Shown: positions 1-46,070 of the stretch, one piece after another
Layout of the letters: each line of letters starts with the position of its first letter
Position numbering within the stretch: position 1 is the first letter of the stretch
Assembly: GCA_017459965.1 (NCBI GenBank)
Contig: JAFUBW010000008.1
Span: 1 to 46,070, forward strand
Reading direction: 5' to 3'
From: Bacilli bacterium
GTDB taxonomy: Bacteria; Bacillota_I; Bacilli_A; RF39; UBA660
Length of the DNA stretch: 46,070 nt
Made by a program: the position numbers and the translations under genes
The notes under the pieces: model-generated
Database searches by the model: none
What the model saw: only the letters and a program-made list of their open reading frames with translations
Told to the model about the DNA's origin: nothing

Positions 1-1964
1 CTACATTAGGACCGTTATAGTTACGGCCGCCGTTAACTGGTGCTTCAATTCGAAGCTTCATAAATATAACCGAAGTCATTACTAACCTCTCCTCTTAACC
101 TTCCAGCACTGGGCAAGTGTCACCCCCTATACATCATCTTTCGATTTAGCAGAGAGCTGTGTTTTTGGTAAACAGTTGCCTGGCACTCTTTACTGCGGGT
201 CTATCGCTAGACCACCCCTTCTCCCGAAGTTACTGGGACAGTTTGCCGAGTTCCTTAACCGTAGTTCTCTCGCTCACCTTAGGATACTCTCCTTGCCCAC
301 CTGTGTCGGTTCTGGGTACGGGCACCTATATAATTAACCCTAGAAGCTTTTCTTGGAAGCATGGCGTCTAGAAATTTCAAAAGTATCGCTACTTTCTTCA
401 CCATAACACTTCAGTCGTACAACATGCGGATTTGCCTACATGTAAACCTTTGTGCTTAGACCAGAATCCAATAACTGGCTTTCTATAGCCTTCTTCGTCA
501 CTCCATCAGTTATATAGGTGGTATAGGAATATCAACCTATTGTCCATCGGCTACGCCTTTCGGCCTCGTCTTAGGACCCGACTTACCCTGGGAGGACGAA
601 CCTTCCCCAGGAACCCTTAGGCAAACGGTGGAAGGGATTCTCACCCTTCTTGCGCTACTCACACCGGCATTCTCACTTCTAATCGCTCCAGCAGTCCTCA
701 CGATCCACCTTCATCGCAATTAGAACGCTCCCCTACCATTATATATTAACTATATAATCCATAGCTTCGGTTTCATGTTTAGCCCCGGTACATTTTCGGC
801 GCAGTGTCACTCGACTAGTGAGCTATTACGCACTCTTTAAAGGATGGCTGCTTCTGAGCCAACCTCCTAGCTGTTTAGACAACTCCACATCCTTTCCCAC
901 TTAACATGAAATTTGGGACCTTAGCTGATGGTCTGGATTGTTTTCCTCTCGCATATGGACGTTATCACCCATAAACTGACTCCTGCATATACAATCTTGG
1001 CATTCGGAGTTTGATTAAAATCAGTACATCTATGCGACGCCATCATCTATTCAGTGCTCTACCTCCAAGACGCTTAACTACAAGGCTAGGCCTAAACCTA
1101 TTTCGGGGAGAACCAGCTATATCCGAGTTCGATTGGAATTTCTCCGCTAACCACAAGTCATCCGCTCACGTTTCCGGGTAAGTCGGTTCGGTCCTCCAGT
1201 AAGTGTTACCTTACCTTCAACCTGCTCATGGCTAGATCACTCGGTTTCGGGTCTATTGCATCATACTTAAAGTCGCCCTATTAAGACTCGCTTTCGCTTC
1301 GGCTCCGTCTATTCAACTTAACCTTGCATAATACAATAACTCGCCGGTTCATTCTGCAAAAGGCACGCTATCACCCATTAACGGGCTCTAACTTTTTGTA
1401 AGCATACGGTTTCACTATCTATTTCACTCCCCTCCCGGGGTTCTTTTCAACTTTCCCTCGGTACTTGTTCACTATCGGTCACTAGAGAGTATTTAGCCTT
1501 ACGGGATGGTCCCCGCGGGTTCCGACGGAATTCCACGTGTTCCGCCGTACTCAGGATACCATAAAGAGTCTATATTATTTCGCTTACAAGACTATTACTT
1601 TCTTTGGTTTAACTTCCCAGATAATTCAGCTATAATATAGTTTTGTAACTCTTATATAATGGTCCTACAACCCCAGTCCAAAGACTGGTTTGGGCTCTTT
1701 CCTGTTCGCTCGCCACTACTAAGGAAATCGATTTTTCTTTCTTTTCCTCCACTTACTAAGATGTTTCAGTTCAGTGGGTTTCTCTCAAAATAGCTATGTG
1801 TTCACTAAAATGATACTTGCGCATGACCACAAGTGAGTTTCCTCATTCGGAGATCCCCGGATCAAAGCTTACTTACAGCTCCCCGAGGCATTTCGTAGTT
1901 TGTCACGTCCTTCATCAGCTTCTAGTGCCAAGTGATCCACACGTACGCCCTTATTAATTTAACC
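1..1964 (-). rRNA. rrl: 23S ribosomal RNA, 5' two thirds (partial)
   Basis: Read on the minus strand, the sequence starts near 1964 with the conserved 5' end (GGTTAAATTAATAAGGGCG) and continues through well-known 23S blocks to the window edge. About 1,964 of the usual 2,900 nt are present; the 3' part and any 5S gene lie outside. It is the second gene of the rRNA operon, after the 16S and a tRNA-free spacer. The exact 5' end is estimated by similarity. Confidence 0.97.
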
Positions 1965-2198
1965 ACCTTGTTTCCTAATTTGTGAGATCTTATTTATTTA
2001 ATAAATAAACTCGAGATCTTAATGTTCAATTATTGCTCGTTATAATAATTGAACTACCACATTATCAAGTTTTCAAAGAACAATTTCTTGAGAGACCTCA
2101 TATAAATGAGAAATGATCTCTCAAAACTAAGTAAAACGCTAAAATTAAGTAACTAGAATTATTTGTTCGTAAAATTAATTCTAATAGATTAACTCCAT
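1965..2198 (-). other. 16S-23S internal transcribed spacer
   Basis: The spacer of about 234 nt holds no tRNA. On the minus strand it contains a boxA antitermination sequence at 2082-2068 (TGTTCTTTGAAAACT) and a nested hairpin at 2090-2122 (outer arms GAGAGA/TCTCTC). Two segments, 2127-2138 and 2147-2160, are complementary to the 16S leader and would form the processing stem that brackets the 16S. The rest is AT-rich with no coding signal. Confidence 0.85.
2068..2082 (-). promoter_or_regulatory. boxA antitermination element in the rRNA spacer
   Basis: The minus strand reads TGTTCTTTGAAAACT, matching the Firmicutes rRNA boxA that binds the NusB/S10 antitermination complex. A near copy lies in the 16S leader at 3839-3853. 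Confidence 0.8.
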
Positions 2199-3789
<1,591 letters not shown>

Positions 3790-3905
3790 AAAAAGATTAT
3801 TCAATCCTAGTTACTCAAAAAAACATGACGTTTTACTCAGTTTTCAAAGATCATTTACACTGCTCTCTTGATAACTTTTTGTAAAGTTTCTTTTTTTCAC
3901 AGCGC
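3790..3905 (-). other. rRNA operon leader with boxA and 16S processing arm
   Basis: The transcribed leader runs from the inferred start near 3905 to the 16S 5' end. It contains a boxA (TGATCTTTGAAAACT, 3853-3839). Segments 3829-3840 and 3803-3816 are complementary, with G-U pairs, to spacer segments 2127-2138 and 2147-2160. This is the expected long stem cut by RNase III to release pre-16S. No open frame with a ribosome binding site was seen. Confidence 0.75.
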
Positions 3906-3911
3906 ATATTA

Positions 3912-3940
3912 ATATTACCATATCAAAAATATTGTGTCAA
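3912..3940 (-). promoter_or_regulatory. rRNA operon promoter (sigma-A type)
   Basis: On the minus strand a perfect -35 TTGACA (3940-3935) is followed by a 17-nt spacer and -10 TAATAT (3917-3912). Upstream of the -35 are repeated A-tracts typical of an UP element. The predicted start about 7 nt downstream is a G (3905), as is common for growth-rate-regulated rRNA promoters in Firmicutes. The start site itself is inference. Confidence 0.88.
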
Positions 3941-4070
3941 CACTTTTTTTCACTTTTTTTATTTTTTTTGTCGTTTTTTGTTTTTTTATATATCAAAGCG
4001 CTTATTTACACTATATAGTAAATCACAAATTAATTTTTGATACCAGTATATTATATACCAAAATAAAAAA

Positions 4071-4092
4071 AATAACACTATTTTTTGTTATT
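4071..4092 (-). terminator. intrinsic terminator of the nucleoside phosphatase gene
   Basis: The arms AATAACA (4071-4077) and TGTTATT (4086-4092) form a 7-bp hairpin followed on the minus strand by a T-rich run (4070-4056). The stop codon at 4078-4080 sits in the loop. Confidence 0.75.
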
Positions 4093-4629
4093 TTTTTCAT
4101 TTTTTATTTCTTCTTTATATCTTTTATATAATTGTGTATAGTATTTAACTGTTTCATTATCAAAAGGTTCTTCTTTATTTTTATATTTTTTTATTAAATT
4201 ATCCAATTCATATTTTATTACTTTTTGTAAATCTTCTGAATAGTTCATTAATCTTTTATGATATTCATATTCTGATTTATCTAATACTTTATAACTTCCA
4301 TCAGGAAATACTCTTAAATCATAATCATAATCTATAAATTTAATTGTATTGTTTTCAATTATTACTGGCGAAGATAAATTACAATAATAATATGTCCCTT
4401 TCTTTTTTAATTGGGCAATTATATTAAACCATTTCTTTTTATAATAAAATGTTATTGCAGGTTCTTTCGTTCTCCAACTTCTTCCGTCTATTTCAGTTAC
4501 TTTAATTTTATTATTTACAAAAACATAATATTCATCTGTTTGATCTAAAAAAATTGTTTCATCCCAAACTTTATATAGATCCCCATTATGTTTATATCCA
4601 TGTATATTATATTTATCTCCTAGTTTCAT
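4078..4629 (-). CDS. nucleoside tri- and diphosphatase, DUF402 family (Ntdp/YgaC-like)
   Basis: The 183-residue protein matches the Ntdp/YgaC family of Firmicutes (DUF402 fold), which hydrolyses nucleoside tri- and diphosphates in the cytoplasm. Family landmarks are clear: SYKHNG-like IHGYKHNGDLYKVW near the N terminus, EIDGRSWRTKEPAI around residue 45-60, KKWFNIIAQ, YYCNLSSP and FIDYDYDLRVFPDG in the middle, and a helical C terminus. The start has GGAAGGTGA upstream. It lies 42 nt after ctpA, with a terminator hairpin between, so it may depend on readthrough; no clear promoter of its own is visible. Confidence 0.88.
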   Translation of the reverse strand: MKLGDKYNIHGYKHNGDLYKVWDETIFLDQTDEYYVFVNNKIKVTEIDGRSWRTKEPAITFYYKKKWFNIIAQLKKKGTYYYCNLSSPVIIENNTIKFIDYDYDLRVFPDGSYKVLDKSEYEYHKRLMNYSEDLQKVIKYELDNLIKKYKNKEEPFDNETVKYYTQLYKRYKEEIKNEKNNKK

Positions 4630-4653
4630 ATAATCACCTTCCTTTCAGCGAAA

Positions 4654-4678
4654 AAAATAAGTAATAATTACTTATTTT
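4654..4678 (-). terminator. intrinsic terminator of ctpA
   Basis: The arms AAAATAAGTAA and TTACTTATTTT (4654-4664 and 4668-4678) form an 11-bp stem with a 3-nt loop, followed on the minus strand by T residues. The ctpA stop codon (4672-4674) lies inside the stem. Confidence 0.7.
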
Positions 4679-5865
4679 AAAAGTTCTAATGCTTTTTGAA
4701 GCTGTGTATCATTTTCATTTGTTGGATTATTATTATATTCTTCTGATAAATCTATATCATAATCTGGTTTTATTCCTTCTCCATCGATATTATTACCATT
4801 AGGTGTTAACCATTTTTCAATTGTATATTTTATCATAGTTCCATCAGATAATTTTTTAGTTGTTTGAACTGTACCCTTTCCATATGTAGTTTTACCAACT
4901 AAAATTGCACCATAGTTTTCTTTCATAGCTGCAGCCATTATTTCAGATGCAGATGCACTACCACCATCAATTAAGATAACTACTTTATAATCCCTATTGT
5001 TATTAAATTTAGATGTATATTCAGTTGTACCATTATTTGTTTGTATTTGGTAAAGTACTTTGTCTTTATCTATGAATAATTCAAGCATATTTGTAACTGT
5101 TGATAAATAACCACCTGTATTTCCTCTTAAATCAATTATTAATGAATTTATATTTTCTTTTTCTAATTTTTCAACAGCAGTCTTAAATTGAGAGTATGTA
5201 TTTTTACTAAATAGACTAACACTAATATAACCAATTTTATCATTTTCATCTATCATTTCAGAACTTACTGAAAATAAAGTTACATTAGCTTTAATAACTT
5301 TTACTTCAACTTCTTTGCCATCTCTATTCATTATAAGTGTTGATTTTTTTACTTTGTCACTTTTTAAAATACTTGCTACGTCATTTGCATCTAACCCATC
5401 TGTAGACTTCCCATCTATGCTTACAAATATGTCTCCTACTTTTAGTCCTGCTTTTTCAGCTGGAGAACCATCAAATATTTTTATTATTTGAACTTTATTT
5501 TCTTCTATTAATTGAATTTGAGCACCAATACCATAATATGTTCCAGCAAGTTCAGTATCAAAACTTTCAGTTTCTTCTTTATCAAAATATGAAGTATGTT
5601 GATCTTCTAGTGCATTAAGCATTCCGCTTTTAGCGCCATCAATTAATTTTTTACTATCAACTTCATTATAATATTCGTTAATTATAGTATTATATGCCTC
5701 ATATAATGATTCAAATTCAGAATATTCTTTATCTATTTTAGTAATATTTTTTCTGATATATCCACTATCTTCTTTTATAAAGATTGTAATTACCGATCCT
5801 ACCATCATAGAAAAAACAATAATACTAGCTAATCTTAAATATTTTTTAACTACCATTTTTTTCAT
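4672..5865 (-). CDS. ctpA: S41 family C-terminal processing protease with PDZ domain (CtpA/CtpB-like)
   Basis: The 397-residue protein is a membrane-anchored serine protease of the carboxyl-terminal processing family, acting outside the membrane on cell-envelope or secreted substrates. A single membrane segment spans residues 10-30. A PDZ domain follows at about 110-190, with GAQI and SPAEKAGLKVGD. The S41 core carries DLRGNTGG and the catalytic triad Ser305 (GGSASASE), Lys330 and Gln334 (GKGTVQ), spaced as in Bacillus CtpB. The start follows AAAGAGGATG. It is 15 nt downstream of a membrane protein gene, so the two are probably co-transcribed. The physiological substrate cannot be read from the sequence. 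Confidence 0.93.
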   Translation of the reverse strand: MKKMVVKKYLRLASIIVFSMMVGSVITIFIKEDSGYIRKNITKIDKEYSEFESLYEAYNTIINEYYNEVDSKKLIDGAKSGMLNALEDQHTSYFDKEETESFDTELAGTYYGIGAQIQLIEENKVQIIKIFDGSPAEKAGLKVGDIFVSIDGKSTDGLDANDVASILKSDKVKKSTLIMNRDGKEVEVKVIKANVTLFSVSSEMIDENDKIGYISVSLFSKNTYSQFKTAVEKLEKENINSLIIDLRGNTGGYLSTVTNMLELFIDKDKVLYQIQTNNGTTEYTSKFNNNRDYKVVILIDGGSASASEIMAAAMKENYGAILVGKTTYGKGTVQTTKKLSDGTMIKYTIEKWLTPNGNNIDGEGIKPDYDIDLSEEYNNNPTNENDTQLQKALELLK

Positions 5866-5880
5866 TTTTTCATCCTCTTT

Positions 5881-6420
5881 CTAATTATTCTTAAGTACAT
5901 CTATTATTTCTTCTTCACCTTCAATATATTCTGTAATTTGTTTGTTATTTATTTTTATTAATGTTGGTGAAATTACTTTTAAATTTGATAAATCTGTTGC
6001 TTGTTTATTACTATTATCTTTAACTAAATATTTTGAATTAAATTTTTTAGACGAATCAACTTTATATAAAGTAAGTGCGTTATCATTTGATTCATATGTA
6101 GATTGCCATGAAGGAATCATTGAAGAATCATCACTTAAGTCATATATTAAAACATAATATTCACTTTCACTTTGATCAAATATTTGACCAAGCATTATAG
6201 TCTTATTATCTATATTTATATCTTCTTTTGTATCACTATCTTTTTTACTAAAATCTATTTCTTTAGTATAAAAAAATCCCATTATAAAATAAGTTAATAT
6301 AAATATTATTAAAAGAATAGCTAAAGTTGTAATAAATTTAAAATAATTATCTTTCTCTTTTTTTAATGAAGAATCTTCTCTATCTTTTTGTATGTTTTTT
6401 ATTATTTGTTTTTTACTCAT
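5881..6420 (-). CDS. bitopic membrane protein with thioredoxin-like outer domain lacking the CxxC
   Basis: The 179-residue protein has a charged cytoplasmic N terminus (1-28), one membrane helix (about 29-51) and an outer domain. Toward the end it shows a thioredoxin-fold signature: strand YYVLIYD, then a cis-Pro-like ISPTLIKINNKQI followed by TEYIEG and a final helix. There is no cysteine in the place of the CxxC active site, so redox activity is unlikely. It is the first gene of a two-gene unit with ctpA and might be an adaptor or chaperone for it. The fold assignment rests on motif resemblance only. Confidence 0.6.
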   Translation of the reverse strand: MSKKQIIKNIQKDREDSSLKKEKDNYFKFITTLAILLIIFILTYFIMGFFYTKEIDFSKKDSDTKEDINIDNKTIMLGQIFDQSESEYYVLIYDLSDDSSMIPSWQSTYESNDNALTLYKVDSSKKFNSKYLVKDNSNKQATDLSNLKVISPTLIKINNKQITEYIEGEEEIIDVLKNN

Positions 6421-6438
6421 CTTGTATCACCTAAATTA

Positions 6439-6444
6439 ATTATA
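6439..6444 (-). promoter_or_regulatory. TG-extended -10 box for the membrane protein-ctpA operon
   Basis: The minus strand reads TGTTATAAT just upstream of the operon, with a short leader containing AGGTGAT. No convincing -35 is present. The same nonamer occurs before several other genes in this window. Confidence 0.55.
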
Positions 6445-6464
6445 ACATATTTAAAACTAAAAAA

Positions 6465-6500
6465 ATAGATACTTATGTCTTTTTTACATAAAGTATCTAT
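6465..6500 (-). terminator. intrinsic terminator after the lipoprotein gene
   Basis: The arms ATAGATACTT-ATGT (6465-6478) and ACATAAAGTATCTAT (6486-6500) pair with one bulge; on the minus strand a run of seven T follows. It lies 5 nt after the stop codon of the lipoprotein gene. Confidence 0.85.
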
Positions 6501-6505
6501 AAATA

Positions 6506-7507
6506 TTATTTCATCACAGGTATTGAACTAATTGACTCTGCTACTTGTATTATTTGCTGTGTAGTTAAACTATCACTTGCTATATAATACTCTATTCCAT
6601 CTGATATAAAATTAACTGAAGTTTCAGATAAAGCTCCTACTGTATCTGATAAAATTGTTGGATCACCATAAACTGGTATCACTTCCATTTCATCAGATTT
6701 ACCAACACTTTCTTCTACTAATATAAATGGACTTTCTCCTGCAAAAGTTAATATAACTCTATCACCATCTTCTTTTGATACTGATTCTTCATCAGATAGA
6801 TAAGTACCACTTGGTAAATACATAGGATAAATTGATTCATCTAATTTAGATGTTGTTTTTGATTTTTCACTGTTTTGATTTTGTGATTTCATATTTTCAC
6901 TAACTGTAAAATATTTATTATTAAATGATGCTTTTGGATCATAACTATTATATATCATTTTTATTTGTTTATTTCCAGATTCATCAAATACTTCTACTTT
7001 AGTAATATTTAATTTTTTATCTAAATATATTTTTTGATTATTTAAGTTTTTATTATTTGTATTAGCAAGTTTAGTACTTAATATATATCCATTATTTTTT
7101 TCTTTTAACTTAATTTTCTTATCTTCATTAATATCGTTTTGAAGTGATTTTAATATATAAACTTGTGAAGAATTATTTGGCCAATTACTTTGAAATTTAA
7201 AACTTTTATTAAGTGATGGTGTTAAAACATAAATTCCATCCGAGTTTTTTAATATTATTTGTTCATGATCATTTAATTTATTTTTTAAACTTACTCTATA
7301 GTTGTCATTTTCATATGAAGATTTAACATCATATTTATATACATCTTCACCATTATAAATTTCCATACTTCCTTCAATATGATATGAAGTTAAATTATTA
7401 AATTTTTTATTTATATCTTTAACTATACTTTTTTCAGTATATTTACCACAACCTGTAGTTAAAAATAATAAACTAAAAATTACGATAATAAAAAATATTT
7501 TTTTCAC
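6506..7507 (-). CDS. LolA/YdcC-like membrane lipoprotein
   Basis: The 333-residue protein has a signal peptide ending in the lipobox LTTGC, with Cys20 as the lipidated residue, so it should sit on the outer face of the membrane. The region after it resembles the sporulation-associated YdcC/LolA-like family of Firmicutes: VKDINKKFNNLTSY, LTPSLNKSFKFQ and WPNNSSQVYILKSL are hallmark stretches. The C-terminal third (about 230-333) is a further globular domain. The start codon is GTG, supported by AGAGGTGG five bases upstream. The family is thought to bind or carry hydrophobic molecules, but the ligand is unknown. It is a single gene with its own terminator. Confidence 0.8.
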   Translation of the reverse strand: MKKIFFIIVIFSLLFLTTGCGKYTEKSIVKDINKKFNNLTSYHIEGSMEIYNGEDVYKYDVKSSYENDNYRVSLKNKLNDHEQIILKNSDGIYVLTPSLNKSFKFQSNWPNNSSQVYILKSLQNDINEDKKIKLKEKNNGYILSTKLANTNNKNLNNQKIYLDKKLNITKVEVFDESGNKQIKMIYNSYDPKASFNNKYFTVSENMKSQNQNSEKSKTTSKLDESIYPMYLPSGTYLSDEESVSKEDGDRVILTFAGESPFILVEESVGKSDEMEVIPVYGDPTILSDTVGALSETSVNFISDGIEYYIASDSLTTQQIIQVAESISSIPVMK

Positions 7508-7626
7508 TTTTCCACCTCTTCTTTATTTTCATTTAATTATATTATTTAAAAATATTAAATATTCATGAATAAAAATATTTTTTTTGATTATTATAATTAA
7601 TGAAATAAAAAAAAGGAGGATTATAA

Positions 7627-7833
7627 ATGAGAACATTACAATCTATAGCACTTACATTAACAATTATTGGTGCGATTAATTGGGGTTTAGTTGGTTTATT
7701 TGATTTTAATCTAGTCGCATTAATATTTGGTGGTGCCGACAGTATTCTTACAAAATTAATATATATCATTGTTGGTATATGCGGTATTATTAATATTAAA
7801 TTATTAATTGATTACGCAACTGATAATGATTAA
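7627..7833 (+). CDS. DUF378 family small membrane protein (YuzA-like)
   Basis: The 68-residue protein contains two membrane helices and the DUF378 signatures LTIIGAINWGLVGLFDFN and YIIVGICGI. The family is widespread in Firmicutes and has no known function. AAGGAGGATTATAA precedes the ATG. It is one of very few plus-strand genes here and converges on truA, sharing a symmetrical terminator with it. Confidence 0.88.
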   Translation: MRTLQSIALTLTIIGAINWGLVGLFDFNLVALIFGGADSILTKLIYIIVGICGIINIKLLIDYATDND

Positions 7834-7860
7834 AAATATAGATTTATTATCTATATTTTT
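7832..7860. terminator. bidirectional terminator between DUF378 gene and truA
   Basis: The arms AAAAATATAGAT (7832-7843) and ATCTATATTTTT (7849-7860) form a perfect 12-bp stem with loop TTATT. It contains the ends of both convergent genes: the plus-strand stop at 7831-7833 and the truA stop at 7859-7861. Confidence 0.8.
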
Positions 7861-8593
7861 AATATGTAACACTTTTTAAATATAGTCCTTCTGGTGGGGC
7901 TATTTTTTTATAATTTGTTTTCCCTTTTCCTTCAAGTATATTTTTCATTTCTTTTACATCATATTTTTCAAGACCTATTTGAATTAATATACCTACTATT
8001 ATTCTAACCATATATTTTAAAAATCCACTTCCAATAAATGACATTTCTAAATAATTATCTTTAATTTTTATTTTAGCGTTATAAATAGTTCGTATAGTAT
8101 TTTTTTCTTCAATTTCATTTGATGATAGATATTTAAAATCATATGTACCTATTATATAATTTATTGCTTCTTTCATTTTTTCTATATTTAATTTTTTACC
8201 AAGTTGATATACATATTTTCTTTCTATTGGATTAAATTCTCCCATATTTATCTTATATATATATTCTTTCTTTTTAGCATTATACCTTGAGTGAAATTCA
8301 TCATCAACCACTTTAGTACTTTTAACATATATATCATCAGGTAGTAATGAATTAAGAGCTCTTTTTAATTTATATTCTGTAATATTTACATCTATATCGC
8401 AATGTCCATATTGATTAATTGCATGAACAAAGGCATCAGTTCTACCTGATGATGAAAACTTAGTGTTTTTATTATTATTAATTTGTTTTAAAGCTTCTTC
8501 CATTTTTCCTTGTATAGTATTTAAACCTTTTTGTTTTTGATAACCATTATAATTTGATCCATCATATGAAAAATTTATTAAATACCTAGTCAT
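7859..8593 (-). CDS. truA: tRNA pseudouridine(38-40) synthase TruA
   Basis: The 244-residue protein isomerises uridines 38-40 in the tRNA anticodon arm. It shows YDGSNYNGYQKQ near the N terminus, the catalytic Asp53 in SSSGRTDAFVHA, DDIYVKS, HSRYNAKKKEYIY and FIGSGFLKYMVR. The chosen ATG (8593) has AGGTGA five bases upstream; a GTG nine bases earlier overlaps that site and is less likely. It is the last gene after the two ECF-like ATPase genes, the usual Firmicutes position of truA downstream of ecfA1-ecfA2-ecfT, although ecfT is absent here. Confidence 0.95.
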   Translation of the reverse strand: MTRYLINFSYDGSNYNGYQKQKGLNTIQGKMEEALKQINNNKNTKFSSSGRTDAFVHAINQYGHCDIDVNITEYKLKRALNSLLPDDIYVKSTKVVDDEFHSRYNAKKKEYIYKINMGEFNPIERKYVYQLGKKLNIEKMKEAINYIIGTYDFKYLSSNEIEEKNTIRTIYNAKIKIKDNYLEMSFIGSGFLKYMVRIIVGILIQIGLEKYDVKEMKNILEGKGKTNYKKIAPPEGLYLKSVTY

Positions 8594-8598
8594 ACAAA

Positions 8599-9342
8599 TC
8601 ACCTGATTTCTCTATATATTGACTTTATTAATTCATTAATAGTATCGTTATTTCCTAAATTAATATTACTTTTATTATATACCATATCTTCTATTTTTTT
8701 TATAAAAGGTTTTTCAACTAACGGATTATTTACAATTTCTTTTTCATTATATATAGAAAATTTATTATTACTTGATAAGCAATTTCCATTAATCAATAAT
8801 ACTAAATTATCTATAAATTCATATATTATATCTATATCTGTTGAAGATACTATTATAGTTTTATTATTAAATTTTTTAAGATTAATTATTATCTTTATTA
8901 TTTTTTTTCTTGTAGTTATATCTAATTCTTCAAGAATACCATTTATTAAAATAGTTTCATATTCTCTATTTAAAATATTAATAAATAAAATTTTAGCTTT
9001 TTCTGTATTACTTAATGTATTTATTTGTCTATTTATTATATCCTTATTAATTTCAAGTAAATCAAATAAACTATCATTTATATTTTCATCTAAATAATCT
9101 TTTACTGTACCATTTATCATTTCAATTGTATTGCTTATTGATATTATACCTAATCTTTTTTTAGAAAATCTTGGTATATATTTTATACTACCTTCATTTT
9201 TTATATCATTTACAATACAATAATTAAGATTAATTAAATCTTTTATATCATTAGAAAATATACCTGTTATTTTTTTATCCTCTATATCAAAAGATACTTT
9301 ATTTAATTTTTTATATGAAACATTATCTAATTTTATTTGCAT
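8599..9342 (-). CDS. degenerate ECF transporter ATPase (EcfA2-like), probably inactive
   Basis: The 247-residue protein has the layout of an ABC ATPase but has lost nearly every catalytic motif. The region of the P-loop (about 25-40) lacks GK[ST]. The signature LSGGQ is LSNTE (110-114). The Walker B Asp and Glu are replaced by Asn134 and Gly135 (ILING), and the switch His by Ser167 (VSSTD). The alignment to EcfA2 rests on LSNTEKAKIL, the EELD after Walker B, and position between an EcfA1-like gene and truA. The reading frame is intact with a good ribosome binding site, so it is under coding constraint. It overlaps the upstream gene by 10 nt. A structural or regulatory role is possible; transport is unlikely. 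Confidence 0.7.
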   Translation of the reverse strand: MQIKLDNVSYKKLNKVSFDIEDKKITGIFSNDIKDLINLNYCIVNDIKNEGSIKYIPRFSKKRLGIISISNTIEMINGTVKDYLDENINDSLFDLLEINKDIINRQINTLSNTEKAKILFINILNREYETILINGILEELDITTRKKIIKIIINLKKFNNKTIIVSSTDIDIIYEFIDNLVLLINGNCLSSNNKFSIYNEKEIVNNPLVEKPFIKKIEDMVYNKSNINLGNNDTINELIKSIYREIR

Positions 9343-10091
9343 ATTTCATCCACCACTTCTTCTATAGTATAAGTAACTTTATCAATAACATCATATAGTT
9401 TTAATTTTTCTAAAAGTTCATTTTCTAATGGTATATTTAATTTAGATTTCTTAATTATTTGATCATTTAAATATATTTTTTCTATACTTCCATCATATAA
9501 TACTTCTTTATCTATAATAATTATTTTATCTGAAAAAATGGCATCTTCTAAATTAGTTGTAGTAAATATGATAGTTTTTCCTTTGTCAATTTGATATTTT
9601 TTAAGTAAACCAATATATTCTAGTTTTGAATATTTATCAAAATAACAAAATATATTATCTATTAAAATAATTTCACTTTTATTTAATAATGCTTTTATTA
9701 AATTTAATTTTTGCATTTGTATATAATTTAATTCATATGGAGACATATTTATATAATCTATAAGTTTAAATTCTTTTAAATATTTCTTTATTTTTAATAT
9801 GTTATTTGATATTAATGTTAATTCTTCTAGTACAGTTTTTGAATAATAATTTACATTAGCAGTTATTAATGTAATTTTTGTTTTTGTTTTATCACTTATA
9901 GTTTTATTATTAATTAATATATTATCACAAGGTATATTTCCATTAATGATATTTAAAAGAGTTGTCTTCCCCTTTGAAGATGGCGTTGTTAATGCTACTA
10001 AAGATGACTTATTAATATTAAAAGACACATCTTTAAATAATTTGTTTTTATTAAAAGTAATACTTAAATTTTTAACACTAATATAACACAT
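9333..10091 (-). CDS. divergent ECF transporter ATPase (EcfA1-like), probably impaired
   Basis: The 252-residue protein resembles EcfA1: ISVKNLSITFN at the start, a P-loop-like TPSSKGKTT at 36-44 in which two conserved glycines are Thr36 and Ser39, then SPYELNYIQMQKLNLIKAL where LSGGQ is LNYIQ (121-125). Walker B reads IILIDN, with the catalytic Glu replaced by Asn146, and the switch His is Thr179. The ATG at 10091 is preceded by AGAGGTATT. It could still bind nucleotide but should hydrolyse it poorly. It has its own -10 box and is co-transcribed with the EcfA2-like gene and truA. No EcfT gene is present. Confidence 0.7.
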   Translation of the reverse strand: MCYISVKNLSITFNKNKLFKDVSFNINKSSLVALTTPSSKGKTTLLNIINGNIPCDNILINNKTISDKTKTKITLITANVNYYSKTVLEELTLISNNILKIKKYLKEFKLIDYINMSPYELNYIQMQKLNLIKALLNKSEIILIDNIFCYFDKYSKLEYIGLLKKYQIDKGKTIIFTTTNLEDAIFSDKIIIIDKEVLYDGSIEKIYLNDQIIKKSKLNIPLENELLEKLKLYDVIDKVTYTIEEVVDEICK

Positions 10092-10118
10092 AATAATACC
10101 TCTTATAAACAATTATTT

Positions 10119-10124
10119 ATTATA
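10119..10124 (-). promoter_or_regulatory. probable -10 box for the ECF-like/truA operon
   Basis: The minus strand carries TATAAT, preceded by TG, about 28 nt upstream of the EcfA1-like start and just after a terminator. The -35 region is a T-rich run without a good match. Confidence 0.45.
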
Positions 10125-10135
10125 CATAAAAAGCA

Positions 10136-10164
10136 AAAAAAAAGAAATAAATTTTCTTTTTTTT
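10136..10164 (-). terminator. terminator after the DUF1292-like gene
   Basis: The arms AAAAAAAAGAAA and TTTCTTTTTTTT (10136-10147 and 10153-10164) form a 12-bp A/T stem next to the stop codon at 10163-10165. It separates the two acidic-protein genes from the ECF-like/truA unit. Confidence 0.6.
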
Positions 10165-10408
10165 AAGCATAATTTTTTTTATCTTCTTCAACAAGTGACT
10201 TAAATTTATTTTTTAAATCTATTAATATATCATCGTTTTCTATTTCTATAATATATTCTTCATTATTATTAGATACTTTTTTAACAATTTTTATATCTTC
10301 TTCGTTATCTATATTTATTAAAAGTAAATATTTAATTCCATTTTCTTCAAGTTCACTTATAGAAAAATACTCTTTATTATTTTCTAATTTAATTATTTTT
10401 TTATTCAT
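10163..10408 (-). CDS. small acidic protein, possibly DUF1292-like
   Basis: The 81-residue protein is acidic and alternates short strands: EYFSISELEENGIKYLLLIN, EEDIKIVKKV and EEYIIEIENDD, ending in a helix. This order recalls the small DUF1292 proteins of Firmicutes, but the similarity is weak and no function can be given. Its ATG overlaps the stop of the upstream coiled-coil gene (TAATG), so the two are translationally coupled. Confidence 0.55.
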   Translation of the reverse strand: MNKKIIKLENNKEYFSISELEENGIKYLLLINIDNEEDIKIVKKVSNNNEEYIIEIENDDILIDLKNKFKSLVEEDKKNYA

Positions 10409-11463
10409 TAGTTAAAACTCCCTTCATTTATTCTTTCTAGATAATTATTTAATGATGGCATGATTTTACTAGATGAATATACTTGATTTAAGACAGCAGC
10501 TGGAACATCTTTTTCATATATTATTCTTATTTTGTTTTCTGCTTGTGAATCTGTTTGATTTAATTCAGGAACAACTATATTATCAGTATTTATAACATTT
10601 AAATTAGTATCTGGAACTGAATTTAATATAGTATCTAAATTAATAACATCGTCTGACGAATTAACATTTAAATCAGTATTTATATTATTATCCAATATTG
10701 GAACTTCATTAGGTGCTTCAAAAGTTATTGGATTAACAGGTATATCATCTAATACTGGTTCTGGTGTTTTTTCTTCAGTTTTAGAATCAACTACTGGAAT
10801 ATCTATTTCAGGAATAACAGGTTCTTCTTTTTCTTCTATAGTTGGTTCAACAATTGGTTTTATTTCATTAACAGATACATTTTCTTCTTTTGGTAATTCT
10901 ATTTCTGTTTTTTCTTCAGGTTCCTCTTCTTTTAAAACACTTCTAAGTTCACTTATTCTTTTTTCTTGAAGTTCTTCTAGTTCTTCATTTTTCTTATTTT
11001 GTACATCTTCTAAAACTTGTTTTAAAGTAGGATTATCACATACTTCAATTGCTTCAGAAATTTTTTGAAGTTGTTCTTTATAATTTGAACTTGTTCTATT
11101 TAAAGATTTAATATATTCTTTTTTAGAAGATTCTACACTATTTTTTGTTTCAACTAATTCTTCTTTTTCTTTTGATAAAGTATCTATATTTTCTTTTATA
11201 GAAGATAATTCTTCTTCTACTTCTTTAATTTTACCGGCAATTTCAATTAATTCATCTGCAGAAGCGTTAGTATTAATTTTTTCTCTATTAGATTCTTCTA
11301 AAGATTTTAATTCTTCCTCTTTTGTAGTTAATTTTTCTTCCTCTTTAACTATTTCATTTATTTTATCATTTAAAAGTCTTTCTGATTCTTCATCTTTTTT
11401 CATAAAATCTTTTAAAGTTTCATCTTCAATTGTTACTTCTTCTAAATCGATTATTTCATCCAT
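10408..11463 (-). CDS. acidic coiled-coil protein of unknown function
   Basis: The family of this 351-residue protein is not recognised. Residues 20-185 are a long charged coiled coil rich in Glu and Lys. Residues 185-270 are a Pro/Glu low-complexity linker. Residues 270-351 are less biased and end in a short block (IRIIYEKDVPAAVLNQVY onward) that looks like a conserved domain. No signal peptide or membrane segment is visible, so it is probably cytoplasmic. It has the best consensus promoter of this region and is coupled to the DUF1292-like gene. It follows the r-protein operon, a place where unrelated lineages have only the ecf genes. Confidence 0.75.
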   Translation of the reverse strand: MDEIIDLEEVTIEDETLKDFMKKDEESERLLNDKINEIVKEEEKLTTKEEELKSLEESNREKINTNASADELIEIAGKIKEVEEELSSIKENIDTLSKEKEELVETKNSVESSKKEYIKSLNRTSSNYKEQLQKISEAIEVCDNPTLKQVLEDVQNKKNEELEELQEKRISELRSVLKEEEPEEKTEIELPKEENVSVNEIKPIVEPTIEEKEEPVIPEIDIPVVDSKTEEKTPEPVLDDIPVNPITFEAPNEVPILDNNINTDLNVNSSDDVINLDTILNSVPDTNLNVINTDNIVVPELNQTDSQAENKIRIIYEKDVPAAVLNQVYSSSKIMPSLNNYLERINEGSFN

Positions 11464-11495
11464 CAGCCAACACCTCTTTATTTTATTCTATAATA

Positions 11496-11524
11496 ATTAT
11501 ACTTTTTTTTTGTTTTAATGTCAA
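11496..11524 (-). promoter_or_regulatory. consensus sigma-A promoter for the coiled-coil protein operon
   Basis: On the minus strand TTGACA (11524-11519) and TATAAT (11501-11496) are separated by exactly 17 nt. The coding start is about 33 nt downstream of the -10 box, with GAGGTG before the ATG. Confidence 0.85.
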
Positions 11525-11557
11525 TTGATTTAAGTAGTAATTAATGATTTTTCAAAA

Positions 11558-11573
11558 AAAAGGACGCCCTTTT
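11558..11573 (-). terminator. terminator of the S10-spc-alpha operon
   Basis: The minus strand reads AAAAGG-GCGT-CCTTTT followed by more T residues, 2 nt after the rplQ stop codon. The stem is 6 bp with a 4-nt loop. Confidence 0.75.
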
Positions 11574-11574
11574 G

Positions 11575-11916
11575 TTATACTAATTCTAGTACAACAATTA
11601 GAGCATCGTCTCCTTTTCTTTCACTAAATTTAATTATTCTAGTGTATCCACCGTTTCTTCCTTCATATCTTGTTGCTAAGTCACCAAATACTTTTTCTAC
11701 AACTTTTTGATCATTATGGAAGAATGCATATGCTTTTCTTCTAGAAACTAAATCACCTTTTTTACCATAAGTAATCATTTTATCTACAAACTTTCTAACT
11801 TCTTTAGCTCTAGTTTCTGTAGTTTCAATAGATTCATTCATGATAACAGCCTTAGTTAAGTTAGCAAGCATAGCGCGTCTATGTTTATTATCTCTACCTA
11901 ATTTTCTGTAAGCCAT
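11575..11916 (-). CDS. rplQ: 50S ribosomal protein L17
   Basis: The 113-residue protein is bL17: [20 protein letters not shown], then [13 protein letters not shown] and a C-terminal GGYTRI block. Length is normal for Firmicutes. It binds 23S rRNA near the exit tunnel. It is the last gene of the r-protein operon, directly before the terminator. Confidence 0.98.
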
Positions 11917-11928
11917 GATAACCTCCTA

Positions 11929-12882
11929 TTAATCGTCTTCTCTGAAAGATAATCCCATTTCTCTTACTTTATCAAGTACTTCTTTTAAAGATTTCTTTCC
12001 TAAATTTCTTATTTTCATCATATCGCTTTCTTTTCTATTAACAAGATCTTGCATAGTATTGATACCAGATCTTTTTAAACAGTTATAAGCTCTTACTGAA
12101 AATTCCATATCATCTATAGATGTTTCAAGTGCTTTTACTTTTGGATCTTCATCTTGTTCAGCCATTAATCCTTTAATGTCTGCGATACTATTTAATTCTG
12201 TTAATATATCAAAATGTTCAATAATAATTCTTGAAGCTAAAGCAATAGATTCTTCTGGTTTCATAGAACCATTTGTCCAAACTTCTAAAGTTAATTTATC
12301 ATAATTTGTTGCTTGTCCTACACGTGCATCTTCTACTTCGATGTTTACTCTTTCAATTGGTGAATAATTTGAATCAATAGCAATAGTACCAACTTTAATA
12401 CTATCACCTAATATTTTTTTATTAGCTTCTGCTCTTACGAACCCACGACCATTAGATACAGTCATTTCCATATTAAGCTTTCCGCCTTTAACTATAGTAG
12501 CTATTTCTTGATCTTTATTAATTATTTCTACATCTGCTGGACATTGAATATCACCTGCAGTTACTACACCTTCACTATCAGTAACTAAAGTAATTACTTG
12601 ATCTTCTTCAGTGTGATTTTTAACTACTACATTTTTTAAATTTAATATTATAGATGTTACATCTTCCATTATTCCATCAATTGTTTGAAATTCATGCATT
12701 ACACCATCTATTTTTACAGATGTAATAGCAGAACCTGGTAAACTAGATAACATTACTCTTCTAAGTGCATTACCTAAAGTTGTACCAAAACCTCTTTCTA
12801 AAGGTTCAAGTTCAAATTTACCATAATTATTACTTTCAACATATTCTGTTACTTTATATTGTGGTTTTTCAAATTTTATCAT
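11929..12882 (-). CDS. rpoA: DNA-directed RNA polymerase subunit alpha
   Basis: The 317-residue protein has both alpha domains: the N-terminal assembly domain (about 1-230; ERGFGTTLGNALRRVMLSSLPG, ENARVGQATNYD-like EDARVGQATNYDKL) and the C-terminal domain that contacts UP elements and activators (about 245-310; SVRAYNCLKRSGINT and RNLGKKSLKEV). The ATG at 12882 is chosen because GGGAG lies about 7 nt upstream; a GTG two codons earlier sits next to that site. It stands between rpsK and rplQ as in other Firmicutes. Confidence 0.98.
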   Translation of the reverse strand: MIKFEKPQYKVTEYVESNNYGKFELEPLERGFGTTLGNALRRVMLSSLPGSAITSVKIDGVMHEFQTIDGIMEDVTSIILNLKNVVVKNHTEEDQVITLVTDSEGVVTAGDIQCPADVEIINKDQEIATIVKGGKLNMEMTVSNGRGFVRAEANKKILGDSIKVGTIAIDSNYSPIERVNIEVEDARVGQATNYDKLTLEVWTNGSMKPEESIALASRIIIEHFDILTELNSIADIKGLMAEQDEDPKVKALETSIDDMEFSVRAYNCLKRSGINTMQDLVNRKESDMMKIRNLGKKSLKEVLDKVREMGLSFREDD

Positions 12883-12927
12883 AAACACACTCCCTTTTCC
12901 TATTAATTAACCTTGTTATCAACGTTA

Positions 12928-13311
12928 TTATCCACGTGGTCTTTTTGGTGGACGACAACCATTATGTGGTACTGGTGTTACATCAGTGATTGACATAACT
13001 TCAAGTCCAGCTGCTGGAATAGCTCTAATAGCTGTTTCTCTACCTGGTCCTAAACCTTTAACCAAAATATCAACTTTTCTCATACCTGCATCATATGCTT
13101 TTTTAGCTGCTGATTCAGATGCCATTTGAGCAGCATATGGTGTAGATTTTTTACTACCTTTATATCCTATTGTTCCAGCTGAAGCCCAACTTACTGCATT
13201 ACCATTTTCATCTGAAATAGTAATTATAGTGTTATTAAATGTTGGTTGAATATGTACACATCCAACTGGTACATTCTTTTTAACTTTTCTTTTTCTTGCT
13301 TTATAAGCCAT
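12928..13311 (-). CDS. rpsK: 30S ribosomal protein S11
   Basis: The 127-residue uS11 has the expected [14 protein letters not shown] and [18 protein letters not shown] blocks and the C-terminal [12 protein letters not shown]. It sits on the platform of the 30S subunit near the mRNA exit. It lies between rpsM and rpoA with a 45-nt gap to rpoA. Confidence 0.98.
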
Positions 13312-13328
13312 AGTTTTTCACCTCCGAA

Positions 13329-13694
13329 TTATTTCTTTTTATTAGCTACGGTCTTACCTCTACCTTTTCTTGTTCTTGCATTACTTCTAGTTGATTGTCC
13401 TCTTACTGGTAATCCTTTTTTATGACGGATTCCTTGATAAGAACCTATTTCCATTTTAGTTTTAATATTCATACCTACTTCTCTTCTTAAATCACCTTCA
13501 AGTAAGTATTTATCTAATTGTTCTCTTATTTTAGCTTCATCTTCTGGTGTTAAATCATAAACTTTTTTATCTTTATCAACACCAGCATCTTTTAATATAG
13601 TCCCAGATAAACTTCTTCCTATTCCATGTATATAAGTTAAACCTATTTCAACCCTTTTATTACTTGGAATATCAATACCTTTAAAACGTGCCAT
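13329..13694 (-). CDS. rpsM: 30S ribosomal protein S13
   Basis: The 121-residue uS13 shows [20 protein letters not shown] at the N terminus and the RNA-binding tail [18 protein letters not shown]. It lies in the 30S head and contacts the P-site tRNA and L5. GGAGGTGTATTAA precedes the ATG. Confidence 0.98.
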
Positions 13695-13709
13695 TTAATA
13701 CACCTCCTA

Positions 13710-13823
13710 TTAACCTTGTCTTTGTTTGTGTTTTGGGTTACTACAAATAACTCTTACAACACCTTTTCTTTTAATAACTTTGCATTTTTCGCAAATTGGT
13801 TTTACTGAAGCTCTAACTTTCAT
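13710..13823 (-). CDS. rpmJ: 50S ribosomal protein L36, zinc-binding form
   Basis: This 37-residue gene begins [20 protein letters not shown] and ends [11 protein letters not shown]. It keeps the three cysteines and the histidine of the zinc-ribbon (C+) form, so it needs zinc. GGAGGTATTATT precedes the ATG. It lies between infA and rpsM, its usual place in Firmicutes. Confidence 0.97.
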
Positions 13824-13836
13824 AATAATACCTCCA

Positions 13837-14055
13837 TTATCTTTTATTCCATGTTATACGCCCATGTGTTATATCTGCTGGGGAAAGTTCCATGATCACT
13901 GTATCACCTGGTAAGATGCGAATGTTGTTCATTCGGATTTTACCAGAAACATGAGCTTCTACATTGTGACCATTTTCAAGTTGTACTCTGAATTTTCCTC
14001 CAGGAAGTACATCCATTACTTTTCCTTCTACTTCTATTACATCATTCTTTGCCAT
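13837..14055 (-). CDS. infA: translation initiation factor IF-1
   Basis: The 72-residue OB-fold protein starts [13 protein letters not shown] and contains the family's [14 protein letters not shown] and [24 protein letters not shown]. It blocks the A site of the 30S subunit during initiation. The ATG at 14055 is chosen over one 12 nt upstream, because the upstream one directly abuts the AGGAG site. It begins 1 nt after the end of map. Confidence 0.97.
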
Positions 14056-14056
14056 A

Positions 14057-14809
14057 TTACTTATCATCTCCTGTGAATATTATTGGTTCATCATCTGTAA
14101 TAAGTACTGTATGTTCAAAATGTGCTGAATTAGAACCATCATCTGTTATTACAGTCCAATCATTATCATCTAAATATACACTATAATCACCATATGTAAG
14201 CATAGGTTCAATTGCTATTACCATGTTCTTTTTTAGAAGTGGTCCTGTCCCTTTAGTACCAAAGTTGGGTACATCTGGATCTTCATGAAGATCAGTTCCA
14301 ATTCCATGTCCACATAGTTCTCTTACTACACCTAAATTATGATCCTCTGCATATTTTTGTACTGCATATGATATATCTCCAACATGATTACCTGCCTTAG
14401 CTTGCTTTATTCCTTCATATAAAGCTTTTTCTGTATGATTCATTAAATACTTATCTTCTTCTTTTATATTTCCCACAGCATAAGTCCATCCTGAATCACC
14501 ATGATAACCTTTATAACAAGCACATATATCAAGTGTTACTATATCACCATCTTTTAATTTATAATTACTTGGAAAACCATGTACTACTTCATCATTAACT
14601 GATATACATATAGCAAATGGAAACCCTTCATAACCTTTACAAGATGGAGTAGCACCTTTACTTATTATAAAATCTTCAGCCATATCGTTTAACTTTTTAG
14701 TAGTTATACCTGGTTTTATATAAGGTTTTAAATACTTATGAGTTTCATAAACAATATTACCAGCGATTTTCATAAGTTCAAGTTCTCTATCAGATTTAAC
14801 TGTAATCAT
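14057..14809 (-). CDS. map: type I methionine aminopeptidase
   Basis: The 250-residue enzyme removes the N-terminal methionine from new proteins. All five metal ligands are visible in context: Asp in [11 protein letters not shown], Asp in HGDSGWTYA, His in [11 protein letters not shown], Glu in AIEPML and Glu in SAHFEHTVL. Substrate His in DEVVHGFPS is also present. It sits between adk and infA, the standard Firmicutes order, with no gap to adk. Confidence 0.97.
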
Positions 14810-15442
14810 TTAAATCTCTTCTTTCATCATACGATCTACTTGATCATATACTTCATTTATTCCAGCATTATTTTCTATTTCAAATGTACTTAATATATCT
14901 TTATAATGTTCAAATACTGGATATGTTTCATTTATATATAAATCATATCTATTATTATAAGTTTCTAAATTATCATCACTTCTAGAGTATAATTTACCAG
15001 AACAATCTGGACAAGTGTCAGTTAAGTTATCTATATATTTATTAAATATATGATTACAATCTTCACACATTACCCTACCAGTGATTCTTTTAATAGCTAC
15101 TTCTTTATCTATGTTTATATGTACTAACTTATCAATACTAATATTATTCTTTTTTAGTATTTCTTCAAAAGCAGGTACTTGACTCATTGTTCTAGGAAAT
15201 CCATCAAAGATTAAATTTTTATCACTATTTTTAGAAACAAATTTATCAATTAAACCATTAATAATACTATCATCAATAAGTTTACCTTGAGAAACTATTT
15301 CAGCAAGATCTGGATTATTTTTTATTTCATCTCTAATTAGATCTCCCGCAGATAAATGAGTAAAATTATATTTATCTATTAAATAATTAGATACCACACC
15401 TTTGCCTGCGCCAGGTACGGAGATTAATAATATATTCTTCAT
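14810..15442 (-). CDS. adk: adenylate kinase, zinc-lid type
   Basis: The 210-residue enzyme interconverts AMP, ADP and ATP. It has a P-loop (PGAGKG, about residues 10-15), the AMP-binding SAGDLIRDEI and DGFPRT, and a lid with two Cys pairs (CEDC and CPDC) that bind zinc. The residue before the P-loop differs from the usual GLPGAGKGTQ (here SVPGAGKGVV), a mild variation. Its start overlaps the secY stop by one base. Confidence 0.96.
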   Translation of the reverse strand: MKNILLISVPGAGKGVVSNYLIDKYNFTHLSAGDLIRDEIKNNPDLAEIVSQGKLIDDSIINGLIDKFVSKNSDKNLIFDGFPRTMSQVPAFEEILKKNNISIDKLVHINIDKEVAIKRITGRVMCEDCNHIFNKYIDNLTDTCPDCSGKLYSRSDDNLETYNNRYDLYINETYPVFEHYKDILSTFEIENNAGINEVYDQVDRMMKEEI

Positions 15443-16698
15443 TAAAATCTCCCTTTATATTCTTTTTGTGAAAGTACACTTTCAATTTGTTTATAAGTTT
15501 CAAGTGCAACACCTACTACAATTAATATACCAGTACCACCTAAAGTGATATTTGCATTGCTTACATTAGAATAATTTGAGAAAACAATTGGAAGAGCTGC
15601 GATTATAACTAAGAAAATAGTACCAAAAGTTGTTATTCTAATTAATATAGTTCTTACATATTTTTTAGTTTCACTTCCAGGTCTAATTCCAGGTATATAT
15701 CCTCCATTTTTTTGTAAGTTTTCTGCTATATCATCTGGTCTAAATTGAAGTAATGTATAAATATATGAGAATACTACTATAAGAAGTAGATATATAATTA
15801 ATCCAACTATTGTATTATAGTTTAAATAATTATTTACAAACTTTATATAACCTTCTGATTTAATAAAATTTGCAAGTGTTTGTGGAATAGCGATTATTGT
15901 TGATGCAAATATTACTGGCATAACACTTGCAGCATTTACTCTAAATGGTATGTATGTTTGTTTAGCACCATAAGCACTTGTTGTTTTATTAGAATATTGA
16001 ATAGGTATTCTTCTTTCAGATTCATTAATGAATACTACACCTACTACTATTGCAACATATATAAGTATATATACTATAAATGATACTATACCTATAAATA
16101 AGTTTTCATTGTCTAAAATAAATGTATTAAATGCTTGTGTAAACATGTAAGGAAGTCTTGCAACTATACCTGCCATGATTATAAGTGATAAACCATTACC
16201 TACACCTTTTTGAGTAATTTGATCACCTAGCCAAAGTAAGAATGATGTACCTGCTGTAAGAATTATTGCAACTCTTACATATTCAAATGCATCTGATCCA
16301 CTTTTAACTATACCAGCTGCCAAGATAATACCTTGAACAAATGCAATTCCTATTCCTAAATATCTTGTTATTGTATTCATTTTTCTTCTACCAGTATAAC
16401 CTTCTTTTGCAAGTTCTGTAAAATAAGGAATTATATTCATAGAAAATAATTGAATAATAATTGATGCACTAATGTATGGCATAACACCAAGACCAAATAT
16501 TGATCCATTTTTAAGTGCTCCACCACCCATTGAGTTAAGTAATTCCAAAAATCCTAAATCACTATTGATTCCATTTGTATTTGGAACTGTTATTGATGTA
16601 CCTGCAACAAATATTGCAAGTGCTATTAGAGTAAATCTAATTCTTTTTCTTAACTCTTTATTTCTAGGTGCAAAGATTTGTTTAATAGTTTTAAACAT
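15442..16698 (-). CDS. secY: protein translocase subunit SecY
   Basis: The 418-residue, ten-helix protein forms the channel for protein export and membrane insertion. Characteristic parts are FVAGTSITVPNTNG, the plug region after it, GIMPYISASIIIQL-like GVMPYISASIIIQLF, and the cytoplasmic loop RPDDIAENLQKNGGYIPGIRPG. It lies between rplO and adk as in most bacteria. Confidence 0.97.
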   Translation of the reverse strand: MFKTIKQIFAPRNKELRKRIRFTLIALAIFVAGTSITVPNTNGINSDLGFLELLNSMGGGALKNGSIFGLGVMPYISASIIIQLFSMNIIPYFTELAKEGYTGRRKMNTITRYLGIGIAFVQGIILAAGIVKSGSDAFEYVRVAIILTAGTSFLLWLGDQITQKGVGNGLSLIIMAGIVARLPYMFTQAFNTFILDNENLFIGIVSFIVYILIYVAIVVGVVFINESERRIPIQYSNKTTSAYGAKQTYIPFRVNAASVMPVIFASTIIAIPQTLANFIKSEGYIKFVNNYLNYNTIVGLIIYLLLIVVFSYIYTLLQFRPDDIAENLQKNGGYIPGIRPGSETKKYVRTILIRITTFGTIFLVIIAALPIVFSNYSNVSNANITLGGTGILIVVGVALETYKQIESVLSQKEYKGRF

Positions 16699-16699
16699 C

Positions 16700-17143
16700 T
16701 TAAATCACCTCTGCTTTTCCACCATTCTTTTCTATTTTCTCTTTTGCAGTTTTAGAGAAAACTGATGCTTTAACTGTTAATTTTTTATCTAAAGTACCAT
16801 TACCAAGTACTTTAATACCATCTAATTGTTTTTTAACTAATCCCATTTCTTTTAGAAGTTCTGGAGTTATTTCAGAACCATCTTCAAATTTATTTAAATC
16901 ACTTACATTAATTACTGCATATTTTACTTGGAAATTATAATTATTGAATCCTCTTTTAGGTATTCTTCTAAATAATGGATTTTGTCCACCTTCAAAACCA
17001 ATTCTTACGCCACCGCCACTACGAGCTTTTTGACCCTTTTGACCTCTTGAAGATGTTTTACCCATACCAGATGATGTTCCTCTACCTTTTCTCTTAGCTT
17101 CGAATTTAGCACCATCAGTATATCTTAATTCATTTAATTTCAT
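16700..17143 (-). CDS. rplO: 50S ribosomal protein L15
   Basis: The 147-residue uL15 begins [20 protein letters not shown] and contains the glycine-rich [20 protein letters not shown] and [17 protein letters not shown]. It overlaps the end of rpsE, and secY follows after 1 nt. No rpmD gene separates rpsE and rplO. Confidence 0.97.
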
Positions 17144-17655
17144 TATCCTAAAATCTCCTCTACTGTTTTTCCTCTTAATTTAGCAACATGAGATGCACTC
17201 TTTTGAGCAAGTAATGCATTTAAAGTTGCTCTTGCAGTATTTATTTTTGTATTTGATCCAAGTGATTTAGAAACAACATCTTTTACACCAGCAAGTTCTA
17301 AAACTGTTCTAACTGGACCACCAGCAATTACACCAGTACCAGCTTTAGCAGGTTTAATCATAACTTTAGCTGCTCCATTTGTTCCTATCATTTCATGAGA
17401 TATAGTTCTTTCATCAACAATTGTTATTTTATGTACATTTTTAACAGCTTGCATTCTAGCTTTTTTGATGGCTTCTACTACTTCATTACTTTTTCCTGAA
17501 CCTATACCAATAAGTCCTTTTTCATTACCTACTGCTACAGTTGCAGAAAAATGAAGTGTACGTCCACCTTTTGTTACTTTAGTAACACGACGAATATCAA
17601 TTACTTCGTCTTTATAATCATCTTGTTTACGTGGGTTATTAAACTTTTTTTCCAT
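17143..17655 (-). CDS. rpsE: 30S ribosomal protein S5
   Basis: The 170-residue uS5 contains the double-stranded RNA binding region ([20 protein letters not shown]) and the C-terminal domain with [21 protein letters not shown]. It contributes to decoding accuracy and mRNA entry. Its stop codon overlaps the rplO start, leaving no room for rpmD. Confidence 0.97.
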
Positions 17656-17666
17656 TTTTACCCTCC

Positions 17667-18029
17667 TTAGAATTCTAATCCATTTTCACGAGCTGCTTCT
17701 GCAAGTGCTTTAACTCTTCCGTGATATAAATATCCACCTCTATCAAAAACAACTTTAGTTATTTTTGCTTTAGTAGCTTTTTTAGCAATTGCTTCACCAA
17801 CTTTTTTAGCTGCTTTTATATTTCCACCATTAGATATTTTTAAATCTTTATCCATAGATGAAGCTGAAACTAAAGTTACACCTTTAACATCATCTATAAT
17901 TTGAACAGAAATATGTTTAGCAGATCTAAATACGTTTAATCTTGGAATTTCATTTGTACCACTAACTTTTTTTCTTATTCTAGCATGTCTTGCTTGACGT
18001 GCTTCATTACGAGATACTTTTTTAATCAT
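17667..18029 (-). CDS. rplR: 50S ribosomal protein L18
   Basis: The 120-residue uL18 has the typical [18 protein letters not shown] and [20 protein letters not shown] blocks. It brings 5S rRNA to the 50S subunit together with L5. It lies between rplF and rpsE. Confidence 0.97.
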
Positions 18030-18046
18030 ATAAAACTATCCTCCTA

Positions 18047-18586
18047 CTATTTAGATGCTTTCTTTCCTTCTTTACGACGGATATATTCACCTTTATAACG
18101 AATACCTTTACCTTTATATGGTTCTGGTTTTCTTATTTTTCTTACATTAGCTGAAAATTCACCAACTAATTCTTTACTAATACCTTTTACATTTATTTCT
18201 GTATTAGATACATTTTCTACTGTTAATCCTTCAGGTATTTTAACTTCTACTGGATGAGAATAACCTGCTTTAACTACTAAAGTGTTACCTTTAACATTGA
18301 ATGAATAACCAACACCAATTATTTCTAATCCTTTTGAAAAACCATTAGATACACCTTCAATCATATTTTTAATGATTGCATTTGTTGTTCCATGCATTTC
18401 TCTAGATTTTTTAATATCGTTAGCTCTTTCAATAGTTATTGTTCCATCTTCTAATTTTACAGTTAAATTACTATCAAATGTATAAGATAGTTCACCTTTA
18501 GGGCCTTTAACAGTAACAGTATTTTCATTAATTTCAACATTTACGTTTTCAGGCACTTTTAATTCTCTGTTACCTATACGACTCAT
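18047..18586 (-). CDS. rplF: 50S ribosomal protein L6
   Basis: The 179-residue uL6 contains its two repeated domains (VTVKGPKGELSYTF and GYSFNVKGNTLVVKAGYSHP) and the C-terminal KPEPYKGKGIRY signature. It lies near the factor-binding site of the 50S subunit. Confidence 0.98.
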   Translation of the reverse strand: MSRIGNRELKVPENVNVEINENTVTVKGPKGELSYTFDSNLTVKLEDGTITIERANDIKKSREMHGTTNAIIKNMIEGVSNGFSKGLEIIGVGYSFNVKGNTLVVKAGYSHPVEVKIPEGLTVENVSNTEINVKGISKELVGEFSANVRKIRKPEPYKGKGIRYKGEYIRRKEGKKASK

Positions 18587-18610
18587 ATTTTAGCCTCCTT
18601 AAATCTTTTA

Positions 18611-19009
18611 TTACCAAATGTATGCTAAAACTTCTCCACCAACATTTTCTTTTCTAGCTTCTTTATCAGTCATTACACCTTTTGATGTAGATATGATAGC
18701 TATTCCTAAACCATTTAATACTCTTGGAATATTATCATTTTTAGCATATACACGTAATCCTGGTTTTGAAATACATTTTAATCCAGAAATTACTCTTTCT
18801 TTTTTATTTCCATATTTTAAAGTTAAAACTAGTTCATCTTGAACATCTTGTTTTACTACTTCATAATTTTCTATAAAACCTTCATCTTTTAATATGCGAG
18901 CTATTTCAACTTTCATCTTAGAAGATGGCATTGAAACTGTTTCATAACGCATAGCATTAGCATTACGAATTCTAGTAAGCATATCTGCGATTGGACTTGA
19001 TACTACCAT
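18611..19009 (-). CDS. rpsH: 30S ribosomal protein S8
   Basis: The 132-residue uS8 starts with [19 protein letters not shown] and ends with [26 protein letters not shown]. It binds helix 21 of 16S rRNA and, in other bacteria, regulates the spc operon. Length and position are normal. Confidence 0.98.
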
Positions 19010-19027
19010 AATATCCTCCTTCCATCA

Positions 19028-19213
19028 TTACCAACTTGATTTTTTTACACCTGGTATTTGACCATTATATGCAAGTTCTCTAAAGCAAATACGACAAATA
19101 CCATATTTTTTAAGTACTGAATGTGGTCTTCCACATCTTTCACATCTTGTATATTCACGTACTTTGTATTTTTGTTTCTTTTGTGATTTTACAATCATAC
19201 TTTTCTTTGCCAT
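19028..19213 (-). CDS. rpsN: 30S ribosomal protein S14, type Z
   Basis: The 61-residue uS14 is the zinc-binding short form, with [20 protein letters not shown] supplying four cysteines. The start at [10 protein letters not shown] (19213) follows GGAGGTTTGCAA; an upstream in-frame ATG would lie inside the rplE tail. It has no non-zinc tail. Confidence 0.97.
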
Positions 19214-19226
19214 TTGCAAACCTCCA

Positions 19227-19766
19227 TTACTTTCTAAAAGGAATTCCGATTCCATCTAATAAATCAAATGCTTCTTCATTTGTATTTGCAGTTGTAACAA
19301 ATACAATATCCATACCACGAGATTTAACAATGTTATCGTATTCTATTTCTGGGAAAATTATTTGTTCCTTAATTCCTAAAGTATAATTTCCTCTTCCATC
19401 AAATGCTTTTGAAGATACACCTCTAAAGTCTCTAACACGAGGTAAAGAAATTCTAATTAACTTTTCAACGAAAGTCCACATACTTTCTCCTCTTAAAGTA
19501 ACTTTACAACCAATTGCTTGGCCTTCTCTTAATTTGAATCCTGCGATTGATTTTTTAGCTTTAGTAATTACTGGTTTAGCACCTGTTATTTGTTCTAATT
19601 CTGCTACAGCTGCTTCTAATAATTTACTATTTTGTGTTGCATCTCCTACACCAATATTAACAACAACTTTTTCAAGTTTTGGAACTTGCATTACTGATTT
19701 ATAATTATATTTTTCTTTTAAACTAGGAACTATTTCCTTTACATATTTTTCTTTTAGGCGGTTCAT
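19227..19766 (-). CDS. rplE: 50S ribosomal protein L5
   Basis: The 179-residue uL5 begins [20 protein letters not shown] and contains [16 protein letters not shown] and [22 protein letters not shown]. It binds 5S rRNA and bridges to S13. The ATG at 19766 has GGAGGGTATATT upstream. Confidence 0.98.
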
Positions 19767-19783
19767 AATATACCCTCCTTCCA

Positions 19784-20095
19784 TTAGTCTAATCTCTCTT
19801 TAGATTTAACTGAGATTCTATGTTTTTTACCTTTTTCATCAATTTCATGAGCTATTCTGGTTCTCTTTTTAGTTTTTGGATCAATCATCATAACATTACT
19901 TGCATGAATAGGTGCTTCCATCTTTACGATTCCACCTTGTTCATTTTGTGCATTTGGTTTAACATGTTTAGTTACCATATTAATTCCTTCAACAACTACT
20001 TTGTTGTATTTCTTTAATGTTTTAATTATTTTTCCTTCTTTACCTTTATCTTTACCAGCGATAACCACTACTTTATCTCCTACTTTAAAGTTCAT
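19784..20095 (-). CDS. rplX: 50S ribosomal protein L24
   Basis: The 103-residue uL24 starts [20 protein letters not shown], a KOW motif, and continues with [20 protein letters not shown]. It initiates assembly of the 50S subunit. AAGGAGGATAAAC precedes the ATG at 20095. Confidence 0.97.
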
Positions 20096-20111
20096 GTTTA
20101 TCCTCCTTTGA

Positions 20112-20477
20112 CTATAGCACTTCTTTAGCAAGTGATACTATTTTCATATAACCTGCATCACGAAGTTCACGTGCTACTGGACCAAGTACACGTGTTCCAA
20201 CTGGACTCTTATCATCCTTAATTAATACACATGCATTGTCATCAAATCTTATGTAAGAACCATCTTCTCTTCTAACTGCTTTTTTAGTTCTTACAATAAC
20301 AGCTTTTACAACTTTACCTTTTTGTACAGCACCATTAGGAGTTGCTTTTTTAACTGTTCCAACAACTACATTTCCTAATGAACCTGTTTTTCTATTTCCA
20401 CCAAGAACTCTAATTACTAATAATTCTTTTGCACCTGAGTTATCAGCAACTTTCATTCTACTTTCTTGTTGAACCAT
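20112..20477 (-). CDS. rplN: 50S ribosomal protein L14
   Basis: The 121-residue uL14 shows [20 protein letters not shown] and ends with [20 protein letters not shown]. It forms an intersubunit bridge. Normal length and order. Confidence 0.98.
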
Positions 20478-20504
20478 ATTAATCCTCCTTAATTATTAAG
20501 TAGA

Positions 20505-20762
20505 TTATAGTACTATTGCTTCTTCAACAATTTCAACTAGTTCATATCTTTTCATTTTAGATAATGGTCTAGTTTCTCTTATAAGTACTTTATCTCCTAC
20601 TTTAGCTTTATTTACTTCATCGTGTGCAGTATACTTTTTAGAAACTTTAACACGTTTTCCATATAATGGGTGTTTTTGATATGTTTCTTCTTTAACAGTT
20701 ATTGTTTTATCATTTTTATCACTTACAACAATTCCGATAATTTCTTTTCTTTTATTTTCCAT
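20505..20762 (-). CDS. rpsQ: 30S ribosomal protein S17
   Basis: The 85-residue uS17 contains [17 protein letters not shown] and the [10 protein letters not shown] and [15 protein letters not shown] motifs of the OB-fold. It is an early 16S-binding protein. Confidence 0.98.
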
Positions 20763-20774
20763 ATCATTACCCTC

Positions 20775-20972
20775 CTACTTATTTTCTAATTCACGCTGAC
20801 GAATAACCATTTTTATTCTAGCGATTGTCTTTCTTATTTCTTTAATTCTAGAAGGTTTTTCTAAGTTACCTGTTGCATTAGCAAAACGTAAATTAAATAA
20901 CTCTTCTTTTAATTCTTCTATTTTTTTAGTTAACTCTTCAGTGGTTAATTCTCTTATTTCACTAATCTTCAT
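20775..20972 (-). CDS. rpmC: 50S ribosomal protein L29
   Basis: The 65-residue uL29 is a helical hairpin with [20 protein letters not shown] and [20 protein letters not shown]. It sits by the tunnel exit. Its first 11 bases overlap the end of rplP. Confidence 0.98.
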
Positions 20973-21396
20973 TTACGTCACCACTTTCTTCTCTTTTTAC
21001 AAATTTACACTTAACTGGTAATTTGTGTGATGCAAGTCTTAATGCTTCTCTTGCAACTTCTTCTGAAACGTCTGCAATTTCAAACATTATTTTTCCTTCT
21101 TTAACTACTGCTACCCAGCTTTCTGGATTACCTTTACCTTTACCTTGACGAGTTTCGGCAGGTTTTTTAGTTAATGATAAATGTGGGAAAATATTTGTCC
21201 AAACTCTTCCTCCACGTTTCATATATCTTGTCATAGCAACTCTGGCTGCTTCAATTTGTCTATTAGTTATCCAAGCACCTTCTTTAGCTTGAAGTCCATA
21301 TTCACCAAAATGAAGTTCTAAGTTACCTTTTGCTTTTCCATCATGATAAATTCTATGTGGTTTTCTATATTTAGTTCTTTTTGGCATTAGTGGCAT
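20962..21396 (-). CDS. rplP: 50S ribosomal protein L16
   Basis: The 144-residue uL16 has [33 protein letters not shown] and [20 protein letters not shown]. The start at 21396 (MPLMPKRT) follows AGGAGGTAGTAAAC; longer in-frame starts would run further into rpsC. The gene overlaps rpsC by 26 nt, so its ribosome binding site is inside the rpsC coding sequence. Confidence 0.97.
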
Positions 21397-22048
21397 GTTT
21401 ACTACCTCCTTTACCATTTTTCTTAAGTATTTCACCTTTATAGATCCATACTTTAATTCCTATTTTTCCAAATGTAGTATCTGCTTCAGCAAATCCATAA
21501 TCAACATCTGCTCTTAAAGTATGAAGTGGAATAGTTCCTTCATTATAACCTTCACTTCTAGCGATATCTACACCATTTAATCTACCAGATGCTAATGTTT
21601 TAATACCTTTAGCTCCTGCTTTCATAGTATTTCTAATAGCTCTTTTCATAGCCATTCTATATGATCCTCTAGCTTCAATTTGTCTTGCAATATTTTGAGC
21701 TACAAGATTAGCAACTAAATCTGGATTTTTGATTTCAAATATTGAAACAATAACATTTTCACCTGTTAATTTACATAATTCTTTTTTAATTTTTTCTATT
21801 TCTTCTCCACCGTGTCCAATAACAACACCTGGTTTAGCTGTATAAACAATAACTTCAGTTTTCTTAGCATTTCTATTAATATTAACACTAGATACAGCAG
21901 CATCTTTTAATCTTTTAGTTAAATATTTTCTAATTTTAATATCAGATGCTAAATATTTAGAGAAATCTTTATTATTAGAATACCATTTACTTGACCAGTC
22001 TTTATTTATACCAATACGCATTCCATGTGGATTAACTTTTTGTCCCAT
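21371..22048 (-). CDS. rpsC: 30S ribosomal protein S3
   Basis: The 225-residue uS3 contains [18 protein letters not shown], the KH domain with [17 protein letters not shown], and [20 protein letters not shown]. It helps form the mRNA entry site. Its lysine-rich tail overlaps the rplP start. Confidence 0.98.
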
Positions 22049-22064
22049 CTAGAAACCTCCTTTA

Positions 22065-22400
22065 CTAGTTTTTTTCAGCCACAACTATAGTTATATGACT
22101 TGTTTTTTTATCATGTCTATCAATATGACTTCTTGAACCGATTCTTCTTCTTTTTAAAATTGGTCCATCATTTATATAAGCTTCTTTAACAAATAGATTA
22201 TTCTTATCCATTTTGAAATTATTTTCAGCATTAGCTACAGCTGATACTAAAACTTTTTTTGCTAAACGAGCTGATTTTTTATTTAAATTATTTAAAATTG
22301 CCATTGCGTCACTTACATCTTTACCACGAATTAAGTTTAATACTAAACGTCCTTTTCTTGGTACAAGTAACACAGTTCTAGCAGTTGCTCTTGCTTCCAT
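22065..22400 (-). CDS. rplV: 50S ribosomal protein L22
   Basis: The 111-residue uL22 has ARTVLLVPRKGRLVLNLIRG and the tunnel loop around GPILKRRRIGSRSHIDRHDK. It lines the exit tunnel, where macrolides bind. Normal position between rpsS and rpsC. Confidence 0.97.
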   Translation of the reverse strand: MEARATARTVLLVPRKGRLVLNLIRGKDVSDAMAILNNLNKKSARLAKKVLVSAVANAENNFKMDKNNLFVKEAYINDGPILKRRRIGSRSHIDRHDKKTSHITIVVAEKN

Positions 22401-22429
22401 TTTTAAATCTCCCTTCTCTTAGCCAGGTC

Positions 22430-22699
22430 CTATTTATCCTTGTTATCGCCATGACCACCATTTTTACGAGTTAAGGCAAATTCACCAAGTTTATGTCCAA
22501 CCATATCTTCTGTTACATAAACTGGAATATGTTCTTTACCATTATGAACTGCAAAAGTGTGTCCAATAAAATCAGGAAAAATAGTTGAACGACGTGACCA
22601 TGTTTTTATAACTTCTTTTTTTCCGTTTTCATTCATTGCTTGAACCTTTTTCATTAATTTTGCATCAACGTAAGGTCCTTTTTTTAAACTTCTAGCCAT
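22430..22699 (-). CDS. rpsS: 30S ribosomal protein S19
   Basis: The 89-residue uS19 starts [19 protein letters not shown] and contains [20 protein letters not shown] and [11 protein letters not shown]. It lies in the 30S head. Confidence 0.98.
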
Positions 22700-22716
22700 T
22701 TATATTCATCCTTTCC

Positions 22717-23550
22717 TTATTTTTTACTGCGACGAGTAACAATTAACTTGTCTGAGCTTTTATTATTTTTTCTTGTCTTATATCCAAGTGCTGGTTTACC
22801 CCATGGAGTCATTGGTTGTTTTCTACCAACTGGAGCTCTACCTTCACCACCACCATGTGGGTGATCGTTAGGGTTCATAACAGAACCACGAACTGTTGGT
22901 CTAATACCCATGTGTCTAGTTCTACCAGCTTTACCAAGTCTAACTAATGAGAAGTCTTCATTACCAACTTCACCAATTGTAGCTAAACATGTACCTAGTA
23001 TTTTTCTTGTCTCACCAGAAGATAATCTAACAAGTACATATTTATCTTCTCTACCAAGTATTTGAGCAGATTGTCCAGCAGATCTTGCAATTTGTCCACC
23101 TTTACCTGGTCTTAGTTCAATATTGTGAATTACAGTACCAACTGGAATATTCATTATTGGTAATGTATTACCAACTTTAATATCAACATTTTCACCTGAT
23201 ACTATTTTCATTCCAACTTTAAGTCCTTTAGGTGCGATAATATATCTTTTTTCACCATCTTTATAGTTAATTAAAGCTATATTAGCACTTCTATTTGGAT
23301 CGTATTCAATTGAAGCAACAGTACCTTCAATATCAAATTTATTTCTTTTGAAATCAATAATACGATATTTTCTTTTTTCTCCACCGCCTTGGTGTCTTAC
23401 TGTTATCTTACCTTGATTATTACGTCCAGCTTTTTTCTTTTTAATTACTAGTAAACTTTTTTCAGGAGCTGTTTTAGTTAGCTCTTCATTTACTAATGTA
23501 CTTTTCTTTCTTTGTCCAGGTGTTACTGGATTATAATGTTTAATAGCCAT
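22717..23550 (-). CDS. rplB: 50S ribosomal protein L2
   Basis: The 277-residue uL2 includes [40 protein letters not shown] and the conserved [20 protein letters not shown] near the peptidyl transferase centre. Length is normal. Confidence 0.98.
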
Positions 23551-23568
23551 CTAAAATAACCTCCTTAA

Positions 23569-23850
23569 TTAAATTTCTATTTGACTACCTTCTGCTAAAG
23601 TTACAATTGCTTTTTTGTAACGAGAAGTAGTTCCTGCATAACGTCCAACTCTTTTGTATTTAGGTTTTACATTAATTGTATTTACCTTAGTTACTTTAAC
23701 ATTGAATATTTTTTCAATTGCTTGTTTGATTTGAACTTTATTAGCATCATTTCTAACTTTAAATACTATCTTATTACCCTTTTCTGCTATCTTAGCTGAT
23801 TTTTCAGTGATAACAGGAGCAATAATTATATCTCTATAATCTCCTATCAT
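23569..23850 (-). CDS. rplW: 50S ribosomal protein L23
   Basis: The 93-residue uL23 contains [33 protein letters not shown] and [16 protein letters not shown]. It docks trigger factor and SRP at the tunnel exit. Its ATG overlaps the rplD stop by one base. Confidence 0.98.
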
Positions 23851-24476
23851 TATTTAAGTACCTCCTCAAGCATTTTAACTGCTTCTTCAGTAATAACTAA
23901 GTTTTTATAGTTAATTACATCAAAAGTGTTGATTTCATGAGTTTCGATTACTTTAACATCTCTTAAATTTCTTGAACCTAAAATTAAATTATCAGTAAGT
24001 TCTTTAACAACAATTAAAGTTTTACCTTCTAATTTTAATGTATCAAGTGATTTGATAAAGTCTTTTGTTTTATTTGATTTGGCATCAAAGTTTTCAACAA
24101 CAAAAATTTCTTTATCAATCGCTTTATAAGTTAAAGCAGATTTTAAAGCTAATCTTCTTTCTTTCTTGTTTTGTTTTTTTGTATAATTTCTTTCTGTAGT
24201 AGGACCAAATACTCTACCACCACCAACAAAGTGAGGTGCACGGATAGATCCTTGACGAGCATTACCTGTTCCTTTTTGTCTCCATGGTTTTCTACCACCA
24301 CCAGATACTTCACTTCTTGTTTTAACTTTGTGAGTACCTTGTCTATCTGCAGCCATCTTTAAAACAACTGCATCATATATAGTTTGATCATTTGGTTCAA
24401 CGCCAAATATTTCATCACTTAATTTAATGTCTTTAATTTTTTCAGCTTTATTATTTAAAACCGCTACTTTAGGCAT
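23850..24476 (-). CDS. rplD: 50S ribosomal protein L4
   Basis: The 208-residue uL4 has the tunnel-loop sequence [20 protein letters not shown] and the later [20 protein letters not shown]. The start MPKVAVLN at 24476 follows AAGGAGGAATAAAC. In other bacteria L4 also represses its own S10 operon through the leader, a role possible for the leader described here. Confidence 0.97.
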
Positions 24477-24528
24477 GTTTATTCCTCCTTTCAACATTAG
24501 ATAATAAATTAATCAAAATTTAATTTAA

Positions 24529-25344
24529 TTATTCTTCTGTTGATTCTTTTTCTTCAGTTACTTCAGTTGTTTCTTCAGCTTGTTCTTCTACTTTTTCTTC
24601 AGTAGTTTCTTCAGCTGGAGTTTCAACTTCATTAGCAGCTTCTTCAGTAGTTTCTTCAACTACTTCTTCTTTTGGTTCTTCAAATGTAACTAAATCAATA
24701 GCTTCATTTACTTTACCTTCATTTTTAATAGCTGATCTAATTATAACTAAAGACTTCTTTGCACCTGGAACATTACCTTTAACTAATATTACATTATTTT
24801 CAAGGTCAACCATAACAATTTCTAAGTTTTGAACTGTTACAGTTTCTGCTCCCATGTGACTAGGTAATCCTTTACCTTTTAATACACGCATTGGTCTCAT
24901 AGTACCTAGTGAACCAACACCTCTATGGTATTGTGAACCATGTCCCATAGGACCTCTACTTTGATTATATTTTTTGATTACACCTTGATAACCTTTACCT
25001 TTACTTGTGCCTGTTACATCTACCATTTCACCTTCAGTAAAGATATCAGCTTTTAATTCTTGACCTAGAGTATAGTTATTAACATCTACTCCCCTGATTT
25101 CTCTTAAGAAGCGCTTAGGTGATGTGTTTGCTTTTTTTAGATGACCCATTTCAGGCTTGTTTGCTAATTTTTCTCTTTTAGTATCAAAAGCAAGTTGAAT
25201 AGCTTCATAACCATCAGTTTCAATAGTTTTGATTTGTGAAACTACATTTGGTTCAACTGAGATTACTGTTACTGGTACTAATTTACCATTTTTAGCAAAT
25301 ACTTGAGTCATCCCGATCTTACGACCTAAGATTCCTTTTCTCAT
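24529..25344 (-). CDS. rplC: 50S ribosomal protein L3 with acidic C-terminal tail
   Basis: The first 210 or so residues are a normal uL3: [40 protein letters not shown] and [13 protein letters not shown]. From about residue 215 the protein continues for some 55 residues of almost pure Glu, Thr, Val and Ala, far beyond the usual 205-210 length of Firmicutes L3. Such a tail cannot bind rRNA and is probably exposed or disordered. It lies 8 nt upstream-side of rpsJ in the operon. Confidence 0.96.
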
Positions 25345-25352
25345 ATTTCCTC

Positions 25353-25655
25353 CTATTTAATATTTATTTCAACACCACTAGGTAAATCCAAACGAGTTAA
25401 AGCCTCGATTGTGTCTTTACTAGGATTATTGATAACAATTAGTCTTTTATGTGTTCTCATTTCAAATTGTTCACGAGAATCTTTATATTTGTGAACAGCT
25501 CTAAGTATAGTTACTTTTTCAATTTTAGTTGGAAGTGGTACTGGTCCACTAACTTCTCCACCTGTTCTTTTAACAGTTTCAACTATCTTAGATGCAGCTT
25601 GATCAATTGTTCTTGGATCATAAGCTTTTAAGTTAATTTGAATTTTGTTAGTCAT
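25353..25655 (-). CDS. rpsJ: 30S ribosomal protein S10 (NusE)
   Basis: The 100-residue uS10 is the first gene of the operon. It contains [36 protein letters not shown] and the C-terminal [12 protein letters not shown]. Besides its place in the 30S head, it is the NusE partner of NusB on boxA. AAAGGAGG lies about 12 nt before the ATG, slightly farther than usual. Confidence 0.98.
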
Positions 25656-25796
25656 ATTGCTATATATCCTCCTTTCGCCTATATCTTGTATAGACTTGCT
25701 CCGTATAAGTTACCTGATACACAGATTTCATTATTATATAATAACAACTTAACCTTGTGTGTCAGCAATCTCACACATCTATGCCAGTCACACACA
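25656..25796 (-). promoter_or_regulatory. S10 operon leader with mutually exclusive hairpins
   Basis: The 140-nt untranslated leader can form a hairpin pairing TGTGTGT (25796-25790) with ACACACA (25762-25756). A second TGTGTGA copy inside the loop (25777-25771) could pair with the same ACACACA, so the two are alternatives. Downstream are a 14-nt palindrome (TTATTATATAATAA) and a small CTATA/TATAG hairpin before the ribosome binding site. This layout suits autoregulation by L4 as in other bacteria, but that is inference. No open frame was found in it. Confidence 0.5.
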
Positions 25797-25802
25797 TAAT
25801 CA

Positions 25803-25831
25803 ATTTTAACCTACTTTTCCAATAAAATCAA
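25803..25831 (-). promoter_or_regulatory. promoter of the S10-spc-alpha operon
   Basis: The minus strand carries TTGATT (25831-25826), a 17-nt spacer and TAAAAT (25808-25803). It lies between the spoVS terminator and the rpsJ leader, and is the best promoter candidate in the gap. Confidence 0.7.
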
Positions 25832-25872
25832 TACTTTTTTAAAATTTTTTTATTTTTTTTTATTAATAAAAC

Positions 25873-25892
25873 AACACCTCTTTTGAAGTGTT
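25873..25892 (-). terminator. terminator of spoVS
   Basis: The arms AACACCTC and GAAGTGTT (25873-25880 and 25885-25892) pair with one G-U and a TTTT loop; on the minus strand GTTTTATT follows. The spoVS stop codon abuts the stem. Confidence 0.7.
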
Positions 25893-26152
25893 TATCTGGC
25901 TTCTACTATTAATTTTATTGCAGTTCTTTCTTCTGAATCAATTAATATATCAGCAAATGCAGGAATACATACTAAATTTTTCCCTGATGGTGCGACAAAT
26001 CCTCTTGCAATTGCAATTGCTTTTATTGCTTGATTTAGGGCACCTGCTCCTATTGCTTGCATTTCTACTGATGATTTTTCCCTAAATACATTCGCAAGTG
26101 CGCCTGCTACTGAATTAGGATTTGATTTACTTGAAACTTTGATTGTTTCCAT
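25892..26152 (-). CDS. spoVS: stage V sporulation protein S family protein
   Basis: The 86-residue Alba-like protein shows METIKVSSKSNPNSVAGALA, IGAGALNQAIKAIAIARGF and CIPAFADI, which define SpoVS. In Bacillus it acts in sporulation, yet the family also occurs in non-spore-forming bacteria and binds nucleic acid or RNA-related partners. Length equals the Bacillus protein. AAGGAGG precedes the start. It is a single gene with a terminator; no sigma-H-type promoter is visible before it, unlike in Bacillus. Confidence 0.95.
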   Translation of the reverse strand: METIKVSSKSNPNSVAGALANVFREKSSVEMQAIGAGALNQAIKAIAIARGFVAPSGKNLVCIPAFADILIDSEERTAIKLIVEAR

Positions 26153-26204
26153 ATTTCTTGCCTCCTTAATTACACTTAATTATATGAAGCAAGACTTTAA
26201 ATTA

Positions 26205-26768
26205 TTAATTAAAATAAAAATTATTTTCTTTTTCATACCCAAGAGTTGTTTTTTCACCATGACCCGGATAGATAACTATATTATCATTATATTCTTTTAT
26301 TTTTTTTATAGATTCCTTCATTTCTTTTGGATTTGCATATTCTAAGTCTACTCTTCCTATAGAATCCTTAAAAATAAAATCGCCTACAAACATAACATTA
26401 TCATTATAAAAGTAATAAGTAACTAAATCGTTTCTATGCCCAGGTGTTTTTATCACTTTAAAATTAAAATTATTTATTACATATTCTTTTTCTTCTACAT
26501 TGATTAATTTTTTATAATCAATTTCATTATTAACATTATTATAATAAATAGGAACTTTATAATTATCTATTAAATCTTTTAAGGCACCTATATGATCAAA
26601 GTGTGCATGTGTTATAAGTATTGCCTTTAAATTATAATTATTATTTTTAATTATATTATTAAGTTTATTAAATTCATCTCCTGGGTCAATAATAATTAAA
26701 TCATTATTAATAGTAAGAAAATAACAATTTTCTTGGTATAACCCTACTACCATCTTTTTAATATTCAT
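26205..26768 (-). CDS. MBL-fold metallo-hydrolase (glyoxalase II-like)
   Basis: The 187-residue protein has the metallo-beta-lactamase metal motif THAHFDHIG, then KTPGHRNDLVTYYF, FVGDFIFKDSIGRVDL and YPGHGEKTTLG. The order and spacing match the YqgX/glyoxalase II-like thioester hydrolases, which bind two metals. The substrate cannot be assigned from sequence. It overlaps the downstream end of the HAD gene by one base and ends a tight set of four genes. Confidence 0.92.
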   Translation of the reverse strand: MNIKKMVVGLYQENCYFLTINNDLIIIDPGDEFNKLNNIIKNNNYNLKAILITHAHFDHIGALKDLIDNYKVPIYYNNVNNEIDYKKLINVEEKEYVINNFNFKVIKTPGHRNDLVTYYFYNDNVMFVGDFIFKDSIGRVDLEYANPKEMKESIKKIKEYNDNIVIYPGHGEKTTLGYEKENNFYFN

Positions 26769-27265
26769 TAAAATATCTCCAATAATTCTTCTAAAGAAGT
26801 GATATTAATAAATTCACATTCTTCTTTTTCTTTTGTATATTTAACACCTATTCCGCCCTTTTCTTTCCACAATCTCAAATTACCAGAATAATCATCAACA
26901 AGTATTGCATCTTTAGTTTGAGTCATCATTGTTTTAGGACAAGATTTTGGAACTGGTATTATAGTTAAATCATCAAATAAATTATTAATAAATTCAATTT
27001 TTGCTTTTGCTTCTTTTAGTGAATTAATATGAGTTAAAATAGATATATTAAATTTACCGGATTCTTTTAATTCTTTTATTGAATTAATACTATTAGAAAG
27101 TTCTTCACTTTCTTCTATCAATGTTTCCCAATCTATTTTAGAATATAAAAGTCCTATTTCTTTCGTTTGGGTTTTTACATCTAAATTTAATTTTTTTGCT
27201 AAATTATAAACTGGTGTAATTGTATCTAATATTACTCCATCAAAATCTATATATAAATTTTTCAT
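26768..27265 (-). CDS. HAD-superfamily phosphatase, 5' nucleotidase (NT5C)-like
   Basis: The 165-residue protein begins MKNLYIDFDGVILDT, the HAD nucleophile motif with two Asp. It continues with ISILTHINS (motif II region) and AILVDDYSGNLRLWKEKGG, where the late Asp pair would bind Mg. The layout resembles the 5'(3')-deoxyribonucleotidase type found in Firmicutes. The start at 27265 follows AAAGGAGGTAAATTT. It overlaps the RluA-type gene upstream by 4 nt. Confidence 0.8.
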   Translation of the reverse strand: MKNLYIDFDGVILDTITPVYNLAKKLNLDVKTQTKEIGLLYSKIDWETLIEESEELSNSINSIKELKESGKFNISILTHINSLKEAKAKIEFINNLFDDLTIIPVPKSCPKTMMTQTKDAILVDDYSGNLRLWKEKGGIGVKYTKEKEECEFINITSLEELLEIF

Positions 27266-27921
27266 AAATTTACCTCCTTTATAATGTCCCATTTAGGAAG
27301 TAATTCAAAAGTCATTACTTCTTTTTTAGTTGGATGAACAAACCTTATCTTGTATGCATAAAGCATTATTTGTTTTTTATCCTCTTTACCATATCTTTGA
27401 TCACCAATTAGTGGATGATTAATATTACTCATTTGAAGTCTTATTTGATGATGTCTACCTGTAATAAGATTTACTTTTATTAACGAAACATCTTCTTTTT
27501 TATCATAATAAAGTGTTTCATATTCAAGTATACTTTCTTTTCCATTTTCATTATCTATATAAGATGAAAATGTTTTATTATCCTTTGATATATAATCTAT
27601 TAGTTTTTCTTTTTCTTTTGTTTTACCATTTACTACAGCAAGATATGTTTTATGAAATTCATTATTTCTTACTTCACTACTAAGTCTTGATGCTGCCTTA
27701 GAAGTTTTAGCAAATACCATTAAACCTCCAACAGGTCTATCAAGTCTATGAATAAGTCCTAAATATACATTTCCTTTTTTTTGATATTTTTCTTTTAAAT
27801 AATTTTTTATTATATTAATCATATCTATATCTTTAGAAGAATCTTCTTGAGATGGAATATTATATGGTTTTTCAACTACTATAATATGATTATCTTCATA
27901 AATCACATTTAAATTATTCAT
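27262..27921 (-). CDS. RluA-family RNA pseudouridine synthase, no S4 domain
   Basis: The 219-residue enzyme contains the RluA signature IHRLDRPVGGLMVFAKTS with catalytic Asp61, then KTYLAVVNG, LITGRHHQIRLQMS and HPLIGDQRYG. It lacks the N-terminal S4 domain that RluD-type enzymes have; the second synthase at 31274-32092 has it. The target uridine is unknown. The start overlaps the methyltransferase gene by 8 nt, and the ribosome binding site is weak (GATGGG). Confidence 0.9.
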   Translation of the reverse strand: MNNLNVIYEDNHIIVVEKPYNIPSQEDSSKDIDMINIIKNYLKEKYQKKGNVYLGLIHRLDRPVGGLMVFAKTSKAASRLSSEVRNNEFHKTYLAVVNGKTKEKEKLIDYISKDNKTFSSYIDNENGKESILEYETLYYDKKEDVSLIKVNLITGRHHQIRLQMSNINHPLIGDQRYGKEDKKQIMLYAYKIRFVHPTKKEVMTFELLPKWDIIKEVNL

Positions 27922-28783
27922 CTTTTTCCCATCTTCCATAAATACCACAAGGAAGAACTAGTTTACTATCTTGCATAGGTAAACCTATTTCTCCAGAAGT
28001 AATTATTCCTTTATTATTTTTATTAACAGTTAACATTAATATATTTTCAAGTACTTTAGAACTTAAGCCTGTAGTATATGAATTAATTAAGAAAAATAAT
28101 GGATCATCACTTAAAACATTTGTACATAAATCAACTAATTTATATAAACTATCTTCTATATTCCAAACTTCTTTATTAGCTCCCCTTCCAAATGATGGTG
28201 GGTCCATAATAATTGCATCATATTTATGACCACGGCGTATTTCCCTTTGTACAAATTTTATTACATCATCTACAATAAATCTAACATATTTATCTTCAAG
28301 ATTAGAACTTTTTATATTTTCTTTTGCCCAGTCTACCATACCTCTAGATGAATCAACATGTACTACATCAGCACCTGCATAAGCGCATGCGACAGTTGCA
28401 CCTCCTGTATATGCAAATAAATTAAGTACTTTTATATGTCTATTACTACTTTTTATTTTATCAATCATATAATCCCAATTAACGGCTTGTTCAGGAAATA
28501 AACCGGTATGTTTAAATCCCATTAATTTTATATTAAAAGTTAAATCTTTATAACTAACAGTCCATCTATCTTTAGTATTTTTATTATATTGCCAAGAACC
28601 TCCACCAGTTTTACTTCTATGATATATAGCATTTACTTTGTCCCATAATTCTGGTTTACTTTTTTCATTCCATATTATTTGTGGATCTGGTCTTGAAAGT
28701 ATAATTCCATTCCATGATTCAAGTTTCATACCATCTGACATATCAAGTAATATATAATCTTTCCAATCATTAGCTATTTTCAA
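27914..28783 (-). CDS. class I SAM-dependent methyltransferase, RlmI-like
   Basis: The 289-residue protein has the N-terminal RPDPQIIW and the Rossmann core VLNLFAYTGGATVACAYAGA with the acidic VHVDSSRG, then IMDPPSFGRG, the catalytic DPP(S/F) motif of the RlmI/RlmK branch. These enzymes methylate 23S rRNA cytosines. The start is TTG at 28783: no in-frame ATG occurs before a stop codon, and the homologous region begins at once. A TG-extended -10 (TGTTATAAT, 28811-28806) lies just upstream. Confidence 0.88.
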   Translation of the reverse strand: MKIANDWKDYILLDMSDGMKLESWNGIILSRPDPQIIWNEKSKPELWDKVNAIYHRSKTGGGSWQYNKNTKDRWTVSYKDLTFNIKLMGFKHTGLFPEQAVNWDYMIDKIKSSNRHIKVLNLFAYTGGATVACAYAGADVVHVDSSRGMVDWAKENIKSSNLEDKYVRFIVDDVIKFVQREIRRGHKYDAIIMDPPSFGRGANKEVWNIEDSLYKLVDLCTNVLSDDPLFFLINSYTTGLSSKVLENILMLTVNKNNKGIITSGEIGLPMQDSKLVLPCGIYGRWEKDE

Positions 28784-28805
28784 AGTTCATCACTTCCCAT
28801 AAATC

Positions 28806-28811
28806 ATTATA
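28806..28811 (-). promoter_or_regulatory. TG-extended -10 box before the methyltransferase gene
   Basis: The minus strand reads TGTTATAAT right after a terminator T-run, 23 nt before the TTG start. No good -35 is visible. Confidence 0.5.
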
Positions 28812-28819
28812 ACAAAAAA

Positions 28820-28839
28820 AGATATTGTTTTAAATATCT
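28820..28839 (-). terminator. terminator after the 130-residue unknown gene
   Basis: The arms AGATATT and AATATCT (28820-28826 and 28833-28839) form a hairpin followed on the minus strand by seven T. The stop codon (28838-28840) overlaps the stem. Confidence 0.75.
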
Positions 28840-29230
28840 AATTTATTTTATATGACAAGTACTTTTCAAGTTCCTTATCATTAACACTATTTATAAAATC
28901 AATAGCATTATTTATTTTATTTAGTTCAATATCTGATCTTTTTAATTCTTTATTAGTTTTATCATATTTATCAAAATAATAAGTACTTATATCTAATAAA
29001 TCTCTATTTGTTCTTTTTCTAAATATCTTATATGCGATTAAATTACCTAGTGTATTAGCTATTTGATTATCACTTGATATTAAATTAAAAGTTATATAAT
29101 CTAAATATTTTTTTTGGCAAATGAATGACATACCAAGTATCATAGTTAACTCTTCATTTAAATCCTTTTTTTGATCTATATAATTATTTCTTAAATCAGT
29201 TAATGCTTTCTTATATTCTAGTTTATCCAT
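28838..29230 (-). CDS. small helical protein of unknown function
   Basis: The 130-residue protein is not recognised. It is mostly helical, charged, with two near-hydrophobic stretches (MILGMSFICQ and NLIAYKIF) too short for clear membrane segments. The start at 29230 (MDKLEYKK) overlaps the end of the gene before it by 8 nt, so the two are translationally coupled. No homologous motif was found by eye. Confidence 0.7.
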   Translation of the reverse strand: MDKLEYKKALTDLRNNYIDQKKDLNEELTMILGMSFICQKKYLDYITFNLISSDNQIANTLGNLIAYKIFRKRTNRDLLDISTYYFDKYDKTNKELKRSDIELNKINNAIDFINSVNDKELEKYLSYKIN

Positions 29231-29681
29231 TATTAACACCCATTTTATATGAAAATATTTTATCCTTTTCTTCTTTTGACATTTTATTTATAAATTCTAA
29301 AAAACTATCTATTTGATTATAATTATTTTTAAGTGTTATTTCTTTGGTTTTATTTATTTCAAGAAATACTTCTGTTACTACATATTCCGCAAGTAAATAA
29401 TTATAATTATCTTCTATTTTATCTAAATTCTTTTCTAAACTTTGTCTAGTTAAATTATACTTATTTATTTGATTTTTAGTACATCTTCCAAGCATTAATA
29501 ATTTTGTTAATAAGAATTTAATATTATTTATAAATAACTTTTTATTATAATAATCAAAATTATCTTCTTCATACATACAATCAAAATTTAGTTTTACTAA
29601 TCTATCTTGCAAATAATTAATATTTAAAGAATTAATATCTACTTTAATATTTTGAAGTATATAAAATAAGTCTTTTTCCAT
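29223..29681 (-). CDS. helical protein of unknown function, paired with the next gene
   Basis: The 152-residue protein is predicted helical throughout and rich in Asn, Lys and Leu, with no signal peptide or membrane span. A short Cys-containing LMLGRCTKNQ lies mid-protein. It is separated by 23 nt from the exonuclease gene upstream and shares an overlap with the 130-residue gene downstream. Possibly a two-component partner pair; no function can be stated. The ribosome binding site is an unusual G-run (GGGGGT). Confidence 0.65.
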   Translation of the reverse strand: MEKDLFYILQNIKVDINSLNINYLQDRLVKLNFDCMYEEDNFDYYNKKLFINNIKFLLTKLLMLGRCTKNQINKYNLTRQSLEKNLDKIEDNYNYLLAEYVVTEVFLEINKTKEITLKNNYNQIDSFLEFINKMSKEEKDKIFSYKMGVNNG

Positions 29682-29704
29682 ATCCCAATACCCCCAGAAT
29701 ATAA

Positions 29705-30238
29705 CTATTTTCTTTTATTTTTACAATATTGATATAAGGCATTACATGTTAGACAATCATCTAATGCTCTGTGTGAATTATAATCTAAATTAAGATACTT
29801 TTTTAATGTTTCTAGTTTATGATTTTCACTATCATAAATAGTTATTCTTGATAAGAATAAAGTATCTATTATTTTGTTTTTAATATGTTTTAAATTTAAT
29901 CTATTAATATTAGCTTCTATAAAATCATAATCAAATCTTACATTATGACCTATAATTGGATAATCACCTATAAAATTTAGAAACATAGGTAATACTTCAT
30001 TTATCGTTTTTTCACCTTTTAAATCATCATCTGTTAACCCAGTAACTCTAGTTATTATTTCACTTATACTAATTTGTGGGTCTATTAAATAACTAAATTT
30101 ATCCACAGGTTTATTATCTATATATTTAATAGCACTTATTTCAATTATTTTATCTTTATGAGGATTTAGCCCACTTGTTTCTATATCAAACACTACATAA
30201 TCATCATACAATTCATTAGTTCTTAAACTTTGAAACAT
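29705..30238 (-). CDS. DEDDh 3'-5' exonuclease (DnaQ/PolC epsilon-like)
   Basis: The 177-residue protein holds the exonuclease motifs in order: FDIETSGLNP (Asp18 and Glu20), HNVRFDYDF, and HRALDDCLT with the DEDDh histidine. It lacks a polymerase domain and is a stand-alone proofreading-type or repair exonuclease. An orphan of this size is common in Firmicutes. It is read from a good promoter at 30271-30299. The two unknown genes follow it. Confidence 0.93.
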   Translation of the reverse strand: MFQSLRTNELYDDYVVFDIETSGLNPHKDKIIEISAIKYIDNKPVDKFSYLIDPQISISEIITRVTGLTDDDLKGEKTINEVLPMFLNFIGDYPIIGHNVRFDYDFIEANINRLNLKHIKNKIIDTLFLSRITIYDSENHKLETLKKYLNLDYNSHRALDDCLTCNALYQYCKNKRK

Positions 30239-30270
30239 AATAATCTCTTTCTAGCAATATTTGCAAGTTT

Positions 30271-30299
30271 ATTATACTTATTTTCAATTGATAATGCAA
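30271..30299 (-). promoter_or_regulatory. promoter of the exonuclease operon
   Basis: The minus strand has TTGCAT (30299-30294), a 17-nt spacer and TATAAT (30276-30271), followed by AGAAAGAGATT before the ATG. It lies inside a former coding region (the ORF6N remnant). Confidence 0.75.
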
Positions 30300-30305
30300 G
30301 TATAG

Positions 30306-30380
30306 AACTATTTTACTTCTAATATAATACATTTTATCTTTTATAGATTTTTCGTCTATTATTATTAAATCTTGTGTAAT
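30306..30380 (-). pseudogene. remnant of an ORF6N-domain protein start
   Basis: The minus strand has AGGAGGTG (30393-30386) followed, from an ATT codon at 30380, by a frame encoding DLIIIDEKSIKDKMYYIRSK. That resembles the opening of ORF6N (KilA-type, phage-antirepressor) domains, whose start typically reads close to LIIIDEKTIKDKIYVIRG. After about 25 codons the similarity ends and the frame runs into unrelated, promoter-containing sequence and then exonuclease gene. There is no ATG, GTG or TTG in a useful place. It is a decayed gene start that kept its leader and promoter. Confidence 0.6.
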
Positions 30381-30403
30381 ATAAAACACCTCCTATTATA
30401 ATT

Positions 30404-30430
30404 ATTCGTCATAAAAATAAAAATTCCCCT
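30404..30430 (-). promoter_or_regulatory. sigma-H-like promoter before the ORF6N remnant
   Basis: The minus strand carries AGGGGAATT (30430-30422), 11 nt, then GACGAAT (30410-30404). This fits the sigma-H consensus RnAGGAwWW-N11/12-RnnGAAT with one mismatch. It is nearly identical to the element before the helicase gene at 40908-40934. It lies directly after the SDR terminator T-run. Confidence 0.6.
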
Positions 30431-30441
30431 AAAAATAATAA

Positions 30442-30469
30442 AAAAAAATAATATTTCTATTATTTTTTT
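30442..30469 (-). terminator. terminator of the SDR gene
   Basis: The arms AAAAAAATAATA and TATTATTTTTTT (30442-30453 and 30458-30469) form a 12-bp stem with a 4-nt loop and contain the stop codon (30460-30462). Confidence 0.75.
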
Positions 30470-31230
30470 ATAAATTTAATATAAAATTTTAAAAGTAAAT
30501 TATGTGAAAATGGTGCCCTATATATTGTTTTATTGTTATTATCTTTTACTGCTTGTATTATTTTATTTGATATAGAGTTTAATTTTTCTTTACCTACAAA
30601 GTTTAATATTTCTTTTTCTAGTTCATAAACTGATCTATTAAATAAATAATATTTATCAGTTTCACTATTTTCTATCATAAATCTATTAAATCCTGTTTTA
30701 TATATACCTGGCTCTATTATTTTTAATTTTATATTTTTATTTATTAATTTTAATTCTTTTTTTAAGGACATGCTTAAATGAGATAAAGCCGATTTTGTAG
30801 ATCCATATATTCCAAAAAAAGGCATAGGAATATTTGCGAGCATAGATGATATTATTATTACTTTACCGCTATTATTTTTTATCATATTTTTAAGTACTAT
30901 TTTTATAATATCAAAATTATAAAATAGATTAACATCATAACACTTTCTTACTTTTTTCATATCTATATCAAGTATACTTCCACCTTGATCAATAGCAGCA
31001 TTTGATATTAAAATATCACACTTAAAATCTTCAAGTTGTTTTCTATCTTCTTTTTTTGTTAAATCTAGTCTAAATGTTCCAATATTATCTATATCTTTTA
31101 TTTTTTCTTTTAAAACTTCGAGTTGTTTATCATTTTCAGTTGTTAAAAATACATTATATCCTAAATCAGCTAGTTTTAAACCTACATCATAACCTATACC
31201 AGATGCACTTCCTGTTATTAAAATATTCAT
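30460..31230 (-). CDS. SDR family NAD(P)-dependent oxidoreductase
   Basis: The 256-residue protein has the short-chain dehydrogenase motifs: TGSASGIG for the dinucleotide, LISNAAIDQGG (the NNAG region), the catalytic Ser in IISSMLANIP, and YGSTKSALS with Tyr and Lys. The start at 31230 has AGGTGA five bases upstream; a GTG three codons before is less well placed. It has a hydrophobic C terminus. Substrate unknown. Confidence 0.92.
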   Translation of the reverse strand: MNILITGSASGIGYDVGLKLADLGYNVFLTTENDKQLEVLKEKIKDIDNIGTFRLDLTKKEDRKQLEDFKCDILISNAAIDQGGSILDIDMKKVRKCYDVNLFYNFDIIKIVLKNMIKNNSGKVIIISSMLANIPMPFFGIYGSTKSALSHLSMSLKKELKLINKNIKLKIIEPGIYKTGFNRFMIENSETDKYYLFNRSVYELEKEILNFVGKEKLNSISNKIIQAVKDNNNKTIYRAPFSHNLLLKFYIKFIKK

Positions 31231-31273
31231 ATTTATCACCTATTGTTATTATTAACAATAGATGACAAATTAT

Positions 31274-32092
31274 TTATATAATTTTATTAAATTCATCTGG
31301 TATACTAGTTTCAAATGTCATTTGTTTTTTTGTTTTTGGATTTATTAAAGATAATTTATAAGCATGCAGAAACATTCTTGTTTTTGTTTTTTTACCATAT
31401 TTATTATCTCCGTATATTGGAGTTTTATTTTCTTTCATATGTACTCTTATTTGATTTTTTCTACCAGTTTCAATATTAATATCTAATAGTGATAAATTAT
31501 TTTTTTCTTTTATAACTTTATAGTTTGTTATAGATAGTTTACCTTCTTTTGATGAATGAACTATATGATTTTTATCTTCTTTTAAATAACTTTTTATTGT
31601 TCCTTCTTTTTCTTTTAGTATTCCATCTACAATAGCAATATATTTTCTCTTCTTTACTATTTCATTCCAATTATTTTGATATAATTGTTTTATTTTTTCA
31701 CTTTTTGAAAACATTACTATTCCTGATGTATCCTTATCTATTCTATTAATTATAAATACTTTATTATTTTTATTAGTCTTTTTTACATAATCACTTACCA
31801 TTTTATATAATGTTTTATTTTTTTCTTTATCTGTAGATACAGTAAGTAATCCATATGGTTTATTAACTACAATTATATCTTTATCTTCATAAATAATATC
31901 TATATCATTTGTACTTTTTATTTCTACAATATCATCATTTTTAAGCATATAATCATATTTAGTAACACATTTATCATTAACATAAACATATTTATCGTGT
32001 AATAAACTTTTTATACTATTTTTTGATAAAGAAATACTTTGTTTTAAAAAATCAAAAATAATCATTTCCTTATTAACTATATATTTTTTCAT
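31274..32092 (-). CDS. RluA-family pseudouridine synthase with S4 domain
   Basis: The 272-residue protein combines an S4 RNA-binding domain (about 1-60) with a synthase domain: VVNKPYGLLTVS, INRIDKDTSGIVMFSKS with catalytic Asp119, TGRKNQIRVHM and PIYGDNKYG. It belongs to the RluA/RluC/RluD group that modifies large-subunit or tRNA uridines. It is one base downstream of the methyltransferase gene, so the two are co-transcribed. Confidence 0.93.
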   Translation of the reverse strand: MKKYIVNKEMIIFDFLKQSISLSKNSIKSLLHDKYVYVNDKCVTKYDYMLKNDDIVEIKSTNDIDIIYEDKDIIVVNKPYGLLTVSTDKEKNKTLYKMVSDYVKKTNKNNKVFIINRIDKDTSGIVMFSKSEKIKQLYQNNWNEIVKKRKYIAIVDGILKEKEGTIKSYLKEDKNHIVHSSKEGKLSITNYKVIKEKNNLSLLDINIETGRKNQIRVHMKENKTPIYGDNKYGKKTKTRMFLHAYKLSLINPKTKKQMTFETSIPDEFNKII

Positions 32093-32093
32093 A

Positions 32094-32792
32094 TTATACC
32101 TTCTTTATAACTATATGTATTCTATTAGAATTTCTCTTTGCTTTTTGATAAGAAAAATTAGTTAAATATGTATATGTTATATCATATTTAGAAAATATTT
32201 CCTCTAATTTTTTAATATCATATATAAAATATTCATGTTCAAATATAAAATCTTTTAATCCAATTGTAAATGTTGTAGTTCTTATTTGAATATTATATTT
32301 ATTTGAATAAAAACACTCTAAATATCTTTTATTACCATCAACTATATCAAATACATCATCATTACTTCTTCTATTATCTAAATCAATAATCATTATTCCA
32401 TTTTTATTTAAATGATCTAGTGAGTTACTTAGAGCTTTTTCAAATTCTTCATAACTTTTTAAATGATTGAATACTGAATGCATTGCGATTATAGCATCAT
32501 ATTTTTCATCTAATTTATAATCTAGTATATCCATATTATAAATTTGTCTTTTTACTTTTTGGCTTGCTAAAGCAACCATATTTTCACTTTTATCAATACC
32601 ATTTACAATATAACCTAAATTTTCAAGAGCATTTAAATGTGTACCTGTACCGCATCCAATATCAAGTAACCATTTTTTATTTTTGGCCATGTTTAAAATA
32701 AATCTTATTTCTCTATTATAGTTTCTATATTTATTAAAAATATCATAAAAATCTGAATATTTATAATAATCCTTATAAAGCTCATCAATCAT
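32094..32792 (-). CDS. class I SAM-dependent methyltransferase
   Basis: The 232-residue protein has a standard SAM motif WLLDIGCGTGTHLNALENLG, the acidic GIDKSENM and IIAMHSVFNHL. A C-terminal strand-rich part may contain the substrate cap. The chosen ATG (32792) has AGAGG about 7 nt upstream. Pairing with an S4-synthase gene suggests an RNA target, but small-molecule methylation is equally possible. Confidence 0.85.
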   Translation of the reverse strand: MIDELYKDYYKYSDFYDIFNKYRNYNREIRFILNMAKNKKWLLDIGCGTGTHLNALENLGYIVNGIDKSENMVALASQKVKRQIYNMDILDYKLDEKYDAIIAMHSVFNHLKSYEEFEKALSNSLDHLNKNGIMIIDLDNRRSNDDVFDIVDGNKRYLECFYSNKYNIQIRTTTFTIGLKDFIFEHEYFIYDIKKLEEIFSKYDITYTYLTNFSYQKAKRNSNRIHIVIKKV

Positions 32793-32840
32793 AAACAACC
32801 TCTTATATAAATATTTTATCATATTATTAAAAAAAGAAAA

Positions 32841-32861
32841 AATCAGAATTTAATTCTGATT
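32841..32861 (-). terminator. terminator of the first prepilin gene
   Basis: The arms AATCAGAATT and AATTCTGATT (32841-32850 and 32852-32861) form a 10-bp stem, followed on the minus strand by T residues. The stop codon lies at its edge. Confidence 0.8.
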
Positions 32862-33528
32862 ATTCTATCATCTTTGCAATTTTATCTAATGCACATTGTG
32901 CATCGGTACAGTTTATTTTTGTTTTTGAATTATCATATGCGATTTCAGATGCTTTTAAGCCTATTTCCCTACCATCAACAATTAAATGTTGTATGCATCC
33001 TGAATCTTCCGATGTTTTCTTTATAACTATTTTATTACTACCATATTCTTTATCTGCACACCATTTACCATTTTTACTTATTAATTTTGATACGACTACT
33101 GATAATTTATCTTCTTCTTCTTTATCATATTTTTTATAATAACCTGCTTCTAAATCATTATTTAAACTCTTATAAAATACAGAACCTCCTGAAGGTAAAT
33201 CACCCTTTATATGTAATACACCAAATATACTAGTAGTTTGTAATGCATTATTTTTCCTATCTATTCCAAAATTATATCTTGGTAATACTTTATAATCACT
33301 ACTTGATAAACATGCTGCACTTCCCTCTACACAAGGATAATTACCTGTACTTAATGTTTCATATTCAAGTTGAACTGTTTCTACGATAGTTTTAATATCA
33401 TTTTCAAATGCACTTTTACTTGCACTATCAACAATTTTTAATACAAGTGGAATTGTTATAGCCATAAGTAACCCAATTATAGCAATAACCGTTAATAATT
33501 CTACTAAAGTATATCCCTTTGATTTCAT
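32860..33528 (-). CDS. prepilin-type protein with cysteine-rich body
   Basis: The 222-residue protein has a class III prepilin signal: KSKG then YTLVELLTVIAIIGLLMAIT, cleavable after Gly5, with the conserved Glu at +5. The N-terminal helix anchors or polymerises it. The body contains about seven cysteines (PCVEG, AACLS, GKWCAD, SGCIQH, NCTDAQC), suggesting disulfide links outside the cell. No prepilin peptidase or assembly ATPase is in the window. An extended -10 (TGATATACT) lies upstream. Confidence 0.82.
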   Translation of the reverse strand: MKSKGYTLVELLTVIAIIGLLMAITIPLVLKIVDSASKSAFENDIKTIVETVQLEYETLSTGNYPCVEGSAACLSSSDYKVLPRYNFGIDRKNNALQTTSIFGVLHIKGDLPSGGSVFYKSLNNDLEAGYYKKYDKEEEDKLSVVVSKLISKNGKWCADKEYGSNKIVIKKTSEDSGCIQHLIVDGREIGLKASEIAYDNSKTKINCTDAQCALDKIAKMIE

Positions 33529-33584
33529 AATTCACCTACTATCTATTATTAGTATATCACATATAAATGTATATTACATTTAAA

Positions 33585-33610
33585 AAAAATAAAGTTTACA
33601 CTTTATTTTT
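33585..33610 (-). terminator. terminator of the WG protein-prepilin operon
   Basis: The arms AAAAATAAAG and CTTTATTTTT (33585-33594 and 33601-33610) form a 10-bp stem with loop TTTACA, overlapping the stop codon of the second prepilin gene. Confidence 0.78.
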
Positions 33611-34451
33611 ATATTTCATATGGATTTAATTGAGAACCATTACCACTTTTTATAACACATGAACTTTTAATTTTTAAAACCATTATAGCATTAGCTTTGT
33701 TTTTATCAATTATCTTATTATTTAAATTAGAAATAACTTTATATTTATTATTATCTTTTACCCATATATCATTATTACTGTTTATGAATGTTTCATTATC
33801 TAAAAATGAATTAATAAGATCATTATAATTTAAAATATCTACTGATAATATATTATTCTTTATTATTTCAGAATAATTATCATTATAATATGAAATTAAA
33901 TATTCATCTATTTTTTCTTTTGATATTTTATTTTGAATTTCATTATTTATTAGGTAAATATTTCTATAAGAATCTACTTTAACTATTCTATATATTTCAC
34001 CATTAAAAGAAATATAATTATTAGCAGAAATACCTTTATAAATATAATTATTATCATCTTTAAATAATCCATCATTATCATTTAAGTCAATAATAATATC
34101 ATATAATGTTTTACCTTCAACATATTCATAATTAATATTATTTCCATCATTAGTTATCAATACCTTTGTATTCTTATAATTATCATTTGTAATAGGATTT
34201 TTTATATCTTTTTTTAAATAACCATCTGTAATTAAATCATCTACAGTATATTCTGTTATTAATGAATCGTTTACATCAGCAAGATATTTTAATTTAGCAC
34301 TTTTAACTATATTTTTTTTTGATACATTATATGCATTTATTTTACTCATTCCTATAACATCAATAATTCTTGGTACAGCAATTGCACTTACAATTGCTAA
34401 AATTACAATTACAGATAATAATTCAATTAAAGTATAAGCTTTATTTTTCAT
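33609..34451 (-). CDS. prepilin-type protein with Ala at the cleavage site
   Basis: The 280-residue protein starts MKNKAYTLIELLSVIVILAI, a prepilin signal in which the residue before the cleavage site is Ala instead of Gly. The peptidase tolerates Ala in some pilins, but cleavage may be less efficient. A charged, Asn-rich outer body follows, and the C terminus ends in GSQLNPYEI, a strand motif seen in secreted Firmicutes proteins. It overlaps the WG-protein stop codon (TAATG), so both are made together. Confidence 0.78.
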   Translation of the reverse strand: MKNKAYTLIELLSVIVILAIVSAIAVPRIIDVIGMSKINAYNVSKKNIVKSAKLKYLADVNDSLITEYTVDDLITDGYLKKDIKNPITNDNYKNTKVLITNDGNNINYEYVEGKTLYDIIIDLNDNDGLFKDDNNYIYKGISANNYISFNGEIYRIVKVDSYRNIYLINNEIQNKISKEKIDEYLISYYNDNYSEIIKNNILSVDILNYNDLINSFLDNETFINSNNDIWVKDNNKYKVISNLNNKIIDKNKANAIMVLKIKSSCVIKSGNGSQLNPYEI

Positions 34452-36334
34452 TATTTATCACCTACTGAATAGATTAATTGTCCATCATAGTTATAATATT
34501 CATCATTTGATACTATATAATCTTCATATATTTGAACATCGTTATTTGAATCAATTGATAAATCTTTATATGATTCTAAATTAACTAAAATATATTCATC
34601 TTTATATTTTGCTTTTATTATTGGATATTTTGTAGTTACTGTCTTAAATTCACTATAAATAGGTTTAACAACAACTTTTCCATTTGAATTAATTATACCA
34701 TATTTGTTATTTTCTTCAAAAATAAATAATTGCTCATTTGTTCTTTTTTCAACATTTTTAAATAATGTATCATCTAAGAATATTATATTATCATATTTTA
34801 AATCTATTATTTCTTTTCCATTTGTGTTTATTACACCATAAGATTTATCATTAGAAACAATAGCAAATCCGTTTTCATTAAAATCACTTGCTTCTTCATA
34901 TTCCTTATTTGATAATATATTTCCTTTTTTATTTATAAAGTTGTATTTATTACTTTCAGTATTTATTTTCATATATCCATTTACATATTCATTATCAACT
35001 AAACTTATATCAGAAAATGTACCTAATACTTTTTTAGGTGTTATTACAGTAAATTCATTCTTTTTAGTTTGAAAATTATACATTTCTTGAAGAATTACTC
35101 CATCAGAATAAGTATATTTAACATTTCCATCTTGATTTATTTTTTCTTTATTTAGTAAATTAATATAATCAATAGACGCATCATCTTTAATAGCAATAGC
35201 TATATTAGAATCAATATCATCTACCCTAACCCTTTTATAAGCTTCTGTTTGATATACAATTTTATCATCTTTTATTATAAAATATTTATTATTACCTTCA
35301 TCATTTTTTATATAAAATACATTATTATCAAGTACTCTAATATCATCTAAAGTATATCTATATACTTCTTTACCAGTTGTTGTATTTATTATTGTAGACG
35401 ATGAATTAATTTTTATTTTAGCATATAAATCAGTTGATTTATTATCAACATTTGACACATCTATAGATATATTTCTATCATCTACTTCATCAACTTTATA
35501 TGAATATATTTCTTTACCATCATTATTCATAATACCCATAGTATTACCATCTGTATACATAAATATACCTGATTTAGAATATGATAAATTATCATATTTG
35601 ATTCTTGTTACTTCTTTTAAGTTAGAATCAAGTAATCCCATTTTTAATCCTTCATTAGTAAATTTACTAACTATATATCTATTGCCATATAAATTAGCAG
35701 AAAATATATTACCAAAAGATATTTCGTTATCTCCCTTACCATTTATTATTCCATATAAATTATTATAATTTTTAACAACTGCATAACCCTTATAAAAATC
35801 AGAACCATATAAATATTTTGGTCTTACAATCATCTTACCTTCATTATTTATATATCCTACTTTTTCTTTTTCTTCAACTTTAATCAAATTAATAATTTCA
35901 GCATTTACATTATTTATAAAAATATATATACCTAGTACTGAAACAAATAAAAATGCTATTACAGGTATTATTCTTGCATTATTATAAATAAACCTTTTTA
36001 TATTATTTTGTTTATTAAATTTATCATCAGCTTGAGGTTGTTCAATTGATTGATTTACATCATTAGGTATATTGTCTGTAGTTTCATCATTTATAATTAT
36101 TTCTTTTGGCTCTTCTGTTATAATTTCTTCATTATTATCAAAAATAATTTTATTGTCATTGTTTTCTTCAATATTTGAAATATTGTTTTCATCTATTTGA
36201 TTATTATCCTTAATTATCTCATCTAACGGAATTACATTATTATCTTGTTGATTAATATTAGAATCTTCTTCAGAAGGAGCAAGTGGAAGAAAATCTTCAT
36301 CATTATCTAATAAAATATCATCTTTATTTTCCAT
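34451..36334 (-). CDS. WG-repeat membrane protein
   Basis: The 627-residue protein has an acidic, disordered cytoplasmic N terminus (1-118), one membrane helix at 121-142, and a large outer part made of WG-type repeats: KVGYINNEGKMIVRPKY, SYGVINTNGKEIIDLKY and KYGIINSNGKVVVKPIY, with less regular copies between. WG repeats form beta-structures of unclear function. The ATG at 36334 follows TAGGAGGAGTATT. Coupling to a prepilin gene suggests a shared surface role. Confidence 0.82.
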   Translation of the reverse strand: MENKDDILLDNDEDFLPLAPSEEDSNINQQDNNVIPLDEIIKDNNQIDENNISNIEENNDNKIIFDNNEEIITEEPKEIIINDETTDNIPNDVNQSIEQPQADDKFNKQNNIKRFIYNNARIIPVIAFLFVSVLGIYIFINNVNAEIINLIKVEEKEKVGYINNEGKMIVRPKYLYGSDFYKGYAVVKNYNNLYGIINGKGDNEISFGNIFSANLYGNRYIVSKFTNEGLKMGLLDSNLKEVTRIKYDNLSYSKSGIFMYTDGNTMGIMNNDGKEIYSYKVDEVDDRNISIDVSNVDNKSTDLYAKIKINSSSTIINTTTGKEVYRYTLDDIRVLDNNVFYIKNDEGNNKYFIIKDDKIVYQTEAYKRVRVDDIDSNIAIAIKDDASIDYINLLNKEKINQDGNVKYTYSDGVILQEMYNFQTKKNEFTVITPKKVLGTFSDISLVDNEYVNGYMKINTESNKYNFINKKGNILSNKEYEEASDFNENGFAIVSNDKSYGVINTNGKEIIDLKYDNIIFLDDTLFKNVEKRTNEQLFIFEENNKYGIINSNGKVVVKPIYSEFKTVTTKYPIIKAKYKDEYILVNLESYKDLSIDSNNDVQIYEDYIVSNDEYYNYDGQLIYSVGDK

Positions 36335-36393
36335 AATACTCCTCCTATTCTTATAATAATATAATACCATATATTTTTTAAATAATAAAGAAA

Positions 36394-36418
36394 AAAACTA
36401 ATAATTATTATTAGTTTT
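36394..36418 (-). terminator. terminator of the sortase gene
   Basis: The arms AAAACTAATAAT and ATTATTAGTTTT (36394-36405 and 36407-36418) form a 12-bp stem with a one-base gap at the apex, containing the stop codon. Confidence 0.78.
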
Positions 36419-37007
36419 ACTCTTGTATATGTGCCTTTACAACAATTCTTGTTTTACCACCATTCTCACAAGTTACAAGTGTAACATGATAATCTTCAGT
36501 TTTTACTAAATAACTAACATCATTTGGTGATACATATCTATCAACTTCATATACACTATAATCTAGTGATCTTCCTTTATTATCGGTTATCTTTATAATA
36601 TCTCCACTTTTTAAATTTTTAATATTATAGAAAAATACACTTCTTCCTCTAAAATTATGACCAGATATAACAAAGCCACCTTTTTCATTAAGATCTACAC
36701 CATAAGTTTTAACAGCACCTATATTCATAGCAGCATAAGTTTGTTCTTTTAATATTACAGTATTAACACCTATTTTAGGAATAATAAGTTTCCCTAAAAT
36801 TGTATATCCTCTATAGTTAACAGTATATGTTTGATTTGAAACAACTTCTTCTTTTTTCTTTTCTATTTTTTTGTCAAATAATTCAACGGCATTTTTTTCT
36901 TGACTATTTAATTTACGTTCCCTAAAGGCATCATAAATCATTAAAAAAGTTACAAAATATAAAGCAAATATAAATAAAAAAATAAGTATATTTATAAACT
37001 TTTTCAT
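36417..37007 (-). CDS. sortase family transpeptidase (class D/B-like)
   Basis: The 196-residue protein has an N-terminal membrane helix (5-25) and the sortase catalytic triad: His117 in VISGHNFRG, Cys180 in VTLVTCENG and Arg187 in KTRIVV. It links secreted proteins to the cell wall or to each other. No LPxTG-type substrate is visible in the window. A TG-extended -10 (37038-37033) lies just upstream. Confidence 0.92.
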   Translation of the reverse strand: MKKFINILIFLFIFALYFVTFLMIYDAFRERKLNSQEKNAVELFDKKIEKKKEEVVSNQTYTVNYRGYTILGKLIIPKIGVNTVILKEQTYAAMNIGAVKTYGVDLNEKGGFVISGHNFRGRSVFFYNIKNLKSGDIIKITDNKGRSLDYSVYEVDRYVSPNDVSYLVKTEDYHVTLVTCENGGKTRIVVKAHIQE

Positions 37008-37032
37008 ATATAGTCCCTTCCATTCTATATCA

Positions 37033-37038
37033 ATTATA
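37033..37038 (-). promoter_or_regulatory. TG-extended -10 box of the sortase gene
   Basis: The minus strand reads TGTTATAAT between the tspO terminator and the sortase start. No -35 match was seen. Confidence 0.5.
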
Positions 37039-37050
37039 ACACAATTAAAA

Positions 37051-37079
37051 AAAATAAATCAATAAATATGATTTATTTT
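37051..37079 (-). terminator. terminator downstream of tspO
   Basis: The arms AAAATAAATC and GATTTATTTT (37051-37060 and 37070-37079) form a 10-bp stem followed on the minus strand by T residues. It is 95 nt after the tspO stop, unlike the other terminators here; the gap contains a small AATAAC/GTTATT hairpin and no convincing gene. Confidence 0.65.
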
Positions 37080-37174
37080 AAAAATATGTTCTGTATATAG
37101 CATTAATAATAACAGCGTTATTTTTAAATAACTTTCAACTAGATAATTCAGTAAATAAAAATACCCTTTGATCT

Positions 37175-37639
37175 TTAATTTAATATAAATACTCCAAAAT
37201 TTAAATAACAAGCAAATAATAACCATATTAAATATGGTATATTTAAATATGCACTGATTTTATCAATTTTAAAAAATATTAATATCATTGTTACTACTAG
37301 TAATATCAACATTAAAATCCATAAAAATGCTAAAAAATATTCTTTTAATCCAAAGAAAATTGGTGTCCAACATGCGTTTATAATTAATTGAATAAAATAT
37401 ATCAATCTTGCTTCTTTTTTCTTATCGCTATTAGTCATCATTATTCTATATATTGATATACCCATTAATATAAATAATATAGACCAAACTATTGGAAAAA
37501 GAATTCCCGGTGGTGATAATGGTGGTTTATTAAATGATTTATATGTATCTCCTATTTTTATAAAAAAGTTTGGTAAAAATCCAATTAAAAGTGTAATACC
37601 AACATAAAACAATAATTTTTTTATATTTATTTTTTTCAT
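37175..37639 (-). CDS. tspO: TspO/MBR family membrane protein
   Basis: The 154-residue protein has five predicted membrane helices and the family core KPPLSPPGILFPIVWSILFI followed by MGISIYRI. TspO proteins bind porphyrins and other hydrophobic ligands and are linked to stress adaptation. The ATG at 37639 follows TTGGAGGATAAT. Confidence 0.92.
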   Translation of the reverse strand: MKKINIKKLLFYVGITLLIGFLPNFFIKIGDTYKSFNKPPLSPPGILFPIVWSILFILMGISIYRIMMTNSDKKKEARLIYFIQLIINACWTPIFFGLKEYFLAFLWILMLILLVVTMILIFFKIDKISAYLNIPYLIWLLFACYLNFGVFILN

Positions 37640-37669
37640 ATTATCCTCCAATAATATTTTATGTAAAAA

Positions 37670-37695
37670 AAATAGAATATATACATATTCTATTT
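37670..37695 (-). terminator. terminator of the CmpB-type gene
   Basis: The arms AAATAGAATAT and ATATTCTATTT (37670-37680 and 37685-37695) form an 11-bp stem, contain the stop codon (37690-37692) and are followed by eight T on the minus strand. Confidence 0.8.
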
Positions 37696-38331
37696 AATCT
37701 TAAATTTAGGGAATGCTTTTATAATTCTTTTCTTAAAGTAATTTTTTTGCATTACTAAATCTTTAACTTTTTTAGTAATTTCTTCTGTATTATCTTTTTT
37801 TACTTTTTTAATTGTTTTTGTTACATTTGCCATAATGCTTGTTGATAGTGATAAATCAATTATTAATATTATAGATAAAGTTACAAATGCGATTGTTAAA
37901 ATTATATCTGGTGTTCTTTGTAGACATCTTACGAAAAATGGATTTACTATATACATTGCAATCATACCTGCGAATCCAAATGGAATCATAGTTTCTAGAC
38001 ATATTCTACCATTTAAATTAAATCTAGTATTAGAATAATCCCACCATCTTGCCTTAAATAGTTTTTCCATTACATAACTAGTTGTATATTCTAATATTGA
38101 AAATATTACCATACTCATAAAAAATAAAGTAATAGGTTCTTTAATATATCTTTGAAGTAATAATATCATTAAAATTGCCCCACATCCATATATAGGACAA
38201 TATGGACCAATTAGAAACCCTCTATTAACTATTTTTTTATCTATTATACTTCTATCAATCATTTCTATAACCCATCCAATAAATGAATAAATCATAAATA
38301 AAATAAATAATTCTTTAACACTATAATTCAT
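37690..38331 (-). CDS. CmpB-type putative ABC transporter permease, membrane protein
   Basis: The 213-residue protein resembles the ABC_trans_CmpB family: FMIYSFIGWVIEM, NRGFLIGPYCPIYGCGAI and WWDYSNTRFNLNGRICLE. It has five to six membrane helices and a basic C-terminal tail. The family name suggests a transporter, but no ATPase partner is here and the role is unproven. Confidence 0.82.
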   Translation of the reverse strand: MNYSVKELFILFMIYSFIGWVIEMIDRSIIDKKIVNRGFLIGPYCPIYGCGAILMILLLQRYIKEPITLFFMSMVIFSILEYTTSYVMEKLFKARWWDYSNTRFNLNGRICLETMIPFGFAGMIAMYIVNPFFVRCLQRTPDIILTIAFVTLSIILIIDLSLSTSIMANVTKTIKKVKKDNTEEITKKVKDLVMQKNYFKKRIIKAFPKFKIK

Positions 38332-38339
38332 AAATACTC

Positions 38340-39257
38340 CTATACAAATAACTTATTAATATTAACTTTTGGAAGTAAAACATTTACTTCTTTTGATATA
38401 CAAAATTCAAAAGTTTTGTTATTATGTTTCATTTCTTCTCCATCTAAACACCAAGAATCTTCTGGTATTTCATCAAAAGTTATTTTAAACTTATTAGTTT
38501 TATAATATGTTAATCCTTCTATTGTTCTAATATCTTGTTTTTTTAATTTTGAAACCATTTGTATTAATTTTAATTTAGATTTTGTCTGACATAACAATAC
38601 TTCAAATTTATTATCATCTAATTTAACATCTGGATATATATTATTAACACCTGCGACTGAAGAAGAATTAGTTATAAATATAAATGAATAATTACCTCTA
38701 TATTTTTTATCATTTACTTCATAAGTTATATCATAATCTTTAACTTTACCATTAAATTGTTTTAATGCATAAATAAAATATGCAGTTCTACCATATTTTT
38801 CTTTTAATCTTCTTGGAGTTTCATATGTTACATTAACAAAACTACCTACGCCTGCAAAATATATAAATGCTTTGTTATTAATTTTACAAATATCTATATT
38901 CTTAATTTTTCCATCAAGAAGTAATTTTAAATTTTCAATTGAATCTTTATCAAGTCCATACATAGTTGCGACATCATTAGTTGATCCAAGTGGTAAATCA
39001 GCAATTAATAATTTCTTTTCTCTTTTTAAATTACCTGATATTACTTCGTTAAATGTACCATCTCCACCAGCGGCTATAACTAAATCAATATCATCTTCAA
39101 GTTCTTTTACTATTCTTTCAGCATGTCCTCTTTTTTTTGTTACTTTTAATATTAATTCATAACCTTTATCATCTAGTATTTTTTCAAATTCAGGAAGTAA
39201 TTCATCTGATTTTTTCTTTCCACTTTTTGAATTATATATCATTACGCATTTTTTCAT
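38340..39257 (-). CDS. diacylglycerol kinase family lipid kinase
   Basis: The 305-residue protein has the nucleotide-binding GGDGTFNEVISG, LPLGSTNDVATMYG and a C-terminal WCLDGEEM block typical of DgkB/YegS enzymes, which phosphorylate diacylglycerol or related lipids at the membrane. The start at 39257 is chosen because GGGTGA lies five bases upstream, the same spacing as in other genes here; an ATG immediately before it is also possible. It follows the CmpB-type gene's start by 8 nt. Confidence 0.92.
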   Translation of the reverse strand: MKKCVMIYNSKSGKKKSDELLPEFEKILDDKGYELILKVTKKRGHAERIVKELEDDIDLVIAAGGDGTFNEVISGNLKREKKLLIADLPLGSTNDVATMYGLDKDSIENLKLLLDGKIKNIDICKINNKAFIYFAGVGSFVNVTYETPRRLKEKYGRTAYFIYALKQFNGKVKDYDITYEVNDKKYRGNYSFIFITNSSSVAGVNNIYPDVKLDDNKFEVLLCQTKSKLKLIQMVSKLKKQDIRTIEGLTYYKTNKFKITFDEIPEDSWCLDGEEMKHNNKTFEFCISKEVNVLLPKVNINKLFV

Positions 39258-39366
39258 CATAATCACCCATACATATACATTATACATTTTATTTTAAAAA
39301 AAAACAGCATTAAAACAACTTTTTTACAAATAATATCACTATATTTTACTATTTTTATAATAAAAA

Positions 39367-40887
39367 CTATTCATTTTTTATTATTATGTTTTTTTTATTA
39401 TTTTTTATTAATTCTTTTACAAATATGGATTCATTATTTTTATCTACTAAAAGATAAACTTTATTTTTTGTTCTTGTAAGCGCAACATAAAACAATCTTC
39501 TTTCTTCTTCATATGGATACGAGTCTTTATCATTTAATACAAATCTTAATATTTTATTATTTTCTATTTTAGATGGAAAACCTAAAATATTATTTTCTAA
39601 ATTTATAATTATTACATTTTCTTCTTCTAAACCTTTTGATTTATGAACCGTTAAATATCTAATAGTTTTGTTATTGTATTTTAATGTGCCATCAGTATTT
39701 ATACTATTAAAATATTTATATATATCTTTATTATTTCTTCCTAATAATAAAATTGGGGTATTTATTTTATCAATTAATCTTAAAAGAGATTTTTTTAAAT
39801 TTTTTGAATATATAATCTCAATTGGGTTTAATATGTTTTTATTTGATACTAATTTTTTTCTTAATTGCTTTTTATTTTTCATTACAAAGTTGCCTGCTAT
39901 ATTAATTAGCTCATTAGAATTTCTATATGTATTTACTATTTTTAATATCTTGCTATACTCATAGTATTTATTAAAATTTAAAAAAATATCTAAATTACAT
40001 CCAGTAAATCTATATATAGATTGAAAATCATCACCTACTACAAATAGTTTTGAATTTGTTTTTTTCTTTATTTCATTTATTAATAAATATTTTGTATATG
40101 ATGTATCTTGATATTCATCAATAATTATATATTTATATTTTTTTATATAACCATTATTTTTAACAATATCTATAGCTTTATTTATCATATCATTAAAATC
40201 AACTTTACCAGTTGATGAAAGTTCTTCTTCATATTCAAAGTATATTTCTTTTATTATTTTAAGAAGTATAAATTCTTGTGAATATTTCATATTTTTAAAA
40301 AATTCATTAAATTTAGATATATTATAATTATTTGATTTAAAAAGATTTATAAATGTGCTTATTAATACTTTTAATTTTTTATAATTATCAGTATATAATA
40401 ATTTGATATTAGTAATGTTTCTTAGAAAAAATTCGTCTATGATATATTCTAATAACCCATCATTACAAATAGAAATATTTTTATTATTATCTTTTATAAT
40501 ATTTAAAGATAATTTATGAAATGTATATACATCTAAATTATAATTATAATTTTTTAAAAGAGCTTTTTTTAATGAATTAACTGAATCATTAGTAAATGAA
40601 ATACATAAAATTTCTTCTTTTCTTATATTTAATACTTCTATTAAATATCTTATTTTACCTACTATTGTTAATGTTTTACCACTACCTGCACCTGCGATAA
40701 CTAAATTATTTTCTTCATTTATTAAAACAGCTTTTCTTTGATATTTATCAAGTGGATATCCATTAACATTATCAAGTAAATCTTTTGTTTTTTTTAATTC
40801 TTGTTTTATAAATTTATTATTATTTATTCTTACTTTTAATTTATTTAATTTTCTATTTTTCACTTCTTTTTTAGTAATATATTGCAT
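39367..40887 (-). CDS. UvrD-superfamily DNA helicase, helicase IV (HelD)-like
   Basis: The 506-residue protein has an N-terminal 45 residues, then YPLDKYQRKAVLINEENNLV and the Walker A GAGSGKT (66-72), ISFTNDSVNSL, Walker B IIIDEYQDTS, VGDDFQSIYRFTG, a YRNS motif, VHKSKGLEEENVIIINL and YVALTRTKNKVYLL. The compact layout without large 1B/2B insertions resembles helicase IV more than PcrA. It is a single gene behind a sigma-H-like promoter rather than a housekeeping one. Confidence 0.88.
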   Translation of the reverse strand: MQYITKKEVKNRKLNKLKVRINNNKFIKQELKKTKDLLDNVNGYPLDKYQRKAVLINEENNLVIAGAGSGKTLTIVGKIRYLIEVLNIRKEEILCISFTNDSVNSLKKALLKNYNYNLDVYTFHKLSLNIIKDNNKNISICNDGLLEYIIDEFFLRNITNIKLLYTDNYKKLKVLISTFINLFKSNNYNISKFNEFFKNMKYSQEFILLKIIKEIYFEYEEELSSTGKVDFNDMINKAIDIVKNNGYIKKYKYIIIDEYQDTSYTKYLLINEIKKKTNSKLFVVGDDFQSIYRFTGCNLDIFLNFNKYYEYSKILKIVNTYRNSNELINIAGNFVMKNKKQLRKKLVSNKNILNPIEIIYSKNLKKSLLRLIDKINTPILLLGRNNKDIYKYFNSINTDGTLKYNNKTIRYLTVHKSKGLEEENVIIINLENNILGFPSKIENNKILRFVLNDKDSYPYEEERRLFYVALTRTKNKVYLLVDKNNESIFVKELIKNNKKNIIIKNE

Positions 40888-40907
40888 TTTATACCTCCAA
40901 TATATAT

Positions 40908-40934
40908 ATTCGTCAAAAATAAAAAATTTCCCCT
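40908..40934 (-). promoter_or_regulatory. sigma-H-like promoter of the helicase gene
   Basis: The minus strand carries AGGGGAAAT (40934-40926), 11 nt, then GACGAAT (40914-40908), matching RnAGGAwWW-N11/12-RnnGAAT with one mismatch. It follows the terminator of the glycosylase gene directly, so the helicase depends on it. The start codon is 21 nt downstream of the -10, with GGAGGTAT in between. A near-identical copy occurs at 30404-30430. Confidence 0.65.
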
Positions 40935-40950
40935 AAAAAAATTAAAAAAA

Positions 40951-40969
40951 AAAGAAATTAAATTTCTTT
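40951..40969 (-). terminator. terminator of the DNA glycosylase gene
   Basis: The arms AAAGAAATT and AATTTCTTT (40951-40959 and 40961-40969) form a 9-bp stem containing the stop codon (40958-40960), followed by ten T on the minus strand. Confidence 0.75.
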
Positions 40970-41791
40970 ATTTCTTTTATAATGAAACATATATTGAATC
41001 ATGAGTCCGCAATAATCTTTATATTTTTCTTTACTAAATTTTCTAATATTTTTTACATCAGTAATATTATATTTATCACTCATATATTTTTTTACCCAAG
41101 TATCTATTGGAAATACATCAAATCTTGAATATGAAAATAAAAGTATACATGACGCGACTTTTTCTCCAATACCTTTATTTTGCATTAAATATTTTAAGGC
41201 ATCTTCAGAACTCATACTATCTATAATATCTATATCTATGTTTTTTTCAGTCATATTTTTTATAAATTCATAAATATATTTATCTCTAAAACCTACTTTT
41301 AAATTTCTAAATTCCTCAATTGATACATTTTTTAAATCCTCTAAATTAGGAAATAAATAATATTTTTTATTATTAAAAGAAACTTCTTTGCCATATTTTT
41401 TTGAAATATTATTTAATGAATTTGCAATTTGAGACACCCTATTGTTTTGTGAAACTATATAACTAATTATACATTCAAATCTTGGTTGATTAATTATTTT
41501 TAATCCATAACATTCATCTATTATATTTTTTAGTGAAGAATCTATATCAATTAATTTATCATTTAATTTATTATAATCTCTATCCAAATCTAAATATTTT
41601 TTAACAACATTTTCTAAATTATCTTCTAAATTAGATGTTACTAATAAATCGTTATTATCTTTTTTTAAATTAACTACTCTATCAGATAATACTATTGTAT
41701 ATGAATTATCTTTTTCTTTTTCATATCTAAATATTTGTCCACATGTAATTGTATCTTCTAAATTAATATTAGTATCTTTAATTGTGATCAT
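40958..41791 (-). CDS. 8-oxoguanine DNA glycosylase, OGG-type
   Basis: The 277-residue protein has the OGG N-terminal domain (ITCGQIFRY), RFECIISYIVSQNNR, and the helix-hairpin-helix GIGEKVASCILLFS with catalytic Lys211 and FPIDTWVKK with Asp230, the same 19-residue spacing as in OGG1. It removes 8-oxoG from DNA and nicks the strand. The ATG at 41791 has GGTGAAGTAAT upstream. Single gene. Confidence 0.92.
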   Translation of the reverse strand: MITIKDTNINLEDTITCGQIFRYEKEKDNSYTIVLSDRVVNLKKDNNDLLVTSNLEDNLENVVKKYLDLDRDYNKLNDKLIDIDSSLKNIIDECYGLKIINQPRFECIISYIVSQNNRVSQIANSLNNISKKYGKEVSFNNKKYYLFPNLEDLKNVSIEEFRNLKVGFRDKYIYEFIKNMTEKNIDIDIIDSMSSEDALKYLMQNKGIGEKVASCILLFSYSRFDVFPIDTWVKKYMSDKYNITDVKNIRKFSKEKYKDYCGLMIQYMFHYKRNKEI

Positions 41792-41903
41792 ATTACTTCA
41801 CCAAATTTATTTTAACACATTATGAATATTTTTGTTTATTTTTTTAATAATAATTAATAAGGAAATGTTTTACAATTAATATACAATCTATTTTACTTTT
41901 ATA

Positions 41904-41932
41904 TTTACTTTAAATTGTTTATATTATAAAAT
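41904..41932 (+). promoter_or_regulatory. promoter of the DUF2179 gene
   Basis: TTTACT (41904-41909), a 17-nt spacer and TAAAAT (41927-41932) lie 24 nt before the ATG. Divergent to the glycosylase gene, with no strong competing signal. Confidence 0.5.
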
Positions 41933-41955
41933 AATTATGATAAGGGTGTGTTAAT

Positions 41956-42474
41956 ATGTCATTATTATATTTATGTGTTAAAATTTTTTGTGGTAGATTA
42001 ATAGATGTTTCTTTATCTACGCTTCAAACAATGTTTTTAGTAAAAGGGAAAAGAAATCTAGCAACTATATTTGGATTTATAGATGTATTTATTTGGTTCT
42101 TAGTTGTTAGAGAAGCTTTAAGCACCGATGTTCAAAGTATTTGGATAGCAGTCGCATATGCAGGTGGATTTGCCGCTGGAACATATCTTGGAAGCGCAAT
42201 TTCAAAATCTGTTATTAAAGGAACTGTAAGTGTACAAGTTATAACTAAGAATATCAAAAATTGTGTTACTGAATCAATTAAGCTTGCTGGATATTCTGCT
42301 TCAGTTGTTAAATGTACTGGTATCCATGATGAAGATACTAATTACATGATTTATGCACAAGTAAATAATAGAAAATTAGAAGATTTTAAAAAGTTAGTAA
42401 CTAATACTGATAAAAATGCATTTATAACAGTTACTGAAAGTAAGGAAATATTAAATGGATATTTTTCAAAATAA
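41956..42474 (+). CDS. DUF2179 membrane protein (UPF0316)
   Basis: The 172-residue protein has three membrane helices in residues 1-90 (with LIDVSLSTLQTMFLVKGKR and GGFAAGTYLGSAIS) and a soluble DUF2179 domain at about 92-172 (VQVITKNIKN, YSASVVKCTGIHDEDTNYMI). The family is membrane-bound, and the soluble domain resembles those that bind nucleotides, though function is unproven. AAGGGTGTGTTAAT precedes the ATG. Plus strand, convergent with hsp20. Confidence 0.88.
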   Translation: MSLLYLCVKIFCGRLIDVSLSTLQTMFLVKGKRNLATIFGFIDVFIWFLVVREALSTDVQSIWIAVAYAGGFAAGTYLGSAISKSVIKGTVSVQVITKNIKNCVTESIKLAGYSASVVKCTGIHDEDTNYMIYAQVNNRKLEDFKKLVTNTDKNAFITVTESKEILNGYFSK

Positions 42475-42475
42475 A

Positions 42476-42505
42476 AAAAAGTTAATCAATATCGATTAAC
42501 TTTTT
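42476..42505. terminator. bidirectional terminator between DUF2179 and hsp20 genes
   Basis: The arms AAAAAGTTAATC and GATTAACTTTTT (42476-42487 and 42494-42505) form a 12-bp stem. It contains the hsp20 stop codon and starts 1 nt after the DUF2179 stop. Confidence 0.85.
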
Positions 42506-42862
42506 ATTTGATTCTATTTCTTTTTTAGGAACAGTTATTTTTAGAATACCATTATTAAAGTTTGCTTTAATATTATCTTCATCAATGTCTCCTAAATAGA
42601 AAGCTCTTTGTGTTTTACTTTTAAAATGTCTTTCTCTTCTTAAATATTTTTTACCTTCATCTTTTTCATTTTCTTCTTTAGATGCAGTAATAATAATACT
42701 TCCATCTTCTGCTTCAACTTTGATATCTTCTTTATCAAAACCAGCAATAGTAGCTTCTACTACATAATTTCCATCTTCTTCATAAATGTCACATTCCATT
42801 TTTTCTTTTGGTCTTCTTGGTTCTAAATCAAAAATATCATCAAAAAATCTATCTGGTAACAT
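42482..42862 (-). CDS. Hsp20/alpha-crystallin family small heat shock protein
   Basis: The 126-residue protein has an alpha-crystallin domain (about 20-115): NYVVEATIAGFDKEDIKVEA, GKKYLRRERHFKSKTQRAFY and ANFNNGILKITVPKK. It binds unfolded proteins without ATP. The start at 42862 is preferred over one three codons upstream, which abuts AGGAG. Transcription comes from a promoter inside a CIRCE element, so HrcA should repress it outside heat stress. Confidence 0.95.
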   Translation of the reverse strand: MLPDRFFDDIFDLEPRRPKEKMECDIYEEDGNYVVEATIAGFDKEDIKVEAEDGSIIITASKEENEKDEGKKYLRRERHFKSKTQRAFYLGDIDEDNIKANFNNGILKITVPKKEIESNKKLIDID

Positions 42863-42930
42863 AAATATCATCTCCTTTTATTATTATGTACCTTTGATAC
42901 ATTTTTATGTCATTTTCTTTTGACAAATTA

Positions 42931-42959
42931 ATAATACCACTTTATTTGGCACTTGTCAA
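42931..42959 (-). promoter_or_regulatory. hsp20 promoter overlapping CIRCE
   Basis: The minus strand carries TTGACA (42959-42954), a 17-nt spacer and TATTAT (42936-42931). The -35 lies inside the CIRCE spacer. Confidence 0.85.
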
Positions 42960-42972
42960 TAGTGAGTGCTAA
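42946..42972. promoter_or_regulatory. CIRCE operator (HrcA binding site)
   Basis: The inverted repeat reads TTGGCACTT-N9-GAGTGCTAA on the plus strand. Compared with TTAGCACTC-N9-GAGTGCTAA the right arm is perfect and the left has two changes, with the correct 9-nt gap. It covers the hsp20 -35 region, the expected place for repression. Confidence 0.88.
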
Positions 42973-42987
42973 AATAATTAAAAAATT

Positions 42988-43015
42988 AAAACTAATGTGT
43001 TTTTTCATTAGTTTT
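42988..43015 (-). terminator. terminator of the DUF308 gene
   Basis: The arms AAAACTAATG and CATTAGTTTT (42988-42997 and 43006-43015) form a 10-bp stem 7 nt after the stop codon, with T-rich sequence next on the minus strand. Confidence 0.82.
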
Positions 43016-43022
43016 ATATATT

Positions 43023-43592
43023 TTATTGTTCATCAATTACTTTTGTTATTTCTGTTTTTATTTCTTTATATCTTGCTTTTATTAATATACAATCTACTAT
43101 ATCAAGTACTGCATATATGCAAATGATTATACCTAAAGTTTGTGATACTAGTTTTGCTCCTCTTATTGGATTTACTATAAAATATCCGCCACATACTATA
43201 ATTATTATTGAAAAAATAAATGTTATTATCCACGATTTTTCCTGCATATCTTTTAGTTCAAATGCAAATCTGAATTTATTTACTCCATTAATTATCATCC
43301 ATACTCCAATAAATACTGGTATTAATATCAATAACATATTATCATTTAATAAAAACATAAGTCCACATACTATAGAAAATATACCAGATATTAATCCTAT
43401 TCCAGAAATTGCATCATCTCTTCTATATCTAAAAAAATCTACAACTGGTAAAATACCAATAATTAATAATATAACACCTATAATTGCAGATATAGATTTA
43501 ATAAATCCTTCTGAATTAAATACTAATATTAATCCAAATAAAAATAATAATATACTTGCTAATACAGATGCTCTATAAATTCTTTTTAACAT
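43023..43592 (-). CDS. DUF308 (HdeD-like) membrane protein
   Basis: The 189-residue protein has six predicted membrane helices in three repeated pairs, as in DUF308/HdeD proteins, and a charged tail. Helix pairs carry GLILVF, GIFSIVCGLMFLL and GGYFIVNPI. The start at 43592 is preceded by AGGTAGGATAA. HdeD homologues are linked to acid resistance in enteric bacteria, but no such claim can be made here. Confidence 0.85.
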   Translation of the reverse strand: MLKRIYRASVLASILLFLFGLILVFNSEGFIKSISAIIGVILLIIGILPVVDFFRYRRDDAISGIGLISGIFSIVCGLMFLLNDNMLLILIPVFIGVWMIINGVNKFRFAFELKDMQEKSWIITFIFSIIIIVCGGYFIVNPIRGAKLVSQTLGIIICIYAVLDIVDCILIKARYKEIKTEITKVIDEQ

Positions 43593-43631
43593 ATTTATCC
43601 TACCTTTCATCATAATTATATCATAAATAAA

Positions 43632-43663
43632 AAAATCATTACAATTATAATTGTAATGATTTT
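43632..43663 (-). terminator. terminator of the kinase-fold gene
   Basis: A perfect palindrome spans 32 nt (arms AAAATCATTACAATTA / TAATTGTAATGATTTT), with the stop codon (43645-43647) near its centre. A/T-rich sequence follows on the minus strand. Confidence 0.85.
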
Positions 43664-44394
43664 ACTAATTCTTTTCCCTTTACTATATCTCTTCTTTTAA
43701 TTGAATCAATATAATTTAATAATTCCTTAGATATTTCTTTTTCATTTAATATTAAGCAACTTAGTAAATATCTTTTAAATTCATCTGTTATTGTCAATTC
43801 ATTAATAAAATCCATGTATTCTTCATCCATTATATTAATTAAATTTGTATCAAACAAAACTGTTAATAAACATATATTTAAATAGTTAACTTGTTCTTTT
43901 AATCTCCACATATACATAGCTTCATCGTCATATTCTCTTATTTTTATTCTATCAAAATCTATTAACTTAATATCTTGTCCATTACATATTATATTACAAG
44001 TATTTAAATCAGCATGTACAATATCATTTTCATTTAGTTTAATTAGTAATTTTACTATTTTTTTCATTATTTTTTTCTTTTGATTTATAGAATATTTATT
44101 TTTATACATTCTATAACACAATGATTTATAGTCTTCAAAATATGGAGTTGTATATCCAATATATTTACCATCCACAAAAAACTCATTTTCTGGAAAAACG
44201 CACTTTTCTAAATCTTTATAATCTCTAAATAATTCAAAGTCTTCCTTATATCTTTTAATAACATTATGATTATCTTTTTTGTATAGTATGCCATCAGATA
44301 CCCATATTTTAGGATTATCATTATCATCATATTTCTTTACTTTCATATTATCTAATTGATCTTTTGTAATATTAATAATACCGATATCTGACAT
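43645..44394 (-). CDS. protein-kinase-fold protein of unknown substrate
   Basis: The 249-residue protein keeps the catalytic core of a kinase: IVHADLNTCNI with His127, Asp129 and Asn134, then LIDFDRIK with Asp146 (DFD instead of DFG). The N-terminal lobe is short, lacks a clear glycine-rich loop and contains NVIKRYKEDFELFRDYKDLE, where Lys and Glu of the ATP site may lie. It could be a small-molecule or Ser/Thr kinase. Single gene, with the small membrane peptide gene just upstream. Confidence 0.68.
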   Translation of the reverse strand: MSDIGIINITKDQLDNMKVKKYDDNDNPKIWVSDGILYKKDNHNVIKRYKEDFELFRDYKDLEKCVFPENEFFVDGKYIGYTTPYFEDYKSLCYRMYKNKYSINQKKKIMKKIVKLLIKLNENDIVHADLNTCNIICNGQDIKLIDFDRIKIREYDDEAMYMWRLKEQVNYLNICLLTVLFDTNLINIMDEEYMDFINELTITDEFKRYLLSCLILNEKEISKELLNYIDSIKRRDIVKGKELVKSLQL

Positions 44395-44452
44395 ACTATC
44401 CCCCCTTTTTCTAAGTTATATATTTTAACATATTATAAAAATATGTAAAGAA

Positions 44453-44478
44453 AAAAATTAGTATTTACTAATTTTTCC
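44453..44478 (-). terminator. terminator of the small membrane peptide gene
   Basis: Around 44453-44478 the arms AAAAATTAGTA and TACTAATTTTT form an 11-bp stem with a two-base loop. The stop codon of the 26-residue gene is in the stem. Confidence 0.75.
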
Positions 44479-44548
44479 TATTTTTTATATAAGCAATAAT
44501 TAAAAAAACTATAAATAAAATTATAAATGGCAATATTATATTTAACAT
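44468..44548 (-). CDS. 26-residue single-pass membrane peptide
   Basis: A short frame on the minus strand starts MLNIILPFIILFIVF, continues as a hydrophobic helix and ends in the basic tail IKNRKN. AAGGAAG lies eight bases before the ATG, and the stop codon sits inside a terminator hairpin, as for most genes here. The gap between mscL and the kinase-fold gene is otherwise empty. The context supports a real gene; the family is unknown. Confidence 0.6.
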   Translation of the reverse strand: MLNIILPFIILFIVFLIIAYIKNRKN

Positions 44549-44596
44549 ATTTTTATCTTCCTTATTATAATTTATTCTATAGTTTTAAAAAAGTTA

Positions 44597-45040
44597 CTAT
44601 TTTTGTTTTTTAAGTAAATCTCTAATTTCTTCTAAAAGAACAGTTTCATCTGATTTAACTATTTCTGGCGTTTCTTCAGTTTCTTTTTTCTTCCCTACAG
44701 CCATTAATGAATTAACAGATTTTAAAAGAACAAATAAAACAAATGCCATGATAACAAAGTTAATAACAGATGTAATAAAATCACCATATTTTATAACTTG
44801 TCCACCATATATTTTTAATTGTCCACCAACTTCAGCACCACCAATACCATTGATAAGTGGATTAATGAAATCATTTGTTAAAGCAGTAACTATGTTAGAA
44901 AATGCACCACCTATAATAACACCGATAGCCATATCCATAACATTTCCTCTTAAAATAAATGATTTGAATTCTTCAATAAATCCTTTCCCTTTTCCTCCTA
45001 TTTTCTTTAAATCTTCTTTGCTTACAGTTTTTTTAGCCAT
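44597..45040 (-). CDS. mscL: large-conductance mechanosensitive channel MscL
   Basis: The 147-residue protein has FIEEFKSFILRGNVMDMAIGVIIGG-type first helix (split here by charged start residues 1-20), the periplasmic loop and a second helix VINFVIMAFVLFVLLKSVN, then the acidic C-terminal bundle. It opens under osmotic downshock. Length is normal for the longer Firmicutes forms. GGAGGTAAATT precedes the ATG. A TG-extended -10 lies at 45064-45069. Confidence 0.95.
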   Translation of the reverse strand: MAKKTVSKEDLKKIGGKGKGFIEEFKSFILRGNVMDMAIGVIIGGAFSNIVTALTNDFINPLINGIGGAEVGGQLKIYGGQVIKYGDFITSVINFVIMAFVLFVLLKSVNSLMAVGKKKETEETPEIVKSDETVLLEEIRDLLKKQK

Positions 45041-45063
45041 AATTTACCTCCTTACTTAACGAA

Positions 45064-45069
45064 ATTATA
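45064..45069 (-). promoter_or_regulatory. TG-extended -10 box of mscL
   Basis: The minus strand reads TGTTATAAT 24 nt before the mscL start. It is divergent from the tRNA promoter on the other strand, which carries the same nonamer. Confidence 0.55.
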
Positions 45070-45103
45070 ACATATTTATTTTTTTATAACAATAATTTTG
45101 TGT

Positions 45104-45109
45104 TATAAT
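45104..45109 (+). promoter_or_regulatory. TG-extended -10 box of tRNA-Arg
   Basis: The plus strand reads TGTTATAAT twelve bases before the mature tRNA 5' end. No good -35 is visible. Confidence 0.6.
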
Positions 45110-45120
45110 TATTAAGAAAT

Positions 45121-45197
45121 GTCCTTGTAGCTCAGTAGGATAGAGCAATCGCCTCCTAAGCGATAGGTCGGCAGTTCGACTCTGCCCAGGGACGCCA
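45121..45197 (+). tRNA. tRNA-Arg (anticodon CCT)
   Basis: The sequence folds into a cloverleaf: acceptor GTCCTTG/CAGGGAC (one G-U), D arm GCTC/GAGC, anticodon stem ATCGC/GCGAT with loop CTCCTAA (anticodon CCT, reading AGG), T arm GGCAG/CTGCC with TTCGA. Discriminator G and the CCA end are encoded. It stands alone on the plus strand, with a strong terminator. Confidence 0.96.
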
Positions 45198-45207
45198 TAA
45201 TAAAAAC

Positions 45208-45239
45208 AAAAACAAGATATTTTCAATTATCTTGTTTTT
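45208..45239. terminator. terminator of tRNA-Arg, usable in both directions
   Basis: The arms AAAAACAAGATA and TATCTTGTTTTT (45208-45219 and 45228-45239) form a 12-bp stem. The minus strand is also followed by T residues, so it could end the secreted-protein gene as well. Confidence 0.85.
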
Positions 45240-45280
45240 CATTTTAAGAAAATTAATTTATTATATACATATTATCATAT

Positions 45281-46070
45281 TTAACTTTTCTTCCATAAAG
45301 AAATAATTCTTACTTGTATATTTGAACCTGATGAGATATTTACAGTATTTGTATTAAAAGCATACCCTCCTATGCTACTTGTTTTAGTGGCATTATTAAT
45401 ATCATCAAATATACCAATTATACCAGGAAGACCAGTTATTTCCACATGAACATTTCCTACAAGAGTATAACCACTTGGCGCTGTCACAGAAGGAAGAGAA
45501 GTTAATAAATTACTAAATGCTGCCCCACTATGTGCATTAAGTTGTGCTTTCGTTTTTGTTGTAAATGTTGTAGTTGTCACCTTAATCATATCCCCAATAC
45601 TCGTCCCATTCACCTTCACATTTCCATTAAGATTAATATTTCCATTACTAGGTGAGTATAGTGTAATAGACTTTCCCCTAATTTCTAAAGCACCAGTCGC
45701 CGAAGCACCAGATTCATCTGAAGAATTTAGGATCATTTTATCACTACCAGGGGTATAATATAAATTAGCCCTAATTTTATTATTATAATATAAATCAATA
45801 TAAGTATTACCAGAAGTATTAGTTTTACCAACTTCAAGTCCATCCCCAGCAGTTGCCTTATTAAACACACTAGTCGCCCCATTTTTCCATCTTCCTTCCA
45901 GCACGCCAATACGGCTATCTAAGGAAGAATAATCAGAAGCATTTTGATAAAGTTCATCAATAGCGCCTTGAACATTATCAGAAGAAATACCAGAAGAAGA
46001 ATTATCAAAAGAAACTTCAGAAGAAGAATATAAATAATTAGCAGCAAAAACAGAAATAATACTACTAAAG
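45281..46070 (-). CDS. secreted tail-fibre-like protein, 3' part (partial)
   Basis: The frame is open from the window edge at 46070 to a stop at 45281, so the true start lies outside. The visible N-terminal part has a hydrophobic stretch ending in SVFAANYLYSS followed by VSFDNSSSGISSDNVQGAID, a motif common in secreted proteins of uncultured Firmicutes, often before repeats. The middle is rich in Gly, Asn, Ser and Thr with strand-like repeats (GNTYIDLYYNN, GNINLNGNVKVNGTSIGDMI), recalling phage tail-fibre or adhesin shafts. Codon use is somewhat less AT-biased than that of its neighbours, perhaps from transfer. A nearby GTG at 45904 is internal and should not be taken as the start. Confidence 0.7.
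   Translation of the reverse strand, partial: FSSIISVFAANYLYSSSEVSFDNSSSGISSDNVQGAIDELYQNASDYSSLDSRIGVLEGRWKNGATSVFNKATAGDGLEVGKTNTSGNTYIDLYYNNKIRANLYYTPGSDKMILNSSDESGASATGALEIRGKSITLYSPSNGNINLNGNVKVNGTSIGDMIKVTTTTFTTKTKAQLNAHSGAAFSNLLTSLPSVTAPSGYTLVGNVHVEITGLPGIIGIFDDINNATKTSSIGGYAFNTNTVNISSGSNIQVRIISLWKKS

Follow-up and report, generated by a model that had tools for sequence, protein, structure and literature searches.

Gene organization at the locus

The DNA analysed here, a stretch of 46,070 nucleotides referred to as the window, is part of contig 14 of a 1.06 Mb genome that is 89.7% complete. On the minus strand the genes follow the order rpoA, rplQ, a 351-aa coiled-coil protein, an 81-aa DUF1292-like ORF, A1, A2 and truA. 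A1 and A2 are derived from EcfA1 and EcfA2, the two ATPase subunits of the ECF module, a vitamin importer in which EcfT is the membrane subunit. The features are listed below from the upstream to the downstream end of this minus-strand series, with the motifs placed under the gene that carries them.

10408-11463, minus strand: coiled-coil protein of 351 aa, lying between rplQ and A1 and conserved within the genus
10163-10408, minus strand: 81-aa DUF1292-like ORF, upstream of A1 and likewise conserved within the genus (PF06949 at 4.3e-4, under the cut-off)
9333-10091, minus strand: A1, EcfA1-derived pseudo-ATPase, 252 aa from the ATG (TIGR04520, AlphaFold2 model, congener orthologs)
9960-9986, minus strand: A1 Walker A remnant TPSSKGKTT (residues 36-44), Lys42 and Thr43 kept, first Gly gone
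9711-9731, minus strand: A1 signature position, LNYIQMQ instead of LSGGQ (LNYIQ is residues 121-125)
9648-9668, minus strand: A1 Walker B ILIDNIF, Asp145 kept, Asn146 at the catalytic Glu
9555-9557, minus strand: A1 Thr179 at the switch-His position
8599-9342, minus strand: A2, EcfA2-derived pseudo-ATPase, 247 aa (TIGR04521, AlphaFold2 model), overlapping A1 by 10 nt
9229-9255, minus strand: A2 site of the lost P-loop (SNDIKDLIN)
9001-9015, minus strand: A2 signature LSNTE (residues 110-114), Leu110, Ser111 and Glu114 kept; LS and E are conserved in genera without EcfT
8932-8952, minus strand: A2 Walker B ILINGIL, Asn134-Gly135 in place of Asp-Glu
7859-8602, minus strand: truA, directly 3' of A2 at the place of ecfT in other Bacilli, with a 4-nt ORF overlap with A2

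Both ATPase frames are open and overlap, as a preliminary description of this DNA had stated. It had also placed the pair between rplQ and truA, which is correct as to position, but the 351-aa and 81-aa genes stand between rplQ and A1. A GAGG about 8 nt upstream of the ATG bears out the ribosome binding site given for A1. The separate -10 box given with it did not hold up: 43 promoter-like matches were found against 43.9 expected, and a separate promoter for the A1-A2 pair has no support above chance.

The coiled-coil protein is fast-evolving, and many other genera have a short-chain dehydrogenase between rplQ and A1. A perfect match to TTGACA-17-TATAAT lies between rplQ and the coiled-coil gene (11496-11524, minus strand) and, judged by its sequence, is likely the start of the transcript carrying A1, A2 and truA. 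Downstream of truA on the opposite strand is a small DUF378 membrane protein (7627-7833, plus strand). The window also holds a 23S rRNA gene cut by the contig end (1-1964, minus strand) and a 16S rRNA gene (2201-3790, minus strand); the small ORFs listed within these are spurious.

Family assignment and fold

A1 matches the NCBIfam profile TIGR04520 at 3.2e-22 (79 bits against an equivalog cut-off of 315), and A2 matches TIGR04521 at 3.8e-13 (49 bits against a cut-off of 330). Single-chain AlphaFold2 models made with family alignments have a pLDDT of 91.5 for A1 and 95.7 for A2. In Foldseek searches ECF ATPases rank first for both models, 8bms_A for A1 and 4mki for A2; the query-normalised TM-score with the best ECF chains is ~0.82-0.87, and the whole protein including the C-terminal domain is covered. 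The A2 model keeps the ECF ATPase fold although it has no P-loop, and the best match of the A1 model, 8bms_A, is an ATP-bound, hydrolysis-dead 2EQ ECF module. The pair is like group II EcfA1/EcfA2 (8bms, 4mki) in profile, in a fold that includes the C-terminal domain, in the order rplQ-A1-A2-truA and in the A1/A2 overlap. The proposed EcfA1/EcfA2 origin is thus upheld by profiles, synteny and fold together, the profile search having returned ECF families. For a link to defence systems there was only a weak partial match to mad8, 38 residues long and over the P-loop region.

Loss of catalytic and docking residues in the window

Unlike group II ECF ATPases, the window pair has neither EcfT nor a catalytic Glu nor a switch His, and its signatures are decayed. 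Walker A is intact in neither subunit: A2 has none at all, and in A1 the first Gly of the P-loop is Thr36, so the remaining motif is not canonical. The positions of the catalytic Glu and switch His are occupied by Asn146 and Thr179 in A1 and by Gly135 and Thr168 in A2. Most of the earlier motif readings were reproduced, namely the missing P-loop, LSNTE for LSGGQ and Asn134-Gly135 for the Walker B Asp/Glu of A2, and Asn146 and Thr179 of A1. Two were amended: in A2 it is Thr168 and not Ser167 that aligns with the switch His, and A1, said to keep only GKTT, has kept the Walker B Asp145 as well. The description of both proteins as catalytically dead is right in that catalytic residues are lost in both, but it misses an asymmetric retention, of the Walker site in A1 and of the signature in A2.

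The acid that binds the X-Arg-X motif of EcfT, and the Q-helix motif X-P-D/E-X-Q, have been described (PMC6828968). The Q-helix motif is missing from A1 and A2 in the window and in all congeners. The EcfT-docking acid is present in A1 (Glu90), and A2 has Tyr83; unlike group II EcfA2, then, A2 lacks both Walker A and the docking acid.

The window copy is among the most degenerate. Members of its subclade have T, S or C for the first Gly of the A1 P-loop, and the window itself has Asn for the Walker B Asp of A2; the subclade has lost more nucleotide-site residues than the sister congeners G003-G005. These still have an A2 P-loop, and the nucleotide site therefore appears to be still decaying in the window genus. 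The P-loop of A1 is intact in the T-less relatives G005 and G020 (T-less: without EcfT between the pair and truA).

Purifying selection on the pair

Both genes are without stops in six of seven congeners, at 36-61% identity; the locus was not recovered from the seventh, a genome 64% complete. Because synonymous sites are saturated, the dN/dS values are rough upper bounds: 0.30-0.47 for A1, 0.24-0.61 for A2 and 0.17-0.32 for truA. The pN is 0.20-0.34, compared with ~0.66 with shuffled codons. A neutral simulation with an AT-rich third-position composition produced ~7.7 stops across the two frames already at 0.05 substitutions per site. The pair is under purifying selection, in line with the selection claimed for it earlier, and the open frames and dN/dS values (with dS saturated, again rough upper bounds) argue against pseudogenes.

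Absence of EcfT

PF02361 (EcfT) has no match in the genome of the window, in its 7 congeners or in any genus in which the pair adjoins truA without EcfT (hereafter T-less). A family-specific profile built from 11 EcfT proteins of the family was run on 39 genomes, those of the window and its 7 congeners among them, and found three chance-level fragments besides the EcfT-bearing controls (1e-58 to 1e-97, values that show that the search works and not its reach, since the controls' own EcfT is in the seed alignment). The reported lack of ecfT thus stands with both profiles, and an EcfT too diverged for Pfam is disfavoured as far as the family-specific profile can tell.

Ordinary relics beside a second, intact EcfA pair were also considered. 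Among the listed TIGR04520 matches of the same genome there is no second EcfA with an ECF C-terminal domain, no match outside ABC exporters covering that domain. The S-component profiles PF12822 and PF07155 have no match in this genome, but in most genera with EcfT they detect no S components either; the best matches of PF12822 fall in three EcfT-bearing genera, and most others are missed.

Repeated loss of EcfT in the family

The ancestral order in Bacilli is ecfA1-ecfA2-ecfT-truA, and a comparison of Bacilli includes one example in which ecfA1A2T was deleted as a unit (PMC8046335). Genome reduction and auxotrophy have been described for uncultured gut Bacilli (RF39) (PMC6784871). The present family may belong to that order. 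The regions upstream of truA were sampled from nearly all 58 genera of the family and annotated with local profiles. A1-A2 adjoins truA without EcfT in 26 of the 53 scorable genera, the window genus included; in the other 27, A2 and truA are separated by EcfT or by a membrane ORF at that position, G015, G021 and G087 being assigned to this class by position only. G034 and G064 have neither A1 nor A2, and in every fully assembled locus the two A genes are either both present or both lost. The A1/A2 overlap is 10 nt in nearly all genera, and the A2-truA spacing in T-less genera is mostly -11 to +20 nt.

A tree of 59 genomes (25 markers, 4377 columns) requires 8 separate losses of EcfT, or 7 with weak nodes collapsed, and the pair was kept in 6-7 of these losses; in G034 the pair was lost as well. 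The window genus and G068 share a single loss (support 1.00). Retention of the pair after EcfT loss is not unique to the window and recurs across the family. In contrast to the deletion of ecfA1A2T as a unit, here the membrane subunit alone has been lost, on several occasions, and the two ATPases, though stripped of their catalytic residues, remain under selection. The open-access literature yielded no description of ECF ATPase pairs that persist without EcfT.

In many genera that still carry EcfT, catalytic residues have already gone (A1 Glu 16/26, His 10/26), so the loss of catalysis does not wait for the loss of EcfT. In G015, G021, G062, G083 and G087, EcfT or the membrane ORF replacing it has strongly diverged or been reduced to 194-256 aa, and the ATPases are mostly without Glu/His; loss of catalysis thus seems to start while EcfT is still present. 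In one large clade A1-A2-truA is found downstream of yabG, spoVG and divIC, and the unit has therefore moved together. In one T-less clade it immediately follows a sporulation/division cluster of yabG, a veg-like gene, spoVG, yabP/yabQ-like genes and divIC (L123:817-4605 of G036; also L119 and L127).

Asymmetric decay of the two nucleotide sites

The two subunits have decayed differently. In T-less genera A1 keeps the Walker A Lys in 24/26 and the Walker B Asp in 24/26; A2 keeps the signature Ser and the signature Glu in 22/26 each and the Walker A Lys in 7/26. The difference in Walker A Lys between A1 and A2 gives a Fisher value of 2e-6, which overstates the significance as genera were treated as independent. 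The catalytic Glu is found in 2/26 (A1) and 3/26 (A2), and the switch His in 0/26 and 2/26, respectively. An ABC dimer sets the Walker motifs of each subunit against the signature of its partner; the kept residues therefore make up one composite site and the lost ones the other site. CFTR and similar heterodimeric ABC proteins, in which one site is degenerate, still have a membrane domain and one site that hydrolyses. The pair is like them in that one composite site is better kept and unlike them in that both catalytic Glu are gone.

An alignment of 58 A1 sequences is invariant only at Lys42, Asp145 and Pro221. A C-terminal Pro and Tyr of A1 and a C-terminal Lys of A2 are present in all 26 T-less genera. 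The gene overlap partly explains the last two or three residues, but the invariant Pro, Tyr and Lys sit further in.

The docking surface has changed unequally too. The A2 docking acid is present in 27/27 EcfT-bearing genera versus 5/26 T-less genera, and the A1 acid in 23/26 versus 16/26; within the window genus all seven locus-carrying members have the A1 acid. The Q-helix Pro is nearly gone in T-less genera. With the EcfT groove of A2 gone and that of A1 partly kept, there is some room for another helical partner.

Possible role of the retained pair

Retention across these losses points to a different present-day job for the pair. Glu-to-Gln exchange in either EcfA abolishes hydrolysis and transport, and the double mutant binds ATP and closes (PMC10368641). 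By the same token, with both Glu missing the pair would be expected to lack ATP hydrolysis, yet ATP binding and closure could persist. The retained proteins are best read as a constrained, non-hydrolysing heterodimer that probably binds one ATP. The proposed sequence of events begins with a group II ECF module, ecfA1-ecfA2-ecfT-truA, which would have lost EcfT by deletion. Both ATPase subunits would have been retained as an obligate heterodimer whose job does not depend on EcfT. One Mg-ATP (or other nucleotide) would be bound without hydrolysis at the site formed by the A1 Walker motifs and the A2 LSxxE, and the ATP-dependent change between open and closed states would act on a soluble partner, in the manner of a sensor, clamp or scaffold, and would not drive transport. 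We consider descent from a group II module with retention for such an EcfT-independent job to be about evenly poised. The broader proposal, that in at least six lineages of one family ECF ATPase pairs repeatedly became soluble pseudoenzymes that sense ATP, with a single composite site that does not hydrolyse and a role outside transport, is tentative and somewhat short of an even chance.

A mode of action of this kind has an analogue in PhnK/PhnL on C-P lyase (7z15, 7z16), which are among the fold matches of A2; they are a soluble ABC ATPase pair without a transmembrane partner and act on a soluble enzyme. They belong to another family, however, and there is no C-P lyase link here. The repeated losses amount to a replicated natural experiment on the capabilities of an ECF ATPase heterodimer that has no transporter, and they predict which nucleotide site matters. 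It also follows that an ecfA annotation in a reduced genome does not imply vitamin uptake.

Alternative explanations

The main rival of an EcfT-independent role is slow relic decay, in which vitamin uptake became unnecessary, transport was lost, and A1 and A2 are disappearing under weak residual selection. We regard it as unlikely, though it is a serious contender. Such decay would account for the graded series from an intact module through a diverged EcfT and no EcfT to truncated A1/A2 (149/183 aa in G014, 157/181 aa in G075) and finally to loss in G034 and G064. Measured against markers, the pair evolves roughly 1.5-2 times faster in genera without EcfT than in those with it, and both the greater degeneracy of the window copy relative to G003-G005 and the catalytic residues already missing beside EcfT point the same way. 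It is difficult to reconcile, however, with two open frames in all 26 T-less genera, which trace back to 6-7 separate losses, with the joint retention or joint loss of the genes at every fully assembled locus, and with specific residues and C-terminal motifs that are almost invariant. The dN/dS upper bounds are well below 1, and neutral drift would bring many stops. The truncated pairs of the sister genera G014/G075, and the G028/G073 pair, are 39-51% identical, with truA there at 51-56%; conservation of the T-less G028/G073 pairs almost as well as truA argues against simple decay.

A second explanation is that the pair acts as a transporter or regulates a channel together with another membrane subunit, which would be either an unrecognisably diverged EcfT or an unrelated protein. 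The preliminary description had similarly allowed for a distant transmembrane partner, an idea weakened by the lack of EcfT and of the A2 docking acid in T-less genera, of which the frequent retention of the A1 acid leaves a part standing. Strong divergence among the EcfT sequences of the family and the A1 acid in 7/7 locus-carrying genus members and 16/26 T-less genera favour such a partner. The family EcfT profile was negative in all T-less genomes, however, the A2 acid and the Q-helix Pro have largely disappeared with EcfT, and there is no catalytic Glu or His to power transport; the (insensitive) S-component search had no match in this genome. On balance we judge another membrane subunit improbable.

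It is very improbable that the ORFs are a translated lead-in coupling translation to truA, with dispensable protein products, since, despite the near-constant A1/A2 overlap, the close A2-truA spacing and the joint relocation of A1-A2-truA beside divIC/spoVG/yabG, amino-acid conservation goes far beyond the keeping of a frame (as the pN comparison with shuffled codons indicates) and is concentrated at nucleotide-site and C-terminal residues.
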